Below are positions 1-64,000 of a stretch of DNA of 64,000 nt, piece after piece. The DNA is taken from NCBI GenBank assembly GCA_947627285.1, contig CANQVL010000005.1, positions 1 through 64,000 of the forward strand. Direction: 5' to 3'. The notes beneath the pieces are model-generated. The model worked only from the letters and a program-made list of their open reading frames with translations. It ran no database searches and was not told where the DNA came from. This DNA is from an uncultured Oscillospiraceae bacterium (GTDB taxonomy: Bacteria; Bacillota; Clostridia; Oscillospirales; Oscillospiraceae). A program made the position numbers and the translations under genes. Numbering within the stretch: the first letter of the stretch is position 1; each line of letters opens with the position of its first letter.

Positions 1-66
1 AAAGCAGGAAACGGCATGACCGAAATCATGCCGTCCCTGCAAAACTTGATAAAACTTTCTTACGAT

Positions 67-94
67 AGCCCCGGTTTTGGGGGCTTTTTTTTTT
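67..94 (+). terminator. Rho-independent terminator
   Basis: AGCCCC at 67-72 pairs with GGGGCT at 80-85 and is followed by a run of ten T (85-94). It ends a transcript entering from the left of the window. A second, perfect 9-bp hairpin (ACGGCATGA 11-19 with TCATGCCGT 26-34) lies just upstream without a T-run and probably belongs to the same 3' end. Confidence 0.85.
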
Positions 95-105
95 CAAAAA
101 AACTG

Positions 106-134
106 TTGACAACCGCCCACAACTGTGTTATTGT
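106..134 (+). promoter_or_regulatory. SigA-type promoter of the GntR-ABC operon
   Basis: TTGACA at 106-111, a 17-nt spacer, then TATTGT at 129-134. The -10 box lies inside the left arm of the operator at 125-158, so a bound repressor would block RNA polymerase. Confidence 0.75.
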
Positions 135-158
135 ATTAATCGCCTAATACAATAACAC
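125..158 (+). promoter_or_regulatory. Operator: perfect 14-bp inverted repeat
   Basis: GTGTTATTGTATTA (125-138) and its exact reverse complement TAATACAATAACAC (145-158) are separated by ATCGCC. The palindrome covers the -10 box and the expected transcription start and ends 3 nt before the AGGAGG ribosome site (161-166) of the GntR gene. That position and symmetry are typical of autoregulation by YtrA-type GntR repressors; binding is inferred. Confidence 0.75.
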
Positions 159-172
159 AAAGGAGGATTGAG

Positions 173-535
173 ATGGAATGGCGGCTTGACGGGAGCGGAC
201 CCATCTGGGAGCAGATAGCCGTGGAGCTGAAGACCCGCGTCGCTGCCGGGCAGCTCCGGCCCGGGGAGAGGCTCAGCGGCGTTCGGGAGCTGGCTCTGGA
301 GGCGGGCGTCAACCCGAACACAATGCAGAGGGCCCTTTCGGAGCTGGAGCGCCAGGGGCTCCTGTACTCCCAGCGCACGGCGGGCAGGTTCGTCACGGAG
401 GACCGGGAGATCATCGGCGAAGCCCGCCGGGAGCTGGCGGAGGAGCGCGTCCAAAGCTTCCTCGGCTCAATGGACGGCCTTGGCTACACCCTGGAGGAGA
501 TAATCGGGCTTTTGAAAAAGGAAAAGGAGAAATGA
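173..535 (+). CDS. GntR family transcriptional regulator, YtrA subfamily
   Basis: A 120-residue repressor-like protein. Residues about 8-76 form the GntR winged helix-turn-helix, with RPGERLSGVRELA and NPNTMQRALSELERQGL as the recognisable core, followed only by a short helical tail. That size is typical of the YtrA subfamily, which lacks a large ligand domain and usually controls an adjacent ABC transporter. The start has an AGGAGG site 6 nt upstream. The gene overlaps the following ATPase gene by 4 nt (ATGA), so the two are translationally coupled. Autoregulation through the palindrome at 125-158 is likely. The inducer is unknown; cell-wall antibiotics induce some relatives. Confidence 0.9.
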   Translation: MEWRLDGSGPIWEQIAVELKTRVAAGQLRPGERLSGVRELALEAGVNPNTMQRALSELERQGLLYSQRTAGRFVTEDREIIGEARRELAEERVQSFLGSMDGLGYTLEEIIGLLKKEKEK

Positions 536-1233
536 AAATGCCAACACTCAAATGCACCGCCCTGACAAAGAGCTACGGGCGGGTAAAAGCGCTGGAGGAC
601 GTAAACCTTACGGTGGAACCGGGGCGCGTCGTGGGGCTTTTGGGGCCCAACGGCAGCGGCAAGACCACGCTTATAAAGCTTGCCAACGGCCTGCTCACCC
701 CCACCTCCGGCAAGATACTCATAAACGGCCTTGAGCCGGGGATAGAGTCAAAGAAGGTAATATCCTATCTGCCGGAGCGTCCGGGTCTTCCCGACTGGAT
801 GAGCTCTGCGGACCTTACGGGCTTTTACGGCGACTTTTACGCCGATTTCGACCCCGCCGCCGCCCGCGATATGCTCTCGCGCCTGGGCATCGACATGAAG
901 TCGAAGCTGAAGCACCTTTCAAAGGGCAGCAGGGAGAAGGTCCAGCTCATAATGGTGATGTCCCGCAAGGCGGGGCTCTATCTCCTCGACGAGCCCATCG
1001 GCGGCGTTGACCCGGCGGCGCGTGACTACATTCTCGGCACCATAATCTCAAACTACAACCCCAACGCCTCGGTGATAATCTCAACCCACCTCATCGCCGA
1101 CGTGGAGAAGGTGCTGGACGACGTTATATTCATAAACCACGGCAGGGTCGTCCTGGCGTCCCCGGCAGACGAGCTGCGGGAAAAGCAGGGCAAGAGCGTA
1201 GACAGCATATTCAGGGAGGTGTTCAAATGTTAG
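532..1233 (+). CDS. ABC transporter ATP-binding protein
   Basis: A 233-residue ATPase subunit. Walker A (GPNGSGKT) is at residues 38-45, the signature is the divergent LSKGSREKVQL instead of LSGGQ, and Walker B is LYLLDEPIGGVDP. A degenerate signature of this kind is common in YtrB/BcrA-like exporters paired with GntR regulators. It overlaps the GntR gene by 4 nt and the next membrane gene by 7 nt, so the three form one operon. The substrate cannot be told from sequence; export of a peptide or antibiotic, or a cell-envelope stress response, is the usual role. Confidence 0.9.
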   Translation: MKMPTLKCTALTKSYGRVKALEDVNLTVEPGRVVGLLGPNGSGKTTLIKLANGLLTPTSGKILINGLEPGIESKKVISYLPERPGLPDWMSSADLTGFYGDFYADFDPAAARDMLSRLGIDMKSKLKHLSKGSREKVQLIMVMSRKAGLYLLDEPIGGVDPAARDYILGTIISNYNPNASVIISTHLIADVEKVLDDVIFINHGRVVLASPADELREKQGKSVDSIFREVFKC

Positions 1234-2030
1234 GAAAGCTTTTAAAGCACGAGCTTCGCGCCACGGCCCACACCATGCTTCCGATACTCGGCATAATGCT
1301 CCTGGTGTCGGCGATGGCGAACCTGGGCCTTCGCTTCATGGACGGCAGGAGCGTCCCGGCGGTGGTGTCGGTGATGTGTACGCTCATCGTGGTGATTTTC
1401 GGCGTGGGGCTTTTCGCCATGGGAATGGTGGCAATCTTTATGATGGTCCGCCGCTTCCGCGACAACCTCCTGCGGGACGAGGGCTACATCATGCACACCC
1501 TGCCGGTCAGCGTCCACGCCCAGATATGGAGCAAGGTCATCGTCTCCTCCCTCTGGTACGCCCTCACCGGCGCCGCCGTGGTGCTGTCCTGTATGCTCGC
1601 CGCCGCGGACATCGAGTTTATCCGCTCCGTGGGAAAGGCTCTGAAGGAGTTCATGCGCCTCATGGCTGAGGACGTCAAAAACATAGAGATACTCTTTGAG
1701 GTCCTCGCCCTCCTGGTTTTGGGCGCCCTCTCCGTCAGCCTGAGCTTTGACGCCGCCCTCGCCGTGGGCCACTCCTTCCCAAGCCGCAAAATGCTCATCT
1801 CCGTCTGCGTATTCGTGGCGATGCTGGTCCTGAGCCAGACCGCCGCCGCGCTCATCTCCAAGGCGGTGAACGACACGGGACTTCTGGAGCTGGTGGACAG
1901 CCGCGTCACAGGCTTTATGGCGGCATGGCGCGCCGTCTGCGCCTACGCTGCCGCCCTCCTCGCCGCCTACGGCGCCGTGTGCTATGCCATCACCGCCTAC
2001 TTCCTGAAACGACACTTAAACCTGGAATAG
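1227..2030 (+). CDS. ABC transporter membrane subunit (ABC-2-like)
   Basis: A 267-residue hydrophobic protein with about six membrane segments, including stretches near residues 15-35, 45-75, 105-130, 165-185, 200-220 and 235-260. Order and overlap with the ATPase gene mark it as the permease partner. The sequence is not close to a named family I can identify; it resembles permeases found behind YtrA-type regulators in Clostridia. A strong terminator follows 18 nt after the stop codon, ending the three-gene operon. Confidence 0.75.
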   Translation: MLGKLLKHELRATAHTMLPILGIMLLVSAMANLGLRFMDGRSVPAVVSVMCTLIVVIFGVGLFAMGMVAIFMMVRRFRDNLLRDEGYIMHTLPVSVHAQIWSKVIVSSLWYALTGAAVVLSCMLAAADIEFIRSVGKALKEFMRLMAEDVKNIEILFEVLALLVLGALSVSLSFDAALAVGHSFPSRKMLISVCVFVAMLVLSQTAAALISKAVNDTGLLELVDSRVTGFMAAWRAVCAYAAALLAAYGAVCYAITAYFLKRHLNLE

Positions 2031-2047
2031 AAAAGTATACCCTCACC

Positions 2048-2086
2048 CCGCCGGACAGGAGCTTCCGCCCCCGTCCGGCGGTTTTT
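2048..2086 (+). terminator. Terminator of the GntR-ABC operon
   Basis: CCGCCGGAC (2048-2056) pairs perfectly with GTCCGGCGG (2073-2081) and is followed by TTTTT. Confidence 0.85.
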
Positions 2087-2087
2087 C

Positions 2088-2116
2088 TTGATAAATCTGC
2101 GTAACTGTGTTATCCT
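2088..2116 (+). promoter_or_regulatory. Promoter of mutS2
   Basis: TTGATA at 2088-2093, a 17-nt spacer, TATCCT at 2111-2116, ahead of the mutS2 ribosome site GGGGTG at 2146-2151. Confidence 0.6.
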
Positions 2117-2157
2117 GTAAACAATAATAAGATAAACCGCAAAATGGGGTGAAAACC

Positions 2158-4524
2158 ATGACGCTTTACGAAAAATCCCAATCCATTCTTGAGCTGCCCG
2201 CCGTGCTGGATATGCTCGCCGCCAGGTGCGTCTCCGACGGGGCGAAGGACGCCGCCCGCGCCCTTGCTCCCTCCTCCGACAGGGCGGAGGCAGAGCGCCG
2301 GCAGACCGAGACCTCCGACGCCAGGGACATGATGACCCTCTACTCCGCCCCCTCCTTTGACGGTGTGAAGGACATACGCGACAGCTTAAAGCGCACCGAC
2401 GCGGGAGGTATGCTCAACACCCGTGAGCTTACGGACATAGCCCACGTCCTCCGCGCCGCCAGAAACGCCGTCTCCTACGCCTCGGGCGACGAGAGCGGCG
2501 CCAGGTCCATCGGCTATCTCTTCTCCTCCCTCCACGCGAACCGCTACCTGGAGGACAAGATAACCAACTCCATCGTTGGCGAGGGCGAGCTTGCCGACTC
2601 CGCCTCCACGGAGCTTGCGGACATCAGAAGGGCGATGCGCGTTGCCGGCAGCAAGGTGCGCGAGGCGCTTCAAAAGATAATAACCTCCCCGACCTACGCC
2701 AAGGTCCTCCAGGAGCCAATCATCACCGTGAAAAACGGGCGCTACGTGGTGCCCGTCAAGGCGGAGCACAAGGGCGCCGTGCCGGGCCTCACCCACGACA
2801 TATCCTCCTCCGGCGCAACACTCTTTATCGAGCCCATGAGTGCGGTGAAGGCCAACAACGAGATACGCGAGCTTTTGGCGCGGGAGGAGCGGGAGGTGGA
2901 GCGCATACTCCGGGAGCTGTCCGCCGAGGCGTCGGACTTCTCCGAGAGCATAGCCCTGGATTACAACCTGCTCACCCAGCTCGACCTCATATTCGCCAAG
3001 GCGAAGCTGAGCTATGACCTGAACTGCGCCCGCCCCGCCTTCTCGGACAACGGCGGGATCGTCCTCAAAAAGGCGCGCCACCCCCTGCTGCGCCAGTCCG
3101 AGGCGGTGCCCATCGACATTGAGCTGGGCGGCGGCTTTGACACGCTGGTCATAACCGGACCCAACACCGGCGGAAAGACGGTGAGCCTCAAGACCCTGGG
3201 GCTTTTGTGCCTCATGGCCCAGTGCGGGCTCCATATCCCCGCCGGCGACGAGAGCTCCATACCCCTTTTCCAAAAGGTCCTGGCGGACATAGGCGACGAG
3301 CAGTCCATAGAGCAGTCCCTCTCCACCTTCTCCTCCCACATGACCAACATCGTGGGGATACTCTCCGAGTGCGGCGAGGGGACGCTCGCCCTCTTTGACG
3401 AGCTGGGCGCGGGGACGGACCCGGCGGAGGGCGCGGCGCTGGCTGTGGCAATCATAGAATACGCCCGGAGCATAGGCGCGCACATCGCCGCCACCACCCA
3501 CTACGCGGAGCTGAAGATATACGCCATGACCGAGCGCGGCGTGATGAACGCCTCCTGCGAGTTTGACGTGAAGACCCTGAAGCCCACCTACCGCCTCCTC
3601 ATGGGCATACCCGGCAAGTCCAACGCCTTTGCCATCTCCGAGCGCCTGGGCCTTCCCGGGCACATCATCGACGACGCCAAAAGGCGCATGGACCAGGGCG
3701 ACGCCGACTTCGAGGAGGCGCTTTCAAAGCTGGAGGAGAACCGCAAGGTCTCCGAGGAGCGGAAAATGGAGACCGCCGAGACGCTGAGAAGGGCGAAGGA
3801 GGACCTGGACGCCGCCGAAAGGGAGCGGAAAAGGGCGGAGGAGGAGCGGCTCAAATTCACCAGGAACGCCCGTGGCGAGGCCGAGCGCATCATCGAGGAC
3901 GCCCGCCGCGCCGCCGACGAGGCGTTCAGGGAGATCGAGCGTATGCGCCGCGAGGCGGCGTCGGACACCGACTGGCAGCGCCTCAACGAGGCGAAGGCCA
4001 GACTCCGCCGGGGTCTGAACGAGGCGCAGGACCGCGTGACGCCGGAGAGACAGCAATACGTGGAGCGGGAGAGGACCCGCGACGCGGTGAAGGGCGACAC
4101 GGTGGAGATAATATCCATCGGCGCCCGCGCCCAGGTGCTCCGGGTGGACCCGGACGGCACCCTCCGGCTTCAGGCGGGGATAATGAAGGTCACGGCAAAG
4201 CAGAGCGAGGTGCGGGTAGTCGAGCCCGAGAAGCCCAAGGCGAAGCCCGCCGCCGTATCCGTGCCCGTGTCCTCCGAGGGTGCGGGGTCGGAGCTGGACG
4301 TGCGCGGCATGACCGCCGAGGAGACCGTGGCGCTGGTGGAGCGGTTCATCGACAGGGCGCAGATGCGCCACCTCAACCAGGTGACGATAATCCACGGCAA
4401 GGGCACCGGCGTGCTGAGAAAGGCCGTCCACGAGTGCCTCAAGCGCTCAAAGCAGGTGAAAAGCTACCGTCTGGGCAGGTTCGGCGAGGGCGAGAGCGGC
4501 GTCACGATAGTGGAGATAAAATGA
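2158..4524 (+). CDS. mutS2: MutS2 family ATPase/endonuclease
   Basis: A 788-residue protein with the full MutS2 plan. It has a MutS-like core and lever region (about 1-310), an ABC-type ATPase with Walker A GPNTGGKT (334-341), signature LSTFSSHM and Walker B LALFDELGAGTDP, a long charged coiled coil (about 510-640), and a C-terminal Smr nuclease domain with ELDVRGMTAEE and IIHGKGTGVLRK. It lacks the N-terminal mismatch-recognition domain of MutS1. Known roles of the family are suppression of recombination and rescue of collided ribosomes through the Smr domain. I chose ATG 2158, 6 nt after GGGGTG; an in-frame GTG at 2149 would overlap that ribosome site. Confidence 0.96.
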   Translation: MTLYEKSQSILELPAVLDMLAARCVSDGAKDAARALAPSSDRAEAERRQTETSDARDMMTLYSAPSFDGVKDIRDSLKRTDAGGMLNTRELTDIAHVLRAARNAVSYASGDESGARSIGYLFSSLHANRYLEDKITNSIVGEGELADSASTELADIRRAMRVAGSKVREALQKIITSPTYAKVLQEPIITVKNGRYVVPVKAEHKGAVPGLTHDISSSGATLFIEPMSAVKANNEIRELLAREEREVERILRELSAEASDFSESIALDYNLLTQLDLIFAKAKLSYDLNCARPAFSDNGGIVLKKARHPLLRQSEAVPIDIELGGGFDTLVITGPNTGGKTVSLKTLGLLCLMAQCGLHIPAGDESSIPLFQKVLADIGDEQSIEQSLSTFSSHMTNIVGILSECGEGTLALFDELGAGTDPAEGAALAVAIIEYARSIGAHIAATTHYAELKIYAMTERGVMNASCEFDVKTLKPTYRLLMGIPGKSNAFAISERLGLPGHIIDDAKRRMDQGDADFEEALSKLEENRKVSEERKMETAETLRRAKEDLDAAERERKRAEEERLKFTRNARGEAERIIEDARRAADEAFREIERMRREAASDTDWQRLNEAKARLRRGLNEAQDRVTPERQQYVERERTRDAVKGDTVEIISIGARAQVLRVDPDGTLRLQAGIMKVTAKQSEVRVVEPEKPKAKPAAVSVPVSSEGAGSELDVRGMTAEETVALVERFIDRAQMRHLNQVTIIHGKGTGVLRKAVHECLKRSKQVKSYRLGRFGEGESGVTIVEIK

Positions 4525-4597
4525 GCTGACCGCCCTTCTTGGTCAAATTGGCACTATTTTTTCGGGTTTTAAGGTCAATATTCAACACAATTATTCA

Positions 4598-4626
4598 TTG
4601 ACGAGAGAGGCGCTCTTTGATAAAAT
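4598..4626 (+). promoter_or_regulatory. Promoter of the HPr-like gene
   Basis: TTGACG at 4598-4603, a 17-nt spacer, TAAAAT at 4621-4626. The leader is about 55 nt and ends in an AAGGAGGGG site before ATG 4690. Confidence 0.75.
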
Positions 4627-4689
4627 GTTGTCATCGTTTATAACCGTTCCGTGGGCATGGGCCTGCGCACTTTTTAAGGAGGGGCATCT

Positions 4690-4953
4690 ATGTTTGCTAA
4701 AACAGTCGAGGTCAAGAATCAGGTCGGTCTGAGAGCCAGGCCCGCCACCTTCTTCACCCAGAAGGCCAATGAGTTCAAGTGCCAGGTCTGGATCGAGAAG
4801 GAGGAGCGCCGCGTCAACGCCAAGAGCCTGCTGGGAGTCCTTTCCCTGGGAATAATCAAGGGCATGACCATCTCCATCGCCGCCGACGGCGAGGACGAGG
4901 AGCGCGCCGTGGAGACCCTTTGCGACCTCATCTCCCACGACTTCGCGGAGTGA
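4690..4953 (+). CDS. HPr-like protein with Arg15 (Crh-like)
   Basis: An 87-residue protein with the HPr fold pattern. The HPr active-site motif GLHARPA reads GLRARPA here, so the phosphohistidine at position 15 is replaced by Arg15 (codon AGA). The regulatory serine is kept: S46 in AKSLLGVLSLGI. It therefore cannot carry phosphate in the PTS through His15 but could still be phosphorylated on Ser46 by HPr kinase, like Bacillus Crh, which has Gln15. Crh-type proteins act as CcpA co-regulators or metabolic sensors; that role is inferred. It stands alone between its own promoter and a terminator, next to uvrC. No hprK, ccpA or PTS gene is in the window. Confidence 0.85.
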   Translation: MFAKTVEVKNQVGLRARPATFFTQKANEFKCQVWIEKEERRVNAKSLLGVLSLGIIKGMTISIAADGEDEERAVETLCDLISHDFAE

Positions 4954-4970
4954 TCCCGCAACCGCAAATA

Positions 4971-5010
4971 AAAACGGTCTGTTTCAGCAATAATGAAACA
5001 GGCCGTTTTA
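4971..5010 (+). terminator. Terminator after the HPr-like gene
   Basis: AAAACGGTCTGTTTCA (4971-4986) pairs with TGAAACAGGCCGTTTT (4994-5009) over 16 bp with one G-T pair; the stem itself ends in the T-run. It could act in both directions. Confidence 0.8.
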
Positions 5011-5081
5011 GCTTGTCAAAAGGGGAGTTGCCCTTTTTGACGGTTCAAAACGACTTGCCGCATTACCTTTGACGAGGGGGG

Positions 5082-6917
5082 ATGACCGTGAATCCAAAGC
5101 TTGACGAGCTGCGCGAAAAGGCGGCGGCGCTGCCCTTGAAGCCGGGGTGCTACATCATGCTGAACGCCGAAGGCACGGTCATCTACGTGGGCAAGGCCAA
5201 GGCGCTTCGCAACCGCGTCAGCTCCTACTTCCACGGCTCCCACAACGCCAAGACCGAGGCGATGATCTCCAATATCGACGACTTCAACGTGATAATCGCC
5301 AAGTCCGAGTTTGAGGCGCTGGTGCTGGAAAACTCCCTGATAAAGCACCACTCCCCGAAATACAACATTTTGCTCAAGGACGACAAGGGCTATCCCTTCG
5401 TCCGGCTCGACGTAAAAGCCAAATACCCCCGCTTCTCCATAGCCTCCCGCAGGGCAAAGGACGGCGCGGAGTATTTCGGGCCCTTCGGTTCCCGCGGCAA
5501 CACCAAGACCGCCCTGGAAATGCTCCTGAAGGCGCTGAAGCTCCCAACCTGCTCCAAAAGCTTCCCCCGTGACATCGGCAGGGACCGCCCGTGCCTCAAC
5601 CACCACATGGGCGTCTGCGACGCCTGGTGCGCCGGGACCTTGACGGAGGAGGACTACCGGGCACGCGTGGACCAGGCGGTCATGGTCCTCAAGGGCAGGG
5701 GAAGGGAGCTTGCCGGACGCCTGACGGAGCAGATGTCCCAGGCGGCGGAGGAGCTTAAATTCGAGGAGGCGGCGCGCCTCAGGGACACCGTAAAGGCGCT
5801 GAGCCTTCTGGAGACCCGCCAGACCGTCCTCAACAAGGGCGCCTCGGACACCGACGCCGTGGGCTTCTACGAGGGCCAGGTCCGCTCCGCCTTCGCCGTC
5901 CTCCACTACGTCCGGGGACAGCTTCTGGCAAAGGACTGCGAGCTCTTTGAGGACCCGCTGGGCGACTTTGGCGAGAGCGTATCCCTCCTTGTGCGCCAAT
6001 ATTACTTCGACGCCGGCTTCATCCCCTCCCGCGTCCTCCTGCCCGTGGAGACCGAGGACATGGAGGAGCTGTCCCAATTCCTCACCGAAAAGGCGGGCCA
6101 CTCCGTCCTGGTGACGGTCCCGCAAAGGGGTATGTACCGGGAATTTATGACCGCCGCCGCCGAAAACGCCAGGGAGGAGGTGGAGCGGTCCACCACCGCC
6201 TATGAGCGCGTCTCCAAAACCGCCCGGTGGCTTGCCGACGCGCTGGGGCTTGACGCGCCGCCGGAGAGGATCGAGTCCTTCGACATCTCCAACACCGGCG
6301 CCGACGACGTGGTGGCGTCCATGGTGGTCTTTGTTGACGGAAAGCCGAAAAAGGGCGAATACAGAAAGTTCAAAATGCGCACTGTCGAGGGTCAGGACGA
6401 CTACGGCTCCATGCGCGAGGCCGTGGGCAGGCGCTTTGCCAGGTCCGCCTCGGGGGACGAGCGCTTCGGCGAGCTCCCCGACCTTCTGCTTATAGACGGC
6501 GGCGACAAACACGCCTCGGCGGCAAGGGACGCCATGCGCGACGCGGGAGCGGACGTGCCCGTTTTCGGCATGGTGAAGGACGACCGCCACCGCACCCGCG
6601 CCCTGGTGACCCCGGAGGGGCAGGAGATCTCCATACAGGCAAACCCGGCGGCGTTCTCCTTCATCGGCGGCATCCAGGAGGAGACTCACCGCTTCGCCAT
6701 AGAGTACCACCGGACCCTGAGATCGAAAAGGGTGAAAAAATCAAAGCTTGACGGCATACCCGGCGTTGGTGAGATACGAAAGGCGGAGCTTCTGCGCTTT
6801 TTCAAAAGCGTGAAGGCCGTGGAGAACGCAAGCTTTGAGGAGCTTTGCGCCGCCGTCCCGAAAAATACCGCCCGCGCGGTATTTGACCGGTTCCACCCGG
6901 AGGAGGAAAAGGAATGA
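5082..6917 (+). CDS. uvrC: Excinuclease ABC subunit C
   Basis: A 611-residue nucleotide-excision-repair nuclease that makes both incisions around UvrB-bound lesions. In order: GIY-YIG nuclease (about 15-92, with GCYIMLNAEGTVIYVGKAK), a Cys-containing linker, UVR motif for UvrB binding (AEELKFEEAARLRD), RNase H-like C-terminal nuclease (ESFDISNTGADDVV and LLIDGGDKH) and tandem helix-hairpin-helix (LDGIPGVGEIRKAELLRFF). The start is ATG 5082 with a GAGGGGGG site just upstream. It overlaps rsmD by 4 nt (ATGA), so repair, rRNA methylation and CoA genes are co-transcribed. Confidence 0.97.
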   Translation: MTVNPKLDELREKAAALPLKPGCYIMLNAEGTVIYVGKAKALRNRVSSYFHGSHNAKTEAMISNIDDFNVIIAKSEFEALVLENSLIKHHSPKYNILLKDDKGYPFVRLDVKAKYPRFSIASRRAKDGAEYFGPFGSRGNTKTALEMLLKALKLPTCSKSFPRDIGRDRPCLNHHMGVCDAWCAGTLTEEDYRARVDQAVMVLKGRGRELAGRLTEQMSQAAEELKFEEAARLRDTVKALSLLETRQTVLNKGASDTDAVGFYEGQVRSAFAVLHYVRGQLLAKDCELFEDPLGDFGESVSLLVRQYYFDAGFIPSRVLLPVETEDMEELSQFLTEKAGHSVLVTVPQRGMYREFMTAAAENAREEVERSTTAYERVSKTARWLADALGLDAPPERIESFDISNTGADDVVASMVVFVDGKPKKGEYRKFKMRTVEGQDDYGSMREAVGRRFARSASGDERFGELPDLLLIDGGDKHASAARDAMRDAGADVPVFGMVKDDRHRTRALVTPEGQEISIQANPAAFSFIGGIQEETHRFAIEYHRTLRSKRVKKSKLDGIPGVGEIRKAELLRFFKSVKAVENASFEELCAAVPKNTARAVFDRFHPEEEKE

Positions 6918-7453
6918 GAGTTATAACCGGCTCCGCCCGCGGCAGAAGGCTGAAGGAGCCCTCCAATTACGACATCCGCCCCACCACCGACAAGGTGAAG
7001 GAGTCCATGTTCAATATCCTCCAGTTCCGCCTGGAAAACGCCTCCGTTCTGGACCTTTTCGCCGGCACCGGACAGCTGGGGATCGAGGCCCTCTCCCGTG
7101 GCGCCGCCAACTGCGTATTCGTGGACCGCTCGCCCGAGGCAATACGCATAGTGGGTGAGAACCTGAGGGCGACGGGGCTTGAGAGCAGGGCAAGGGTGGT
7201 CCGCGCCGACTCCTTAGAGTACCTTGAGACCGCCCACGGCTTTGACATTATCCTCATGGACCCGCCCTACGCCCAGGAATTACTGGAAAAAGCATTAAAT
7301 ATCATCGGAAGATTTGACATTTTAAATAAAAATGGTATAATCATATGCGAGAGCGACAGGACCCGCGTTTTGCCCCGGCTCCCCGAGGCGGATTTCGCCG
7401 TGCGGGAGTATTGCTACGGGCGCGTGAAGCTCACGACCTATACGAGGATTTGA
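6914..7453 (+). CDS. rsmD: 16S rRNA (guanine966-N2)-methyltransferase RsmD
   Basis: A 179-residue class I SAM methyltransferase. The family N-terminus RVITGSARGRRL, the conserved RPTTDKVKESMFNIL, the SAM loop LDLFAGTGQLGIEALSRGA and the catalytic DPPY at residues 116-119 are all visible. It methylates G966 of 16S rRNA on the assembled 30S subunit. It overlaps uvrC by 4 nt and ends 3 nt before coaD; rsmD-coaD is a very widely conserved pair. Confidence 0.95.
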   Translation: MRVITGSARGRRLKEPSNYDIRPTTDKVKESMFNILQFRLENASVLDLFAGTGQLGIEALSRGAANCVFVDRSPEAIRIVGENLRATGLESRARVVRADSLEYLETAHGFDIILMDPPYAQELLEKALNIIGRFDILNKNGIIICESDRTRVLPRLPEADFAVREYCYGRVKLTTYTRI

Positions 7454-7456
7454 CAC

Positions 7457-7939
7457 ATGAAGATCGCCGTTTATCCCGGCTCCTTTGACCCCATCACCCT
7501 GGGGCACCTCAACATAATCAAAAGGGCTTCGCGGCTTTTTGACAGGGTCTACGTCTGCGTGGCGGTGAACTCCGCGAAAAAGCCCCATTTCAGCCTGGAG
7601 GAGCGGGCGGATTTCGTCCGCCGCGTCACCGAAAAGTACGGCAACGTGGAGGTCCGCACCTGCGACGGACTTTTGGTGGAGTACGCCCGCACCCTGGGCG
7701 CCACATTTATCGTCAAGGGCCTGCGCGCCGTCTCCGACTTTGAGATGGAATTTCAAATCGCCCTCCTCAACAAAAAGCTCGCCCCCGAGATCGAGACAGT
7801 CTTCCTCACCGCCGACGAGAAGTATACATACCTCTCCTCCACCATCGCACGGGAGATGGCGACGTACAACGCCGACATCTCCAGGGTCGTGCCCAGGGAG
7901 ATAATCCCCGACGTGCTGGAAAGGCTCAGCGGAAAATAA
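7457..7939 (+). CDS. coaD: Phosphopantetheine adenylyltransferase
   Basis: A 160-residue nucleotidyltransferase that makes dephospho-CoA from 4'-phosphopantetheine and ATP, the fourth step of CoA synthesis. It has YPGSFDPITLGH at residues 6-17 (the T/HxGH nucleotide-binding motif is TLGH), the conserved KGLRAVSDFEMEFQIALLN segment and the YLSSTIARE motif near residue 125. Length is normal for the family. It follows rsmD by 3 nt. Confidence 0.96.
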   Translation: MKIAVYPGSFDPITLGHLNIIKRASRLFDRVYVCVAVNSAKKPHFSLEERADFVRRVTEKYGNVEVRTCDGLLVEYARTLGATFIVKGLRAVSDFEMEFQIALLNKKLAPEIETVFLTADEKYTYLSSTIAREMATYNADISRVVPREIIPDVLERLSGK

Positions 7940-7972
7940 AAATCATTTCACACACAGAAAGGATAAAATACT

Positions 7973-8488
7973 ATGGGCAACGACGTAATGGAACTCATCG
8001 ACATGCTCTACAACATGATCACCGACGCGTGGGGCCTCCCCCTCGGCGCGGAGAAGTGCGTTATAGAGCGGGACAAGGTCCTGGACCTTCTGGACGAGAT
8101 AAAGTCCCAGCTCCCCAAGGAGCTTGAGGAGGCACGGCGCCTTGTGGCGTCCCGCGCCGAGTTTGTCAGCAACGCCAAGCGCGAGGCCGAGTCCATGCGC
8201 AAGGTCGCGGAGCAGCGCGCCCGCCAGCTCGTGGACCAGGAGGAGGTTGTCCGCGCCGCCAAGCAGCGCGCCAATGAGATCATAACCGCCGCCGAGCAGA
8301 AATCAGCCGAGCTCAGGCGCGTCGCCAACGAGTACGCCGACGACGCCCTTCGCCGCACCGAGGACGCCATCTCCGAGGCGCTCAATGAGGTCCACCAGTC
8401 CCGCACCCGCTTCCGCTCCGCCTCCGCCGCGGCAATGCCCCAGATGAGGACCGAGACCGCCGCCTCCCAGACCGACATAGAGCTCTGA
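7973..8488 (+). CDS. Coiled-coil protein downstream of coaD
   Basis: A 171-residue, highly charged, Ala-rich protein without signal peptide or membrane segment. Residues about 35-145 are predicted by eye to form one long coiled coil with heptads such as KELEEARRLVASRAEFV and AEQRARQLVDQEEVVRAAK. Proteins of this look sit beside coaD in many Clostridia and are often labelled ATPase or ATP-synthase-like; nothing here supports an enzymatic role. It ends the uvrC-rsmD-coaD operon before a strong terminator. Function unknown; a DivIVA-like scaffolding role is possible. Confidence 0.7.
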   Translation: MGNDVMELIDMLYNMITDAWGLPLGAEKCVIERDKVLDLLDEIKSQLPKELEEARRLVASRAEFVSNAKREAESMRKVAEQRARQLVDQEEVVRAAKQRANEIITAAEQKSAELRRVANEYADDALRRTEDAISEALNEVHQSRTRFRSASAAAMPQMRTETAASQTDIEL

Positions 8489-8542
8489 AACCTCCCGCCT
8501 GCCCGCGCGTGTATCCCAGAATAAGTAAATCCGCCGCACCAT

Positions 8543-8576
8543 CCCCTGAGGAAAAATTCCTCAGGGGCATTTTTTT
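8543..8576 (+). terminator. Terminator of the uvrC-coaD operon
   Basis: CCCCTGAGGAA (8543-8553) pairs perfectly with TTCCTCAGGGG (8557-8567) around AAA, followed by seven T. A weaker GGGG/CCCC hairpin with GTTTTTT follows at 8593-8613. The rest of 8489-8840 holds only the mraZ promoter and operator. Confidence 0.9.
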
Positions 8577-8695
8577 ATGTCTACTTTCCCATGGGGCGCA
8601 GACCCCGTTTTTTAGCAATTGGCATATCTTGTGCTGTCCCTTTTATGTCAACACAAGTGACTTCAAAAAAATATCAAATATAACTAAAATACCTC

Positions 8696-8724
8696 TTGCA
8701 ATTTCCTGTAAAGCCTTTTATAAT
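8696..8724 (+). promoter_or_regulatory. Promoter of the dcw cluster
   Basis: TTGCAA at 8696-8701, a 17-nt spacer and a perfect TATAAT at 8719-8724. Start of transcription is expected near 8731, just before the MraZ boxes. Confidence 0.85.
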
Positions 8725-8735
8725 AGGAACATCCG

Positions 8736-8761
8736 GTGGGGAATAGTGGTGAACAGTGTAC
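8736..8761 (+). promoter_or_regulatory. MraZ-binding boxes (three 10-bp direct repeats)
   Basis: GTGGGG (8736-8741), GTGGTG (8746-8751) and GTGTAC (8756-8761) recur every 10 bp, one helical turn, right at the expected transcription start of mraZ. Spaced GTGG-type repeats upstream of mraZ are the known target of MraZ, a repressor of its own operon. The third repeat is weaker. Confidence 0.8.
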
Positions 8762-8840
8762 CGTTTTCCCACATAAATCCCACAGAACGGTGTCACATAA
8801 ATGACACACATTGATTTCCGCGAAAGGGGGGCGCAGGCAG

Positions 8841-9257
8841 ATGTTCGGAGTTTACAGGCACTCTATCGACGCCAAGGGACGTCTTGCCATACCCTCCCGT
8901 ATACGTGAGGAGCTGGGCGACGTTTTTTACGTCACCATATCCTCGGAGCGGTGCCTGACGGCATACTCCGACGAGACCTGGCAGCAGATGCTGGCAAAGA
9001 TCGCCGCTCTGCCCAGGAAGCTCCAGCTCAAGGCTCGCCCGTTATTCTCACACGCCGCGAAGTGTGAGCTTGACAGCCAGGGCAGGGTGCTTTTGCCCCA
9101 GGCCCTTCGCGATTACGCCGCTCTCGACAAGAACGTCGCCGTGGTCGGGAACGGAGACAGTGCCCAGCTTTGGGACGAGGCGGCATGGGATGCCGTCGAC
9201 GCTGTGGAGACGTCGCCTGAGTACATCTCCCGGGTCCTTGAGGAGCTCGATTTCTGA
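8841..9257 (+). CDS. mraZ: Transcriptional regulator MraZ
   Basis: A 138-residue protein with two AbrB-like SpoVT folds, each with the DxxxR signature: D10-R14 (DAKGR) and D78-R82 (DSQGR). MraZ forms ring-shaped oligomers and represses the division/cell-wall cluster it heads. I chose ATG 8841 because MraZ proteins begin with an MFxGxYxHxID-type N-terminus and an AAAGGGGGG site lies upstream; an in-frame ATG at 8811 would add ten residues not seen in the family. The stop overlaps the rsmH start (TGATG). Confidence 0.93.
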   Translation: MFGVYRHSIDAKGRLAIPSRIREELGDVFYVTISSERCLTAYSDETWQQMLAKIAALPRKLQLKARPLFSHAAKCELDSQGRVLLPQALRDYAALDKNVAVVGNGDSAQLWDEAAWDAVDAVETSPEYISRVLEELDF

Positions 9258-10189
9258 TGGGCAAGGCTCATATACCCGTACTCCTCACCGAGTGCGTGGA
9301 GGGCCTCAGGATCGAGCCCACCGGCACATACGTGGATGGCACGCTCGGGCGGGGCGGCCATTCTGAGGCGATAGCCGAGAGACTGACCACCGGCAGGCTC
9401 ATCGGCATCGACCGTGACGCGGCGGCGATCGAGGAGGCCGGAGAACGTCTCCGGCCCCTGGGCCAAAGGGTCACCCTGGTCCACGGGAATTTCCGGGACC
9501 TGGGCGGCATCCTGGACGGCCTGGGGATAGACAGGGCGGACGGTATGCTCTTTGACCTGGGCGTATCCTCCCCGCAGCTGGACGACGCCCAACGCGGCTT
9601 CTCCTATATGGCTGACGCCCCGCTGGACATGCGCATGGACCGCTCCTCGCCCCTGACGGCGTTCGATGTGGTCAATGATTGGGAGGAGTCGGAGCTTCGG
9701 AGGATCTTCTTTGAGTACGGCGAGGAGCGGTACTCGTCGGGGATAGCCTCCGCCATAGTGAGGACAAGGGCGAAAAAGCCCATTGAGACCACCCTGGAGC
9801 TGGTGGACGTGATAAGATCCGCCATGCCCGCCGCGGCGCTGAGAGAGAAGCAGCACCCGGCAAAGCGGTGCTTCCAGGCGATACGCATAGCCGTCAACGA
9901 CGAGCTTGGGGCGCTTCGGGACATGCTGGATACGGCGATGGACAGGCTCCGTCCCGGCGGCAGGATAGCGGTGATAAGCTTCCACTCCCTTGAGGACAGG
10001 ATAGTGAAGAACGCCATAAGGTCCCGTGAAAACGGGTGTACCTGCCCGCCGGAATTTCCCGTCTGCGTCTGCGGCTTCAGGCAGACGGTGAAAAGCGTCA
10101 CCCGCAAGCCCATAGTCCCGACGCGGGACGAAATGAACGAAAACCCCAGAGCCCGGAGCGCCAAGCTCCGGATAGCGGAAAGGATCTGA
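9257..10189 (+). CDS. rsmH: 16S rRNA (cytosine1402-N4)-methyltransferase
   Basis: A 310-residue SAM methyltransferase (former MraW). Seen are HIPVLLTECVEGL at the start, the SAM loop DGTLGRGGHSEAI, FDLGVSSPQLDDAQRGFSY, and the C-terminal KRCFQAIRIAVNDEL and ISFHSLEDRIVKN. It methylates C1402 in the ribosomal decoding centre. It is the second gene of the dcw cluster and is coupled to mraZ by one shared base. Confidence 0.96.
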   Translation: MGKAHIPVLLTECVEGLRIEPTGTYVDGTLGRGGHSEAIAERLTTGRLIGIDRDAAAIEEAGERLRPLGQRVTLVHGNFRDLGGILDGLGIDRADGMLFDLGVSSPQLDDAQRGFSYMADAPLDMRMDRSSPLTAFDVVNDWEESELRRIFFEYGEERYSSGIASAIVRTRAKKPIETTLELVDVIRSAMPAAALREKQHPAKRCFQAIRIAVNDELGALRDMLDTAMDRLRPGGRIAVISFHSLEDRIVKNAIRSRENGCTCPPEFPVCVCGFRQTVKSVTRKPIVPTRDEMNENPRARSAKLRIAERI

Positions 10190-10193
10190 ACCG

Positions 10194-10742
10194 ATGGCAG
10201 CCGAAGTGAGATACGCCACATACGGCAGTGAGGCCTACGACCTTGACCGGGTAGTGGGCGGCAACGCCCTCCCCGAGGAGGAGGCGTTTGACGTCCCCTC
10301 CCAAAGGGAACGGATAAACGAGCGCCTCAACGAGCGCGCCGGGGAGCGCGCCAAAGCAAAGGAGGAGAGCCGTGTATTCGGCATACCTCTCCTGGGCATG
10401 GTGGGCGTGGTAGTTGCCGTCTTCCTCATGGTCACCGTCCTCACCGGCTACATACAGCTTGCTCAGATCTCCGCCGAGACCAGCCGCGTCCGCTCCTCCA
10501 TCGCGGACCTCGAGGAGAAGGCGGAGATGCTGGAGATACAGTATGAGATCACCTTCAATATGGCTGACGTGGAGTCCTACGCCGTCAATATCCTGGGCAT
10601 GGCCCGCGCCGACAGCGCCGGCAGCGCCTACAGCGGCGCGGTGATGGCGGACCGGGCCCAGATACTCGCCGAGGACGAGACAGCCGGAATAATGGCGCGA
10701 CTGACCGGCTTTTTAAAGAGCCTGCCGGAATATTTCGGCTGA
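10194..10742 (+). CDS. ftsL: FtsL-like cell division protein
   Basis: A 182-residue bitopic protein. A charged cytoplasmic part of about 65 residues with the repetitive RINERLNERAGERAKAK is followed by one membrane helix (about residues 67-88) and an extracellular leucine-zipper-like coiled coil (about 90-120). A region with VESYAVNILGMARAD follows, similar to the FtsL/DivIC family. It works with DivIB and DivIC in the septal complex that activates FtsW and the PBP. FtsL is poorly conserved, so the call leans on topology and position between rsmH and the PBP gene. The cytoplasmic part is longer than usual. Confidence 0.8.
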   Translation: MAAEVRYATYGSEAYDLDRVVGGNALPEEEAFDVPSQRERINERLNERAGERAKAKEESRVFGIPLLGMVGVVVAVFLMVTVLTGYIQLAQISAETSRVRSSIADLEEKAEMLEIQYEITFNMADVESYAVNILGMARADSAGSAYSGAVMADRAQILAEDETAGIMARLTGFLKSLPEYFG

Positions 10743-10802
10743 GAAGACTATACTATTGAGAGAAGAAAGCAATTTGTTTGAAAGTCGGGTCAGGAGTTCA
10801 AA

Positions 10803-13133
10803 ATGGCAGGTTCCAAAGGCGTCCCCACAGGGCAAAGAACAAATAAGATCATACTGGGCCGCACACTTTTTCTCGCTGTTGTGTGCGGCATAGTTGCCTT
10901 TATCGTTTTGGGCGTGAAGCTCTACACGGTCATGATACGCGACCACGACTATTACGAGGAGCTCGCCGTCCGCCAGCAGACCAGGTCCGTCACCGTCTCC
11001 GCCTCCCGGGGCACCATCTACGACGCCAACGGCCACACCCTGGCGAAGTCCGCCACCGCCTACACCGTCTTCATCTCCCCCCACGAGATCGAGCTCTACC
11101 ACAACAAGGAGTACAAGAAGGGCGAGAAGGTCTACAACGACGAGCCCACCCTGATAGCCCGTGAGCTCAACCGCATTTTGGGCGCGGACTACGACAATAT
11201 GCTGGAGCAGATGAAGGACACCAAGTCCTGGTACAAGACCGTGGCGACAAAGATAAGCGCCGAGCTTGCCGACGAGGTGCGCAAATTCAAAAGCGACTAT
11301 TCCATCGCCGGCGTCCACATCGAGGAGGATTCCAAGCGCTTTTACCCCTACGGCTCCCTCGCGTGCCACGTCATCGGCTTCGTGGGCACCGACAATTACG
11401 GACTTGAGGGCATCGAGGCGCTTTACGACTCAAAGCTCGAGGGCACCAACGGCTCCGTGGTCCGCCTCGTGGCGTCCAACGGCACCGAAATGCTGTTTGA
11501 AAACTACCAAAACTACAACGACGCCATTGACGGCAGCGACATGACCCTGACCCTGGACTCCACCATCCAGTCCATAGCGGAAAAGTACCTCCGCCAGGCG
11601 ATGGAGGCCAACATGATCCAAAACGGCGGCTGCGTCATCGTCATGAACGTAAAGACCGGCGAGATCCTCGCCCTTGCCAACGCCAACTCCTACGACCTCA
11701 ACGACCCCTGGGGGCTCTCCCAGGAGACCTTGGACGAGATAGCCCTCATCGAGGACCCGGAGGAGCGGAGCAAGGCGATAGAGGACGCCCAGCACGCCCA
11801 GTGGCGCGATATGGCGGTGTCCGACACCTACGAGCCCGGCTCGGTGTTCAAGATAATCACAATGGCGATAGGCCTTGAGGAGGGCGTCATCACCGAGGAC
11901 AGCAGCTTCCCCTGCCACGGCAGTATCCCCGCGGGGCAGATAATCGGGCGCAAGACGGCGCTCAACTGCTGGAAGCGCGCCGGTCACGGCGACCAGAACC
12001 TCCGGGAGGCCGCCATGCACTCCTGCAACGTGGCGTTTGCCAACATCGGTCTTAAGATAGGCGCGGACACCTACTACGACTACGTAAAGGCCTTCGGACT
12101 TCAGGAGAAGACCGGCATAGATCTCTCCGGCGAATCGGGGAGCCAGTGGTGGAGCGACGAGATCTTCACCAACCCCCTGAACAAGTCCCAGCTCGCCTCC
12201 GCCTCCTTCGGTCAGACCTTCAACGTCACCCCCATTCAGATGATAACAGCCGTCTCCGCGGCTGTAAACGGCGGCTATCTGATGGAGCCCTACATCGTCA
12301 AGGAGATGAAAAACTCCGACGGCGACGTGATATACTCCCGCGAGCCCACCGTGGTCCGCCAGGTGATAAGCGAGGAGACCAGCGCCCTGGTCGCCGACAT
12401 ACTCGAGTCCGTGGTGGGCGACAAGGGCGGCACCGGCTCCAACGCCTACGTCCCCGGCTACCGCGTCGGCGGCAAGACCGGAACCACCACCAAGACCGCC
12501 AAGGAGATCGCCACGGGCGTTCGCGAGTACATGGTTTCCTTCTGCGGCATAGCCCCCGCCGACGACCCGGAGGTGGCGGTGCTGTTGGTGCTGGATAACC
12601 CCAGCAAGGAGAGCGGCATCTACATCGGCGGCGGACAGATGGCGGCGCCGTACGTGGGAAAGATAATGGGCGAGATACTCCCTTACCTGGGCGTGGAGCC
12701 CATCTACGAGCCCGACGAGGAGGCGCTTCTTGACGTCACCGTCCCGCGTCTCTCCGGCGTGGACCGTGTAACCGCCAGGACAAAGGCTTCGGAGCTGGGC
12801 ATAACCGTCCGCGAGGTGGGCGACGGCGAGAACGTCACCTCCCAGCTTCCCGTACCCGGCGCGCAGGTGGCGGCGGGCAGCCAGATAATCCTCTACTTCA
12901 GCGAGACCGCCCCCGGTGACACCGTGACCGTCCCGGACCTCACCGGCAAGAGCGTCAACCAGGCCCGCAATACCCTCCAGAACCTGGGCCTCTTCCTTGA
13001 CACCTCCGGCGCGTCACCGGCGATCTCCGGCGTGAAGATCGCCTCCCAGGCGATCCCCGAGGGCTCCCAGGTCCCCTACGGCGCGGTAATAAACGTCACA
13101 TTGGTTGACAATTCTAACCTCGGAATGTATTAA
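10803..13133 (+). CDS. ftsI: Class B penicillin-binding protein with PASTA domains (FtsI/SpoVD type)
   Basis: A 776-residue transpeptidase that cross-links septal or spore-cortex peptidoglycan. One membrane helix (about 20-42) precedes the PBP dimerisation domain (SRGTIYDANGHTLAKS). The transpeptidase motifs are intact: SVFK at 347-350, SCN at 407-409 and KTG at 558-560. Two PASTA repeats close the protein (from about 640, VTVPRLSGVDRVTA and VTVPDLTGKSVNQA). Only one class B PBP is in the cluster, so whether it serves division (FtsI/PBP2B) or sporulation (SpoVD) cannot be decided. An AGGAG site lies upstream. Confidence 0.93.
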   Translation: MAGSKGVPTGQRTNKIILGRTLFLAVVCGIVAFIVLGVKLYTVMIRDHDYYEELAVRQQTRSVTVSASRGTIYDANGHTLAKSATAYTVFISPHEIELYHNKEYKKGEKVYNDEPTLIARELNRILGADYDNMLEQMKDTKSWYKTVATKISAELADEVRKFKSDYSIAGVHIEEDSKRFYPYGSLACHVIGFVGTDNYGLEGIEALYDSKLEGTNGSVVRLVASNGTEMLFENYQNYNDAIDGSDMTLTLDSTIQSIAEKYLRQAMEANMIQNGGCVIVMNVKTGEILALANANSYDLNDPWGLSQETLDEIALIEDPEERSKAIEDAQHAQWRDMAVSDTYEPGSVFKIITMAIGLEEGVITEDSSFPCHGSIPAGQIIGRKTALNCWKRAGHGDQNLREAAMHSCNVAFANIGLKIGADTYYDYVKAFGLQEKTGIDLSGESGSQWWSDEIFTNPLNKSQLASASFGQTFNVTPIQMITAVSAAVNGGYLMEPYIVKEMKNSDGDVIYSREPTVVRQVISEETSALVADILESVVGDKGGTGSNAYVPGYRVGGKTGTTTKTAKEIATGVREYMVSFCGIAPADDPEVAVLLVLDNPSKESGIYIGGGQMAAPYVGKIMGEILPYLGVEPIYEPDEEALLDVTVPRLSGVDRVTARTKASELGITVREVGDGENVTSQLPVPGAQVAAGSQIILYFSETAPGDTVTVPDLTGKSVNQARNTLQNLGLFLDTSGASPAISGVKIASQAIPEGSQVPYGAVINVTLVDNSNLGMY

Positions 13134-13175
13134 GCGGTTTTTGTAAGTGGATCAAGCGATTTTTGTGGTGGTATC
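13132..13175 (+). repeat. Imperfect 22-bp tandem repeat before murE
   Basis: Positions 13132-13153 and 13154-13175 are related (AAGCGGTTTTTGT and AAGCGATTTTTGT, then diverging; 16 of 22 identical). Together they fill almost the whole gap between the PBP and murE, and the second copy supplies the GTGGTGG-like ribosome site. Probably a local duplication. Confidence 0.6.
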
Positions 13176-14627
13176 ATGAAACTCTCAAAGCTCATCGAGA
13201 ATATCCCCGTGGAACGGCTAACGGCGGACCCGGAGATGACCGTCACCGGCGTCACCTCCGACTCCCGCAGGGTCAACCCCGGCTGCGCCTTTATCGCCGT
13301 GCGCGGCTATGAGAGCGACGGGCACAGGTTCATTCCCAACGCCCTCGCCGCCGGAGCCTCCGTGATAATAGGGGAGGAGGCGCCCGACGGCGTCCCCGCC
13401 GTGCTGGTGGAGGACTCCCGCAGGGCGATGGCTCTCGTCTCCGCCAACTTCTACGGCAACCCCTCCCGCGAGCTTTACATGATCGGCGTCACCGGCACCA
13501 ACGGCAAGACCACCACAACCAACCTCATAAAGAGCATCCTGGAGGACGCCATGGGCGCCAAGGTGGGGCTCATCGGCACCAACAGGAACATGATAGGGTC
13601 TGCCGAGTACCCCACGGAGCGCACCACCCCGGACTCTTTGGAGCTCCAAAAGCTCCTTCGGGACATGGTGGACGCCGGCTGTACCCACGCCGTCATGGAG
13701 GTATCCTCCCACGCGCTCTATCTCGACCGGGTCTACGGCGTGGATTTCGACCAGGGCGTCTTCACCAACCTCACCGAGGACCACCTGGACTTCCACAAGA
13801 CCATGGAGGACTACGCCGCGGCAAAGTCCCGCCTTTTCAAAATGTGCCGCAGGGCGATAATAAATATCGACGACCCCTGGGCTGGAACAATGCTCGAGGC
13901 CGCAACGGGTGAAAAATTCACCTATTCCGCCAGGAGCGACGAGGCGGACCTCACCGCCAGGGACATAAAGCTCCATCTGGGCTCCGTAAGCTTCTGTGCC
14001 CTCATGACGGGCAGGCTTGAAAAGCTCAGGCTCGGAATACCCGGAATGTTCAGCGTCTACAACGCCCTCTCCGCCGCGGCGTCCGCCGTGTGCGCGGGAG
14101 TGAGCCTCTCCGCCGTGGGCGAGGCGCTCAAAAAATGCTCCGGCGTCAAGGGCAGGGCGGAGGTGGTCCCCACCGGCACGGATTACACCGTCCTCATCGA
14201 CTACGCCCACACCCCCGACGCGCTGGAGAACATAATCACCACGGTCAAGGGCTTCGCCAAGGCCCGCACCGTCGTCCTTTTCGGGTGCGGCGGCGACAGG
14301 GACGCGGCAAAGCGCCCCATAATGGGCAAGCTCGCCATGGACCTTGCCGACTACGTGATAGTCACCTCCGACAACCCCCGCACGGAGAGGCCCGAGGACA
14401 TAATAAGGGACATTCTCAACGGCGTGGAGGAGAGCCGCCGCCCCACCCCCTACGAGGTCATATGCGACAGGCGCCAGGCCATAGCCCGCGCTCTAGAGAT
14501 AGCCCGCCCCGGCGACGTGGTGATCCTTGCCGGCAAGGGGCACGAGACATATCAGGAGATAAACCACGTGAAAAACCACTTCGACGAGCGCGAGATCGTG
14601 GCGGAAGCTCTTAAAAAAACAAGCTGA
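13176..14627 (+). CDS. murE: UDP-MurNAc-L-Ala-D-Glu:meso-diaminopimelate ligase
   Basis: A 483-residue Mur ligase adding the third residue of the peptidoglycan stem peptide. The ATP loop GVTGTNGKTTT lies near residues 106-116. The substrate motif is DNPR at 399-402 (SDNPRTERPEDI), which marks specificity for meso-diaminopimelate rather than lysine. The central and C-terminal ligase domains are complete, ending with LAGKGHETYQEI. It lies between the PBP and mraY; murF, normally next, is absent here. Confidence 0.96.
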   Translation: MKLSKLIENIPVERLTADPEMTVTGVTSDSRRVNPGCAFIAVRGYESDGHRFIPNALAAGASVIIGEEAPDGVPAVLVEDSRRAMALVSANFYGNPSRELYMIGVTGTNGKTTTTNLIKSILEDAMGAKVGLIGTNRNMIGSAEYPTERTTPDSLELQKLLRDMVDAGCTHAVMEVSSHALYLDRVYGVDFDQGVFTNLTEDHLDFHKTMEDYAAAKSRLFKMCRRAIINIDDPWAGTMLEAATGEKFTYSARSDEADLTARDIKLHLGSVSFCALMTGRLEKLRLGIPGMFSVYNALSAAASAVCAGVSLSAVGEALKKCSGVKGRAEVVPTGTDYTVLIDYAHTPDALENIITTVKGFAKARTVVLFGCGGDRDAAKRPIMGKLAMDLADYVIVTSDNPRTERPEDIIRDILNGVEESRRPTPYEVICDRRQAIARALEIARPGDVVILAGKGHETYQEINHVKNHFDEREIVAEALKKTS

Positions 14628-14640
14628 GGACGGAAAACAA

Positions 14641-15636
14641 ATGATTCTTGATCTTATCTGGGCCTTCGTGGGCTCCTTTCTGGTGACGGTTATAGTGGGC
14701 ATCGCCCTCATACCGGCGCTACGGCGCATGAAGGCGGGGCAGACCATCCGCGAGGACGGTCCCACCTGGCACGCCTCCAAGCAGGGGACGCCCACCATGG
14801 GCGGCATAATGTTCATCTCCGGAACCGCCGCCATGTGCGTTTTGGGCGGCATGGACGACATTCTTGCTGGCGACTGGCGGCACATCATCATTCTTGTTTT
14901 CTCCCTCCTTTTCGGGCTGATAGGCTTTCTTGACGACTACGAGAAGGTCAAGAAAAAGCGCAACCTTGGCCTCACCGCCATTCAGAAGCTGGCGCTCCAG
15001 ATAGCGGCGGCGGCGGTGCTGGTGCTGCTTTTGAGGGTCCGGGGCCATCTGAGCTCCAACCTCTACGTGCCGTTTTTTGACGTCACCGTCCATCTTCCTT
15101 ACCCCGTTTACCTGGCTCTCGCCATATTCATCATCGTGGGCTGTGTCAACGCCGTGAACATCACCGACGGCATAGACGGGCTGGCGGCGGGCGTCTCCAC
15201 GCCCGTGGCGCTGTGCTACGCCGCCATAGCCGCCGCCTGGGGCTGCGGCTCCGTGGGGCTTTTCGGCGCGGCGCTGGCAGGGGGGCTCGTGGGCTTCCTC
15301 ATCTTCAACTTCTACCCCGCCAAGATATTCATGGGCGACACCGGCAGCCTCTTTCTGGGCGGCGCTGTCTGCGCCACGGCGTTTGCCCTGGATATGCCCC
15401 TGGTGCTCGTCCCCCTGGGCTTCATTTACATCGTTGAAACAATGTCCGACATCATACAGGTCACCTATTTCAAGCTCACCCACGGCAAGCGTATATTCAA
15501 AATGGCGCCCATACACCACCACCTGGAGCTCTCCGGCTGGGGCGAGAGGCGTATCTTCGCCGTTTTCACCGCCGTTTCCGCCGCCTTCGCCGTTCTCACC
15601 TACTTCGGCGTGAGGGGACGCTTCGGCAATTTCTGA
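14641..15636 (+). CDS. mraY: Phospho-MurNAc-pentapeptide transferase
   Basis: A 331-residue polytopic membrane enzyme that makes lipid I by moving phospho-MurNAc-pentapeptide onto undecaprenyl phosphate. About ten membrane segments are visible. Family motifs are GTPTMGGIMF, the aspartate-rich FLDDYEKVKKKRNLGL, NAVNITDGIDGLAAG, FMGDTGSLFLGG and the catalytic-site APIHHHLELSGW. A GAGGA site precedes the ATG. It is followed directly by ftsW; murD, which often lies between, is missing. Confidence 0.97.
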   Translation: MILDLIWAFVGSFLVTVIVGIALIPALRRMKAGQTIREDGPTWHASKQGTPTMGGIMFISGTAAMCVLGGMDDILAGDWRHIIILVFSLLFGLIGFLDDYEKVKKKRNLGLTAIQKLALQIAAAAVLVLLLRVRGHLSSNLYVPFFDVTVHLPYPVYLALAIFIIVGCVNAVNITDGIDGLAAGVSTPVALCYAAIAAAWGCGSVGLFGAALAGGLVGFLIFNFYPAKIFMGDTGSLFLGGAVCATAFALDMPLVLVPLGFIYIVETMSDIIQVTYFKLTHGKRIFKMAPIHHHLELSGWGERRIFAVFTAVSAAFAVLTYFGVRGRFGNF

Positions 15637-15694
15637 TATTTCCTTTTCCCGTCCGGGGAAATCAAAAAAGACCTTTCCGAAGGGAGGAAAAACC

Positions 15695-16921
15695 GTGAAC
15701 GTCTACGGCTCGGAGCAAAATTCCAACGGCGCGGAGGAGACAAGGACCTACGCCCGGGAGGAGCTGCGCGACAGGAGGGCGGAGAGCGCCCGAGTGGAGC
15801 GGGGCGCCTTTGACGTGCCCTTTTTCCTCCTGACGCTTCTCATACTCTCCATCGGCGTCGTGATGGTCCTCTCCGCCAGCTTCGCCAGGGCCTATTTTAA
15901 GGACGGCAACGGAATGAGCATATTCATCCGTCAGCTGGGCTTCGCCCTTTTGGGCATCGTCCTCATGCTGTTCCTCTCCCGTCTGCCCTCCACCTTCTAC
16001 CGCCGCATGTCCGTACCCCTCCTGCTGGCGACAGGCGTCATGCTCCTGCTCGTGCCATTTATCGGCATAGGCAAGTCGGAGGTGGGCGCGAACCGCTGGT
16101 TCAACCTGGGCTTCACCACCTTCCAGCCCTCGGAGATTGCTAAGGTCGCCATAATATTGAGCTTCGCCCACATCATCTGCTTAAACCGTGGAAAAATGCA
16201 CACCTTCCGTTACGGCGTCCTGCCCTTTGCCATTATCCTGGGCGCCACCGTGGTGCTCCTCTTCCTTGAGCCGCACCTGTCCGCCTCCGTCATAATCATC
16301 GGCATCGGCGCCATCATGATGTTCGCCGGCGGTACCCGCTGGTGGTACTTCGCCGTGGGTATCGGCGTCGTCGCCGTGGCTGGCTTTGTGGTGATCAACT
16401 TCTTCCCCTACGCCTCCTCCCGCATAACCGTGTGGCGCGACCCCTGGTCCGACCCGCAGAACAAGGGGCTCCAGACCATACAGTCCCTTTACGCCATCGG
16501 CTCCGGCGGGCTCACGGGCCTGGGGCTGGGGCAGGGGAGGCAGAAGTACATGTACCTTCCCGAGGAGCACAACGACTTCATCTTCTCCATCGTCTGCGAG
16601 GAGCTGGGCTTCATCGGCGCCATGCTCATACTCGCCCTCTTCTCCCTCCTGATAATCCGGGGCTTCTGGCTGGCTCTCCACGCCAAGGACAGATTCGGCT
16701 CTTTGGTAATAACCGGCATAACAAGCCTCCTTGCCATTCAGGTATTTCTTAACGTTGCCGTCGTCACGAACTTCTTCCCCTGCACAGGCATCTCCCTGCC
16801 GTTTTTCAGCTACGGCGGAACGGCGCTCTTGATACAGCTCGGTGAAATGGGCATAGTGCTGTCGATCTCAAGGGAGATACCGCTGAGGAAAAAGAAGAGT
16901 GAGGACGGGGAGCAAAAATGA
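15695..16921 (+). CDS. ftsW: Lipid II polymerase / division protein FtsW
   Basis: A 408-residue SEDS-family glycosyltransferase that polymerises lipid II at the septum with its class B PBP partner. A 45-residue hydrophilic N-terminus leads into ten membrane segments. Typical segments are GANRWFNLGFTTFQPSEIAK, FLEPHLSASVI, IQSLYAIGSGGLTGLGLGQG, LPEEHNDFIFSIVCEELGF and FFSYGGTALL. It starts at GTG 15695 with AGGGAGG upstream and overlaps murG by 4 nt. Its place inside the dcw cluster favours FtsW over RodA or SpoVE. Confidence 0.92.
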   Translation: MNVYGSEQNSNGAEETRTYAREELRDRRAESARVERGAFDVPFFLLTLLILSIGVVMVLSASFARAYFKDGNGMSIFIRQLGFALLGIVLMLFLSRLPSTFYRRMSVPLLLATGVMLLLVPFIGIGKSEVGANRWFNLGFTTFQPSEIAKVAIILSFAHIICLNRGKMHTFRYGVLPFAIILGATVVLLFLEPHLSASVIIIGIGAIMMFAGGTRWWYFAVGIGVVAVAGFVVINFFPYASSRITVWRDPWSDPQNKGLQTIQSLYAIGSGGLTGLGLGQGRQKYMYLPEEHNDFIFSIVCEELGFIGAMLILALFSLLIIRGFWLALHAKDRFGSLVITGITSLLAIQVFLNVAVVTNFFPCTGISLPFFSYGGTALLIQLGEMGIVLSISREIPLRKKKSEDGEQK

Positions 16922-18045
16922 GGTTTCTATTCGCGTGCGGAGGCACCGCGGGGCACATAAATCCCGCCCTTGCCGTCGCAAACAGGCTGCGTGAGCTTTT
17001 TCCGGAGGCGGAGTTCATGTTCGTGGGCTCCGGCAGGGCCATGGAAAACAGGCTCATACCCGGAGCGGGCTTCCCCCTCCGGAACATCACCGTAACAGGC
17101 TTTTCCCGCGGCGTAAAGCCCCGCGACATAAAGCACAATATAGGCACGGTCAAAAACCTCTCCGTGGCAAAGCGCGAGTGCGGGGAGATACTTGACTCCT
17201 TCAAGCCCGACATCGCCGTGGGCACCGGCGGCTACGTCTGCTACCCCATACTGAAGGCGGCGGCGAAGCGGCGGATACCCACCGTCATCCATGAGTCCAA
17301 CGCCGTTCCGGGGCTCACGACAAAGCTCCTGTCCGGCACCGTCGACCGGGTGCTGGCGGCGTTCCCCTCCGTCAAAGGCCACTGCAAAAGGCCGGAGCGG
17401 GTGGAGCTCACCGGCACTCCCGTCAGGGAGGACTTTTTGAAGCTCTCCCGCGAGGATGCCAAGCGCAGGCTGGGACTCACCGGCAAGCCCGTGGTCGTCT
17501 CCTTCTGGGGGAGCCTGGGCGCGGACGGCATGAACAGCAAAATGGCGGAGTTCATAATGCTCAACTCCCGCTCCGGGCAGATGCGCCACATCCACGCCAC
17601 CGGCAACGGCGACGCGGGAATGACGCGCATGATAGAGCGGCTCAACTCCCTGGGCGTCTACGGGCTCCCCGACTGGGAGGACCTGCGGCCCTACATCGAC
17701 AACATGGGCACGCTCATGGCGGCGGCGGACCTGGTCCTCTGCCGCTCGGGGGCCTCCACATTGGCGGAGATAACCGCCCTCGGCAGGGCGTCCGTCCTGG
17801 TCCCCAGCCCCAACGTCACCAACGACCAGCAGACGAAAAACGCCCGTGAGCTGGAGCGCGTTGGCGCCGCCGTGGTGCTCGCCGAGAAGGACTGCACCGG
17901 CGAACAGCTCTACAACACCGTGGTGGGCCTCCTGCGGGACAGGGACAGGCTCAGCGCAATTGAAAAGGGGGCAGGTTCCCTGGGCGTCAGGGACGCCTGC
18001 GGGAGGATAGTTAACATTATTCTGGACCTTGCCGGCCTTTCCTGA
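16918..18045 (+). CDS. murG: Undecaprenyl-PP-MurNAc-pentapeptide GlcNAc transferase
   Basis: A 375-residue GT28-family enzyme converting lipid I to lipid II on the inner face of the membrane. The N-terminal glycine loop CGGTAGHINPALAVA, GTGGYVCYPILKAA, IHESNAVPGLTTKLL, the second-domain WGSLGADGMN and the donor-site CRSGASTLAEI are all present. Start ATG overlaps ftsW by 4 nt. Confidence 0.96.
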   Translation: MRFLFACGGTAGHINPALAVANRLRELFPEAEFMFVGSGRAMENRLIPGAGFPLRNITVTGFSRGVKPRDIKHNIGTVKNLSVAKRECGEILDSFKPDIAVGTGGYVCYPILKAAAKRRIPTVIHESNAVPGLTTKLLSGTVDRVLAAFPSVKGHCKRPERVELTGTPVREDFLKLSREDAKRRLGLTGKPVVVSFWGSLGADGMNSKMAEFIMLNSRSGQMRHIHATGNGDAGMTRMIERLNSLGVYGLPDWEDLRPYIDNMGTLMAAADLVLCRSGASTLAEITALGRASVLVPSPNVTNDQQTKNARELERVGAAVVLAEKDCTGEQLYNTVVGLLRDRDRLSAIEKGAGSLGVRDACGRIVNIILDLAGLS

Positions 18046-18130
18046 ATCGGCTGAGGAGCCCTTCGGATACAGAGGCAATATGGCGGAAAAGCGCATAGTA
18101 TGACCTGAAATATTTTTTTCGGGGGTTACT

Positions 18131-19384
18131 ATGAGCAGCTTGAAGGTCACGGGCGGTCGGACCCTTTCCGGCGAGGTTCGGGTACAGGGGGCGAAAAACA
18201 GCGTCCTGCCCATTCTGGCGGCGTCAATACTCTCCGGCGGAGAGACGGTGATAACGAACTGTCCGGAGCTGTCCGACGTGGACGCGGCGCTGGAGATACT
18301 CCGGCACCTGGGCTGTAGGGCGGAGCTTTCCCACGGCACCGTGACGGTGGACTCCTCCTCCATGACGCGCTGTGACATACCGGACCGGCTCATGCGCCGT
18401 ATGCGCTCGTCCGTAATTTTCCTGGGCGCCATCCTCGCCAGGTGCGGGGAGGCGACGCTCTCCATGCCCGGCGGCTGTGAGCTGGGACCCAGGCCCATAG
18501 ACCTGCACCTTGCCGCCATGGAGCGCCTGGGCGCTTTCGTGGAGGCGGCGGGCGGGAACCTTATCTGCAAGGCGCCGCGTCTTTCGGGGGCGAGGATCGA
18601 CCTTGCCCTTCCCAGCGTGGGTGCCACTGAAAACTCCATGATCGCCGCCGCCGGCGCGGGCGGCCTCACGCTTATAACCAACGCCGCCAGGGAGCCGGAG
18701 ATACGCGACCTTGGCGATTACCTCACCGCGCTTGGGGCGAGAGTGTCGGGAGCCGGCACCTCCACGGTCTGCGTGGAGGGCGGCAGGTTCAACGACTTCG
18801 CCCGCCACCGGGTGATACCCGACAGGATCGCCGCGGCAACCTGGATCGCCGCGGTGACGGCGGCGGGGGGCAAAATACTCCTGAGGGACGTGGAGGAGCG
18901 GGATCTGACATCCGTCACCGGCGCGTTCCGGCAGATGGGCGTCTCCCTCACCTTCCGTGACGGGGAGGTGCTGGCGTCGGCGGGGGAGAGGATAGTCCCG
19001 CCCCGCACCGTCACCACCGCTCCCTACCCCGGCTTTCCCACCGACGCCCAGCCCCCGCTTATGGCGGCGTGCCTCAGGGCGGAGGGGACGTCGGCGTTTG
19101 TGGAGACGATATTTGAAAACAGATACCGCCACGTACCGGAGCTCAGGCGCATGGGCGCGGACATAGGCGTTGACGGCAGGGTGGCGATAGTCAGGGGCGG
19201 AGCGCCCCTTCACGCCGCAACGGTGGCGGCGCCGGACCTGCGCGGCGGCGCGGCGCTTGTCGTCGCGGCGCTGGCGGCACAGGGTACGACGGAAATAATT
19301 GAGACACAGTACATACGCAGAGGCTATGAGAAAATAGCGGAAACCCTTACGAGCCTGGGGGCGGACGCGAGAAGTGAAGACTGA
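18131..19384 (+). CDS. murA: UDP-GlcNAc 1-carboxyvinyltransferase
   Basis: A 417-residue EPSP-synthase-fold enzyme that transfers enolpyruvate to UDP-GlcNAc, the first committed step of peptidoglycan synthesis. The catalytic cysteine is Cys116 in MPGGCELGPRPIDLH, so the enzyme is predicted to be fosfomycin sensitive. KNSVLPILAASIL near the N-terminus and the FPTDAQPPLMA motif are intact. MurA inside the dcw cluster, between murG and ftsQ, is an arrangement seen in Firmicutes. Confidence 0.95.
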   Translation: MSSLKVTGGRTLSGEVRVQGAKNSVLPILAASILSGGETVITNCPELSDVDAALEILRHLGCRAELSHGTVTVDSSSMTRCDIPDRLMRRMRSSVIFLGAILARCGEATLSMPGGCELGPRPIDLHLAAMERLGAFVEAAGGNLICKAPRLSGARIDLALPSVGATENSMIAAAGAGGLTLITNAAREPEIRDLGDYLTALGARVSGAGTSTVCVEGGRFNDFARHRVIPDRIAAATWIAAVTAAGGKILLRDVEERDLTSVTGAFRQMGVSLTFRDGEVLASAGERIVPPRTVTTAPYPGFPTDAQPPLMAACLRAEGTSAFVETIFENRYRHVPELRRMGADIGVDGRVAIVRGGAPLHAATVAAPDLRGGAALVVAALAAQGTTEIIETQYIRRGYEKIAETLTSLGADARSED

Positions 19385-19393
19385 AAGGACACG

Positions 19394-20143
19394 ATGAAGA
19401 TGGCGAACACGAGAGGAAGGAAAAATCATTCGGGGGGGGGTAGCGCTCTCTATGTGACCGTCGCGGCGGCGTTTTCACTGCTGGCGGTGATCGTCGCCAT
19501 GGCGCTGTTTTTCAAGATAACGGACATAACCGTGGAGGGACAGTCAAAATACTCCGCCGCCGAGATAATCAAGGCCTCCGGCATTGAAAAGGATACCTCC
19601 GTGTTCTTTGTAAGCGGCTCCTCCGCCCAGATCGCCATCAAAAGCGCCCTGCCATATATCGACTCCGTGAAGGTGGTGCGCAAGCTCCCCGGCACCGTGA
19701 GCATACAGGTCACCGAGTCCACCGCCGCGGCATACGTCACCTTCGGCGGCGGCAGATATATAATCGACGAAAACGGCAGGGTGCTGGAGAAGTCCAATTC
19801 TGCCGGCACCGCCGAGATACGGGGCGTAACCGTCAAGGAGCCCGAGGTGGGCAAGACAGTGGAGCTTGCCGATTCCGACACAGTGCGCCGCGACGCCCTG
19901 ACGGGCGTGCTGAAGGCGCTCTCCGACAGCGGGAAGCTGGAAAAGACGAATTGGATCGACCTCACAAATCTCTCATCCATCACCTTCAATTTCTACGGCT
20001 ACAACGTGAACATAGGCACCTCCGACAACGTTGCCCACAAGCTGGGCATTCTGGACAGCTTCCTCCAGGTCCACACCGAGGAGGGCTACGGGCAGGAGGT
20101 ATTCTACGACGCGGAGCGCGACGCGCTCAAATTCCTGCCATAA
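19394..20143 (+). CDS. ftsQ: Cell division protein FtsQ/DivIB
   Basis: A 249-residue bitopic protein: short basic cytoplasmic tail, one membrane helix (about 19-40), then an extracellular POTRA domain (ITDITVEGQSKYSAAEIIKA, about 42-115) and a beta region. It joins FtsL and DivIC in the septal complex. An unbroken run of nine G (19432-19440) lies in codons 13-16, where a slip of one base would abolish the protein. The AAAGGA site upstream supports ATG 19394. Confidence 0.9.
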   Translation: MKMANTRGRKNHSGGGSALYVTVAAAFSLLAVIVAMALFFKITDITVEGQSKYSAAEIIKASGIEKDTSVFFVSGSSAQIAIKSALPYIDSVKVVRKLPGTVSIQVTESTAAAYVTFGGGRYIIDENGRVLEKSNSAGTAEIRGVTVKEPEVGKTVELADSDTVRRDALTGVLKALSDSGKLEKTNWIDLTNLSSITFNFYGYNVNIGTSDNVAHKLGILDSFLQVHTEEGYGQEVFYDAERDALKFLP

Positions 20144-20190
20144 TTTATATTAAATTACCGCCCAATGTGAATAAAATTTCCGCAACGGTA

Positions 20191-20219
20191 TTGACCTTGA
20201 GGGAAAAATAGTTTAAAAT
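20191..20219 (+). promoter_or_regulatory. Own promoter of ftsZ
   Basis: TTGACC at 20191-20196, a 17-nt spacer and TAAAAT at 20214-20219, 55 nt before the ftsZ start. ftsZ can thus be transcribed independently of the upstream cluster. Confidence 0.8.
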
Positions 20220-20273
20220 GTAAACTGTATATATTCAAAAGAAAGCGCCCGCGCGCTGTAAGGAGGATATAAA

Positions 20274-21395
20274 ATGCCTATAGCTTTAGATAACGGCCCC
20301 GACAACGTGGTGACCATAAAGGTCCTGGGTATCGGCGGCGCCGGAAACAACGTGGTCAACCGCCTGGCGAAGGTGGGGACCTCCGGCGTCGAGCTCATCG
20401 CGCTGAACACGGATAAACCGGCGCTTGCCATTTCCGCGGCGGACACGAAGGTCCAGATCGGCGAGAAGCTCACCCACGGGCAGGGAGCGGGCTCCAACCC
20501 CGAGGTGGGCAAAAAGGCCGCCGAGGAGAGCCGCAACAACATCACCAAGGCCCTGGAGAACACCGATATGGTGTTCATAGCCGCCGGTATGGGCGGCGGA
20601 ACGGGCACAGGCGCCGCCCCCGTGGTGGCGGACATAGCCCATGAGATGGGCATACTCACCGTGGGCGTTGTGACAAAGCCCTTCGCCTTTGAGGGCAAGC
20701 GCAGAATGGACCAGGCCAACGAGGGCATATCCAACCTCCTTGGAAAGGTGGACGCTCTCCTGATAATCCCCAACGACAGGCTCAAGCACGCCACCGACCA
20801 GAAGCTCACCTTCGCCAACGCCTTTGAGATCGCGGACTCCGTGCTCCAGCAGGCGGTCACCAGCATCTCAGAGCTTGTAAAGCAGACGGGCTTTATAAAC
20901 CTTGACTTCGCGGACGTCACAGCCATAATGAAGGACGCCGGCTACGCCCACATGGGCGTGGGCAAGGCCGCCGGAAAGGGCAAGGCCGAGGAGGCCGCCC
21001 GCTCCGCCATTTCCTCGCCGCTCATGGAGACCTCCATCAACGGCGCAAGGGGCGTTCTTATCAACATCACCGGCTCCCTCGACATGGGCCTTGACGACAT
21101 CGAGGCCGCCGCCACCCTGGTCCAGGAGGCCGCCCACCCCGACGCCAACATCATCTTCGGCGCCGCCTTTGACGAGGACATGGACGACGAGATTCGCGTC
21201 ACCGTCATCGCCACGCGCTTTGACGAGAAGCCCACCCTCAAGACAGGCTCCTCCGCCGCGCGACAGGGGCTTTACACCGAGGCAAAGGAGAAGGCGGAGG
21301 CATCTGAGCCCGCCGCTCCCGCTGAGCAGCCCTCCGGCGAGGTCCCCCCCGAGGAGGATCCCTTCGACAAGATCTTCAAGATATTCAATAGATAA
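20274..21395 (+). CDS. ftsZ: Cell division GTPase FtsZ
   Basis: A 373-residue tubulin homologue that forms the Z ring. The GTP-binding signature GGGTGTG is at residues 107-113, and the T7 loop with catalytic Asp lies in INLDFADVTAIMKDAGYAHMG. The C-terminal linker is about 45 residues and ends in the conserved tail DPFDKIFKIFNR, which binds membrane tethers. ftsA, often just upstream, is absent; SepF could replace it but is not in the window. An AAGGAGG site and a dedicated promoter drive it, and a terminator follows 14 nt after the stop. Confidence 0.98.
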   Translation: MPIALDNGPDNVVTIKVLGIGGAGNNVVNRLAKVGTSGVELIALNTDKPALAISAADTKVQIGEKLTHGQGAGSNPEVGKKAAEESRNNITKALENTDMVFIAAGMGGGTGTGAAPVVADIAHEMGILTVGVVTKPFAFEGKRRMDQANEGISNLLGKVDALLIIPNDRLKHATDQKLTFANAFEIADSVLQQAVTSISELVKQTGFINLDFADVTAIMKDAGYAHMGVGKAAGKGKAEEAARSAISSPLMETSINGARGVLINITGSLDMGLDDIEAAATLVQEAAHPDANIIFGAAFDEDMDDEIRVTVIATRFDEKPTLKTGSSAARQGLYTEAKEKAEASEPAAPAEQPSGEVPPEEDPFDKIFKIFNR

Positions 21396-21408
21396 CCTTC
21401 GATCCTCA

Positions 21409-21437
21409 CCCCTCCGGCCCGCCGGAGGGGTATTTTT
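21409..21437 (+). terminator. Terminator after ftsZ
   Basis: CCCCTCCG (21409-21416) pairs with CGGAGGGG (21423-21430), followed by TATTTTTGT. It ends the dcw cluster. Confidence 0.85.
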
Positions 21438-21654
21438 GTCAAGGCTCCGCCAAAGACCGCTCCGCGCCGCCCCTGAAAAGGAAATAATTCGGTATAATTT
21501 TGATTATAAGTGCATTATACTGCAAAACTAATCAAAAGTCAAGTAAATTTTTTAAGTAATGCGAAATATGTATTAATGGACAGTGCCCCGTACACACTGA
21601 CGGCAAAAAAAGTTTACATTTTCTTAAACCTAACGTGACGCGTTTTGAGTAAAA

Positions 21655-21689
21655 TATAATGTATCTGAAATGTATCACATCATGTATCA
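21655..21689 (+). promoter_or_regulatory. -10 box with three ATGTATC iterons
   Basis: A perfect TATAAT (21655-21660) has no good -35 box but overlaps the first of three direct repeats ATGTATC at 21659, 21670 and 21682, spaced 11-12 bp or about one helical turn. They cover the expected transcription start of the gene at 21714 and look like a repressor operator. The rest of the gap 21438-21654 is AT-rich with no other feature I can name. Confidence 0.5.
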
Positions 21690-21713
21690 CAGCTAAAAGA
21701 GGTTTGAGGAAGC

Positions 21714-22118
21714 ATGATACGAAGATTTTTGTACAATTTCTTCCGGGGGCGCAACGGCTTTGACAGGCTGTGCCTGTGTACCTGGGCGCTTACCTTTGTT
21801 TTCCTGCTGCTGTCGTTTATCCCGGGGTGGGCGGGCCTCATAATGCAGGCGTTGTCGTTTGTTTTCCTCTTTATCACACTTTTCCGCGCCATATCCCGCA
21901 ACATACCCAGGCGCAGCGCCGAAAACGCCAAGTATCTGGAGCTCACGGCGGGGCTGAGAAGGAAGCTCCGCAATATGAAGACACGCTTTTCACAGCGAAA
22001 GGAGTACAAATTTTTCACCTGCCCCACCTGCCACACCCTCCTTCGGGTCCCCAGGGGGAAGGGAAGGATACAGATAACCTGCTCCAAATGCGGGAACAGG
22101 TTTTCGGGGAAAACCTGA
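21714..22118 (+). CDS. Small membrane protein with C-terminal zinc ribbon
   Basis: A 134-residue protein of unknown function. Two membrane helices (about 22-40 and 42-62) are followed by a basic helical stretch and a four-cysteine zinc ribbon: CPTC and CSKC separated by about 19 residues (FTCPTCHTLLRVPRGKGR then ITCSKCGNRF). The ribbon faces the cytoplasm if both helices cross the membrane. Similar small proteins occur in Clostridia without assigned function. An AGAGG-like site precedes ATG 21714, and the iterons at 21659-21689 suggest dedicated regulation. Confidence 0.75.
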   Translation: MIRRFLYNFFRGRNGFDRLCLCTWALTFVFLLLSFIPGWAGLIMQALSFVFLFITLFRAISRNIPRRSAENAKYLELTAGLRRKLRNMKTRFSQRKEYKFFTCPTCHTLLRVPRGKGRIQITCSKCGNRFSGKT

Positions 22119-22163
22119 AAAAGCAATTTTATTCGGTCATAATTATGAATGAGGAATATTAGC

Positions 22164-22922
22164 ATGGAGACTATTGGGTTCAAAAATCTCGCGGGGATCG
22201 TACTCATACCCGCGCTGGCAAACGGGATCGAAGGATGGTTTGCTTTTGATACCGGCGCTATGCAGACATCACTGAACAGCAATTATTTTCCTGAGCTTGA
22301 GGGCGAAAATAAACAGGTTGCGTTGTTTGATGACAATACGATGGCGGTCAATGGAGCTTTGGAAACAAAGCTCCGTGAGCTTGTTTTCGGCAATATCAAA
22401 TTATCCGATTTTCCGGTCATCCGCATGGATATGGCATATGTAGAAAACAGCCTCAGAACTGTTGAAGCGGATATACGTTTCCTTGGCTCCATCGGCATGG
22501 AGGCGTTTGGCAATGCTCCGATCCTGCTTGATTACGAGCATTCCGCCATAACAATCAAGCCCGACATTGACACTGACGGCGCCGAAAAGCTCCCGCTTTC
22601 TGTCCGTGAGCTGCCTGTCATTACGGTTGAGCTTTCCGGCGAGCCTCACAGGTTTGTCCTTGACACCGGCGCGAATACATGCCTGTTGTCAAGTGAGCTT
22701 GCGGATAAAATCCCCGCTGTTCCGCTGGAGGATTCTCCGGGAGTTTATGTTGTTCCGGAGATAAAGGTCGGAACACATGATTACAAAAATGTCAACGCTG
22801 TTTTTACGGACATTACTCACATCCGAGATAGAATCGATGTGGACGGCGTGATCGGTTATCAAATCCTGTCGCCGCAGTTGTCCCTTCTCGATTTTCCAAA
22901 TGCTTTGTTATATTTGTTCTGA
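22164..22922 (+). CDS. Single-chain tandem retropepsin-like protein
   Basis: A 252-residue protein with two aspartyl-protease motifs in one chain: FDTGAMQTSL (D29-T30-G31) and LDTGANTCLL (D167-T168-G169). Both halves follow the same plan: beta strand, DTG, a GNIKLSDF or VGTHDYKN segment, then a LGSIGMEAF or DGVIGYQIL glycine motif and LLDY or LLDF. This indicates an internal duplication resembling a fused retropepsin dimer. No signal peptide or membrane helix is seen, so it is probably cytoplasmic. Base composition is visibly more AT-rich than its neighbours, suggesting recent acquisition. ATG 22164 is chosen for the GAGGA site 8 nt upstream; an in-frame ATG at 22149 is the alternative. Substrate unknown. 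Confidence 0.8.
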   Translation: METIGFKNLAGIVLIPALANGIEGWFAFDTGAMQTSLNSNYFPELEGENKQVALFDDNTMAVNGALETKLRELVFGNIKLSDFPVIRMDMAYVENSLRTVEADIRFLGSIGMEAFGNAPILLDYEHSAITIKPDIDTDGAEKLPLSVRELPVITVELSGEPHRFVLDTGANTCLLSSELADKIPAVPLEDSPGVYVVPEIKVGTHDYKNVNAVFTDITHIRDRIDVDGVIGYQILSPQLSLLDFPNALLYLF

Positions 22923-22930
22923 ATTTAAAA

Positions 22931-22967
22931 TGACGGGAGGCGAACCCGCGCGGTTCGCCTCCCGTCA
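22931..22967. terminator. Bidirectional terminator between convergent genes
   Basis: TGACGGGAGGCGAACC (22931-22946) pairs perfectly with GGTTCGCCTCCCGTCA (22952-22967) around a 5-nt loop, with CTTTTA on the plus side and a short ATTTT on the minus side. It separates the retropepsin-like gene from potCD. Confidence 0.85.
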
Positions 22968-23008
22968 GCTTTTACATTACTATTTGCGAGACGCTTTTTT
23001 AGAGTCTT

Positions 23009-25018
23009 TTAAATTCCGAGCTTTATCCACAGCTCGTTGTAGAGGGCGCGGGTGGGTTTGGGGAGGCAGATGTACATTTCGCAGCGGTCAAGGACCTCCT
23101 GGGGGGCGGCCATTATGCTGTAGATCTCCGGGTCCAGGGGCTCGCCGTACTGCTCCTCGTACCACTCGGGGTAGAGCTCCAGGGCCTCCTCGTTGGGGCT
23201 GGCGTACCAGATGTAATCCATGTTGCGAAGGTTGGAGTCGGTGGAGGCGATGAAGTTTATCCACTTCATGGCGTTGTCGTAGTTGGGGCAGTCCTTCAGG
23301 ACGCACATGGCGTCCACGAACCAGTTTGAGCCCTCCTTGGGGACCACGAAGCGAAGGTCCTCGTTGTTTTCCAGCATGGAGAGGTAGTCGCCGGCGTAGT
23401 AGGTGGCGAAGGCGGCGTTGCCGCCCTCCATGGTCTGGAAGACCTCGTCCATGACCTTGCCCTGGAAAACGCCGCGCTCGTAGGCGTCACGCACCAGGTC
23501 GTAAGCCTCGCGGATCTCGTCGGGGTCGGTGGTGTTCATGGAATAGCCAAGGTACTTGAGGGCGATGCCGAAGGCGTCGCGGGAGTTGCCGATGAGAAGG
23601 ACCTGGCCCGCGTATTTGTCGTCATAGAGGCAGGACCAACTGTCAATCTCGTCCTCAATCATGGCGGAGTTGTAGATTATGCCCACGGTGCCCCAGGTGT
23701 AGGGGACGGTGTATTTGTTCTCCGGGTCATAGGGGAGGTTCTTGAACCTGTTGCTGATGAGGGAGAAGTTGGGGATTTGGGAGTAGTCCAAGGGCTGGAG
23801 CATATCCTCCTCGATGAGCTGGCTTATCATGTAATCGGAGGGCACCACCACGTCGTAGTCGGCGCCGCCGTTGCTCAGGAGGGAGTAAAGCGCCTCGTTG
23901 GACTCGGCGGTCTGGTAATTGACGCGTATGCCGGTCTGCTCCTCAAACTCTGTGATGAGGTCCTCGTCGATATACTCGCCCCAGGAGCACACGTTGACCA
24001 CGGGGCGGGAGGTGGTGAAGGCGGTGAGGAACACGGTGGTCGCCACAAACGCCGCGCAAAGGACGCCGGCGGTGACACGGCGGGCGAGCTTGCCCCTGGG
24101 CGTAGCCATCCACTCCCGGAAGCGCCTGAGGCGCGGGCTCTCGGGGACGGGCTCGAAGGAGGCGCGCTTGGCGGCGAGCTTCGCCATTTTCGCCGAGCGC
24201 ACGTTGTTGATTATGAGGACTATGAGCACCGCTAAGAACATCAGGGTGCTGACGGCGTTCACCACGGGGGTCACGCGCTTTTTCGTCATGCCGTAGATGA
24301 CCATGGCGAGGGTCTGGGTGGCGGAGCCGGCGGTGAAGTAGCTTATTACGAAGTCGTCAACGGACATGGTGAAGGCTATCAGCGCGCCGGAGACGATGCC
24401 GGGCTTTATCTCCGGCAGTATCACCTTGACGAACGCCTGCATCCAGGTGCAGCCCAAATCCTGCGCCGCCTCCACCAGGTTCGAGTCCATCTGCCGCAGG
24501 CGCGGCGCCACGTTCAGAATGACGTAAGGGATGTCAAAGCAGACGTGGGCTATAAGGAGCGTGGAGAGCCCCAGATGGAGGCGGGTGGGGAGGGTGAAAA
24601 GCGTCTGGTGGGCGTTTATCCAGGAGGCGATCCCGTGCCAGCCGTTGAAAAACGCCACGAAAAAGAGGCACAGGGAGACGCCGGTGACGATGTCCGCGTT
24701 CATCATGGGAAGGTCGTTGACCACTAAGATGGGGCCGCGCCATTTTTTTGTGAGGTTGTAGATACCGATGGCGGCGAAGGTGCCGGCGACGGTGGAGATG
24801 GCGGTGGCGAGGAGGGACACCAGAAGGGTGGTGGCAAGGCCCTCTATCACCAGGCGGTTGTGGAAGAGCTCCACGTACCACTTGAGGGAGAAGCCCCGCC
24901 AGACGGCGGAGGAGTCGCCCTTGTTGAAGCTGAAAATTATCAGCAGGAATATTGGCAGGTAAAGGAAGAGGAAGCAAAGCCCTATGAGGGAGCGGCCCCC
25001 GATACTGTTCTTTTTCAT
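23009..25018 (-). CDS. potCD: Fused spermidine/putrescine permease and binding protein (PotC-PotD)
   Basis: A 669-residue fusion. Residues 1 to about 285 are a six-helix ABC permease of the PotC type with the EAA loop (EAAQDLGCTWMQAFVKVILPEI). A seventh hydrophobic segment (about 310-335) anchors the second half, which is a PotD-like polyamine-binding protein: VVNVCSWGEYIDEDLITEFEE, YDVVVPSDYMI, PYTWGTVGIIYNS and WFVDAMCVLKDCPN. The binding protein thus sits tethered on the outer face, at a fixed 1:1 ratio with the permease. The start overlaps the potB stop (TGATG). It is the last gene of potA-potB-potCD. Confidence 0.93.
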   Translation of the reverse strand: MKKNSIGGRSLIGLCFLFLYLPIFLLIIFSFNKGDSSAVWRGFSLKWYVELFHNRLVIEGLATTLLVSLLATAISTVAGTFAAIGIYNLTKKWRGPILVVNDLPMMNADIVTGVSLCLFFVAFFNGWHGIASWINAHQTLFTLPTRLHLGLSTLLIAHVCFDIPYVILNVAPRLRQMDSNLVEAAQDLGCTWMQAFVKVILPEIKPGIVSGALIAFTMSVDDFVISYFTAGSATQTLAMVIYGMTKKRVTPVVNAVSTLMFLAVLIVLIINNVRSAKMAKLAAKRASFEPVPESPRLRRFREWMATPRGKLARRVTAGVLCAAFVATTVFLTAFTTSRPVVNVCSWGEYIDEDLITEFEEQTGIRVNYQTAESNEALYSLLSNGGADYDVVVPSDYMISQLIEEDMLQPLDYSQIPNFSLISNRFKNLPYDPENKYTVPYTWGTVGIIYNSAMIEDEIDSWSCLYDDKYAGQVLLIGNSRDAFGIALKYLGYSMNTTDPDEIREAYDLVRDAYERGVFQGKVMDEVFQTMEGGNAAFATYYAGDYLSMLENNEDLRFVVPKEGSNWFVDAMCVLKDCPNYDNAMKWINFIASTDSNLRNMDYIWYASPNEEALELYPEWYEEQYGEPLDPEIYSIMAAPQEVLDRCEMYICLPKPTRALYNELWIKLGI

Positions 25019-25893
25019 CAGAGAACCATCGCCTCCTCCTCACCGTCGCCGAAGTGGTTCATGACCACCATGCACACAACGACTATGACCATCATCACCA
25101 TGGAGATCGCGGCGCCAAGATGGGGGTTGTACGCCCCGCCCAGGAATTGGTTCTCAATGAGGTCGCCCAGCATCATCTGCGTGCCGCCGCCCAGGAGTCG
25201 GGAGATGGCGAAGGTGGACACCGACGGGACGAATACCATGGTGACGCCGGAGACGATGCCGGACACGGAGAGGGGCAGTATGACCCGCCTGAAGACGTTG
25301 GCGGAGTTGGCGCCCAGATCCTGCGCCGCCTCGATGAGGCGGGAGTCCAGCTTGCAAAGGACGGTGTAGATTGGCAGGATCATGAAGGGGAGGTAGTTGT
25401 AGACCATGCCCAGAACGACCGCGCCGGGGGTGCGGATGAGCTGGAAATACTCGATGTCCGAGCCCGTTATTTTGTTGTAAAGATATATGACGCCGATTTT
25501 TTGAAAGAGCTGATTGAGGAGCCCGTTGTTCTCCAGAATGGACATCCAGGAGTAGGTGCGAAGGAGGAAGTTCATCCACATGGGCAGCATAATGAGCGCC
25601 ATAGCCACGCGCTGGAAGCCGGGACCCTCGCGGCTCATGAGGTACGCCACGGGGTAGCCCACGAGAAGGCACATGGCTGTGGCGATGAGGGCGAGCCAGA
25701 AGGAGCGCCCGAAAACTCCGGCGTAGAGCGTCATGCCGGTGTAGTTTTCAAAGCTCGCCTCCAGGACGGTGCCGGAGGAGGTCTCCACCTCCACGGTGAG
25801 GGAGTAGACGAGCATAATGATTATTGGGACGACCACAATGAGCGCCATCCAGATGACGTATGGGACGGCGAAAAGTCCGCGCTTATTCCTCAT
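25018..25893 (-). CDS. potB: Spermidine/putrescine ABC transporter permease PotB
   Basis: A 291-residue membrane subunit with six helices and the EAA loop [21 protein letters not shown] that contacts the ATPase. [15 protein letters not shown] and the [13 protein letters not shown] periplasmic-type segment fit PotB. I start it at ATG 25893, with GGAGG 9 nt upstream. This overlaps potA by 11 nt; an in-frame upstream start at 25923 would add ten basic residues. Forms the channel with PotC. Confidence 0.92.
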
Positions 25894-27079
25894 TGTCCCT
25901 GCCCTCCGCTTCCTCCACGTCAAGAAGGGTGGGGTCGTTTATCTCGTCGTACTCCTCGGAGTAGGAGGAGTAGTCACCGAACATACCGGAATAGCGGCTC
26001 TTTTTCATGACGTGGATCCCGTCGGGGTCGATCCTTATGCCGATGTGGGAGTCCACGGGGCAGTAGTCGGTGGTCTGAATGAGCCACTTGAAGCCGTAAA
26101 AATCGACTATGGTGTCGTAATGGACGCCCTTGAAGGTCACGGAGGTGACGACGCCGCGCAGCTGGCCCTCGGATTCGGAGACTATGTCCACGTCCTCCGG
26201 GCGAATGACCACGTCCACGGGCTCGTCCTTGGCAAAGCCGGAGTCGAGGCAGGCGAAGCGGCGGTTGAAGATCTCCACGACCCTGTCCTCGCGCATTATG
26301 CCGTCAACTATGTTGGACTCGCCTATGAAGTCCGCGACGAAGGCGTTTTTGGGCTCGTTGTATATGTCCTCGGGGGTGCCTATCTGCTGGATAACGCCCT
26401 CGTTTATCACCACCACGGTGTCGGACATGGCAAGGGCCTCCTCCTGGTCGTGGGTGACGTTGATGAAGGTTATGCCCAGACGCTGCTGTATGCGCTTGAG
26501 CTCCTGCTGCATATCCTTCCTAAGGCGCATATCCAGCGCGCCCAGGGGCTCGTCCAGCAGAAGGACCTTGGGCCTGTTCACCAGGGCGCGGGCTATTGCC
26601 ACGCGCTGCTGCTGGCCGCCGGAGAGGGAGGAGATGGAGCGGTGCTCAAAGCCCTTAAGGGACACCACCTCCAGCATCTCACGGACGCGGCTGTCGATCT
26701 CCTCGCGGGAGAGGCGGACCTTCTCCTTTTTTCCCGATCTATCTGTCCCGCCCTCGGCCTCCTTGGGTATGCGCAGACCGAACGCCACGTTGTCGTAGAC
26801 GTTCAGGTGCGGGAAAAGGGCGTACTTCTGGAACACAGTGTTCACCTGCCGCTTGTGGGGCGGGACATCGTTTATCCTCACGCCGTCGAAGAACACGTCA
26901 CCCTCGGTGGGCGTCTGGAAGCCGCCGATTATCCGCAAAAGGGTGGTCTTGCCGCAGCCCGATGGACCGAGAAGCGTGAGAAATTCCTTGTCGTTGAAGT
27001 AGATGTTTACGTTGTCCAGGACGGTCTCGCCGTCAAATTTCATGGTCACATCTTTGAGACGTATAAGCTCTTTGGACAT
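25883..27079 (-). CDS. potA: Spermidine/putrescine ABC transporter ATPase PotA
   Basis: A 398-residue ATPase. Walker [11 protein letters not shown]-loop [15 protein letters not shown], signature [18 protein letters not shown] type, Walker [13 protein letters not shown] and H-loop VTHDQEEAL are intact, and a C-terminal TOBE domain (from about 275) follows. A short basic insert ([14 protein letters not shown]) lies in the helical domain, and the acidic C-terminal tail is longer than usual. ATG 27079 follows a GAGGGGGAGG site; an in-frame start at 27109 lacks one. First gene of the operon, behind a promoter and a leader hairpin. Confidence 0.94.
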
Positions 27080-27142
27080 TATCCTCCCCCTCTTTTCACG
27101 CGCCGCCAAAAGGGACGCGCACAGTTTGATATTTTAGTCGAA

Positions 27143-27185
27143 AAAACCGCGGACGCTCAGCTTCCAGCACAGCATCCGCGGTTTT
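27143..27185 (-). terminator. Terminator hairpin lying in the potA leader
   Basis: On the minus strand AAAACCGCGGA (27185-27175) pairs with TCCGCGGTTTT (27153-27143), with further GCT/AGC pairs inside, and runs into six T. It sits after the pseudouridine synthase gene but also downstream of the potA promoter at 27196-27224, so every potA transcript must read through it. It may serve as an attenuator. Confidence 0.8.
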
Positions 27186-27195
27186 GACGATGAAT

Positions 27196-27224
27196 AATAT
27201 ACAAAATATTATTCCGGTTGTCAA
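27196..27224 (-). promoter_or_regulatory. Promoter of the potA-potB-potCD operon
   Basis: On the minus strand: TTGACA (27224-27219), exactly 17 nt, TATATT (27201-27196). It starts 11 nt past the stop codon of the preceding gene, and transcription should begin a few bases before the leader hairpin. Confidence 0.8.
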
Positions 27225-27234
27225 TATGATTTTT

Positions 27235-28194
27235 TCACATTGGGAATAATTTTTCGACAAATTCCGGGCGGGGCACCTGAAATTCCCTGCCCGCGAGGTA
27301 ATTGAGTATTCCGGCGTCGGTTTTGAAGGAGAAACGAAGCTTATATGAGCATAGCGCCTGACCGGGGATTCCGAGCTCCCGGGCGGTCTTGTCCGTGCCG
27401 TACTTGCCGTCGCCCACGAGGGGGTGACCGGCTGCGGCGAACTGGGCGCGGATTTGGTGGGTCCTGCCCGTGAGGAGCTCACATTCCACCAGGCAGACGC
27501 CGTTTTTGAAGTCCAGGGTCTTGTATTTTGTCACGGCGGAGCGGGCGCCGGGCTCGGGCTTCTGGCGGACGTAGACGCGGTTTTGCTTTGTGTCCTTGAA
27601 GATGAAGCCGGTGAGCGTCCCGGAGGGGGGGACCATTTTCCCGTGGACGGCGGCGAGGTAGAGCTTGTCGATCTCCCGAAGCCGTATTTTTTCGTCCAGG
27701 ACGCGCAGTGCGGGGGCGGTTTTGGCGGCGATGACAAGCCCCTGGGTGTTCCGGTCGATGCGGTTGCACAGGGCGGGGGAGAAGGAGCTTTCCGATTTTG
27801 GGTCCCACTCGCCCTTGCCGTAAAGGTATGCCTTTATGTTGGAGATGAGGGTGTTGTACTCCCCGGCGTCTCCCGCGTGGCACAGGACGCCTGCGGGCTT
27901 GTCGGCGAGGAGGAGGTTTTCGTCCTCGTATACCACGTTCACCCGCGGCGTAGTTATCCTCAGCCAGGAGTTTTCGTCGGTGGGGCGGTCGAAAAACTCG
28001 TCGTTTACGTACATCTGCACCGTGTCGCCCGGCTCAAGGCGCTGCTCGCGCTTTCCGCCCCTGCCGTTGACCTTTACGCGCTTGAGGCGGATATATTTTT
28101 GCAGCAGTGCCTCTGGGAGAAGGGGCGCTGCCTTTCCCGCGAAGCGGTCAAGGCGCTGGCCCGCGTCATTTTCGTTTATGAGAAATTCCTTCAT
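27235..28194 (-). CDS. RluC/RluD-family RNA pseudouridine synthase
   Basis: A 319-residue enzyme that isomerises uridine in structured RNA, probably 23S rRNA. The N-terminal S4 RNA-binding domain (about 12-60, QKYIRLKRVKVNG) is followed by the catalytic domain. D147 in NRIDRNTQGLVIAAK is the catalytic aspartate, and ELLTGRTHQIRAQFAAAGHPLVGD is the other family signature. Start lies 5 nt after the DegV stop, so both are one operon. Which uridine is modified cannot be read from sequence. Confidence 0.92.
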   Translation of the reverse strand: MKEFLINENDAGQRLDRFAGKAAPLLPEALLQKYIRLKRVKVNGRGGKREQRLEPGDTVQMYVNDEFFDRPTDENSWLRITTPRVNVVYEDENLLLADKPAGVLCHAGDAGEYNTLISNIKAYLYGKGEWDPKSESSFSPALCNRIDRNTQGLVIAAKTAPALRVLDEKIRLREIDKLYLAAVHGKMVPPSGTLTGFIFKDTKQNRVYVRQKPEPGARSAVTKYKTLDFKNGVCLVECELLTGRTHQIRAQFAAAGHPLVGDGKYGTDKTARELGIPGQALCSYKLRFSFKTDAGILNYLAGREFQVPRPEFVEKLFPM

Positions 28195-28199
28195 TCAAG

Positions 28200-29099
28200 T
28201 CAGTAGGACAGGTCCGCCTTCCTCACGATGCCGAAGCCCAGGGGATAGGGACCGGTGTGGACGGAGATGGCGGCGCCGATGTGGTAGATGGGAAGCTCCT
28301 GGTCGTGCCCGATGGAGGCGAGGTACTCGCGTATCTTGTCGCGGAAGACCTCGCCCTCGGGCAGGTCGTAGCCGTAGCCGATGGCGGCGACGTACTCGTC
28401 GGGGCTCTTAAAGGTCTCGGTGACGTATTTCACCACCAGCTTGCCCACCATGTCCATGGACTTTTTGCGGGAGCGGGTGATGCCGGAGGGGAAGATCTCC
28501 CCCTCCTTCAGGGTTATGAGGGGACGGATGCCCAAAAGCGCGCCTGCCACGCCCGCCAGCTTGCCTATCCTGCCGCCGGCGCGGAGATAGTCGAGACTGC
28601 CCACGGTGAAGAGTATGCGCCCGGAGGGGAGAATGTCCCGAAGGCGCTTTACGGACTCCTCAAAGCCGAAGCCCGCGTCCCGCAGCTTGCAAAGCTCAAG
28701 GACGACGATGCCCTGGAGGACAGTGTCAACGGTGGAGTCGATGACCTCCACCCTGCGCTCCGGGTACTCGTCCAGCAGGAGTTTTTTCGCCGCCATCGCC
28801 ACGTCATAGCAGGAGGAGAATTTGCGGGTTATGGTGAGGCAGATTATGTCCTCGCCCGCCTTTGCCGCCTCCTCAAACGCCTCCAGGAAGTCGGAGGTGG
28901 GGGGCATGGAGCTCTTGGGGAATTTGCCGGGGTTATCAACCATCCACTTGTAAAAGTCGGACTTGGAGATCTCCACGTTTTCCTTGATGTAGTTTTTTTC
29001 GTCCATGGTCACGTAGAAGGGGACTACACGGATCCCCTTCTCCCGCGCCAGCTCCTCGGGAAGGTCGCAGGAGCCGTCGGAGATTATTCTGTAAGCCAT
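28200..29099 (-). CDS. DegV family fatty-acid-binding protein
   Basis: A 299-residue protein of the DegV (EDD) family. The N-terminus YRIISDGSCDLPEEL, the KSSMPPTSDFLEAF segment, ITRKFSSCYD and the C-terminal VHTGPYPLGFGIV are characteristic. DegV proteins bind fatty acids and, as FakB, present them to the kinase FakA for phospholipid synthesis; no fakA is in the window, so the acyl-delivery role is inferred from the family. It precedes the pseudouridine synthase in one operon. Confidence 0.92.
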   Translation of the reverse strand: MAYRIISDGSCDLPEELAREKGIRVVPFYVTMDEKNYIKENVEISKSDFYKWMVDNPGKFPKSSMPPTSDFLEAFEEAAKAGEDIICLTITRKFSSCYDVAMAAKKLLLDEYPERRVEVIDSTVDTVLQGIVVLELCKLRDAGFGFEESVKRLRDILPSGRILFTVGSLDYLRAGGRIGKLAGVAGALLGIRPLITLKEGEIFPSGITRSRKKSMDMVGKLVVKYVTETFKSPDEYVAAIGYGYDLPEGEVFRDKIREYLASIGHDQELPIYHIGAAISVHTGPYPLGFGIVRKADLSY

Positions 29100-29236
29100 A
29101 AAATACCTCCATTATCCGTACATGATGTCATTTTTACAAATACAATAATACACCAAAATCCTCCGCATGGCAATAGGCAGGATTTGGCGCTCATGTGGAA
29201 TTGTTGCGTACAGATTTTGAGGATGTGTCGGGTTTA

Positions 29237-29413
29237 TTCTTCCAAAAGGGCTTTGCCCTTTTGGAAGAAGGGGGGACGTGCGAAAAAATTTTCGGAAATG
29301 TCTGCGGACATTTCCGGAAATTTTTTCTGCTGTCGCACTGCGCGCGCCGCCGTAGGCGGCACACTTGCAAAACATAAGGTGATTTTTCCGACGTACATGC
29401 CTCCGGAAAAATA
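29237..29413 (+). repeat. Structured intergenic element, copy A
   Basis: Hairpin 1 is TTCTTCCAAAAGGGC (29237-29251), TTT, GCCCTTTTGGAAGAA (29255-29269). The block GACGTGCG follows. Hairpin 2 has arms 29283-29302 and 29307-29326 (20 bp, one G-T) with loop TGCG. Then come CTGCTGTCGC and CTGCGCGCGC, a small GCCGCC/GGCGGC hairpin (29346-29360), CACACTTG, and a constant 3' hairpin ATTTTTCCG (29382-29390) / CGGAAAAAT (29404-29412). It reads on the plus strand although both flanking genes are on the minus strand. This copy lacks the middle module of about 200 nt found in copies B and C. Confidence 0.85.
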
Positions 29414-29447
29414 TTTGATTAAGGGTTTTTGCCGACCGGAAAATTTT

Positions 29448-29475
29448 CGCCGCCCGTAATTTTTTACGGGCGGCG
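29448..29475 (-). terminator. Terminator of the DtxR-like gene
   Basis: CGCCGCCCGTAA (29448-29459) pairs with TTACGGGCGGCG (29464-29475); read on the minus strand the stem is followed by AAAATTTT. It lies just after the stop of the regulator gene. Confidence 0.7.
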
Positions 29476-29482
29476 AGGGGGG

Positions 29483-29863
29483 TCAGGGCTTCAGGTGGGA
29501 GTCGTAGTATTGGCGGAGCTTTGAGAAGGTTTCGGCGCTGATGTCGTGCTCTATTTTGCACGCCTCGCGGGCGGCGGTCTCGGGCTCGACGCCCAGGGCC
29601 TTGAGCATGTCCGTCAAAAGGACGTGGCGCTCGTAGATCCTCTCGGCGACCTCGCGCCCCAAGGGGGTGAGGTGGATGTCCCGGCGCTCGTCCACGTCGA
29701 TGTAGCCGGATTCGCGGAGCCTGCGCATGGCGATGGAGATGGTGGGCTTTGAGAAGCCCATCTCGGTGGCGATGTCGATGGAGCGGACGTACCCCATGCG
29801 GTTTTCCAGCATAAGTATTGTTTCAAGGTAGTCCTCGCCGGATTCGTGGATCTCCAATGCCAT
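29483..29863 (-). CDS. DtxR/MntR family metal-dependent regulator
   Basis: A 126-residue regulator: winged helix (about 1-65, SIDIATEMGFSKPTISIAMRRLRESGYI) and a dimerisation/metal domain (66-126) with the ligand-rich ERHVLLTDMLKALG and ACKIEHDIS. There is no SH3-like domain, which matches the short MntR type (manganese sensing) rather than iron-sensing DtxR or IdeR. No metal transporter is adjacent, so its targets lie elsewhere. The ribosome site AAGGAG is close (3 nt) to the ATG. Confidence 0.9.
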   Translation of the reverse strand: MALEIHESGEDYLETILMLENRMGYVRSIDIATEMGFSKPTISIAMRRLRESGYIDVDERRDIHLTPLGREVAERIYERHVLLTDMLKALGVEPETAAREACKIEHDISAETFSKLRQYYDSHLKP

Positions 29864-29889
29864 CCACTCCTTTTGCCAAAATTCGGGGT

Positions 29890-29924
29890 TTAAGCTGACG
29901 CGGGTTCGGCTCCCGTCAGCTTAA
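29890..29924 (-). terminator. Hairpin overlapping a stop codon
   Basis: TTAAGCTGACG (29890-29900) pairs with CGTCAGCTTAA (29914-29924). The outer end overlaps the stop codon of the P-loop gene at 29921. The T-run on the minus strand is poor, so it may be a partial terminator before the DtxR-like gene. Its core resembles the hairpin at 22931-22967. Confidence 0.5.
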
Positions 29925-30331
29925 AAATACCTCTTGATCCCTTCGGTGGCGGAGGACTCGTCGGCGCTGATGGTCATGGTGAACTTGACGCCCTCCCGGT
30001 TGGAGAAGCTGTCGCACCACGCCAGGAACTCCTCGGCCTCGTTGAGGGATTCGGTGCCCGCCAGCTTAAAAAGGCCGTCCATGAAGATGTGGGTAATATC
30101 GTAATTGCCGGCGCGCAGTCCGCTGAGGAAGCCCTTGAGGGCTGTGTAGCCGGCAAGCTTGTAATCCGAAAGCCTGATGAGGCGGACGCTCATGGGGACG
30201 TCGTAGCGGAGCGCCGCGTCGCGCTCGATACAGACGACATTTCCGTGCTCCTCTTCGGAAGCCTTGCGTACAAGCTCCAGAAGCTGCTTTGTTTTTCCGT
30301 GACCCTTCAGTCCCATTATGACCTTAACCAT
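29921..30331 (-). CDS. Small P-loop protein of unknown function
   Basis: A 136-residue protein starting VKVIMGLKGHGKTKQLLELV, where GLKGHGKT is a Walker A motif, with a plausible Walker B strand HIFMDG near residue 85. The sequence has no membrane segment and no recognisable second domain. Such minimal P-loop proteins occur in Clostridia with no assigned role. ATG 30331 is chosen because AAAGGAG lies 8 nt upstream; longer in-frame starts up to 30430 lie across the promoter at 30387-30415. It may be co-transcribed with the DtxR-like gene downstream. Confidence 0.75.
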   Translation of the reverse strand: MVKVIMGLKGHGKTKQLLELVRKASEEEHGNVVCIERDAALRYDVPMSVRLIRLSDYKLAGYTALKGFLSGLRAGNYDITHIFMDGLFKLAGTESLNEAEEFLAWCDSFSNREGVKFTMTISADESSATEGIKRYF

Positions 30332-30386
30332 AGGGAACACTCCTTTCAGTTTTGGGGTGAGGACAGAGCTGCTGCCTGTCATTGGT

Positions 30387-30415
30387 ATTTTACCATCTTT
30401 CCGGCGGTGATTCAA
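30387..30415 (-). promoter_or_regulatory. Promoter of the P-loop gene
   Basis: On the minus strand: TTGAAT (30415-30410), 17 nt, TAAAAT (30392-30387), 56 nt before the ATG at 30331. Confidence 0.75.
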
Positions 30416-30501
30416 CAGGAATTTTCGCAATTCAGAAAAATTTTATTTTTTCAGGAAAAAGCGGGGTAACAAGCGGTCACGGAGATGAATATTATGTTGT
30501 A

Positions 30502-30515
30502 GGCTCATATGAGCC
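30502..30515 (+). promoter_or_regulatory. 14-bp palindrome beside the ribosome site
   Basis: GGCTCATATGAGCC is a perfect palindrome ending 1 nt before AAGGAGG (30517-30523) of the collagen-like gene. It could be an operator or a translation-modulating hairpin. Confidence 0.45.
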
Positions 30516-30529
30516 CAAGGAGGATTTGG

Positions 30530-31492
30530 ATGAAAGCATCTGATTTATTTGACGCCAATGAGCCCTGCGGAGGGCAGGGAGCCGGAGGCTGCGGGGGAAC
30601 CGTGATAAACTGCGGCGGCTGTATGCCGCCGTGTCCGGGTACTCCCACCGTGTGTCCCGGACCCAGGGGACCCCAGGGCATACCCGGTCCCGTCGGTCCC
30701 ACCGGTCCCCAGGGTCCCCAGGGACCTCAGGGTGAGACGGGTCCCCAGGGACCTCAGGGACCCGCCGGTCCCACGGGGGCGATGGGCGCGACAGGCGCTA
30801 CGGGGCCCATAGGTCCCCAGGGACCTCAGGGTCCCGTGGGCGCTACGGGAGCCACGGGAGCGACGGGTCCCGCCGGTCCTGCCGGAGCCGCGGCGACGAT
30901 AGAGATCGGCACCGTGACCACGGGAGCCCCCGGCACGCCGGCGAGCGTGACCAACACGGGCACGGACACGGACGCCATATTGAACTTCGTGATCCCTCAG
31001 GGCGCGACGGGTCCCCAGGGTCCCGCGGGTCCTGCCGGAGCTACGGGACCTCAGGGACCGGCGGGGACTCCGGCGGTCACGGGGTACGCGGATTTTTACG
31101 CACTTATGCCGACCGATAACGCCGCGGTCATAGCTCCCGGAGCGGATGTGGCATTCCCCAACTCAGGTCCCAGCACCGGCAGTATCACCGCCGCGTCTGA
31201 CACCTCTTTCACCGTAGTGGACGCGGGGACGTACCTGGTGGTCTTCCAGGTGCCCATTACCCAGACGGGACAGCTCCAGCTTGCCGTCAACGGGGCGGGC
31301 GTGGCTTCCACCGTGGCGGGCAGGAACGCCACTTCTGACCAGATAGTGGGAATGAGCGTGCAGACGCTCTCCGCCGGCGACACCGTCGCCGTCAGGAACC
31401 CCACCGGCAACACCGGTTCTCTGACCGTGACGCAAAGCGCCGGAGGCAACGCCCCCGGCTCCGCGCACCTGATATTCGTTAGACTTGCGTAA
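30530..31492 (+). CDS. Collagen-like spore-surface (BclA-type) protein
   Basis: A 320-residue protein. A Cys- and Gly-rich head (about 1-45, six Cys) leads into Gly-X-Y repeats rich in GPQGPQ and GATGAT (about 46-125). A short non-collagen insert ([19 protein letters not shown]) interrupts them, a second short Gly-X-Y block follows, and the C-terminal domain of about 135 residues resembles the jelly-roll BclA C-terminal domain ([24 protein letters not shown] at the end). This layout is typical of exosporium hair filaments. There is no signal peptide, as for exosporium proteins made in the mother cell. ATG 30530 has AAGGAGG 6 nt upstream. Mother-cell sigma control is inferred. Confidence 0.88.
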
Positions 31493-31498
31493 AAAAAC

Positions 31499-31878
31499 TG
31501 CCCCAAAAGGGCTGTGCCCTTTTGGGGCAAAGGGGAACGTGCGGAAAACCCTCACGAAAGGTCTGCGGACCTTTCGTGAGGGTTTTCCTGCTGTCGCGCT
31601 GCGCGCGCTCGTCGTCGCTGAAGTCGCTTAACCTCGCCTCCTCGTCCTCACTGGCGTCACTTAACCTCGGGCTCCCGTTGGTCGCCCTCAGGCGTTGACG
31701 CCGCTCGTCCTCTCCCCAACAGGCTTTCGCCTGTCGGGGTCCCCCGATGGCAGGGCTCAGGCGCAGACTTCGCTCCTCCTCTCCCCACGCAATCATGATT
31801 GCGTGGGGACCCCAAAAAGGGTCACACACTTGCGCGACAAGAGGTGATTTTTCCGACGTACATGCCGCCGGAAAAATA
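31499..31878 (+). repeat. Structured intergenic element, copy B
   Basis: Hairpin 1: TGCCCCAAAAGGGC (31499-31512), TGT, GCCCTTTTGGGGCA (31516-31529). Block AGGGGAACGTGCG. Hairpin 2: arms 31543-31563 and 31568-31588, a perfect 21 bp around TGCG. Block CTGCTGTCGC then CTGCGCGCGC. The middle module has a 33-nt tandem repeat (31608-31640 and 31641-31673), a CCCC/GGGG hairpin at 31714-31739 and a perfect 28-nt palindrome at 31782-31809. Then CACACTTG and the constant 3' hairpin (31847-31855 / 31869-31877). It fills the gap between two convergent genes; nothing else is seen there. Confidence 0.88.
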
Positions 31879-31907
31879 TTTAATTTTGAATTTTTCGGTA
31901 GTTTAAG

Positions 31908-33935
31908 CTAATTATATAATTTATTTGTGTCGTCTACGTCCCCGGTAATTGAGTCCTTCCAATCCGACGGGGTGGTGCGGAGGGAGATGTTGCAGCGGTA
32001 GGTGCCGGCGGGGGCGGTGAGGGGGTTGTCGCGGAAGATGAAGTTCTGCTGCTCGTTGTCAACGGAGACACAGCCGGTGACAACGAGCTTGCCGGGGTTA
32101 AAGTTGTCGGAGAAGCCCGCCATGATGTTTTGGAAGGCGACGCAGTTCTCCATGACGTGTCCCACGGGCAGGCCCTCGCCGCCCGCCTTGAAGCCGTTTC
32201 CGCCGCCGCCCCCGCGAATGACGTGGGAGGGGTCGGTGGGGTCGGTCCATATCCCGTTGCGGTACGCCGCGCAGCCGCGCATGGTCACCGGGGAGTTCCT
32301 GCCGTTTTCCACCTTGTTGTAGAGGTCAAAGCCGTCGTCCACGTTGTCGTGGGCGACACAGCTTTCAAAGACGTTGCCGGGTCCCACGCCCACCTTGGCG
32401 GCAAAGCCGTCGGCGTTCATGTGCTTGGGGTCCAGATTGCCGAAGCTCTCGCAGAAGCTCACCAGATTGTGGCTGGGCCAGGCGAAGTTGAAGCCCGCGG
32501 GCTGACCGCGTCCTATCATGAGCCCCGTCTCGTCGCAGTCGTGGAAGACGCACCTGTCCACCAGGTTGAAGCTGCCCAGGATCAGACAGCGGGTCTTGGT
32601 GAACTCAAGCCCGGTGACGCGCCAGAAGCAGGAATCAAGCCACAGCCCGCCCAGTATCCTCACACTCGCGCCGGGTGCGGGGGCGACGGTCTTGACCGCG
32701 CCCTCAGCGCCGGACAGGTCGCGGGTGAGCTTCAGCGCCTCCGGGTACTCGCCGTCCGTCAAATACACCGTGCCGCCCTGGGCGACTCGCCGGAGCGCGG
32801 AGGTGAGGGAGAGAGGGGACGCCTCGGTGCCGGCGGCGTCGTCACGCCCGTCAGGGGCGGCGTAGAGCTCGACGGAGGACCCGGGCGCTTCGCGGTGATT
32901 CACCGTGAAGATCTCGGTGAGGGCGTTCCCTCCGAAGCGGTAACGGCAGTCGAAGGTGTTTTCGCCGGGGCGGAGGGAGACGGAGAGGGACGCCGGCCTT
33001 TCCTCGGTCAGGGTGAGACTGCCGGCGGGCACGCCGTTTAGCGTTATGTAAACCTCGCCGTCCTCGTTGCCCTGGAGGGTGAGGGTGTAGGCGCTGACGG
33101 AGGAGACGGCGCCGGAGCGCAGGAGCAGCGTGGGCTTTACGCTGTCGTTTACAGGCACCCAGAGCCTGGGCGGCTCCTTGGGGGCGGTGTAGTCCGTGAT
33201 CTCAAGGTCGATGTCCTCGTACCTCACCTGGGCGTTGCGGGAGGCGAAGAGGCCAACGTACATATTCTCCGGGTCCTGCTGCTCCATAAGGTTCGGCGGG
33301 CAGTCGGGGACGTACCAGCGGTCGCTCATTTCGCCGTCGGTCATTTGGGCGGCGACGAAGAAGCCCTTTTCGTCCCTGCCTATCTGCATTTTTACCCCGT
33401 CGCCGCCGGTGACGATCTTTGTCTCAAAGGGCAGGTCCAGGTGGTCCAGCGTCACACCCACCAGCTCGCCGGGGTCGTATACGCCGCGCCTGCGGGTGAC
33501 GCGAAGGACGTTTTCGTTCCGGTCGCCGGCGAAAAGGCCTATGTAGACCATATTTGACGGCGCGGGTATCTCCTGAAAGGAGGGGTCGTAGGGGTCGCGG
33601 CGGGCAGGCCCCACGGTGTCCCGGACCATGAGCCCGAAGCCGCACTGCTGGGGCGTGTCGGAGGTACCCTCCCGCCCGTAGTTTTCCAGGAACACCCGGG
33701 CTGTGAGGACAAAGCCCTGCTTTTTCGGGTCGAGGCGGGTGAAGTAGTAGAGGAGCCCGTCGTGGCCGCCGGTTATCTTTCCGCCGCGGCTCTCAAGGGT
33801 CACGGAGCCGTCCGGGGCGACGCGCGCCTCGTGGAGCCCTATCTTGCCGGCGTACCGGGGCAGGAGAAGGGTGGAGGTAAAATTGAGGTCGGTGGACTGC
33901 CCGAATACACGGGCCTCCCATTGGGTATTGCTCAT
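31908..33935 (-). CDS. PL9-like right-handed beta-helix protein
   Basis: A 675-residue protein in two parts. Residues 1 to about 260 form a beta-rich, jelly-roll-like region with two similar segments (MVYIGLFAGDRNENVLRV and MYVGLFASRNAQVRYEDI). A linker strand domain and then, from about 360, a right-handed parallel beta helix follow, with polysaccharide-lyase-9 hallmarks: CVFHDCDETGLMIGRGQP, NADGFAAKVGVGPGNVFESC, DDGFDLYNKVENG and GNGFKAGGEGLPVGHVMENC. PL9 enzymes cleave pectate or similar acidic glycans. No signal peptide is seen, which is odd for a lyase; a spore-coat or intracellular role is possible. ATG 33935 is preferred to GTG 33944, which lies 1-2 nt after AGGAGA. Confidence 0.8.
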   Translation of the reverse strand: MSNTQWEARVFGQSTDLNFTSTLLLPRYAGKIGLHEARVAPDGSVTLESRGGKITGGHDGLLYYFTRLDPKKQGFVLTARVFLENYGREGTSDTPQQCGFGLMVRDTVGPARRDPYDPSFQEIPAPSNMVYIGLFAGDRNENVLRVTRRRGVYDPGELVGVTLDHLDLPFETKIVTGGDGVKMQIGRDEKGFFVAAQMTDGEMSDRWYVPDCPPNLMEQQDPENMYVGLFASRNAQVRYEDIDLEITDYTAPKEPPRLWVPVNDSVKPTLLLRSGAVSSVSAYTLTLQGNEDGEVYITLNGVPAGSLTLTEERPASLSVSLRPGENTFDCRYRFGGNALTEIFTVNHREAPGSSVELYAAPDGRDDAAGTEASPLSLTSALRRVAQGGTVYLTDGEYPEALKLTRDLSGAEGAVKTVAPAPGASVRILGGLWLDSCFWRVTGLEFTKTRCLILGSFNLVDRCVFHDCDETGLMIGRGQPAGFNFAWPSHNLVSFCESFGNLDPKHMNADGFAAKVGVGPGNVFESCVAHDNVDDGFDLYNKVENGRNSPVTMRGCAAYRNGIWTDPTDPSHVIRGGGGGNGFKAGGEGLPVGHVMENCVAFQNIMAGFSDNFNPGKLVVTGCVSVDNEQQNFIFRDNPLTAPAGTYRCNISLRTTPSDWKDSITGDVDDTNKLYN

Positions 33936-34016
33936 ATCTGTCACTCTCCTATATATTTTTTCGCTTTGGCGCTTTAACGGCAGGCTATGTACGGACCGGC
34001 GGACCGGTCCGTCGGG

Positions 34017-34175
34017 TCAAAGACCCAGGGAATCCGAGACGTTTTCGATGATGTGTCCCGCGGTCTTGAGGAATTTTCCCGCGGCGGAGACACGCTTTTT
34101 CGGCATGGCGGCGATGGCGCCCACCGCGCCGCCGGCTATCATGCCTATGGCAATTCCCTTGGCAAATTCGGTCAT
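34017..34175 (-). CDS. 52-residue membrane protein, YtxH-like
   Basis: A short open frame with a good GGGAGG site 8 nt before its ATG. It has a glycine-rich hydrophobic segment (IAIGMIAGGAVGAIAAM, residues 8-24) followed by a basic, amphipathic tail (PKKRVSAAGKFLKTAGHIIE). The pattern resembles small YtxH-type envelope proteins. It lies in the same direction as DUF1284, birA and ylbJ and may be the end of that operon. Function unknown. Confidence 0.7.
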   Translation of the reverse strand: MTEFAKGIAIGMIAGGAVGAIAAMPKKRVSAAGKFLKTAGHIIENVSDSLGL

Positions 34176-34234
34176 TGTAAAGCCTCCCTTTTTTTTATTC
34201 GTCTATAGCTTTCCGCAAAAGGGAGATTTTTTTC

Positions 34235-34621
34235 TTATAAAATATTGGTATCAGTGTTGAGGCAGAGCCCGTACCACTCGCAGGAGGAGCAAATTTCGGG
34301 AAATTTTTCGGTTCCGAATATCTCCCGCCGAGCCATTTCGGAGAGCCTGTCCCAGGGGAGGACGCCGCCCGCGGAAAGGGAGAGGGCGGAGAGAACGCCG
34401 GAGTCCATGGCCTCCACCTTTTCCGGGGTGGAGCAGCTGCCGCGTATGTTGTTGGGGCACGCCGCGCACAGGTCGTCACAGCCGGACACGAGCTCCACGG
34501 GCGTTTCGGGACGGTCACGAAGGGTGTTGACGGTTCCCGTCATGTGGGCGGTGAATTTTTCATCGTAGCCGTGACCGGTGAATTTCTGTATGCAAAGGGC
34601 GTGATGGGGCCTCAGCTTCAT
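34235..34621 (-). CDS. DUF1284 family cysteine-rich protein
   Basis: A 128-residue protein with the DUF1284 pattern: KLRPHHALCIQKFTGHGY at the N-terminus, CDDLCAACPNN in the middle and ICSSCEWYGLC near the end. About nine cysteines and paired histidines suggest iron-sulfur or zinc binding. The family has no established function. Start overlaps birA by 4 nt, so it is translationally coupled to it. Confidence 0.88.
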   Translation of the reverse strand: MKLRPHHALCIQKFTGHGYDEKFTAHMTGTVNTLRDRPETPVELVSGCDDLCAACPNNIRGSCSTPEKVEAMDSGVLSALSLSAGGVLPWDRLSEMARREIFGTEKFPEICSSCEWYGLCLNTDTNIL

Positions 34622-35421
34622 GTCGCCGCCTCCTCCGGGCGGAGGGTTATTTCGCCGCTGGTCAGCATCTCCTCCGCGCCGCCGTCATAGCGCACCTTGA
34701 GCCCGCACCTGCCGTCACAGCCCAGAACAAGGGCGGAGCGGGAGGTGTCCGCGCGTATCACGTTGACCCTCTGCCCCACGTACATGAGGCGGCGGCGGTA
34801 GTCCTCCACAAAGCCGGCATTCTCCACGCGGGGCAAAAGATTTGAAAGCGAGCGTATAACGGCGGCGGTGAGGTCCTCCACGGCGTATTGGCGATACTCC
34901 GTCAGCACGGCGCCCGCCCTTTGGGATATGTCCTCCGGGAAGCCGCCCTCCGGCGGGCAGACGTTGACGCCGATGCCTATGACCGCCCATTTTGCCCTGC
35001 CGTCGGGGTCGAGGGCGGACTCGGTGAGGATCCCGCAGACCTTTTTCCCTCCGGCGTACACGTCGTTTACCCATTTTATCCCCGTGGGGACGCGGAAAAC
35101 GCTCTCTATCGCCAGGGACACCGCGACGGCGGCGGCGGGGGTGAGGAGCGTCAGGTCCTCGGAGGAAAGCTCCGGGCGGGATATGAGGACGCTGAGGTAC
35201 ATTCCCGTCCCCGGAGGGGAGAAGAAGCTCCGCCCCAGCCTGCCGCGCCCATCCGTCTGGCGTCCAGCCGCGAGAAAGAGGGGCGAGGGGAGTGCCTCCC
35301 CGGAGGCGGCAAGGCTCTTGAGGAGGATGTTGGTGGAGCCGCACTCCCCGATGTACCGGAAGGAGCGGGGGTCGACGCCGGAGGCGTCAAGAATCCGCTT
35401 TACGGTGGCGTTTTCACTCAA
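34618..35421 (-). CDS. birA: Biotin-[acetyl-CoA-carboxylase] ligase
   Basis: A 267-residue biotin protein ligase that activates biotin as biotinyl-AMP and attaches it to a carboxylase lysine. The catalytic loop is QTDGRGRLGRSFFSPPGTGMYLS, followed by IKWVNDVYAGGKKVCGILTE and the C-terminal SH3-like domain. No N-terminal helix-turn-helix is present, so it is the monofunctional type that does not repress biotin genes. Start overlaps the preceding small gene by 8 nt. Confidence 0.94.
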   Translation of the reverse strand: MSENATVKRILDASGVDPRSFRYIGECGSTNILLKSLAASGEALPSPLFLAAGRQTDGRGRLGRSFFSPPGTGMYLSVLISRPELSSEDLTLLTPAAAVAVSLAIESVFRVPTGIKWVNDVYAGGKKVCGILTESALDPDGRAKWAVIGIGVNVCPPEGGFPEDISQRAGAVLTEYRQYAVEDLTAAVIRSLSNLLPRVENAGFVEDYRRRLMYVGQRVNVIRADTSRSALVLGCDGRCGLKVRYDGGAEEMLTSGEITLRPEEAAT

Positions 35422-35626
35422 TGGAGAAGTCCTCCCCGGTGAATTTGCCGCTGACCGGCGCGGCGGGCTCGGGGGGCTGTCGCTTCAGCGGGTCATATTT
35501 GAATTTCCTGCACTGTCCCGCGGCGGAGACGATACCGCGTTTGAGGCACGCCACCTCCGTCTCGCTTATGCGCGTGCCGTTGGAGCAGTAGGAGCAGCAG
35601 GGGTCGATTTTTTTGTTGAAGAGCAT
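35414..35626 (-). CDS. Small cysteine-containing clostridial protein
   Basis: A 70-residue protein with five cysteines, four in the first 30 residues (DPCCSYCSNG and VACLKRG) and one in GQCRKFKYDP, which suggests a metal site. The C-terminal half is proline-rich and probably disordered. A GGAGG site precedes the ATG. Small proteins of this kind sit next to birA in several Clostridia as I recall; function unknown. Confidence 0.75.
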   Translation of the reverse strand: MLFNKKIDPCCSYCSNGTRISETEVACLKRGIVSAAGQCRKFKYDPLKRQPPEPAAPVSGKFTGEDFSIE

Positions 35627-35685
35627 GATATGTCCTCCGTTTTTCCCGCCTCCGTTTATCGGAGGCAGGTCTATTATATATCACA

Positions 35686-36852
35686 TCACTTCTTTTTTCC
35701 ACTCAATTTTAAAGAAATTGCGGAAACAATGAGAAAAACGGCGAGGATACCGGCGGAGAGCACAGCGGAGCCGCGAAGTGCGGAGGAGAAGTCCCGCGAG
35801 GCTATCTCACCCACGCGCCCCGCAAGGTACGCGCCGACGGCGGTGTCGCCGGAGATGAGGGACATCGCCACCGCCGCCAGCCCCGCCGAGAGGACGCCGT
35901 GGAGGAGCTTGCCGAGTATGTAGGAGCGGGCGGAGAGCCCGGTGGAGCCCAGGAAAGAGAGGACCTGGCAGTGTACCGAGAGTCCCGCCCAGCCCAGCAT
36001 AAACGCCGCCATAGCCACGGAGGCTGTGAGAGGGCCTGACACGTCCCTGAGGCACCAGACGCCGCTGGTGAGCTCCAAAAGACCGGTTATGAGCATCTGC
36101 GCCCACTCGCTGTCAAAGCCCAGGAAGCCGAACACGGCTCCCAGCGCCCCCGCCAGCGCGTCCATGATCCCCGAAAGGTACAAAAGACGCAGAAGCACCG
36201 TGAAGAATATAACAAACCCGCATATTCCCAGGCACGAGCTGAAGGAGGAGCTGACCGATTTCACAAAGGCGGCGGGGAAGGAGGCGCGCGGGGCGTCCTC
36301 GCGGGATACGCGGGTCACTCCGCCGCGTCCGCCGTAATTTCGGAATATGAGCCCCACCAGCACGGAGGCGAGTATGTGGGTGAGGTACAGCACCGCTCCC
36401 ACGGCGCCGGAGGAGAATATGCCCGCGCCCACCACGCCGAAGATAAAGGCGGGCCCGGAGTTGTTGGAGAAGGCGAGCATACGCTCAGCCTCCCGGCGGG
36501 ATATTTTTTTGCCCTCATAGAGGCTTATCACGGTTTTCGCCCCCACGGGATAGCCGCCCACAAAGCCGAGGATCAGCGCCGGGGCACAGCCGCCTCCCAC
36601 GTTGAAAAGCGGCTCCATCACCGGCGATAGCACCCGCCCCAGCCTCTCCGCCAGCCCCAGCTCCACCGTGAGGGAGGATATGACGAAGAACGGAAAGAGG
36701 GAGGGAATCAGCACGTTGAAGCACATATCAACCCCGCTTTTCGCCGCCTCCACCGTCCGGGCGGGCAGGAGTATGAGCCCCGCCATCACCCCCAAAAGTC
36801 CCAGGACCGTGACAAGGTCGAATATCCTCTGCCGCACCGTATAAATACCCAT
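35686..36852 (-). CDS. ylbJ: Sporulation integral membrane protein YlbJ
   Basis: A 388-residue polytopic protein with about ten membrane segments and two Gate-type (nucleoside-recognition) halves. The FNVLIPSLFPFFVISSLTVELGL segment and the FVGGYPVGAKTVISLYEGKKISRREAERMLAFSNNSGPAF run, with the conserved GGYPVGA and SNNSGPAF, fit YlbJ. In Bacillus YlbJ is made under SigE and is needed for spore cortex formation. It is divergent from yqfC-yqfD, another SigE-dependent pair, across a gap of 106 nt with no clear SigA promoter. Confidence 0.9.
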   Translation of the reverse strand: MGIYTVRQRIFDLVTVLGLLGVMAGLILLPARTVEAAKSGVDMCFNVLIPSLFPFFVISSLTVELGLAERLGRVLSPVMEPLFNVGGGCAPALILGFVGGYPVGAKTVISLYEGKKISRREAERMLAFSNNSGPAFIFGVVGAGIFSSGAVGAVLYLTHILASVLVGLIFRNYGGRGGVTRVSREDAPRASFPAAFVKSVSSSFSSCLGICGFVIFFTVLLRLLYLSGIMDALAGALGAVFGFLGFDSEWAQMLITGLLELTSGVWCLRDVSGPLTASVAMAAFMLGWAGLSVHCQVLSFLGSTGLSARSYILGKLLHGVLSAGLAAVAMSLISGDTAVGAYLAGRVGEIASRDFSSALRGSAVLSAGILAVFLIVSAISLKLSGKKK

Positions 36853-36958
36853 ATCCGCCGCCTCCCCAAGGTTTTCAAATCAAGTCTATGCCGGTACAAT
36901 CCTAAATTTGCCACTCCCTTCATAAGCTTTAATGATACAGGCTATGGAGGCGAACAGC

Positions 36959-37243
36959 ATGAGAAAAAAACCGTCGGGCCGCGCGGCGCTTTTGCGCGTG
37001 TCGGAAATTTTTGACATTCCCGCCGAGGCGGGGGCGGGCGCGCCCAGGGTCACCATAACGGGCGACAGGAGGGTACACATTGAAAACCACCGGGGGCTTT
37101 TGGAATACGGGCCGGAGACCATCGTCGCCGCCTGTCCGGGGGTCACGGTGAGGATTCGCGGGGCGGGGCTGGAGATCTCGGCGATGAGTGATCTGGAGCT
37201 CGTGGTCACCGGCAGGATAGCCGCCGCCGAGATAGTATCGTAG
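36959..37243 (+). CDS. yqfC: Sporulation protein YqfC (YabP family)
   Basis: A 94-residue beta-rich protein of the YabP/YqfC family, with PRVTITGDRRVHIENHRGLLEYGPETI and a final VTGRIAAAEIVS. In Bacillus it is a SigE-controlled protein needed for efficient sporulation, paired with YqfD. ATG 36959 is chosen because GGAGG lies 8 nt upstream; an in-frame ATG at 36932 has no such site. Ends 8 nt before yqfD. Confidence 0.88.
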   Translation: MRKKPSGRAALLRVSEIFDIPAEAGAGAPRVTITGDRRVHIENHRGLLEYGPETIVAACPGVTVRIRGAGLEISAMSDLELVVTGRIAAAEIVS

Positions 37244-37251
37244 GTGGCGCC

Positions 37252-38436
37252 ATGGGAGCGATAATGGACCTTATAAGCGGACGCGTGCGTGTGGAGCTGC
37301 GGTGCCGGTACTCCGAACGGGCGGTGAACATCTGCGCCCGCCACCACATCGAATTTAGCGATCTCACAAGGACGCCGGAGGGGAACGCCTGCCTCACCGT
37401 ATCCATACCGGGGTATATGAAGCTCCGGGAGGTGGCGCGGGACACCGGAGCCTTCACCGTGGGCATAGTTTTGAGAAGGGGCGCGCCGTTTTTCCTCTGG
37501 AGGCTCAGAAAAAGGTACGCGCTGTTTTTGGGGCTTGCCCTGTGCGCCGTACTCACGGGGCTGTCCACGCTCTACGTCTGGCAGATAGACGTGACGGGCA
37601 ACGAGACGGTGCCCACCTCGAAGATTTTGGCGGCGCTGAGGAACAACGGTGTGGACATCGGCACGTGCGTTTTGGACATCGCCGAGTCGCCCATAGCCAA
37701 CAAAATGCTCCTGGACGTGCCGGAGCTTTCGTTTATCACCCTCAACTCCAACGGCAGCAGGATAGACGTGGTGGTGCGGGAGAAGGTGCTGAGGCCGGAG
37801 CTCTATGACCCGGACGCGCGCGTCGGGGTTTTTGCCAAAAAGCCGGGTATAATAACTGAGATCACCGCCCTTGAGGGCTGGAGCCTCCGGGAGCCGGGTG
37901 ACGCGGTGGACACTGGCGACGAGCTCATCTCCTCCTATGTGCCCGTGGGACAGGGCTACAATACCCACGCCTCGGGGGAGGTTTGGGCGCGGACCTGGTA
38001 CGAGCTTACGTTGAAAATGCCCCTGGAGACGGCAAAAAAGGAGTACACGGGCAGGACAAAGACACGCACCGCCGTAATTTTGGGCGGAAAAAGAATAAAT
38101 CTTTATTTTATGGGTGGAAATCCGTATACAAGTTGTGATAAAATTACAACGTACAAAAGGCTGACCCTCCCCGGAGGGGGAGTCCTGCCGGTGACGGTAG
38201 TCCGGGAGAGGTACGAGGAGTATGAGAGCGCCGCCTCCGCCTTCACCAGGGAGGAGGCGGAGAAGCTCCTCTCCGCACACCTTCTTGAGAGCGTGGAGCG
38301 GGAGATAGGCGACGGGTACGTGGCTGACTTCGACCTTTCAAGCGACGTTTCGGACGGCGTTATCTCCGTAACGCTCACCGCCGAGTGCGTGGAGCAGATA
38401 GGGCAGGAGCGGGCGGAGGACGGTTCCGGGCAATAG
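37252..38436 (+). CDS. yqfD: Sporulation protein YqfD
   Basis: A 394-residue protein with one membrane segment (about 87-107), a region with SKILAALRNNGVDIGTCVLDIAESPIANKMLLDVPELSFITLNSNGSRIDV-like order that resembles a POTRA fold, and a C-terminal domain rich in beta strands. The family is required for sporulation after engulfment; its biochemical role is unclear. A second possible start (ATG 37264, GGGAG 5 nt upstream) would shorten it by four residues. It is co-transcribed with phoH. Confidence 0.9.
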   Translation: MGAIMDLISGRVRVELRCRYSERAVNICARHHIEFSDLTRTPEGNACLTVSIPGYMKLREVARDTGAFTVGIVLRRGAPFFLWRLRKRYALFLGLALCAVLTGLSTLYVWQIDVTGNETVPTSKILAALRNNGVDIGTCVLDIAESPIANKMLLDVPELSFITLNSNGSRIDVVVREKVLRPELYDPDARVGVFAKKPGIITEITALEGWSLREPGDAVDTGDELISSYVPVGQGYNTHASGEVWARTWYELTLKMPLETAKKEYTGRTKTRTAVILGGKRINLYFMGGNPYTSCDKITTYKRLTLPGGGVLPVTVVRERYEEYESAASAFTREEAEKLLSAHLLESVEREIGDGYVADFDLSSDVSDGVISVTLTAECVEQIGQERAEDGSGQ

Positions 38437-38469
38437 AGCTTCGGCGGCACACAAAAGAGAGGAACAGAT

Positions 38470-39471
38470 ATGACAGAACAGACAATGAGCATCGACCGCA
38501 TGGAGAACGTTATAAACGTATTCGGCTCCTTTGACGAGAACCTTCGCCTCATCGAGGCGGAGCTGGACGTGCGCGTCACGGACAGGGAGTCGGAGCTGAG
38601 GATAACGGGAGAGGCGGAAAACGTGATGTACGCCCAGAGGGCCATCGAGGGCCTCATGAGGCTGGCGGCAAAGGGCGAGAACATCGACGGGCAGAACGTC
38701 CGCTACGTCCTGGGGCTTGTGCGCGCGGGGCAGGACGACAAGATTGGCGAGCTTTCCAGGGACGTGATTTGCGTCACCGCCAAGGGCAAGCCCATAAAGG
38801 CCAAGACCCTGGGGCAGAAGAGGTACGTGGACGCCATACTTAAAAACACCGTGACGCTGGGCATAGGACCCGCCGGCACCGGCAAGACTTACCTTGCGGT
38901 GGCGGCGGCGGTGGCGGCGTTCCGGGCAAAGACTGTTAACAGGATAATCCTCACCCGCCCCGCTGTGGAGGCGGGGGAGCGCCTGGGGTTCCTGCCGGGG
39001 GACCTGCAGTCCAAGGTGGACCCGTACCTGCGCCCGCTGTATGACGCCCTATTTGATATGCTGGGGGCGGAGACGTACCAAAAGTATTTGGAGCGGGGGG
39101 ACATCGAGGTTGCGCCGCTGGCGTATATGCGCGGGCGCACGCTGGACGACAGCTTTATAATTTTGGACGAGGCGCAGAACACAAGCCGGGAGCAGATGAA
39201 GATGTTCCTCACACGCCTGGGCTTCGGGTCAAAGATCGTCATCACCGGCGACGAGACCCAGATCGACCTGCCCGCCGACAAGGTATCCGGCCTCCGGGAG
39301 GCGGTGCGCGTCCTTGAGGGCGTGGAGGACATAGCCATAATGCGCCTGAGCTCCGCGGACGTTGTTCGCCACGTCCTGGTCCAGCGCATAGTGGAGGCCT
39401 ACGACCGCTACGAGCGGGCGAGGCAGAGCGGCAGCGGCGGCGCCTCAAAACAACGTAAAACGGGGAGATAA
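38470..39471 (+). CDS. phoH: PhoH-like ATPase
   Basis: A 333-residue protein. An N-terminal KH-like region (about 1-100) is followed by a P-loop ATPase with Walker [49 protein letters not shown] (Walker B) and [10 protein letters not shown], all hallmarks of PhoH. The cellular role is probably in RNA handling, given the usual link to ybeY. Position after yqfD is conserved in Firmicutes. Confidence 0.94.
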
Positions 39472-39476
39472 AAAAG

Positions 39477-40973
39477 ATGAACGTACAGGAAGCTATCGGG
39501 AAATTAAACGATCTGGAGCTCAAGGAGTTTGCCTACGGGCACGCCATGGGGATACTCTCCTATGACGACGAGACTGTGGCGCCCAAGGGCTCCGGGATAC
39601 CCAGAGGCAAGACCATGGGCGTGCTCAGCGAGCTCAGCTACAAGCTCTCCACCGGCGACGAGGCGCGGGGGCTTCTGGATTTTTTGAAGGAGCACTACGA
39701 CGAGCTCTCCCCGGAGGACAAGCGCCGCACGGACCTTCGGGACAAGAGTATGCGGGAGCTTCGGGCGATACCCGTGGAGGAGTACGTGGCGTACACCGAG
39801 CTTTTGAACGACGCCTCCAACGTCTGGCGCGAGGCGAAAAACAAGTCGGATTACAAGCTATTTGAGCCGTACCTTTCAAAAATCATCGAGGCGCAAAAAC
39901 GCTTCGCGGGGCTTGTGCGCCCGGACATGGACCCCTACGACTACTGCCTGGACCAGTACGAGGAGGGGCTGACGCGGGAAAAATGCGAGGAGTTTTTCAA
40001 GACCCTCCGGGAGCGCATCGTGCCCATCATAGAGAAGGTCAGGGCCGCCCCGCCCATCGACGACGCCTTTGTCCGCCGGCGCTTCCCGGTGGAGGACCAG
40101 AGGAGGCTCTCGCACGTCCTCATGGAGATCATGGGGCTGCCCCAGGACAACTGCGTGATCGGCGAGGTTGAGCACCCCTTCACCACGGGCTTTTCCAAAT
40201 ACGACGTGCGCATAACCACCCACTACTACGAGGACAACTTCCTGTCCTCCATGTATTCGGTTATCCACGAAGGCGGACATGCCCTCTACGACCTGCACTC
40301 CGACGACAGGTTCTGCTTCACCTCCCTGGAGGGCGGCGTATCCATGGGCGTCCACGAGAGCCAGTCCAGGTTTTACGAGAACATCGTGGGCAGGAGCCGG
40401 GAGTTTATAGGGCTTGTCTACCCCCGGATCGTGAAGCTCAGCCCCGAGATGGGCAAGCACACGCCGGAGGAGCTTTACCGCGCCGCGAACGTGGCGCTTC
40501 CGAGCCTCATACGCACCGAGGCGGACGAGCTCACCTACCCCCTGCACATCATGGTCCGCTACGAGATGGAGAAGGCCATGATTGGCGGCGACGTCAAGAC
40601 CTCGGAGCTTCCGGAGATGTGGAACGCCCTCTACAGGGAGTACCTGGGCATCGACGTACCCGACGACAAAAACGGCATTTTGCAGGACTCCCACTGGTCG
40701 GGCGGCGGCATAGGCTACTTCCCCTCCTACGCCCTGGGCAGCGCATACGGGGCGCAGCTCCTCCACAAAATGCGGGAGAGCTTCGACGTCGCCGGGGCGA
40801 TAAAAGCGGGGGAGATAGGGAAAATAAACGGCTGGCTTGAGGATAAGATCTGGAAATACGGCAGTCTCTATAAGCCGTCGGAGCTCATGGAAAGGGCATT
40901 TGGGGCGGAATTTGACCCCAAATACTACACCGATTACCTTGAGCGCAAGTTCACGGAGGTGTACAGGCTGTGA
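39477..40973 (+). CDS. M32 family metallocarboxypeptidase
   Basis: A 498-residue zinc carboxypeptidase of the Taq type. The zinc motif HEGGH is at 264-268, followed by the family signature GVHESQSRFYENIVGRS and by PTLIRTEADELTYPLH-like sequence (SLIRTEADELTYPLHIMVRYE). It removes C-terminal residues from cytoplasmic peptides, with broad specificity except after proline. It is inserted between phoH and ybeY, which are normally adjacent, and overlaps ybeY by 4 nt, so it is translated as part of that operon. Confidence 0.95.
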   Translation: MNVQEAIGKLNDLELKEFAYGHAMGILSYDDETVAPKGSGIPRGKTMGVLSELSYKLSTGDEARGLLDFLKEHYDELSPEDKRRTDLRDKSMRELRAIPVEEYVAYTELLNDASNVWREAKNKSDYKLFEPYLSKIIEAQKRFAGLVRPDMDPYDYCLDQYEEGLTREKCEEFFKTLRERIVPIIEKVRAAPPIDDAFVRRRFPVEDQRRLSHVLMEIMGLPQDNCVIGEVEHPFTTGFSKYDVRITTHYYEDNFLSSMYSVIHEGGHALYDLHSDDRFCFTSLEGGVSMGVHESQSRFYENIVGRSREFIGLVYPRIVKLSPEMGKHTPEELYRAANVALPSLIRTEADELTYPLHIMVRYEMEKAMIGGDVKTSELPEMWNALYREYLGIDVPDDKNGILQDSHWSGGGIGYFPSYALGSAYGAQLLHKMRESFDVAGAIKAGEIGKINGWLEDKIWKYGSLYKPSELMERAFGAEFDPKYYTDYLERKFTEVYRL

Positions 40974-41458
40974 GCTCGGTGACGATAACCAGGGAAAAGC
41001 CCAACATCGGTCGCCCGGAGACCGCGAGGCTTGTGAAAAAGGCGGTCCTCGCCGCCCTCAAGGTCGAGGGCATAGAGGCGCCCTGCCATGTGGACGTGCT
41101 CCTCACGGACGACGACGGCATACACGCCATCAACCTTGCGCACCGGGACGTGGACGCGCCCACGGACGTGCTGAGCTTCCCCATGAACGACCTGACGCCC
41201 GGAAAATTTGACCCGGAGGCCTGCGAGCGGGACTACGACACCGGGGAGCTCATGCTGGGCGACATGGTCATCGACATTCCCCGCTGTGAAAGGCAGGGGG
41301 AGGAGTACGGCCACGGCTACGCCAGGGAGGTGAGCTACCTGGCGGTCCACTCCACCCTCCACCTTCTGGGCTACGACCACCTGGACGAGGGACCGCAGAA
41401 GGCGCGGATGCGCGCCCGCGAGGACGCCGTTATGGATAATCTGAACATGACAATATAA
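40970..41458 (+). CDS. ybeY: Endoribonuclease YbeY
   Basis: A 162-residue zinc ribonuclease for rRNA maturation and ribosome quality control. The three zinc ligands are H127, H131 and H137 in HSTLHLLGYDH, and DAPTDVLSFPM is the other conserved block. It starts at GTG 40970, sharing GTGA with the stop of the peptidase gene. Confidence 0.94.
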   Translation: MSSVTITREKPNIGRPETARLVKKAVLAALKVEGIEAPCHVDVLLTDDDGIHAINLAHRDVDAPTDVLSFPMNDLTPGKFDPEACERDYDTGELMLGDMVIDIPRCERQGEEYGHGYAREVSYLAVHSTLHLLGYDHLDEGPQKARMRAREDAVMDNLNMTI

Positions 41459-41486
41459 AACGCTCAAAGAAGGTTGAGGATCACCT

Positions 41487-42377
41487 ATGATAAAACGTAC
41501 AGCTCTTATAACAGTAGTCGGGCGGCCCAACGTGGGCAAGTCCACCCTTGTGAACGCCATGGTGGGGGAGAAGGTGTCCATCGTCACGCCCAAGCCCCAG
41601 ACCACCCGAAACAGGATATTCGGCGTGGCTGAGCGCGGGGAGACGCAGCTCGTCTTTGCCGACACGCCGGGGTTCCACAAGGCCCGCACCAAGCTGGGGG
41701 ACTACATGGTCCACGTGGTGGAGGAGGCGGTGGACGACGACGTGGACGCCGTCTGCCTTGTGGTGGAGCCCAAGGCGAGCATAGGCCCCCAGGAGGCGGG
41801 GCTAATTGCCAGAATAAAGGCGTCAAAGGCCCCCGCCGTGCTCGCCATAAACAAGATAGACACCGTGGAAAAGGCGGAGCTCCTGCCGGTCATAGCCCTT
41901 TACGCCAAGGAGCTTGACTGGGCGGCGGTGGTGCCCGTCTCCGCCCGCCGCGGGCAAGGGATAGGGGAGCTCTTTGATGAGCTTGAAAAATTCGCCAAGG
42001 AGGGACAGCAGCTCTTCCCGGAGGACATGATAACCGACCAGACCACCCGCCAGATGTGCGCGGAGATAATCCGGGAAAAGCTCCTTTTGAACCTCCAGTC
42101 CGAGGTGCCCCACGGCACGGCGGTGGAGATAACCGCGTTTACTGAGCGCGGGGACGGGGTCACGGAGATCACCGCCGCCATATACTGCGAGCGGGAGAGC
42201 CACAAGGGGATAATCATCGGCAAAAACGGCGAGAAGCTCAAGGCCGTGGGCGAGGCGGCGCGGCGCGACATGGAAAAGCTCCTGGAGCAAAGGGTCTACC
42301 TCAACACCTGGGTGAAGGTGAAGGAGAACTGGCGCGACTCCGGCGCAAACCTCAAGACCTTCGGCTACACAGAATAA
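41487..42377 (+). CDS. era: GTPase Era
   Basis: A 296-residue ribosome-assembly GTPase that binds the 3' end of 16S rRNA. G1 is GRPNVGKST (about 11-19), G3 is DTPGFHK, G4 is NKID, and a C-terminal KH domain (about 200-285, GIIIGKNGEKLKAVGEAARRDMEKLL) completes it. A GAAGGTTGAGG site lies upstream. dgkA and cdd, which separate ybeY from era in Bacillus, are absent. Confidence 0.96.
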   Translation: MIKRTALITVVGRPNVGKSTLVNAMVGEKVSIVTPKPQTTRNRIFGVAERGETQLVFADTPGFHKARTKLGDYMVHVVEEAVDDDVDAVCLVVEPKASIGPQEAGLIARIKASKAPAVLAINKIDTVEKAELLPVIALYAKELDWAAVVPVSARRGQGIGELFDELEKFAKEGQQLFPEDMITDQTTRQMCAEIIREKLLLNLQSEVPHGTAVEITAFTERGDGVTEITAAIYCERESHKGIIIGKNGEKLKAVGEAARRDMEKLLEQRVYLNTWVKVKENWRDSGANLKTFGYTE

Positions 42378-42444
42378 TTTCCCTCTCATAATCCCCGCCC
42401 ATACGCAAAACCTAACTGTGCGGGTGGACCGGAGAGGACAGAGG

Positions 42445-42552
42445 ATGGATATTTCAGGACTTTGGCGGCTTTTCTGGGCGACGGGGGATATACGGATATT
42501 CCTCGCCGCCAAAAAGCTGGAAAACGAGAGAGAGGAAAACGCGGCGCACTGA
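42445..42552 (+). CDS. yqzL: YqzL family small protein
   Basis: A 35-residue open frame beginning MDISGLWRLFWATGDIRIFL and ending in a charged helix (KKLENEREENAAH). The W..F..TG.I..(Y/F)L..K.LE pattern and the location exactly between era and recO match YqzL of Bacillus. A GAGAGGACAGAGG site lies directly upstream. Function of the family is unknown. Confidence 0.8.
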   Translation: MDISGLWRLFWATGDIRIFLAAKKLENEREENAAH

Positions 42553-42570
42553 GCGCCGCCCGGGGACCAG

Positions 42571-43314
42571 ATGTACATAACAACGCCGGGGCTTGTCCTT
42601 CGTGAAACGGAATATAAGGAGTCGAGCCGCATCCTGACGGTCCTCACCGCCTCCAACGGCAAGCTCACGGTCCGCGCCCGGGGCGCAAAACGGCGGGGCA
42701 GCAAAACAGCCGCCGCCACTCAGCTTCTGGCGCTGTCGGAGATGACGCTTTTTGAAAACCGCGACAGGTACACCCTCACCGAGGCGCGCAGCGTTGAGCT
42801 TTTCCGGGGACTTCGGGAGGACATAGCCAAGCTCTCCCTGGGGACGTATTTTGCCGAGCTCATGGACGCCATCTCCGACGAGGACGCCCCAAGCCCGGAG
42901 CTCCTGTCCCTGGGGCTCAACGCCCTTTACGCCGTGTCAAACTCCGTAAGCTCCGACGCGTCGGTTAAGGCGGCGTTTGAGCTCAGGGCCATGTGCCTCG
43001 CGGGCTTTGAGCCGCTTTTGGGCAGCTGTGCCGTATGCGGCAGGGAGGACCCGGCCTCGCCCGTGCTTTCCCTGGAGGGCGGGACGCTCCTTTGTGCTTC
43101 CTGCCGCCCGGAGGGGGCGGGTGAGTGCCTGTCGCTCCTGCCGGGGACCCTTGCCGCCATGCGCTACATCACCGGCGCGGACCCCAAAAGGATATACTCC
43201 TTCCGCGTCAGCGCGCAGGTGGAAAAGCAGCTCTCCCGCGTGTGCGAGGCGTATCTTCTGACCCAGCTGGGGCGCGGCTTCGCCTCGCTGGATTTTTACA
43301 GGACAGTGAGCTGA
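42571..43314 (+). CDS. recO: DNA repair protein RecO
   Basis: A 247-residue recombination mediator: N-terminal OB fold (ITTPGLVLRETEYKESSRILTVLTASNGKLTVRA-like start), a helical domain and a four-cysteine zinc site (CAVCGRED and CASCRPEG). It loads RecA with RecR in the RecFOR pathway. The era-yqzL-recO order is the usual Firmicutes one. Confidence 0.94.
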   Translation: MYITTPGLVLRETEYKESSRILTVLTASNGKLTVRARGAKRRGSKTAAATQLLALSEMTLFENRDRYTLTEARSVELFRGLREDIAKLSLGTYFAELMDAISDEDAPSPELLSLGLNALYAVSNSVSSDASVKAAFELRAMCLAGFEPLLGSCAVCGREDPASPVLSLEGGTLLCASCRPEGAGECLSLLPGTLAAMRYITGADPKRIYSFRVSAQVEKQLSRVCEAYLLTQLGRGFASLDFYRTVS

Positions 43315-43352
43315 CGCGGGCTTTTGCCGCCGGCTTAAAGAAAGGAAACAAC

Positions 43353-44603
43353 ATGGAAACAGATCTCGGCTTCGACGCGGGAAAACAGCATATAACCGTG
43401 CCCGACAAAAACCTTCTGGGCGTACTCACGCAAAATGAGGTGAAAACCGACCTTACCGGCGAGGCGGAGGTCCGCCGCGCGCTGGCGTCGCCCATAGGCT
43501 CCCCGCCGCTTCGCGGCATCGTAAGACCCGGCGAGAGCGTCGCCATAGTCACCAGCGACATTACCCGCCCGATGCCCACCCGGAAGGTGATGCCGGCGCT
43601 TTTGGACGAGCTCTACGCCGCCGGTGTGAGGCGGGAGGACATAACCCTCGTCTTCGCCCTGGGGAGCCACAGGCGTCAGACGGAGGAGGAGCGCCGCCGC
43701 CTGGCGGGGGAGCGGACGTACTCGGAGATAAGGTGCGTCGATTCTGACCCCAACGACTGCGTACATATGGGCGTGACCTCCCGGGGCACGCCGGTGGACA
43801 TCTTCACCCCCGTGGCAAGGGCGGACAGGCGCATATGCCTCGGGAACATCGAGTACCACTACTTCGCCGGCTATTCCGGGGGCGCGAAGGCCATAATGCC
43901 CGGCGTCTCCACCCGCGCCGCGATACAGGCGAACCACTCCCGCATGGTGGAGGACACCTCCCGCGCCGGGCTCCTGGAGGGCAACAACCTGCGCGCCGAC
44001 ATCGAGGAGGCGGGGAGTATCTGCGGCATCGACTTCATACTGAACGTGGTGCTGGACGAACACAAGGAGATAATAAGGGCAGTCGCCGGGGACGTGACGG
44101 CGGCGCACCGCGCCGGGTGCGCGTTTCTGGACACGCTGTACCTGAAGAAAATCCCCCGCCGCGCGGACATCGTCGTCGTCTCCCAGGGCGGCGCGCCCAA
44201 GGACCTGAACCTCTACCAGACGCAAAAGGCGCTGGACAACGCAAAGCACGCCGTGCGGCGCGGCGGCACGGTTATTCTCGTGGGCTCCTGTAAGGAGGGG
44301 CTGGGGGAGGCGACATTCTCCCGCTGGATAGAGGAGGCTCCCAACGCCCACAGCCTCATAGAGCGGGTGAGGACCGGCTTTGAGCTGGGCGGACACAAGG
44401 CCGCCGCCATCGCCATGGTCCTGGAAAACGCCGATGTGGTGCTGGTCTCGGAGCTGCCCGAGGAGACGGTGAGGAAGGCGTTCCTCACCCCCGCCGCCTC
44501 CGCCCAAGCCGCCCTGGACGCCGCCCTCAGCAAATACGGCCCCGACGCCACCGTTTTGGTCATGCCCCACGGCGGCTCCACCCTCCCGGTGTGCGGGGAG
44601 TGA
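43353..44603 (+). CDS. larA: LarA family nickel-dependent racemase
   Basis: A 416-residue protein of the lactate racemase family, which racemises alpha-hydroxy acids with a nickel-pincer cofactor. The cofactor-linked lysine is K179 in YSGGAKAIMPG, with H169 (EYHYFAGYSGG) and H106 (LGSHRRQ) in the expected positions. The start is ATG 43353 with AAAGGAAAC upstream; the same frame is open further left only because it runs through recO. The cofactor genes larB, larC and larE are not in the window. LarA homologues act on many hydroxy acids, so lactate is not certain. Confidence 0.88.
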   Translation: METDLGFDAGKQHITVPDKNLLGVLTQNEVKTDLTGEAEVRRALASPIGSPPLRGIVRPGESVAIVTSDITRPMPTRKVMPALLDELYAAGVRREDITLVFALGSHRRQTEEERRRLAGERTYSEIRCVDSDPNDCVHMGVTSRGTPVDIFTPVARADRRICLGNIEYHYFAGYSGGAKAIMPGVSTRAAIQANHSRMVEDTSRAGLLEGNNLRADIEEAGSICGIDFILNVVLDEHKEIIRAVAGDVTAAHRAGCAFLDTLYLKKIPRRADIVVVSQGGAPKDLNLYQTQKALDNAKHAVRRGGTVILVGSCKEGLGEATFSRWIEEAPNAHSLIERVRTGFELGGHKAAAIAMVLENADVVLVSELPEETVRKAFLTPAASAQAALDAALSKYGPDATVLVMPHGGSTLPVCGE

Positions 44604-44616
44604 AAGGAGAGATATT

Positions 44617-45333
44617 ATGACAAAGCAGGCGCTTTATGACGCTTACCGCGCCGTGGAGACTGATTTCAGAAGGGCCTTAAACGACAGGGACCACGTGAAG
44701 GTAAAGACCCTGGCGCTGAAGCTCCACGCCCTTGTACACCCGGCGTGCGTATCCGGCGGCGGTGAGAAAACCATGGCGGACCATGTGGCGGAATATATGC
44801 TGGCGGGACACCAAAATGAACAGGTGCCGAGACAGCCTTGGGAGACGGACCTCCACTACGCCGGCACGGACCGGGTGCCGATGGTGTGGCAGCTCTGGCA
44901 CACCGCGCGCATAGAGGACCTTGTAAGCAATTTCCTTTTGGCAGACCGGGAGCAGATATTCAACGAAGGCTGGCAAAAAAGGATCGGCTCGCCCATAACC
45001 GACACCGGCAACGCCCTGGAGCCCGGGGAGGCGGTGGAATTCGGGAAAGCCATATGCCCGCGGGCGCTTTACGACTACATGGTCGAGGTTGGGACGAATA
45101 CCAGAAAAATCATCTCGGAGCTCAAGGACGCTGAGCTTTTCAATACGGTCCCGGAGGAGTGGGTCATGAGGATATATGAGGCGGGCGGCGTCACGTCCGA
45201 CCTGCGCTCAGTGTGGCTGCTGGTTTTCTGGGGCAGGCTCACCCGCGCCGGTATGCTGGAGACGCCCATGACGAACCACTTCATGATGCACCTTCCCCCA
45301 TGCCTTGACAACCTCCCGATAATACCGGAGTGA
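44617..45333 (+). CDS. DinB-like four-helix-bundle protein
   Basis: A 238-residue protein with the DinB/YfiT metal triad spread as in the family: HALVHP near residue 52, LWHTARIEDLV near 97 and NHFMMH near 224. The rest is helical, rich in Trp and acidic residues. DinB-superfamily proteins act as thiol or other transferases, for example with bacillithiol or mycothiol, but no specific reaction can be given. It lies 13 nt after larA and 39 nt before the aldo/keto reductase, probably in one operon. Confidence 0.7.
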   Translation: MTKQALYDAYRAVETDFRRALNDRDHVKVKTLALKLHALVHPACVSGGGEKTMADHVAEYMLAGHQNEQVPRQPWETDLHYAGTDRVPMVWQLWHTARIEDLVSNFLLADREQIFNEGWQKRIGSPITDTGNALEPGEAVEFGKAICPRALYDYMVEVGTNTRKIISELKDAELFNTVPEEWVMRIYEAGGVTSDLRSVWLLVFWGRLTRAGMLETPMTNHFMMHLPPCLDNLPIIPE

Positions 45334-45372
45334 CGCTCCGCTGAAAAACAAAACATAAAGGAGACAGGAAAA

Positions 45373-46365
45373 ATGTACATGGCTTCCGATACAAGATATG
45401 ACGGCATGGTCTACAACCGCTGCGGCAGGAGCGGGCTGAAGCTTCCGGCGGTGTCCCTGGGGCTGTGGCAGAACTTCGGGCACACCGGGGTATACGCCAA
45501 CATGGAGGCGATGGTACACACTGCCTTTGACCTGGGGATAACCCATTTCGATCTCGCCAACAACTACGGCGCCCCCTACAACGGCAGCGCCGAGGAGAAC
45601 TTCGGGCGGATACTTCGGGATATGCGCCAATACCGGGACGAGCTGTGCGTCTCCACCAAGGCCGGCTACGGCATGTGGCCCGGTCCCTACGGCGACAGAA
45701 ACGGCTCCAGAAAGTACCTGACAGCCTCCCTGGACCAGTCCCTTAAGCGCATGGGGCTTGAGTACGTGGACATCTACTACCACCACATCTACGACCCCGG
45801 CACGCCCCTGGAGGAGACGGCCCTGGCGCTGGACAACGCCGTGAGGCAGGGCAAGGCGCTGTACGTGGGCGTCTCCAACTACAGGCACAGGGAGATGGAG
45901 GAGATACTTGCCATTTTCCGTGAGCTCCGCACACCCGTCGTCCTGAACCAGCCCTCCTACTCCATGCTCAACAGGTGGATCGAGGAGGACGGGCTGGACG
46001 AGCTCTGCTATGAAAACGGCGTGGGACTCGCGGTGTTCTCCCCGCTCTACCAGGGTATGCTCACTGACCGGTACTTAAACGGCATACCCGCCGACTCCAG
46101 GGCGGGGCGCGGCAACAGCCGCCTTGCCGGGGAGCTGGACGCGGCGATGATAAAGAGGCTCAACGACCTCAACGCGATTGCCGCCTCACGCGGGCAGACA
46201 CTCTCCCAGATGGCGCTCTCCTGGGTACTGCGCAACAGGGCGGTGACGACCGTCCTCATCGGCGCCAGCCGCCCGGAGCAGATAAGGGAGAACGTGAAGT
46301 GCGTTGAGCGTCTCGATTTCTCCGGGGAGGAGCTGGAGGCGATAGACAGGCTCATTCGTCGATAG
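45373..46365 (+). CDS. Aldo/keto reductase, YghZ type
   Basis: A 330-residue NADPH-dependent reductase of the TIM-barrel AKR family. Visible are GLWQNFGH, the catalytic tyrosine in FDLANNYGAPYNGSAEE, the lysine in VSTKAGYGMWPGPYGD, SLKRMGLEYVDIYYHH with the catalytic His, and LIGASRPEQIRENV for cofactor binding. The WPGPYGDRNGSRKYL stretch is typical of the YghZ/GPR group, which reduces L-glyceraldehyde 3-phosphate and methylglyoxal. Start has AAAGGAGACAGG upstream. Confidence 0.92.
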   Translation: MYMASDTRYDGMVYNRCGRSGLKLPAVSLGLWQNFGHTGVYANMEAMVHTAFDLGITHFDLANNYGAPYNGSAEENFGRILRDMRQYRDELCVSTKAGYGMWPGPYGDRNGSRKYLTASLDQSLKRMGLEYVDIYYHHIYDPGTPLEETALALDNAVRQGKALYVGVSNYRHREMEEILAIFRELRTPVVLNQPSYSMLNRWIEEDGLDELCYENGVGLAVFSPLYQGMLTDRYLNGIPADSRAGRGNSRLAGELDAAMIKRLNDLNAIAASRGQTLSQMALSWVLRNRAVTTVLIGASRPEQIRENVKCVERLDFSGEELEAIDRLIRR

Positions 46366-46408
46366 GACAAATCATTACTTTAATTCATTTTTCACGTATT
46401 GAAATACA

Positions 46409-46450
46409 GCGGCCGCGGTGGAAACGTTACCTCGCGGCCGCTTCCTTTTT
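46409..46450 (+). terminator. Terminator after the aldo/keto reductase
   Basis: GCGGCCGCG (46409-46417) pairs with CGCGGCCGC (46433-46441), followed by TTCCTTTTTT. Confidence 0.88.
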
Positions 46451-46545
46451 TGCGAATTCTTTCGTATTCTAAACTGTAAATGGCTGATGAATGGGGAAAT
46501 CTGAAAAAATATGTGATTTTTTTCAATATTTTTTCAAAAAAAGGA

Positions 46546-46574
46546 TTGCCAAAAGGACGATGATATGCTAAAAT
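46546..46574 (+). promoter_or_regulatory. Promoter of a structured RNA upstream of sigK
   Basis: TTGCCA at 46546-46551, a 17-nt spacer and TAAAAT at 46569-46574. No protein gene follows for 300 nt, which points to a non-coding transcript or a long leader. Confidence 0.7.
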
Positions 46575-46581
46575 GTGTAAA

Positions 46582-46770
46582 TAGGAGCATAAAGCTTTGG
46601 CTGTCACGAACTAAAGTATGGAAACGGTTCCATATGAGACAATTTTTTTTCGCCCGTCTCCAGGCACCTTACGTGCCGTCATCTCTTATGGAGGGGAGCC
46701 CCGCGCCTATCGGCAAACAGGGTGCGTATCCGCGGATACCGCCCTGGAGGGGCTCGCCTTCGTTTTTTTT
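46582..46770 (+). ncRNA. Candidate structured RNA or leader ahead of sigK
   Basis: Downstream of the promoter: hairpin TATGGAA/TTCCATA (46617-46634), hairpin GGCAC/GTGCC (46663-46677), then a multi-part 3' structure. There GAGCCCC (46696-46702) pairs with GGGGCTC (46749-46755), enclosing CAGGG/CCCTG (46718-46722 with 46742-46746) and GTATCC/GGATAC (46726-46731 with 46734-46739), and eight T follow at 46763-46770. This looks like a terminated RNA of about 190 nt. I compared it with 6S, SRP, tmRNA, T-box and common riboswitches by eye and found no match. Between 46771 and 46874 I see only AT-rich sequence, presumably the sigK promoter. Confidence 0.55.
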
Positions 46771-46874
46771 ACGCGCATACATATAATTAAATAAGGTAAT
46801 ATCGAAATTATTACGTTAAATAACGGAATACGGACAAATCCTGTCGGAATATGCTAAAGGGAATCTTATAAACG

Positions 46875-47585
46875 GTGGTGTTTCCCATGCTTTCCGCAGC
46901 CTTTGCCGCTCTGTTGGGCTATCCCTTCCTGCTTCTGCGCCTTTCAAATCCCGTGGGCTCCTTCCCGCGCCCGCTGACGGCGAAGGAGGAGAGGGAGTAC
47001 CTGGAGCTTGCCGCCGCCGGTGACCAAAACGCCCGCAACACCCTCATTGAGCACAACCTTCGCCTTGTGGCGCACATAGTAAAGAAGTATTACACAAAGA
47101 CCCGGGACCAGGACGACCTCATCTCCATCGGCACCGTGGGGCTAATAAAGGGCATATCCACCTACCGCCCGGACAAGGGCGTGCGCCTTGCCACCTACGC
47201 CAGCCGGTGCATCGAAAACGAGATACTCATGTACTTCCGCTCCCAGCGCAAATCCGCCGGGGACCTGTCCCTCTCCGACACCATCGACTCGGACTCCGAC
47301 GGCGGCAGCCTCTCACTGATGGACGTGGTGTGCTCCGAGGACGACGTATTTGAGCGCCTGAGCTCCCAGGAGATATACACCCGCCTGCGCCGCCATGTGG
47401 AGACAGCCCTGGAGGAGCGGGAGCGACGGGTGATAGCACTGCGCTACGGGCTTGACGGCGGCAAGCGCCTCACCCAGCGGGAGGCGGCGGAGAAGCTGGG
47501 TATCTCCCGCTCCTACGTCTCCCGCATAGAGAAAAAGTCCCTCGACAAGCTCCGCGCCCTCCTGGAGGCCGACGGCGGCATATAA
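46875..47585 (+). CDS. sigK: Sporulation sigma factor SigK (pro-SigK)
   Basis: A 236-residue sigma-70 family protein. A hydrophobic N-terminal stretch of about 28 residues (MLSAAFAALLGYPFLLLRL) matches the membrane-bound pro-sequence that SpoIVFB removes. Region 2 follows (EHNLRLVAHIVKKYYTKT, DDLISIGTVGLIKGISTY, RLATYASRCIENEILMYFR), then region 4 (EERERRVIALRYGL, LTQREAAEKLGISRSYVSRIE). SigK drives late mother-cell genes. The gene is uninterrupted, so no skin element is present. Start is GTG 46875 or 46878, or ATG 46887 after GGTGG; I list the longest. Confidence 0.92.
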   Translation: MVFPMLSAAFAALLGYPFLLLRLSNPVGSFPRPLTAKEEREYLELAAAGDQNARNTLIEHNLRLVAHIVKKYYTKTRDQDDLISIGTVGLIKGISTYRPDKGVRLATYASRCIENEILMYFRSQRKSAGDLSLSDTIDSDSDGGSLSLMDVVCSEDDVFERLSSQEIYTRLRRHVETALEERERRVIALRYGLDGGKRLTQREAAEKLGISRSYVSRIEKKSLDKLRALLEADGGI

Positions 47586-47605
47586 AACCAATACCCATTC
47601 ACAAG

Positions 47606-47632
47606 GCACGGATGATCTCCGTGCATTTTTTA
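47606..47632 (+). terminator. Terminator after sigK
   Basis: GCACGGA (47606-47612) pairs with TCCGTGC (47618-47624), followed by ATTTTTTAT. Confidence 0.88.
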
Positions 47633-47673
47633 TATATCCGCAAGATATGCAATACTAAAATTTAAAAAACTAC

Positions 47674-47702
47674 TGGAAATCACAAATGGTGTGTGCTATA
47701 AT
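47674..47702 (+). promoter_or_regulatory. Extended -10 promoter of the ABC exporter genes
   Basis: TGCTATAAT at 47694-47702 gives an extended -10 element with perfect TATAAT (47697-47702). The -35 region TGGAAA (47674-47679) is weak. Confidence 0.6.
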
Positions 47703-47786
47703 ATGAAAACTTGCGAAAAAACGGGTTGCGAACGTAAAAATTGGAACTTTTTTCACACGACTGTCCATAGCTGGAAGAGGAACAAG

Positions 47787-49568
47787 ATGATTTTCGGAAA
47801 GTACATAAACAAATACTACATAAAATACGGCCCAATCCTTCTTTTGGGCCTTGCCGCCCTTGCCGTGGTGGACTATATGCAGCTGGTGGTGCCCAGGCTC
47901 TATCAGCTTGTGGTCAACGGCATGAACGACGGTCAGGTCATGTCCGACGGCGTGATGTACGCCTTCGACATGGAATTTCTGCTTGACAAGGTGTGCCTGC
48001 CGATGCTGGTGGTGGTCATATCCATGGTCTTCGGGCGCTTCCTTTGGCGCGTCTGCTTTTTCGGCTCCGCCATACGGGTGGAGACGGACATACGCAACGC
48101 CATGTTCGACCACTGCAAGGACCTCTCCCAGCAGTATTACCAGGTGAACAAGGTGGGCAACCTCATGAGCCTTTTCACCAACGACCTGGACACGGTCCAG
48201 GACTGCTACGGCTCAGGGCTCCTCATGCTCGCCGACGCCCTCATGCTGGGCATACTCGCCATAGGGCGCATGTGGCAGATGGACCACCTGCTCACGGGGC
48301 TGTCCCTCATCCCCATGGTGATACTTTTCGCCATCAGCACCGTGGTGGGGCGCTACATGGAGAAGAAGTGGGACATCCGCCAGGAGGCGTTTTCCAACCT
48401 CTCCGACTTCTCCCAGGAGTCCTTCTCCGGCATTGCCGTCATCAAGGCATTTGTCAAGGAGGCGAAGGAGCTCTGGGCGTTCAAAAAGCTCAACCTTGAA
48501 AACGAGAAGGCTAACGTGGACTTCACCCGCGCCTCCGTGCTCCTGCACATTCTGGTCACCCTCTTTGTGGAGTCCGTCATCTGCGTGGTTTTGGGCTACG
48601 GCGGCTGCCTTGTCCACGAGGGCGTTTTCAACGCCGGACAGCTGGTGGAGTACATCGGCTACTTCAACGCCATCGTCTGGCCCATAATGGCAGTCTCCGA
48701 GCTCATAGACATGACGAGCCGCGGCAAGGCCAGCCTCAAGCGCATAAGCGAGCTCCTGGACGCAAAGCAGGACGTGATCGACCGGGAGGGCGTGAGGGAG
48801 CTTCCAAATGTGCGCGGGGACATCGAATTTAAAAACCTCACCTTCCGCTACCCCGACGGGGAGTACGACGTGCTCAAAAACATAAGCTTCACCATCAGGG
48901 CAGGGGAGAGCGTGGGCCTCGTCGGTCGCACCGGCTCCGGCAAGACCACCCTCGTTGACCTCATACTGCGCACCTACAACGTCCCCGACGGCGCCGTATT
49001 CGTGGACGGCAGCGACGTGAACACCGTCAAGATCCGTGACGTCCGCGCCGCCTGCGCCTACGTCCCCCAGGACAACTTCCTTTTCTCCGACACCATCGCC
49101 CGCAACATCGCCTTCACCTCCGGCGAGCCCGATATGGCGCGCGTCAAGGAGGCGGCGACCCTCGCCGACGTGGACGGGAACATCATGGAATTCACCGACA
49201 CCTACAACACCATGCTTGGCGAGCGCGGCGTCACCGTCTCCGGCGGGCAGAAGCAGCGCATATCCATAGCCCGCGCCCTTTTGAAGGACGCGCCGATACT
49301 CATACTCGACGACTCCGTCTCCGCCGTGGACACGGACACCGAAAAGACCATTCTCGACAACCTCAAGCGCACCCGCCGGGGCAAGACCACCATCCTCATA
49401 GCTCACCGCATATCCACCATCGAGCGCATGGACAAGATAATCTACCTGGAGGACGGGGAGCTGGCGGCTGTGGGCAGCCACGCCGAGCTTTGCGAGACGT
49501 GCCCCGCCTACAAGCACATGGTGGACCTTCAAAAGCTTGAGGAGGAAGGGGGCGAGCACAATGCGTGA
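47787..49568 (+). CDS. Heterodimeric ABC exporter, subunit with degenerate catalytic site
   Basis: A 593-residue half-transporter: six membrane helices (about 20-320) fused to an ATPase domain. Walker A GRTGSGKTT and the signature VSGGQKQRISIARAL are canonical, but the catalytic glutamate after Walker B is aspartate (ILILDDSVSAVD). With the next gene this reproduces the BmrC/LmrC-type asymmetric pair, in which only one of two ATP sites hydrolyses. ATG 47787 follows AAGAGGA; the upstream in-frame extension overlaps the promoter. Overlaps the partner gene by 8 nt. Likely multidrug or lipid export; substrate unknown. Confidence 0.93.
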   Translation: MIFGKYINKYYIKYGPILLLGLAALAVVDYMQLVVPRLYQLVVNGMNDGQVMSDGVMYAFDMEFLLDKVCLPMLVVVISMVFGRFLWRVCFFGSAIRVETDIRNAMFDHCKDLSQQYYQVNKVGNLMSLFTNDLDTVQDCYGSGLLMLADALMLGILAIGRMWQMDHLLTGLSLIPMVILFAISTVVGRYMEKKWDIRQEAFSNLSDFSQESFSGIAVIKAFVKEAKELWAFKKLNLENEKANVDFTRASVLLHILVTLFVESVICVVLGYGGCLVHEGVFNAGQLVEYIGYFNAIVWPIMAVSELIDMTSRGKASLKRISELLDAKQDVIDREGVRELPNVRGDIEFKNLTFRYPDGEYDVLKNISFTIRAGESVGLVGRTGSGKTTLVDLILRTYNVPDGAVFVDGSDVNTVKIRDVRAACAYVPQDNFLFSDTIARNIAFTSGEPDMARVKEAATLADVDGNIMEFTDTYNTMLGERGVTVSGGQKQRISIARALLKDAPILILDDSVSAVDTDTEKTILDNLKRTRRGKTTILIAHRISTIERMDKIIYLEDGELAAVGSHAELCETCPAYKHMVDLQKLEEEGGEHNA

Positions 49569-51459
49569 GTTCGCGCCGCTTTACATCGTCGGCGCCATCA
49601 TCGGCGCCTTCACCGTCCTCTTTGTGGCGGCTTACATCACCCTAAAGCGCCGCAAGGCGGCTGTCACCTTTGACCGCAACATGCCCGACTCCGAGATAAT
49701 GGCGCGCATGCTGCCCTACGCCAAACCCTATTGGAAGAGCTTCATTGTGGTCCTCTTCCTCATGCTCCTCGCCATAGCCTACGATATCATCTCCCCACTG
49801 CTTGTGGGCGACATCGAGCGCGTCATAAAGGAGGACTTTGAGCTCCGCGACCTTTTCGTCCGCGTGGCGGTCTACGCCGGAATTCTCATCGTCTCCCTTA
49901 TCAGCACCTACTTCCAGTCCATAATCCTCCAAAAGACCGGCCAGAAGATACTCTCCTCCCTCCGGCAGGACCTTTTCACCCACATCGAGAGCCTGTCCCA
50001 CAATCAATTGAACCAGATACCCGTGGGCAAGCTTGTCACCCGCGTCACCAACGACACCAACGCCATCTCCATGATGTTCACCAACATCCTGGTGAACATG
50101 ATACGCAACGTCTTCGTCATCGTGGGAGTTCTGGCGGCGATGCTCATCCTGAACTATGAGCTGACGCTGATGATACTGTGCTTCATACCCTTCCTGGTGC
50201 TCTTCACCGTCATCTTCCGCACCTTCACCCGGCGGGTGTTCCGCACCGTCAAGGACAGGACCACGGACATCAACACGTACCTCTCCGAAAACCTCTCCGG
50301 CATAAAGATCACCCAGATCTTCAACCGCGAGGACGCCAAAATGCAGGAGTTTTTGGGCAAGTCCAACGGGCTCAAAAAGGCAAAGCGCCAGCAGATGTTT
50401 GTCTTCGGCATCTTCCGCCCCATGGTCTATATGCTCTACATAAGCTCCGTTTTGTGCCTGCTCTACCTTTGCGGCAGGGGCTACATCAAAAACACCTCCT
50501 TCCTGGGGCAGACCATCGCCAGCGAGACACTGGTCAGCTTCTACATGTACATCTCCAAGTTCTTCAACCCCATCCAGACCCTCGCCGAGCAGTTCAACCA
50601 GCTCCAGTCCGCCTTCGCCAGCGCCGAGAAGATATTCTCCATCTTCGATCTGGAGCCCGAGCTTGTGGACTCACCTGACGCCATCGAGCTTGACCACATC
50701 GAGGGCGAGATAGAATTTAAGGACGTCTGGTTCAGCTACGTCCCCGGCGAGTGGGTCCTGAAGGGCGTCAGCTTCCACGTAAAGCCCAAGGAGACCGTGG
50801 CGTTCGTGGGCTCCACCGGCTCCGGAAAGACCACCATTCTCAGCCTCATATGCCGCAATTACGACATCCAGAAGGGTCAAATACTCATTGACGGCATAGA
50901 CATACGCCGCATAAAGATCGCCTCCCTCCGCCGCCACTTCGGTCAGATGCTCCAGGACGTGTTCCTGTTCTCCGGCACCATCCGCTCCAATATCGTCCTT
51001 CGGGAGGAGTCCTTCACCGACGAGGAGGTTTGGCAGGCGTGCCGCTACGTGAACGCCGACCACTTCATAAGCAAGCTGGACGGCGGCCTTGACGAGGTTG
51101 TCCGGGAGCGCGGCAACAACTTCTCCGCCGGTCAGCGTCAGCTCTTGAGCTTTGCCCGCACCATTCTCCACCGCCCCGAGGTCATGATCCTTGACGAGGC
51201 CACGGCGAATATCGACACCGAGACGGAGCTTCTCATCCAGGACTCCCTGGAGAAGATGAAGAATATCGGCACCATGCTCGTGGTGGCGCACCGCCTCTCC
51301 ACGATCCAGCACTCCGACAACATCATCCTCCTGAGCCACGGCGTCATAAAGGAGCAGGGCACCCACCAGGAGCTCCTCCACAAAAAGGGCCGCTACTACA
51401 AGCTCTACACCCTCCAGTTCGACGAGCAGCAGCGCGCCCTCGCCGAAAAGAATAAATGA
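49561..51459 (+). CDS. Heterodimeric ABC exporter, catalytic subunit
   Basis: A 632-residue half-transporter. An extra N-terminal membrane segment (about 5-27) precedes the six-helix core; the ATPase domain has Walker A GSTGSGKTT, a degenerate signature FSAGQRQLLSFARTI and an intact Walker B with catalytic Glu (VMILDEATANIDTE). The combination of degenerate LSGGQ here and missing Glu in the partner places both defects in one shared, non-hydrolysing site, as in BmrCD, LmrCD and TM287/288. ATG 49561 overlaps the partner's stop by 8 nt. Confidence 0.93.
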   Translation: MREFAPLYIVGAIIGAFTVLFVAAYITLKRRKAAVTFDRNMPDSEIMARMLPYAKPYWKSFIVVLFLMLLAIAYDIISPLLVGDIERVIKEDFELRDLFVRVAVYAGILIVSLISTYFQSIILQKTGQKILSSLRQDLFTHIESLSHNQLNQIPVGKLVTRVTNDTNAISMMFTNILVNMIRNVFVIVGVLAAMLILNYELTLMILCFIPFLVLFTVIFRTFTRRVFRTVKDRTTDINTYLSENLSGIKITQIFNREDAKMQEFLGKSNGLKKAKRQQMFVFGIFRPMVYMLYISSVLCLLYLCGRGYIKNTSFLGQTIASETLVSFYMYISKFFNPIQTLAEQFNQLQSAFASAEKIFSIFDLEPELVDSPDAIELDHIEGEIEFKDVWFSYVPGEWVLKGVSFHVKPKETVAFVGSTGSGKTTILSLICRNYDIQKGQILIDGIDIRRIKIASLRRHFGQMLQDVFLFSGTIRSNIVLREESFTDEEVWQACRYVNADHFISKLDGGLDEVVRERGNNFSAGQRQLLSFARTILHRPEVMILDEATANIDTETELLIQDSLEKMKNIGTMLVVAHRLSTIQHSDNIILLSHGVIKEQGTHQELLHKKGRYYKLYTLQFDEQQRALAEKNK

Positions 51460-51465
51460 CCTCTC

Positions 51466-51495
51466 CGCCCGCCGGATACCGGCGGGCGAATTTGT
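51466..51495 (+). terminator. Terminator after the ABC exporter genes
   Basis: CGCCCGCCGG (51466-51475) pairs perfectly with CCGGCGGGCG (51479-51488) around ATA, followed by AATTTGTTCTT. Confidence 0.7.
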
Positions 51496-51497
51496 TC

Positions 51498-51526
51498 TTG
51501 TATCCTCCGCCAAAATATGCTATTAT
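51498..51526 (+). promoter_or_regulatory. Promoter of the two small membrane-protein genes
   Basis: TTGTAT at 51498-51503, a 17-nt spacer and TATTAT at 51521-51526, 35 nt before ATG 51562. Confidence 0.7.
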
Positions 51527-51561
51527 TGGCGTATGATTTTGAAAAAAGGGGAGGGGAGCCC

Positions 51562-52047
51562 ATGTCGGCAAATTTCAGGGAGCTTTATACCGACGCCGAG
51601 CTTGAAAAGCTCCGCCGCAAAATAAAGGCCTGGACAGTCGCCCTCGCCGTCATCTCCGCCGTCGGCCTCGCCGTCTGCGTGACCCTGGCGGTCCTCACAA
51701 ATACCGCCAACGCCCGGCGCATGGAGCTTTACACCATCGCCGTCAGCATCGCCGTGGGCTGGTTCGTCATCTACTGCGCCTGCTTCGCCGTGGGCTCCTC
51801 CCGCCGGGAGCTCGCCCACGCCGGCACCCTGCGCGACGGCGAGCGGGAGAGGACCGAGGGGAGGGTCACCGTCACCCGCCAGCGCCTTCGCATAAAAAAG
51901 AGCATAACCGCCAAAAGAGTGCGCGTGGAGACCCCAGACGGCGAGAGCCTTTTCTGGGTCGCCGAAAGCCGCGCCCCGCTCCTTCAGGGCGCCTCGGCTG
52001 TCTGGACGGTCCACGGCTACGTGGCGGGATACGAGGTGGCAAAATGA
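51562..52047 (+). CDS. Two-helix membrane protein of unknown function
   Basis: A 161-residue protein: a cytoplasmic N-terminus (NFRELYTDAELEKLRRKIK), two membrane helices (about 22-46 and 56-77), then a basic beta-rich cytoplasmic domain of about 80 residues (RVTVTRQRLRIKKSITAKRVRVETPDGESLFWVAES). I do not recognise the family. ATG 51562 has a GGGGAGGGGAG site; it overlaps the next gene by 4 nt (ATGA), so the two proteins are probably made together. Confidence 0.8.
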   Translation: MSANFRELYTDAELEKLRRKIKAWTVALAVISAVGLAVCVTLAVLTNTANARRMELYTIAVSIAVGWFVIYCACFAVGSSRRELAHAGTLRDGERERTEGRVTVTRQRLRIKKSITAKRVRVETPDGESLFWVAESRAPLLQGASAVWTVHGYVAGYEVAK

Positions 52048-52529
52048 GGTTTTTGAAAAACGTTTTTTCCCAGCTCCACACCTTCGTCCTCTGGGCGCTC
52101 ATGTCCGCCATACTCTGGAGCTGGATCTTCACCATGGTCACCGACACCTCCCCCCAAAAAAAGGTCCAGATCTACATCTACGTTGACGAGCTCAGGGACA
52201 CGGACCTCGCGGTTTATCTGGAGCAGGACCTCCCCGACGGCATAAAAATGGTCAAGGTCCACCCCTTCACCTACGCCATGCTCAACGTGGACCTTCTGGA
52301 AAACAGCGACCTCTTCATTCTCCCGGCCTCCATGGTGGGGGAGTATGAGGAGCTCCTCCTCCCCGGCGGCGAGGCGGTGAAGGTCTACGATCCCGATACC
52401 GGCTCCGGCGCTGCCTTGGATTACATCTCCTACTCGGACGAGGATTATTACCTCTACTTCGGCGCCAAATCCCTCCACCTTGACGACGGCGCCGCAAAAT
52501 ACGTCGCGGACAGGCTTTTGGCCTCTTAA
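52044..52529 (+). CDS. Membrane-anchored extracytoplasmic protein of unknown function
   Basis: A 161-residue protein with one N-terminal membrane anchor (about 10-33, FVLWALMSAILWSWIFTMV) and an outside domain. That domain begins QIYIYVDELRDTDLAVYLEQDLP and contains HPFTYAMLNVDLLENSDLFILPASMVGEYEELLLP, a pattern that recalls part of a periplasmic-binding-protein fold. It is coupled to the preceding two-helix protein. No enzymatic motif is seen and the function is unknown. It precedes the mal cluster but is separated from it by a terminator. Confidence 0.75.
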   Translation: MRFLKNVFSQLHTFVLWALMSAILWSWIFTMVTDTSPQKKVQIYIYVDELRDTDLAVYLEQDLPDGIKMVKVHPFTYAMLNVDLLENSDLFILPASMVGEYEELLLPGGEAVKVYDPDTGSGAALDYISYSDEDYYLYFGAKSLHLDDGAAKYVADRLLAS

Positions 52530-52536
52530 ATCCCAT

Positions 52537-52570
52537 TTCCCACACCGAAAAGTGTGGGAATTTTGGTTTT
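52537..52570 (+). terminator. Terminator before the mal cluster
   Basis: TTCCCACAC (52537-52545) pairs with GTGTGGGAA (52552-52560), followed by TTTTGGTTTT. Confidence 0.85.
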
Positions 52571-52632
52571 ATTATATTAATATCGTGTTAAACCTTTGTT
52601 CAAAATGCACAAAATTTGTTACGAATTTTTGT

Positions 52633-52646
52633 CGAAAACGTTTCCA
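52633..52646 (+). promoter_or_regulatory. LacI/CcpA-type operator (cre-like) upstream of malE
   Basis: CGAAAACGTTTCCA matches 12 of 14 positions of the cre consensus TGWAANCGNTNWCA and has the central CG palindrome of LacI-family sites. It is centred about 62 nt before the expected start and lies upstream of the -35 box. That position fits activation, or repression by a MalR-type regulator acting at a distance. No regulator gene is adjacent. Confidence 0.6.
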
Positions 52647-52666
52647 TACTTTTTTACCCAACTTTA

Positions 52667-52695
52667 TTGAATTTGCCTCCGACCTCTGCTATAAT
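52667..52695 (+). promoter_or_regulatory. Promoter of the malE operon
   Basis: TTGAAT at 52667-52672, a 17-nt spacer and a perfect TATAAT at 52690-52695. Confidence 0.85.
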
Positions 52696-52712
52696 GTTAA
52701 AAGATAACAGGC

Positions 52713-52756
52713 CGGACAGGGGCCCCTGTCCGTTTATCCCCGCAAAGCGGGGATAA
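52713..52756 (+). promoter_or_regulatory. Two tandem hairpins in the malE 5' leader
   Basis: A perfect 20-nt palindrome at 52713-52732 (arms CGGACAGGGG and CCCCTGTCCG) is followed at once by TTATCCCCGC (52734-52743) pairing with GCGGGGATAA (52747-52756). They occupy most of the short leader, ending 20 nt before the AGGAGG site. Probably an mRNA-stabilising structure; no T-run follows, so not a terminator. Confidence 0.6.
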
Positions 52757-52788
52757 TAACTGTTATAAATTATTCAGGAGGAATGAAA

Positions 52789-54072
52789 ATGAAAAAAATC
52801 TTAGCAATCGCTCTCGCGCTCCTCATGGTCCTGTCCCTCGTCGCCTGCAATAACAGCAACAGCGACAACCAGGGCGACAACAACCAGGGCGGCGGAGAGC
52901 AGGCCGCGGACCTCGCCGGCACCTATGATGTGACCATCTGGGCGCCTGAGGCGGCTGTGGAGCTCACCAAGAAGCAGGTCGCTGACTTCAACAGCTCCAA
53001 CGAGTACGGCATCACCTTCAACGTCACCGTTGAGCCCGTTTCCGAGGCTGAGGCCGCCGGCAACGTGGTCACCGACGTCTCCGCCGCGGGCGACCTGTTC
53101 TTCTTCGCCCAGGACCAGCTGAGCGTCATCGTCAAGGCCGGCTGCCTTACCAAGCTCGGACAGGGCGCCGCCGCCACCGTTAAGGAGCTCAACGCCGAGG
53201 GCGCCGTCCTCGCCGCCCAGTCCGGCTCCGACCTCTACGCCTATCCTCTCACCGCCGACAACGGCTACTTCATGTACTATGACAAGTCCGTTATCCCCGA
53301 GGACCACGTTGACAGCCTCGAGGACATCCTCGCCGACTGCGAGACCGCCGGCAAGCTGTTCTCCATGGAGACCAACACCTCCGCGTGGTACATAGCGGCC
53401 TGGTTCTTCGGCACCGGCTGCCACTCCAACTGGGATTTCGACGAGCAGGGCAACGCCATCGCCCTGGACGATGACTTCAACTCCGAGAACGGCGTTATCG
53501 CCGCCAAGGGAATGCTGAAGCTCCTCAACTCCCCCGCCAACCTGAGCAACTCCGGCGTTGACGCCTTCTCCAACGGCGCCGCCGTGGTCGTCTCCGGCAC
53601 CTGGGCTTACAATGACGCCCTCGCCATCCTCGGCGAGAACCTGGGCGCCACCGACCTGCCCTCCTTCACCGTTGACGGAAAGAGCTATCACCTGGGCTCC
53701 TACAACGGCTGCAAGCTCCTGGGTCTCAAGCCTCAGGAGGATACCAAGAAGGCCGCCGCCCTCAACCAGCTGGCCCTCTACCTCACCAATGAGAAGTGCC
53801 AGCTCGAGCGCTTCAACGAGCTCGCCTGGGGTCCCTCCAACACTAACGCGCAGGCTGACCCCGCTGTCCAGGCCAACCCCGGCCTCGCAGCTCTTCTGGC
53901 TCAGAGCCCCTACTCCGTACCTCAGCCCAACATCCCCAACGCCTGGTGGGATATCGCCAAGGTCATCGCCGATGACGTCAAGGCCGCCGGCAATGACGAC
54001 GCCGCCATCAAGGCCGCTCTCGATAAGTATATCGCCAGCGCCCAGGGCTGCGTCACCGCTCCCGCTGAATAA
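52789..54072 (+). CDS. malE: Maltodextrin-binding lipoprotein
   Basis: A 427-residue extracellular solute-binding protein of ABC family 1. The signal peptide ends in the lipobox LSLVAC, so the mature protein is anchored through the lipidated cysteine near residue 20. A low-complexity Asn/Gln/Gly linker (NNSNSDNQGDNNQGGGEQ) follows, then the binding domain (VTIWAPEAAVELTKKQVADFN, YAYPLTADNGYFMYYDKSV, WGPSNTNAQ). Codons are strongly biased, fitting high expression. ATG 52789 has AGGAGG 7 nt upstream; the ATG at 52783 is too close. A hairpin at 54134-54165 separates it from malF. Confidence 0.93.
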   Translation: MKKILAIALALLMVLSLVACNNSNSDNQGDNNQGGGEQAADLAGTYDVTIWAPEAAVELTKKQVADFNSSNEYGITFNVTVEPVSEAEAAGNVVTDVSAAGDLFFFAQDQLSVIVKAGCLTKLGQGAAATVKELNAEGAVLAAQSGSDLYAYPLTADNGYFMYYDKSVIPEDHVDSLEDILADCETAGKLFSMETNTSAWYIAAWFFGTGCHSNWDFDEQGNAIALDDDFNSENGVIAAKGMLKLLNSPANLSNSGVDAFSNGAAVVVSGTWAYNDALAILGENLGATDLPSFTVDGKSYHLGSYNGCKLLGLKPQEDTKKAAALNQLALYLTNEKCQLERFNELAWGPSNTNAQADPAVQANPGLAALLAQSPYSVPQPNIPNAWWDIAKVIADDVKAAGNDDAAIKAALDKYIASAQGCVTAPAE

Positions 54073-54133
54073 ACCGGCTGATTTGGAGCTTTTTTAAAAG
54101 CGTCAGGTTAATTTCGGCCTGATATAGTATCTG

Positions 54134-54165
54134 ATCGGCCGGGACTGGAAACAGCTCCGGCCGAT
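54134..54165 (+). other. Intercistronic hairpin malE-malF
   Basis: ATCGGCCGG (54134-54142) pairs with CCGGCCGAT (54157-54165); TAATTAAAA follows, not a T-run. It probably protects the malE message 3' end, giving more binding protein than permease from one operon. Confidence 0.6.
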
Positions 54166-54185
54166 TAATTAAAAGGGGTGATTTG

Positions 54186-55727
54186 ATGAAAAGATACAGC
54201 GATATGGAATACCTTCGCTTATCAAAATGGAACAAATTCGTTTACAAGCTGGTATCCTTCCTGGTGAGCATCCCCTTGGGCATCGGACATTTCTTCGTCA
54301 AGATATGGAAGGGCATCAAGGAATTCGGCGGGAAGGTCGCCGCCGAATGTAAGGACATCTGGACCACCTTCGTCACCGGCGACTGGAAGACAAAGCTCTC
54401 CTTCCTTGTCATGGGCTTCGGGAACCTTGCCCACGGGCAGATCCTCCGCGGCGTCATGTTCCTCCTCTTTGAGGTCGTCTTCATCTTCTACATGGTCACC
54501 ACCGGCGGCTACTGGCTGTCAAAGCTTGACAACCTGGGCGACAAGGGTCCTGAGAGCGTCTATAACGCGGTGCTGGACACCAACACCACCGTCTTCAACG
54601 ACAACTCCTTCAAGATCCTCCTCTACGGCGTTCTCACAATCTTCTTCATTATAGCCTTCATTTACACCTGGCGTGCCAACGTCAAGCAGAATAAGCTCAT
54701 AAACCAGATCCTCAAGTCCGGCAAAAAGCTTAAATCCGGCAAGGACGACCTGAAATCCCTGGTGGACGACCAGTTCCACAAGACCCTTCTCGCCCTTCCC
54801 ATGGTTGGTATCCTGGTGTTCACCGTCATGCCCATAGTGTTCATGGTGCTTGTCGCCTTCACCAACTACGACGGCTCCCACAACGGCTATTCCAACGCCC
54901 TGTTCACCTGGGTGGGACTTAAGAACTTCGGCACCATGTTCTCCTGGACCGCCAACACCTCGGCGGGGCTCCAGTCCTATTCCGCCACCTTCGGCGAGAT
55001 ACTCACCTGGACCCTTATCTGGGCGTTCTTTGCCACCTTCACCAACTATTTCCTTGGTATGTGCGTTGCCATGATGATCAACAAGAAGGGTATCCATCTG
55101 AAGAAGATGTGGCGTACCATACTTGTTATGACCGTCGCCATCCCCCAGTTTATCTCCCTGATGTACGTATCCAAAATGTTCGCCCAAAACGGACTGTTGA
55201 ACCAGATGCTGATGAACCACGGCTGGATCAAGCAGCCGCTGCCCTTCTGGACCGATCCCACCTGGGCGAGGATCACCGTCATCATCATCAATATCTGGGT
55301 CGGCATTCCTTACCTCATGCTCATCACCACCGGTATCCTTATGAATATCCCCGCGGACCTCTACGAGTCCGCCAAGATAGACGGCGCCAACGCCTGGCAG
55401 CAGTACAGGAAGATCACCCTCCCGTATATGCTGTTCATCACCGGCCCCTATCTGCTCACCAGCTTCACGGGCAACATGAACAACTTCAACGTCATCTACC
55501 TCCTGACCGGCGGCGCGCCCACCAACGCGGCGGCGTCCGGCGCGGCGGGAAGCGTGGGCTACACGGACCTTCTTATCACCTGGCTCTTCAAGATCACCAC
55601 GGGCGGCGAATCCCTCTACTACCTGGCGTCCGTCGTCGGTATCATGGTCTTCGTAGTGGTGGCGCTGATCTCCCTTGTGGTCTACAACGTGCTGCCCTCC
55701 ATTAAGAATGAGGAGGACTTCCAGTGA
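54186..55727 (+). CDS. malF: Maltodextrin ABC transporter permease MalF
   Basis: A 513-residue membrane subunit. A long N-terminal region with about three extra membrane segments (about 75-180) precedes the six-helix permease core with the EAA loop ESAKIDGANAWQQYRKITLPYM and FNVIYLLTGGAPT. The length and extra helices resemble MalF of enteric bacteria rather than the short permeases of other sugar systems. ATG 54186 follows an AAAGGGG site. Overlaps malG (TGATG). Confidence 0.93.
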   Translation: MKRYSDMEYLRLSKWNKFVYKLVSFLVSIPLGIGHFFVKIWKGIKEFGGKVAAECKDIWTTFVTGDWKTKLSFLVMGFGNLAHGQILRGVMFLLFEVVFIFYMVTTGGYWLSKLDNLGDKGPESVYNAVLDTNTTVFNDNSFKILLYGVLTIFFIIAFIYTWRANVKQNKLINQILKSGKKLKSGKDDLKSLVDDQFHKTLLALPMVGILVFTVMPIVFMVLVAFTNYDGSHNGYSNALFTWVGLKNFGTMFSWTANTSAGLQSYSATFGEILTWTLIWAFFATFTNYFLGMCVAMMINKKGIHLKKMWRTILVMTVAIPQFISLMYVSKMFAQNGLLNQMLMNHGWIKQPLPFWTDPTWARITVIIINIWVGIPYLMLITTGILMNIPADLYESAKIDGANAWQQYRKITLPYMLFITGPYLLTSFTGNMNNFNVIYLLTGGAPTNAAASGAAGSVGYTDLLITWLFKITTGGESLYYLASVVGIMVFVVVALISLVVYNVLPSIKNEEDFQ

Positions 55728-56590
55728 TGAATAACGAAAAGCGTCATATGGGTCTAAAGACCCTCAACAGGGCAAGCAACACTGTTATCTACATCCTGCT
55801 TGTCATCATCAGCGTTATCTGGCTGCTCCCCTTTGTCTTCATCGTCTTTCAGTCCTTCCGTGTTGAGTCCACCTGGCAGGTGGGATACGTCATCCCCCAG
55901 CAGTGGGGCCTCCAGAACTACATAAACCTCTGGAATTCCGACTTCAAGCGCTGGTATCTCAACACCTTCATCATCGCCCTGGCTTCCGCGGTGCTCGTCA
56001 CCGTCATCCAGCTTTGCATGAGCTATACCCTCTCCCGTTTCCGCTTCAAGATGCGCGGGCCCCTTATGCGGTTCATGCTGATTTTGGGAATGTTCCCCGG
56101 AATGCTCACCATGATCATCCTCTACCGCGTTCTGGCTGACCTGGGCCTCACTCAGGCCAACGCTGTCCCCGGCCTCATTCTTGTGGGCGTGGCTTCCTCC
56201 GGCATGGGCTATTACGTCTCCAAGGGCTTCTTTGACACCATCCCCAAGTCCCTGGACGAGGCCGCCCGTGTTGACGGCGCCACCCGCTTCCAGGTGCTCT
56301 ACAAGATCATCCTGCCCCTGGCAAAGCCCATCGTCATTTACACCATCCTCACCGCCTTCATGGGCCCCTGGGGAGACTTCGTATTCGCCCGTTACGTGGC
56401 CATGGGCACCTCCGCCGGCTACAACGTGGCCGTCGGTATGTACAGCTGGCTGACCAATGACCAGATCAACAGCTGGTATACCACCTTCTGCGCCGGCGGC
56501 GTTATCGTCGCCCTCCCCGTGACCATCCTCTTCATGTGCCTGCAAAAGTATTATGTCGAGGGCGTTACCGGCGGCGCCGTAAAAGGCTGA
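55727..56590 (+). CDS. malG: Maltodextrin ABC transporter permease MalG
   Basis: A 287-residue permease with six membrane helices and the EAA loop DEAARVDGATRFQVLYKIILPLAKP. FQSFRVESTWQVGYVIPQQWGLQNYINLW and the C-terminal LQKYYVEGVTGGAVKG are typical of MalG. ATG 55727 shares a base with the malF stop; GTG 55724, 7 nt after AGGAGG, is an equally good start and would add one residue. Confidence 0.94.
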   Translation: MNNEKRHMGLKTLNRASNTVIYILLVIISVIWLLPFVFIVFQSFRVESTWQVGYVIPQQWGLQNYINLWNSDFKRWYLNTFIIALASAVLVTVIQLCMSYTLSRFRFKMRGPLMRFMLILGMFPGMLTMIILYRVLADLGLTQANAVPGLILVGVASSGMGYYVSKGFFDTIPKSLDEAARVDGATRFQVLYKIILPLAKPIVIYTILTAFMGPWGDFVFARYVAMGTSAGYNVAVGMYSWLTNDQINSWYTTFCAGGVIVALPVTILFMCLQKYYVEGVTGGAVKG

Positions 56591-56610
56591 TTTGAAAGGA
56601 GAATAAGGAT

Positions 56611-57732
56611 ATGGCAAGTGTAAAACTTACTAACGTCAAAAAAATCTACGACAAGAACGTCGTTGCTGTCCATGACTTCAACCTTGAGATCAAGGACAAG
56701 GAATTTGTGGTCTTCGTCGGCCCCTCCGGATGCGGCAAGTCCACCACCCTGCGCATGATAGCCGGCCTTGAGGACATCTCCGAGGGCACCGTAGAGATCG
56801 ACGGCGAGGTCGTCAACGACCTCCAGCCCAAGGACCGCGGCATAGCCATGGTCTTCCAGAACTACGCCCTCTATCCCCACATGTCCGTCTATGACAACAT
56901 CGCCTTCTCTCTGCGCCTCAAGAAGGTCCCAGAGGACGTCATCTACGACAAGGTCACCAAGGCCGCCGAGATCCTGGGCATCACCGAGTACCTGATGCGC
57001 AAGCCCCGCGCCCTCTCCGGCGGGCAGAGGCAGCGTGTCGCCATCGGACGCGCCATGGTCCGCGACTCCAAGGTCTTCCTCATGGATGAGCCCCTCTCCA
57101 ACCTGGACGCAAAGCTCCGTAACCAGATGCGCGCCGAGATCATCCTTCTCCGCCAGAAGCTTGACACCACCTTCATCTACGTCACCCACGACCAGACCGA
57201 GGCCATGACCCTGGCTGACCGTATCGTCATCATGAAGGACGGTTTCATCATGCAGGTTGGCTCCCCCGACGAGGTCTTTGATATGCCCGACAACCTGTTC
57301 GTCGCCGAGTTCATAGGCGCTCCCAAGATGAACATAGTCCGCACAAAGCTCGTCTGCGAGGGCGGCAAGTATTACGTCACCCCCTTCGGCGCCAAGATCC
57401 CCGTGGACGGCGACAAGGGCAAGGCGCTGGCGGCGCGCAACGTCAAATCCGGCGACGTGCTCCTGGGCGTCCGCCCCGAGCACATCCAGCTCGCCAAGGC
57501 CGCTGACCACGCCATCCCCTGCACCCTGGTGGTGGACGAGATGATGGGCTCCGAGCTCCATCTCCACGTTGACACCGAGGACGGCTCCCGCCTCATAGTC
57601 AGGGTCCCCACCCTTGACCTTGACAAGGAGGAGCGCCGCGCCCTGGTCGCCGGAGCCAAGCTCCACATCACCTTCGAGGGCAAGGCCATGCACCTCTTCG
57701 ACCCCGACACGGAGAAGAACCTTCTCACCTGA
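56611..57732 (+). CDS. msmX: Sugar ABC transporter ATPase (MalK/MsmX type)
   Basis: A 373-residue ATPase: Walker A GPSGCGKST, Q-loop FQNYALYPHMSVYDN, signature LSGGQRQRVAIGRAM, Walker B VFLMDEPLSNLD, H-loop VTHDQTEAM, then a C-terminal regulatory domain (from about 240, LGVRPEHIQ) as in MalK, MsmX and UgpC. It energises MalFG here; MsmX-type ATPases often serve several sugar permeases, so sharing is possible. It follows malG by 20 nt and ends before a terminator. Confidence 0.94.
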   Translation: MASVKLTNVKKIYDKNVVAVHDFNLEIKDKEFVVFVGPSGCGKSTTLRMIAGLEDISEGTVEIDGEVVNDLQPKDRGIAMVFQNYALYPHMSVYDNIAFSLRLKKVPEDVIYDKVTKAAEILGITEYLMRKPRALSGGQRQRVAIGRAMVRDSKVFLMDEPLSNLDAKLRNQMRAEIILLRQKLDTTFIYVTHDQTEAMTLADRIVIMKDGFIMQVGSPDEVFDMPDNLFVAEFIGAPKMNIVRTKLVCEGGKYYVTPFGAKIPVDGDKGKALAARNVKSGDVLLGVRPEHIQLAKAADHAIPCTLVVDEMMGSELHLHVDTEDGSRLIVRVPTLDLDKEERRALVAGAKLHITFEGKAMHLFDPDTEKNLLT

Positions 57733-57759
57733 TAAAATCACACCTAAAACCTCATTCCG

Positions 57760-57789
57760 GGGCTGTGGCCAACGGCCACAGCCCTATTT
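57760..57789 (+). terminator. Terminator of the malE-msmX operon
   Basis: GGGCTGTGGCC (57760-57770) pairs perfectly with GGCCACAGCCC (57774-57784) around AAC, followed by TATTTT. Confidence 0.85.
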
Positions 57790-57846
57790 TAGTGTTCACT
57801 TACGAATTAGCCGAATAACGATTTGATGTTTTAACGGAGGATCAAA

Positions 57847-59487
57847 ATGAAAAATCGCGCTTTTGCGCTTACGCTCGCCCTGCTCCTCCTGCTCACCGCC
57901 TGCTCAAAGGGCGTGGAAGTGGGGTCAAATGAGGAATACGAGCACGCAGATACCGGCGAGGCCATAATCTCCGGCCCCCAGGTGGAGAACGCCGCGGCGA
58001 CGACCGACAACTACCGGGTGTTCTATGAGATCTTCGTCGGCTCCTTCTCCGACTCCGACGGCGACGGCACCGGCGACCTTCGCGGCATAATCGACCGCAT
58101 GGACTACCTGAACGACGGCGACGACGCCTCCGGCCTCTCTCTGGGCGTGGAGGGCATATGGCTCTCACCCATCTTTACCTCCCCCAGCTACCACAAGTAC
58201 GACGTGGACGATTACTACGAGATCGACCCCGCCTTCGGCACCATGGAGGACCTGAAGGAGCTGGTTGACCTGTGCCACCAGCGCAATGTAAAGGTCATTC
58301 TGGACCTTGTCATCAACCACACCGGTCCCAACAACGAGTGGTTCAAAAGCTTCTGCAAGGCCCACGTGGAGGGCGATACCTCCAATGAGTATTACGACTT
58401 CTACTCCTGGAGCCCCGCCGGTCAGACCGCCCCTGCCGGACGCACCTTCAGCCAGATCCCCGGCTGCGGCGATATGTACGAATGTAACTTCTCCGGCTCC
58501 ATGCCGGAGCTCAACTACGATAACCCCGCGGTGCGCGAGACCATGCTGGACGTGGCGAAATTCTACCTCGACCTGGGCGTTGACGGCTTCCGCTTTGACG
58601 CCGCCAAGTACATCTACTTCGGCGACAATAAGCTCAGCGGCGAATTCTGGGTGTGGTACATGGACGAGCTTCGCACCGTAAAGCCCGACATCTACACCGT
58701 CGCCGAGGTCTGGGACGCCGACGGCATCACCGACGCCTACTTCCCGGCGCTGAACTGCTTCAACTTCACCACCTCCCAGGCCAACGGGCTCATCGCCTCC
58801 ACCGCCAAGGGCGGAAGCGTGGACTCCTACACCGCCTACGTGGACGCGTACCTTGACAGGATCCATGACCTCAACCCCGACGCCATGATCGTGCCCTTCA
58901 TCGCCAACCACGACACCGACCGGGCGGGGGGCTACCTCTCCTCCACCAACGGGCAGATGCAGATGGCGGCGAACCTCTACATCCTTTCCCCAGGCTCGCC
59001 CTTCATCTACTACGGCGAGGAGCTGGGCGCGAGGGGCTCACGCGGCGGCGCGAATACTGACGCCAACCGGAGACTCAAGATGGAGTGGGGCGGCGACGCC
59101 ACGATTCGCGACCCCGAGGGCTCCACCTACAAGGCCGACAACCGCGTCCCCGCCACCGCCGAGGAGCAGCTTGCCGACGGAGCCAGCCTCTTCAGCCACT
59201 ACAAAAAGCTAATCATGGTCCGCAAGGCAAATCCCGCCATAGCCCGGGGCGACTACACGCCCATCGACCTTGATGGCACAGGCGTTGGCGGCGTCACCTC
59301 CACCTATGAGGGCACGACCGTCGCGGTGTTCCACAACACCACCGAGGAGACGGCAACTCTTGACCTGTCCTCCGCCGGCATTTCCGTGACGGAGATAAAC
59401 GCCTGCCTCGGCATGGGCAGCGCCCAGCTCAAGGGCTCCACACTCACCCTTGACGCCATGACCAGCGTCGTCCTGGCCTGCGGATGA
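57847..59487 (+). CDS. Extracellular GH13 alpha-amylase-family lipoprotein
   Basis: A 546-residue glycoside hydrolase. The signal peptide ends in the lipobox LLTAC (Cys near 19). The GH13 barrel begins [23 protein letters not shown]; catalytic residues are D251 (GFRFDAAKY), E287 (VAEVW) and D356 (ANHDTDR), with region I as DLVINH. The C-terminal beta domain is short. It is likely to cut alpha-1,4 bonds in starch or maltodextrins at the cell surface and feed MalE. AACGGAGG site upstream. Exact product specificity cannot be read. Confidence 0.92.
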
Positions 59488-59533
59488 GTAAGAAATTGAA
59501 TGAATAAGTGATTGAATAAACGGAGGGGTAAAA

Positions 59534-62266
59534 ATGAAAAAGCGCACAAGACCTTTGACACGCCTGGGCAGTCTGCTTCTCGCGCTGCTTATGCTCACAG
59601 CCCTGTTCTCCGCCTGCCTCACACCGGCTCTGGCGGCGGAGGGCGTCACCGTAAAGCTCCACTACAACCGTCCCGACGGCGACTACGGCGGCTGGAACCT
59701 CTGGTTCTGGCCCGAGGGCAAGGACGGCGCGGTATACGACCTTGTTGAGGAGGACGGCGAAATGGTCGCCACCTACCCGGTGCCCGCGGGGACCACAAGG
59801 GTCGGCTTCATCGTCCGCAAGGGCGAGTGGGAGCAGAAGGACGTGGACGCCGACCAGTACATAGAGCTTCCCGACGTCCTTCGCGGCACCGTCCACATCT
59901 ACGTGGAGTCCGGCGTGGAGGGCTACACCCGCGTTGACGGCGACGACGTGGTCACCGGCGTCCTCGTCTCCGCCGTGAAGTACGACTACGACGCCCACAC
60001 CGTCAACGTCACCCTCACCGGCAAGCTCTCCGCCGACCCCGCTGAGGCATTTGCCGTCAACGGACCCGACGGCTCCGTCGAGTTCACCGCCGCCGAGACA
60101 GGCGACGGAAAATACGCCCTCTCGGTCCCCGAGCTGGACCTGACGCTCACCTACACACTTATCTTTGACGGAACGGAGTACAAGATAACCATGCCCAACA
60201 TCTACTCCACGGACAGCTTCGAGGCGGAATACACCTACACCGGCGACGACCTGGGCGCTGTGTGGTCGCCGGAAAAGACCGCCTTCCGCCTCTGGGCGCC
60301 CACAGCCTCCGAGGCGTTTGTGAACCTTTACAGCTCAGGCACCCAGGACGCCGACGACCTCATTGAGTCCATTCCCATGACAGCCGCCGAAAACGGCACC
60401 TGGACCGCCGAAAGGTCCGGCGACCTCAACGGCACCTATTACACCTTCTCCGTCACCGTCGGCGGCAAGACCGTGGAGGCGTGCGACCCCTACGCCCGCA
60501 CCACCGGCGTCAACGGAAACAGGGCGATGGTCATCGACCTTGACTCCACCGACCCCGAGGGCTGGGCGGAGGACAAAAACCCCAACGCGGATCTCGGCTA
60601 CACCGACGCCGTTATATATGAGCTCCACGTCCGCGATCTCTCCGTGGACGAAAGCTCCGGTATCGTGAACAAGGGCAAATACTTAGGCTTCACCGAGACC
60701 GGCACCAAGACCGCCGGCGGCATGGCGACAGGCGTTGACCACATAAAGGAGCTGGGCGCCACCCACGTCCACCTTCTGCCGGTCTACGACTTCGGCTCCG
60801 TGGACGAGACGCGCCTTGACGAGCCGCAGTTCAACTGGGGCTACGACCCGGTGAACTACAACGTCCCCGAGGGCTCCTACTCCACCGACCCCTACAACGG
60901 CGCGGTGCGCGTCAGCGAGATGAAGCAGATGGTGAAGGCGCTCCACGACCAGGGGCTCTCCGTCATCATGGACGTGGTGTACAACCACGTGTACAACGCC
61001 TCGGAATTCTGCGTCAACAAGCTCGTCCCCGACTACTTCTCTCGCACCACGGAAAACGGCTCCTACTCCAGCGGCTCCGGCTGCGGCAACGACACTGCCT
61101 CGGAGCGGAGCATGGTGCGCAAGTACATCGTTGACTCCGTGAAATACTGGTGCGACGAGTACCACATCGACGGCTTCCGCTTTGACCTGGTGGGCCTTTT
61201 GGACACCCAGACGATCAACGAGCTTGTGGACGCCGTCCACGCCGTCCGCCCCGACGTCATCTTCTACGGCGAGGGCTGGAGCATGTCCACCTCCGTCACC
61301 AAGCCCGACGTGGAGCTCGCCACCCAGCAAAACTCCTCCAAGACGCCCGGCTTTGCCTACTTCAACGACTCCATCCGCGACGCGCTGAAGGGCAGCGTAT
61401 TCCAAATCGAGCGCGGCTTTGTCTCCGGCGCGGACGCGAAGAAGTCCTCCGTGGAGCAGAGCTTCCTGGGCAAGCCCATCTGGTGCAAGTCCCCGGCACA
61501 GCTCATAAATTACGCCTCCTGCCACGACAACAACACCCTTTTTGACCGCCTCGCCCTCACCAGAACCGACGCCTCCCGCGAGGACCTCATCAAGATGAAC
61601 AACCTGGCGGCGGCGATCTATATTACGAGCCAGGGCGTACCATTCATGCAGGCGGGGGAGGAGATACTCCGCTCCAAGGTCAAGGAGGACGGGAGCTTCG
61701 ACGAGAACAGCTACGCCTCCTCCGATGAGGTGAACTCCATCAAGTGGTCCAACCTGGACGAGCAGGAGTACAGCGACGTTTTTGAGTATTACAAGGGGCT
61801 CATCGCCTTCCGCAAGGCCCACCCCGTCCTTCGCCTCTCCACCGCCGAGGACGTGAAGGCCAACGTCGCCTCCGCCGACGCCCCCAAGGGCGTCGCCGCC
61901 TTCGAGCTGAAGGGCGGCGTCAACGGCGAGCCCTCAAACGGCATATTCGTCATCTTCAACGGCACCGCCGAGACGCAGACTGTCTCCCTCCCCCTCGGGA
62001 ACGAGTGGGAGATATGCGTCAACGGCGAGACAGCCGGAACGGAGGTCCTGGGCGCCGCCTCCAACACCGTCGAGGTCGCGCCAATCTCCGCCCTCATTCT
62101 CACAAAGGGCAGGGAGATAGAGATACCCGAGACCCCCGGCGACACCGAGAGCGCCAATAACGGCCTCTCACCCCTCGCCATCGCCGCCATAGCCGGCGGC
62201 TCCGCCGCCGTCCTCGGCGCCGTGTTCGCCGCCGTCAGCTCCAAGCGCCGCAAGAACGGAAAATAA
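59534..62266 (+). CDS. Type I pullulanase, membrane anchored
   Basis: A 910-residue secreted enzyme that cuts alpha-1,6 branches. Signal peptide (1 to about 36, cleaved near ALAAE), a CBM41 starch-binding domain (VKLHYNRPDGDYGGWNLWFWP), a small beta domain, a CBM48 domain (FRLWAPTASEAFVNLY) and the GH13_14 barrel with NWGYDPVNYNVPEGSY, the pullulanase signature. Catalytic residues are D551 (GFRFDLVG), E580 (YGEGW) and D665 (SCHDNNTL). The C-terminus has a single membrane helix and a basic tail (about 880-910), without an LPXTG motif. It is the second enzyme of the glucan cluster. Confidence 0.95.
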   Translation: MKKRTRPLTRLGSLLLALLMLTALFSACLTPALAAEGVTVKLHYNRPDGDYGGWNLWFWPEGKDGAVYDLVEEDGEMVATYPVPAGTTRVGFIVRKGEWEQKDVDADQYIELPDVLRGTVHIYVESGVEGYTRVDGDDVVTGVLVSAVKYDYDAHTVNVTLTGKLSADPAEAFAVNGPDGSVEFTAAETGDGKYALSVPELDLTLTYTLIFDGTEYKITMPNIYSTDSFEAEYTYTGDDLGAVWSPEKTAFRLWAPTASEAFVNLYSSGTQDADDLIESIPMTAAENGTWTAERSGDLNGTYYTFSVTVGGKTVEACDPYARTTGVNGNRAMVIDLDSTDPEGWAEDKNPNADLGYTDAVIYELHVRDLSVDESSGIVNKGKYLGFTETGTKTAGGMATGVDHIKELGATHVHLLPVYDFGSVDETRLDEPQFNWGYDPVNYNVPEGSYSTDPYNGAVRVSEMKQMVKALHDQGLSVIMDVVYNHVYNASEFCVNKLVPDYFSRTTENGSYSSGSGCGNDTASERSMVRKYIVDSVKYWCDEYHIDGFRFDLVGLLDTQTINELVDAVHAVRPDVIFYGEGWSMSTSVTKPDVELATQQNSSKTPGFAYFNDSIRDALKGSVFQIERGFVSGADAKKSSVEQSFLGKPIWCKSPAQLINYASCHDNNTLFDRLALTRTDASREDLIKMNNLAAAIYITSQGVPFMQAGEEILRSKVKEDGSFDENSYASSDEVNSIKWSNLDEQEYSDVFEYYKGLIAFRKAHPVLRLSTAEDVKANVASADAPKGVAAFELKGGVNGEPSNGIFVIFNGTAETQTVSLPLGNEWEICVNGETAGTEVLGAASNTVEVAPISALILTKGREIEIPETPGDTESANNGLSPLAIAAIAGGSAAVLGAVFAAVSSKRRKNGK

Positions 62267-62287
62267 ACCAACAAACCTGACCGAATA

Positions 62288-62313
62288 CCGAAAAAGCCCG
62301 CCAGGGCTTTCAG
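62288..62313. repeat. Left arm of inverted repeat flanking element copy C
   Basis: A 26-nt segment containing AAAGCCC/GGGCTTT. Its reverse complement matches 62635-62660 at 21 or more of 26 positions, so copy C lies between inverted arms about 350 nt apart. Confidence 0.6.
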
Positions 62314-62315
62314 CC

Positions 62316-62591
62316 TGTCGGCAAAGGCCTTTGGCCTTTGCCGACAAGGGGAACGTGCGGGCAATTTTCTCTGAATTTTGCGAAATTCAGAAAAAATTGC
62401 CCTGCTGTCGCCCTGCGCGCGCCCTCGTCGTCGCGGAAGTCGCTTAACCTCGCCCCGCCGCAAGCGGCAGGGCTCAGGCGCGGACTTCGCTCCTCCTCTC
62501 CCCACGCAATCATGATTGCGTGGGGACCCCAAAATGCGCACACTTGGGCGACAAAAGGTAATTTTTCCGACGTACATGCCGCCGGAAAAAT
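62316..62591 (+). repeat. Structured intergenic element, copy C
   Basis: Hairpin 1: TGTCGGCAAAGGCC (62316-62329), TTT, GGCCTTTGCCGACA (62333-62346). Block AGGGGAACGTGCG (62347-62359). Hairpin 2: arms about 62359-62378 and 62383-62402 with one mismatch around TGCG. Block CTGCTGTCGC then CTGCGCGCGC. The middle module shares the 28-nt palindrome (62499-62526) exactly with copy B. Then CACACTTG and the constant 3' hairpin ATTTTTCCG (62561-62569) / CGGAAAAAT (62583-62591). The gap 62267-62692 holds only this element and its flanking hairpins. Confidence 0.88.
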
Positions 62592-62634
62592 ATTGGATAT
62601 GGGACATTACTCTTTTCTGGGGTTTGTCTATAGT

Positions 62635-62660
62635 CTGAAAGCCCGTCAGGGCTTTTTCGA
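62635..62660 (+). terminator. Terminator-like right arm of the inverted repeat
   Basis: AAAGCCC (62638-62644) pairs with GGGCTTT (62649-62655) and TT follows, giving a plausible terminator for the pullulanase transcript. It mirrors the hairpin at 62288-62313. Confidence 0.65.
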
Positions 62661-62692
62661 TATTATGTAGGAGTATTTTTAAGGAATTTGAC

Positions 62693-64000
62693 ATGAGATT
62701 CACCTTTGACAAAAACGATTTCGCGAGCGGCGGCGCGAAAAGCGCCTGCTGGCTCCTCACCAACGGGCTCGGCGGCTTTATGTCCATGGGTCTTGACTTC
62801 GGCGTGACACGCTGTGACCAGGGGCTTTTGATCTCCGCCGATTCCCCCAGCCGCCGCTATGACCTGGTCCACTGCGCCCGCGAGGAGCTGAGCTCCGGCG
62901 GCGAGCCACTGGAGCTTTCGGACCCCGTTTCCTTCGTCTGGGACGCGGGTCCTGAGTGGCGCTATGAGGCGGGAGACGTCATACTCCGGCGCAGGTGCGG
63001 CATGGAGCCGGGGGAGAACGCCTCCGCCGTCGTATATGACCTTGAAAACAGGGGCTCTGAGCCCTGCGCCCTCGCCGTCAGGCCCGTGTTCCAGTTTTCC
63101 CAGAAGGGCGAGCCGCCGCGGGAGAGCTTTCCGGCGGAATACGAGGGCGGAACGGTGAGAGCGGCGGGGCTTGAGGCGCGCGTCGCCTCAAATGCCGGGC
63201 TTCGCGCGCTTCCCGTGAGCTTTGAGGATATAAGCTACCCCGACGACGAGAGGGACGGGCGGCGGCCCACGGGCGTGGGCTTTACCTGCTGTGAGGCGCG
63301 CCTTGAAGTCCCCGGCGGAGGGAGCGGCAGTCTGTGGCTCACCTTCTCCCGTGACGGCACGGAAAAAAGCGGATTTGAGATAGTCGCGGACTGCCTTGAG
63401 GAAAACCGCCGCCGCTGTGCGGGATTATCCACGCCGGAGGCGGCGGAGCTTGCCCGCGCCGCGGGGGACTTCATAGCGTACCGCGCCTCCACCGGCGGAA
63501 AGACCGTCATCGCGGGCTACCCCTTTTTCGGCGACTGGGGGAGGGACACCATGATCTCCCTTCCCGGCTGTACGCTGTCCACCGGAAGGCTGGAGGACGC
63601 GAAAAGCATATTGCGCACCTTCATTCACTACGAGCGCGGCGGGCTTCTGCCCAACTACTTCCCGGAGGGGCAGGAGGAGCCGCAGTACAACTCCGCCGAC
63701 GCGCCGCTCCTCTTCATAAACTGCGTCTGGCTCTACTACCGGCGCTCAGGCGACGGCGATTTTGTCCGGAAGGCCTGGGGGACCATGAAAAGCATAGTCT
63801 CCGCCTACATAAACGGCGCCCGTTACGCCATAAAAACGGACTCCGACGGGCTCGTATCCGCCGGGGAGGGCTTTGACCAGGTGACCTGGATGGACGTGCG
63901 CGTGGGCGACATACTCCCAACGCCCCGCCACGGCAAGCCCGTGGAGATAAACGCCTACTGGTACTCGGACCTTCGCGCCATGGCGCTGATGGCGCCTGAG
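62693..64000 (+). CDS. Glycogen debranching enzyme (amylo-alpha-1,6-glucosidase), 3' end outside window
   Basis: The first 436 codons of a gene open to the window edge. The N-terminal domain (about 1-240) starts RFTFDKNDFASGGAKSACWL and has LTNGLGGFMSMG, the pattern of archaeal-type debranching enzymes. The catalytic GH133-like (alpha/alpha)6 barrel begins near 265 with GYPFFGDWGRDTMISLPG, followed by LPNYFPEGQEEPQYNSADAPLLF and GFDQVTWMDVRVGD. No signal peptide is present, so it acts in the cytoplasm, removing branch glucose from glycogen or imported dextrins. An AAGGA site precedes the ATG. Confidence 0.92.
   Translation, partial: MRFTFDKNDFASGGAKSACWLLTNGLGGFMSMGLDFGVTRCDQGLLISADSPSRRYDLVHCAREELSSGGEPLELSDPVSFVWDAGPEWRYEAGDVILRRRCGMEPGENASAVVYDLENRGSEPCALAVRPVFQFSQKGEPPRESFPAEYEGGTVRAAGLEARVASNAGLRALPVSFEDISYPDDERDGRRPTGVGFTCCEARLEVPGGGSGSLWLTFSRDGTEKSGFEIVADCLEENRRRCAGLSTPEAAELARAAGDFIAYRASTGGKTVIAGYPFFGDWGRDTMISLPGCTLSTGRLEDAKSILRTFIHYERGGLLPNYFPEGQEEPQYNSADAPLLFINCVWLYYRRSGDGDFVRKAWGTMKSIVSAYINGARYAIKTDSDGLVSAGEGFDQVTWMDVRVGDILPTPRHGKPVEINAYWYSDLRAMALMAPE

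What the first reader, a model, noticed from the sequence alone, without database searches (positions are those of the whole stretch)
29237..31878. Family of modular structured elements with compensatory stem changes (copies A, B and a distant copy C)
Copies at 29237-29413, 31499-31878 and 62316-62591 share an ordered plan: hairpin 1 with a 3-nt loop; block AGGGGAACGTGCG (GGGGGGACGTGCG in A); hairpin 2 always with a TGCG loop; CTGCTGTCGC then CTGCGCGCGC; a variable module; CACACTTG; and a nearly invariant 3' hairpin. Stem sequences differ between copies (hairpin 1 arms TTCTTCCAAAAGGGC, TGCCCCAAAAGGGC, TGTCGGCAAAGGCC; hairpin 2 stems share little sequence), yet pairing is kept almost perfectly on both sides. 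That pattern means structure is selected while stem sequence is free, as for a structured RNA, a cruciform target or a mobile hairpin element. All three copies read on the plus strand, independent of neighbouring gene direction. I do not recognise the family.
Basis: seen in the sequence. Interest (0 to 1): 0.85.

Follow-up and report, generated by a model that had tools for sequence, protein, structure and literature searches.

The report
Hairpin-built mobile elements duplicating gene terminators
A gut bacterium carries about a hundred short non-coding mobile elements built from hairpins whose two sides change together; they appear to be moved by a known type of jumping gene that inserts into the stop signals of genes and copies the whole signal.

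Summary
The anatomy is real and is one large family: 104 copies parsed in this genome, and model matches in 30 of 34 genomes of the genus. Hairpin-2 arms pair by Watson-Crick at 1949 of 1978 positions, with 81 distinct 5' arms.

The copies are best read as non-autonomous transposable elements (MITEs) of IS1182-type insertion sequences. Window copy C is absent from a sister species and is flanked by an 18-nt repeat (one mismatch) of the upstream terminator hairpin. Of 25 copies elsewhere with both ends recognised, 14 have flank repeats, 13 of them palindromic, against 0 of 116 mispaired controls. All 7 IS1182 copies with both ends found, one in this genome, have similar ends and exact 21-31-nt palindrome duplications.

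Orientation is not independent of genes: 85 of 94 copies follow a same-strand gene. Hairpin 1 probably serves as the replacement terminator (inferred).

No Rfam family reaches its cut-off. Open: why the arms change in concert, and whether the P3/3'-hairpin core, found in at least three genera, has its own function.

The parts
29237..29269 (+). Copy A, hairpin 1 (terminator-like stem, loop TTT)
29277..29282 (+). Copy A, conserved block CGTGCG
29283..29326 (+). Copy A, hairpin 2 (20-bp arms, loop TGCG)
29331..29374 (+). Copy A, P3 region: 5' strand 29331-29338, 3' strand 29367-29374; the strands are of different types and do not pair fully (chimera)
29383..29411 (+). Copy A, 3' hairpin (hp4)
31499..31529 (+). 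Copy B, hairpin 1, 6 nt after the end of the frame 30509-31492
31544..31587 (+). Copy B, hairpin 2
31592..31839 (+). Copy B, P3 (31592-31599 with 31832-31839) enclosing the long middle module
31848..31876 (+). Copy B, 3' hairpin (hp4)
62293..62310 (.). Copy C, left target duplication AAAGCCCGCCAGGGCTTT (upstream terminator hairpin)
   Evidence: empty site in G005
62311..62325 (+). Copy C, left terminal inverted repeat CAGCCTGTCGGCAAA, overlapping hairpin 1
   Evidence: 13 of 15 as in CAGTCTGTCGACAAA of the IS in G000
62316..62346 (+). Copy C, hairpin 1
62360..62401 (+). Copy C, hairpin 2
62406..62553 (+). Copy C, P3 (62406-62413 with 62546-62553) enclosing the long middle module
62562..62590 (+). 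Copy C, 3' hairpin (hp4)
62623..62637 (+). Copy C, right terminal inverted repeat (TTTGTCTATAGTCTG; other strand CAGACTATAGACAAA)
   Evidence: 14 of 15 as in CAGACTGTAGACAAA of the IS in G000
62638..62655 (.). Copy C, right target duplication AAAGCCCGTCAGGGCTTT

Best explanation
These are MITEs: short non-coding transposable elements moved in trans by IS1182-family transposases of the same genus. Steps shown by sequence: young copies end in IS1182-type repeats (near CAGnCTGTCGaCAAA or CAGTCTGTCAAAAAA); they lie in palindromes, often gene terminators; the palindrome is doubled on both sides, as at the IS1182 copies. Inferred: the transposase joins the element to both feet of the target stem-loop, and fill-in doubles it. 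Inferred: hairpin 1, which lies against the stop codon in most copies, then serves as the gene's terminator, the old terminator decays, and copies whose other end faces the gene are lost. Inferred: the arms stay paired because change is copied from arm to arm or between copies (template switching or conversion), together with selection against broken hairpins; exchange of modules between copies makes the chimeras.
For: Empty sites in G005 for copy C (18-nt repeat of the terminator, one mismatch) and for one other copy (10-11-nt repeat). Flank repeats with score >=12 in 13 of 177 G000/G005 copies against 0 of 529 mismatched pairings (two of the 13, L057 and L246, are the same insertion in the two species), and in 14 of 25 copies with both ends recognised against 0 of 116. 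Of these 14, 11 direct repeats are palindromes, 2 (L425, L490) are better read as inverted copies of a palindrome, and L482 is not clearly palindromic. 7 of 7 IS1182 copies with both ends found carry exact 21-31-nt palindrome duplications directly against the ends (8 of the 12 fetched IS loci were checked, and L383 had only one end recognised). A full-length 546-aa IS1182 frame lies in the window's own genome, with ends CAGTCTGTCGACAAA and CAGACTGTAGACAAA. Gene context of G000 copies: 55 '+-', 30 '++', 6 '--', 3 '-+' of 94, against 34, 161, 105 and 34 of 334 adjacent gene pairs in the window plus 400 kb of G005; '++' against '--' p = 7e-5. In 64 of the 85 same-strand copies hairpin 1 starts no more than 8 nt after the stop codon (one search lists). 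Hairpin 1 has a GC clamp and T-run in 73 of 104 copies (no control was run). In 33 orthologous pairs, changes in alignable hp2 stems are 24 two-sided Watson-Crick, 8 one-sided and 1 other. IS1272, an IS1182-family element, is published as targeting hairpins and terminators (PMC4923244, PMC5678879; passages read).
Against: Most copies show no flank repeat (164 of 177 below score 12; 11 of 25), so for them insertion is inferred from homology. Five copy-rich genomes (G005, G018, G019, G027, G033) gave no IS1182 match and G006 and G024 only weak ones; these are fragmented assemblies, and in G005 several listed end sequences lie near contig ends, but true absence is possible. I saw no likeness between element interior and IS interior (by eye only). 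Loop inversion, a mark of template switching, is not enriched: 1 of 33 pairs for hp1, about 6% expected. P3 is broken in several chimeric copies. One of the two clean empty sites has a 10-11-nt repeat that is not a whole hairpin. Elements of other genera share the 3' hairpin but end in CTCTGCGAGGC or otherwise, not in an IS1182-type end.
Confidence: 0.87

Rival explanations
1. A structured RNA made from the 3' end of genes: the P3 / internal loop / hp4 core is transcribed and bound by a protein or ligand, and transposition only spread it.
For: In 16 sequences from at least three genera the stems covary (62 two-sided cells against 21.8 +/- 3.2 in shuffles, 0 of 500) around nearly invariant motifs; the plus strand follows genes.
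Against: The rows were picked for P3 pairing. With P3 placed by its flanking motifs instead, 37 of 61 sites, or 14 of 26 distinct strand pairs, pair at >=7 of 8, against 150 of 610 mispairings: support, but weaker. Hairpin 1 looks like a terminator upstream of the core (73 of 104). G-U pairs are rare in hp2 (20 of 1978), unlike usual RNA helices (general knowledge, not computed). No Rfam match at cut-off. No transcript data.
Confidence: 0.18
2. A REP/RAYT-like system: hairpins mobilised by a Y1 (IS200/IS605-type) transposase.
For: Gene-flanking hairpins in high copy; two Y1 transposase matches in the own genome.
Against: No Y1 match in G005, G006, G011, G015 and G017, all with more than 50 element matches; flank duplications are not a product of Y1 transposition (general knowledge).
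Confidence: 0.03
3. Not mobile: terminators plus repeats that arose by local duplication and are kept as bidirectional terminators.
For: 55 of 94 copies lie between convergent genes; 48 candidate orthologous pairs in two species, 33 with both flanks.
Against: Clean empty sites and target duplications; ends like those of complete insertion sequences.
Confidence: 0.04

Closest known systems
IS1182 family of insertion sequences, incl. IS1272 (Furi 2016 PMC4923244; Wan 2017 PMC5678879; passages read)
   Same: Terminal repeats close to those of IS1182-family copies in the same genus; palindromic targets, often terminators.
   Different: The elements span 185-417 nt where both ends were recognised and no transposase gene was seen in them. 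Here the target palindrome is duplicated, whereas IS1272 is reported to delete or replace it without duplication; [quoted passage not shown]
Prokaryotic MITEs (review PMC10969869; passages read)
   Same: Short, non-coding, inverted ends, target duplications, intergenic, stable folds.
   Different: IS1182 does not occur in that review's text. Modular covarying hairpins and exchange of modules at orthologous places are not in the passages I read.
BOX, RUP and SPRITE repeats of Streptococcus pneumoniae (listing of PMC3049150; passages in PMC10969869)
   Same: Small interspersed repeats; SPRITE is described as terminator-like.
   Different: Compared by description only; no sequences were compared.
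Hairpins kept perfect by template switching (Monttinen & Loytynoja 2022, PMC8794818; passages read)
   Same: Multi-base two-sided changes in perfect stems.
   Different: Their material is RNA genes; loop inversion is not enriched here.

Membership tests
MITE of an IS1182-family element | Short and without a transposase gene | tested here: met
   Spans with both ends are 185-417 nt in 24 of 25 rows (the 25th, L397, is a wrong end pairing with a negative span); copy C inserts 327 nt
MITE of an IS1182-family element | Terminal inverted repeats matching an autonomous element | tested here: met
   Copy C CAGCCTGTCGGCAAA / CAGACTATAGACAAA against CAGTCTGTCGACAAA / CAGACTGTAGACAAA of the IS in G000: 13 and 14 of 15. 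In most old copies the right end is no longer recognisable (26 of 179 matched one tail pattern)
MITE of an IS1182-family element | Target duplication of the kind made by the autonomous element | tested here: met
   7 of 7 IS copies and 14 of 25 elements; null 0 of 116; 13 of the 14 palindromic
MITE of an IS1182-family element | Presence/absence between relatives at the same site | tested here: met
   two clean empty sites in G005 for G000 copies; only part of G005 was available
MITE of an IS1182-family element | Autonomous partner in the same genome | tested here: met
   G000:C11:57794-59209, 440 bits (cut-off 270). No match in five copy-rich relatives
MITE of an IS1182-family element | Moved by that transposase in trans | not testable with these tools
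   needs a transposition assay
IS1272-like IR-replacing insertion | Target stem-loop deleted or replaced, no duplication | tested here: not met
   palindrome duplicated
REP/RAYT (IS200/IS605) | Y1 transposase present where copies are many | tested here: not met
   no match in five copy-rich genomes
Any Rfam family | Score at or above gathering | tested here: not met
   (whole window, 0 hits). Below cut-off: best mir-451 at 30.9 bits (cut-off 66.5, E 4e-4) on hairpin 2 of copy B, an animal microRNA family, taken as a generic hairpin match; 4 weak hits in 5 relatives' loci
BOX elements | boxA/boxB/boxC sequences | not tested
   no BOX sequence was compared

The most novel reading that the evidence does not exclude
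The P3 / internal loop / 3'-hairpin core is a functional structure of Oscillospiraceae: near-invariant unpaired motifs on freely varying, covarying stems, read either as RNA or as folded DNA by a transposase or host protein. It has been joined to different transposon ends in different genera, while its stems are kept paired by arm-to-arm copying of DNA. That would be a mobile, structure-coded module recognised by shape. (Probability lowered from a draft 0.30 because the cross-genus rows had been picked for P3 pairing and the anchored test is weaker.)
Probability: 0.27. Interest if true: 0.82.

Novelty: new variant of a known kind. Interest (0 to 1): 0.62.

Why it matters
It shows a transposon type whose target is a shape, often the terminator hairpin, and whose insertion doubles that shape, the branch modelled in Wan 2017. 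It gives about a hundred natural replicates per genome in which hairpin arms change together between species with about 95% identical flanks, a good system for testing how perfect stems are kept. The elements appear to have become the 3' ends of many genes, so they should matter for transcript ends in these gut bacteria.

Tried and rejected
Y1 transposase as mobiliser: rejected. Rfam relatives: none at cut-off. Loop inversion as proof of template switching: seen by eye in single cases, not enriched when counted. Conversion between copies as the only source of new hp2 arms: of 29 changed orthologous pairs, the G005 arm occurs elsewhere among the G000 copies in 6 and the reverse in 7, so it explains at most part of what was seen. 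Phage origin: no exact match of the 3'-hairpin pattern in viral contigs. Papers: nine searches listed no description of this family; none of the 10 listed papers held 'Flavonifractor', so that search says little. The library lacks most subscription papers, so this does not prove it unpublished. I recall, from no call, that ISfinder gives IS1182 target duplications of up to about 60 nt.

Counting notes: 25 of 129 G000 and 18 of 96 G005 block matches did not parse and were dropped. Model searches score a capped number of candidates (150 per genome), so 148, 146 and the per-genome numbers are lower bounds, and long copies give two matches. In one search one row called 'empty' (L055) was a diverged element and one (L238 against L005) a partial element; both were left out. 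Hairpin-1 parsing takes the best hairpin in 75 nt and sometimes takes a host hairpin. The gene caller is a home-made codon score. In one search, 12 rows were found in 11 loci picked; the 2 rows of L440 were dropped. In one search, 6 sites had no P3 found (among them the Ca. Oscillibacter locus L456), and in the G042 loci the 'P3' pairings look like chance. In one search, 13 of the 24 misses are TGTTTTGC or CGTTTTGC sites where my anchor is one base off; I left them as misses.
Full report
What is there. The window's genome (2.81 Mb, 95 contigs) holds a large family: 84 matches of the central block, of which 83 distinct copies were recovered; 104 copies parsed with a looser block out of 129 block matches; and at least 148 matches to a covariance model built from 23 copies (150 candidates scored, and long copies give two matches). 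The plan is: hairpin 1; GGGGAACGTGCG; hairpin 2 with a TGCG loop; P3, an 8-bp stem enclosing TGCGCGC, a short hairpin or a long module, and ACACTT; AAAAGGTGAT; the 3' hairpin; and a tail.

Covariation. Hairpin 2 pairs at 1522 of 1540 positions in 81 copies with 67 distinct 5' arms, and at 1949 Watson-Crick plus 20 G-U of 1978 in 104 copies with 81 distinct arms. Shuffle and slide controls on 23 copies are clear. The 3' hairpin is nearly invariant there and says little by itself. In P3, TGTCGCGC goes with GCGCGACA and TGTTTTGC with GCAAAACA, but some copies are chimeras, window copy A among them.

Distribution. 32 of 60 genomes searched have matches: 30 of 34 in the own genus (none in G003, G007, G020, G026), one weak match in another genus of the family, and one genome of another family of the order. 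An exact 3'-hairpin pattern in named genomes gave 107 stretches, 80 listed, with the scan stopped at its limit: mostly uncultured Oscillospiraceae MAGs of a series named Lapin, also Pseudoflavonifractor gallinarum, Lawsonibacter, Dysosmobacter and Ca. Oscillibacter records. Viral contigs gave none.

Mobility. Window copy C is missing in G005: the two flanks meet there, and in our genome the 327-nt insert is bordered by AAAGCCCG(C/T)CAGGGCTTT, which at the empty site is one terminator-like hairpin after the upstream gene. A second copy is missing in G005, with a 10-11-nt repeat. Repeats flank 13 of 177 copies at a score that 0 of 529 mispairings reach, and the six best are whole hairpins of 27-35 nt. 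In loci from named genomes, 25 of 114 3'-hairpin sites had both ends recognised, and 14 of these had flank repeats against 0 of 116; 13 of the 14 are palindromic, two of them with the two copies inverted relative to each other.

The mover. Sequences like CAGACTGTYRACAAA lie about 60 nt from contig ends in several of the listed matches of relatives (list cut), as expected for a longer multi-copy insertion sequence. One such locus gave a weak IS1182-family match (19.7 bits). A family search then found IS1182 transposase matches in 20 of 34 genomes, 8 of them over the curated cut-off, including G000:C11:57794-59209 in the window's own genome. This IS ends in CAGTCTGTCGACAAA and CAGACTGTAGACAAA and is bordered by AACCACTCGTTAAACGAGTGGTT on both sides; 7 of 7 IS copies with both ends found have exact 21-31-nt palindrome duplications. 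The elements' two tail types resemble the two IS end types in the genus. Published IS1272 (IS1182 family) targets hairpins and terminators but is reported to delete or replace them; [quoted passage not shown]

Gene context. Of 94 copies with a gene called on both sides, 55 lie between convergent genes, 30 are '++', 6 '--' and 3 '-+'; 7 more had a gene on one side only, and 2 seemed to lie inside called frames. Adjacent gene pairs in the window plus 400 kb of G005: 34 convergent, 161 '++', 105 '--', 34 divergent of 334; that DNA itself holds only 5 parsed elements with both neighbours (3 '++', 1 '--', 1 '+-'), too few to test alone. Hairpin 1 begins a median of 0.5 nt ('++') or 2 nt ('+-') after the stop codon and overlaps the frame's end in 31 of 85; 73 of 104 have a GC clamp and T-run (no control). 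Since the target is a palindrome, insertion itself should have no orientation, so '++' 30 against '--' 6 (p = 7e-5) points to selection after insertion. That hairpin 1 terminates transcription is inferred.

Evolution. There are 48 candidate orthologous pairs with G005, 33 with both flanks. In those 33, hp2 arms are identical in 4, alignable in 14 and replaced in 15; in the alignable stems 24 changes are two-sided Watson-Crick, 8 one-sided and 1 other. The block differs in 10 of 33 pairs, the P3 5' strand in 17, the middle in 31 and hp4 in 15. Two-sided change at about 95% flank identity, with few G-U intermediates, suggests copying from arm to arm or between copies as well as selection; hp1 loop inversion is at the background rate, so classical template switching is not shown.

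Core beyond the genus. In 16 sequences, including Pseudoflavonifractor (3 rows) and Lawsonibacter (1 row), P3 and the inner stem covary (62 two-sided cells against 21.8 in shuffles) around nearly invariant unpaired motifs, and the 3' hairpin has A opposite C in 14 of 16. The rows were picked for P3 pairing, so I also placed P3 by its flanking motifs: 14 of 26 distinct strand pairs reach 7 of 8, against 150 of 610 mispairings. In P. gallinarum and in G042 the element ends differently (CTCTGCGAGGC) and I saw no hp2 of the genus type. So the core predates, or has been re-joined to, the IS1182-type ends. What it does is open.

Verdict. A real, large, mobile family; best filed as IS1182-type MITEs with an unusual modular, covarying anatomy.

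Noticed in passing
L069 (G000:C24), between P3 3' strand and 3' hairpin: One element copy carries a roughly 250-nt insert whose ends look, by eye, like IS200-type hairpins.
   Followed up: no
G005:C1:97394-97448; G002:C72:3372-3423; G002:C34:33985-34039: 52-55-nt stretches made of two facing IS1182-type ends with little between, perhaps minimal or excised elements.
   Followed up: no
L086 and L097 (G000, absent in G005 L271 and L250); L256 (G005, absent in G000 L029): A hairpin TTCAAAAAAGGGC-nnn-GCCCTTTTTTGAA appears as an extra unit before the element in one species and not in its sister, as if hairpins were added one at a time.
   Followed up: partly
L425, L490: The two palindromes flanking the element are better matched as reverse complements of each other than as direct copies.
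   Followed up: partly
31601-31820 and 62417-62538: Long middle module, classed as long in 25 of 104 G000 copies and 99% identical over 69 nt between B and C, much more uniform than the stems.
   Followed up: no
30509-31492: The frame directly upstream of copy B looks like a collagen-like repeat protein gene.
   Followed up: no
G005 contigs: Contig lengths of G005 (for example 249408, 97127, 48579) equal those of the named record series CANPYX01, an uncultured Oscillospiraceae MAG named Lapin-001__bin59.
   Followed up: no
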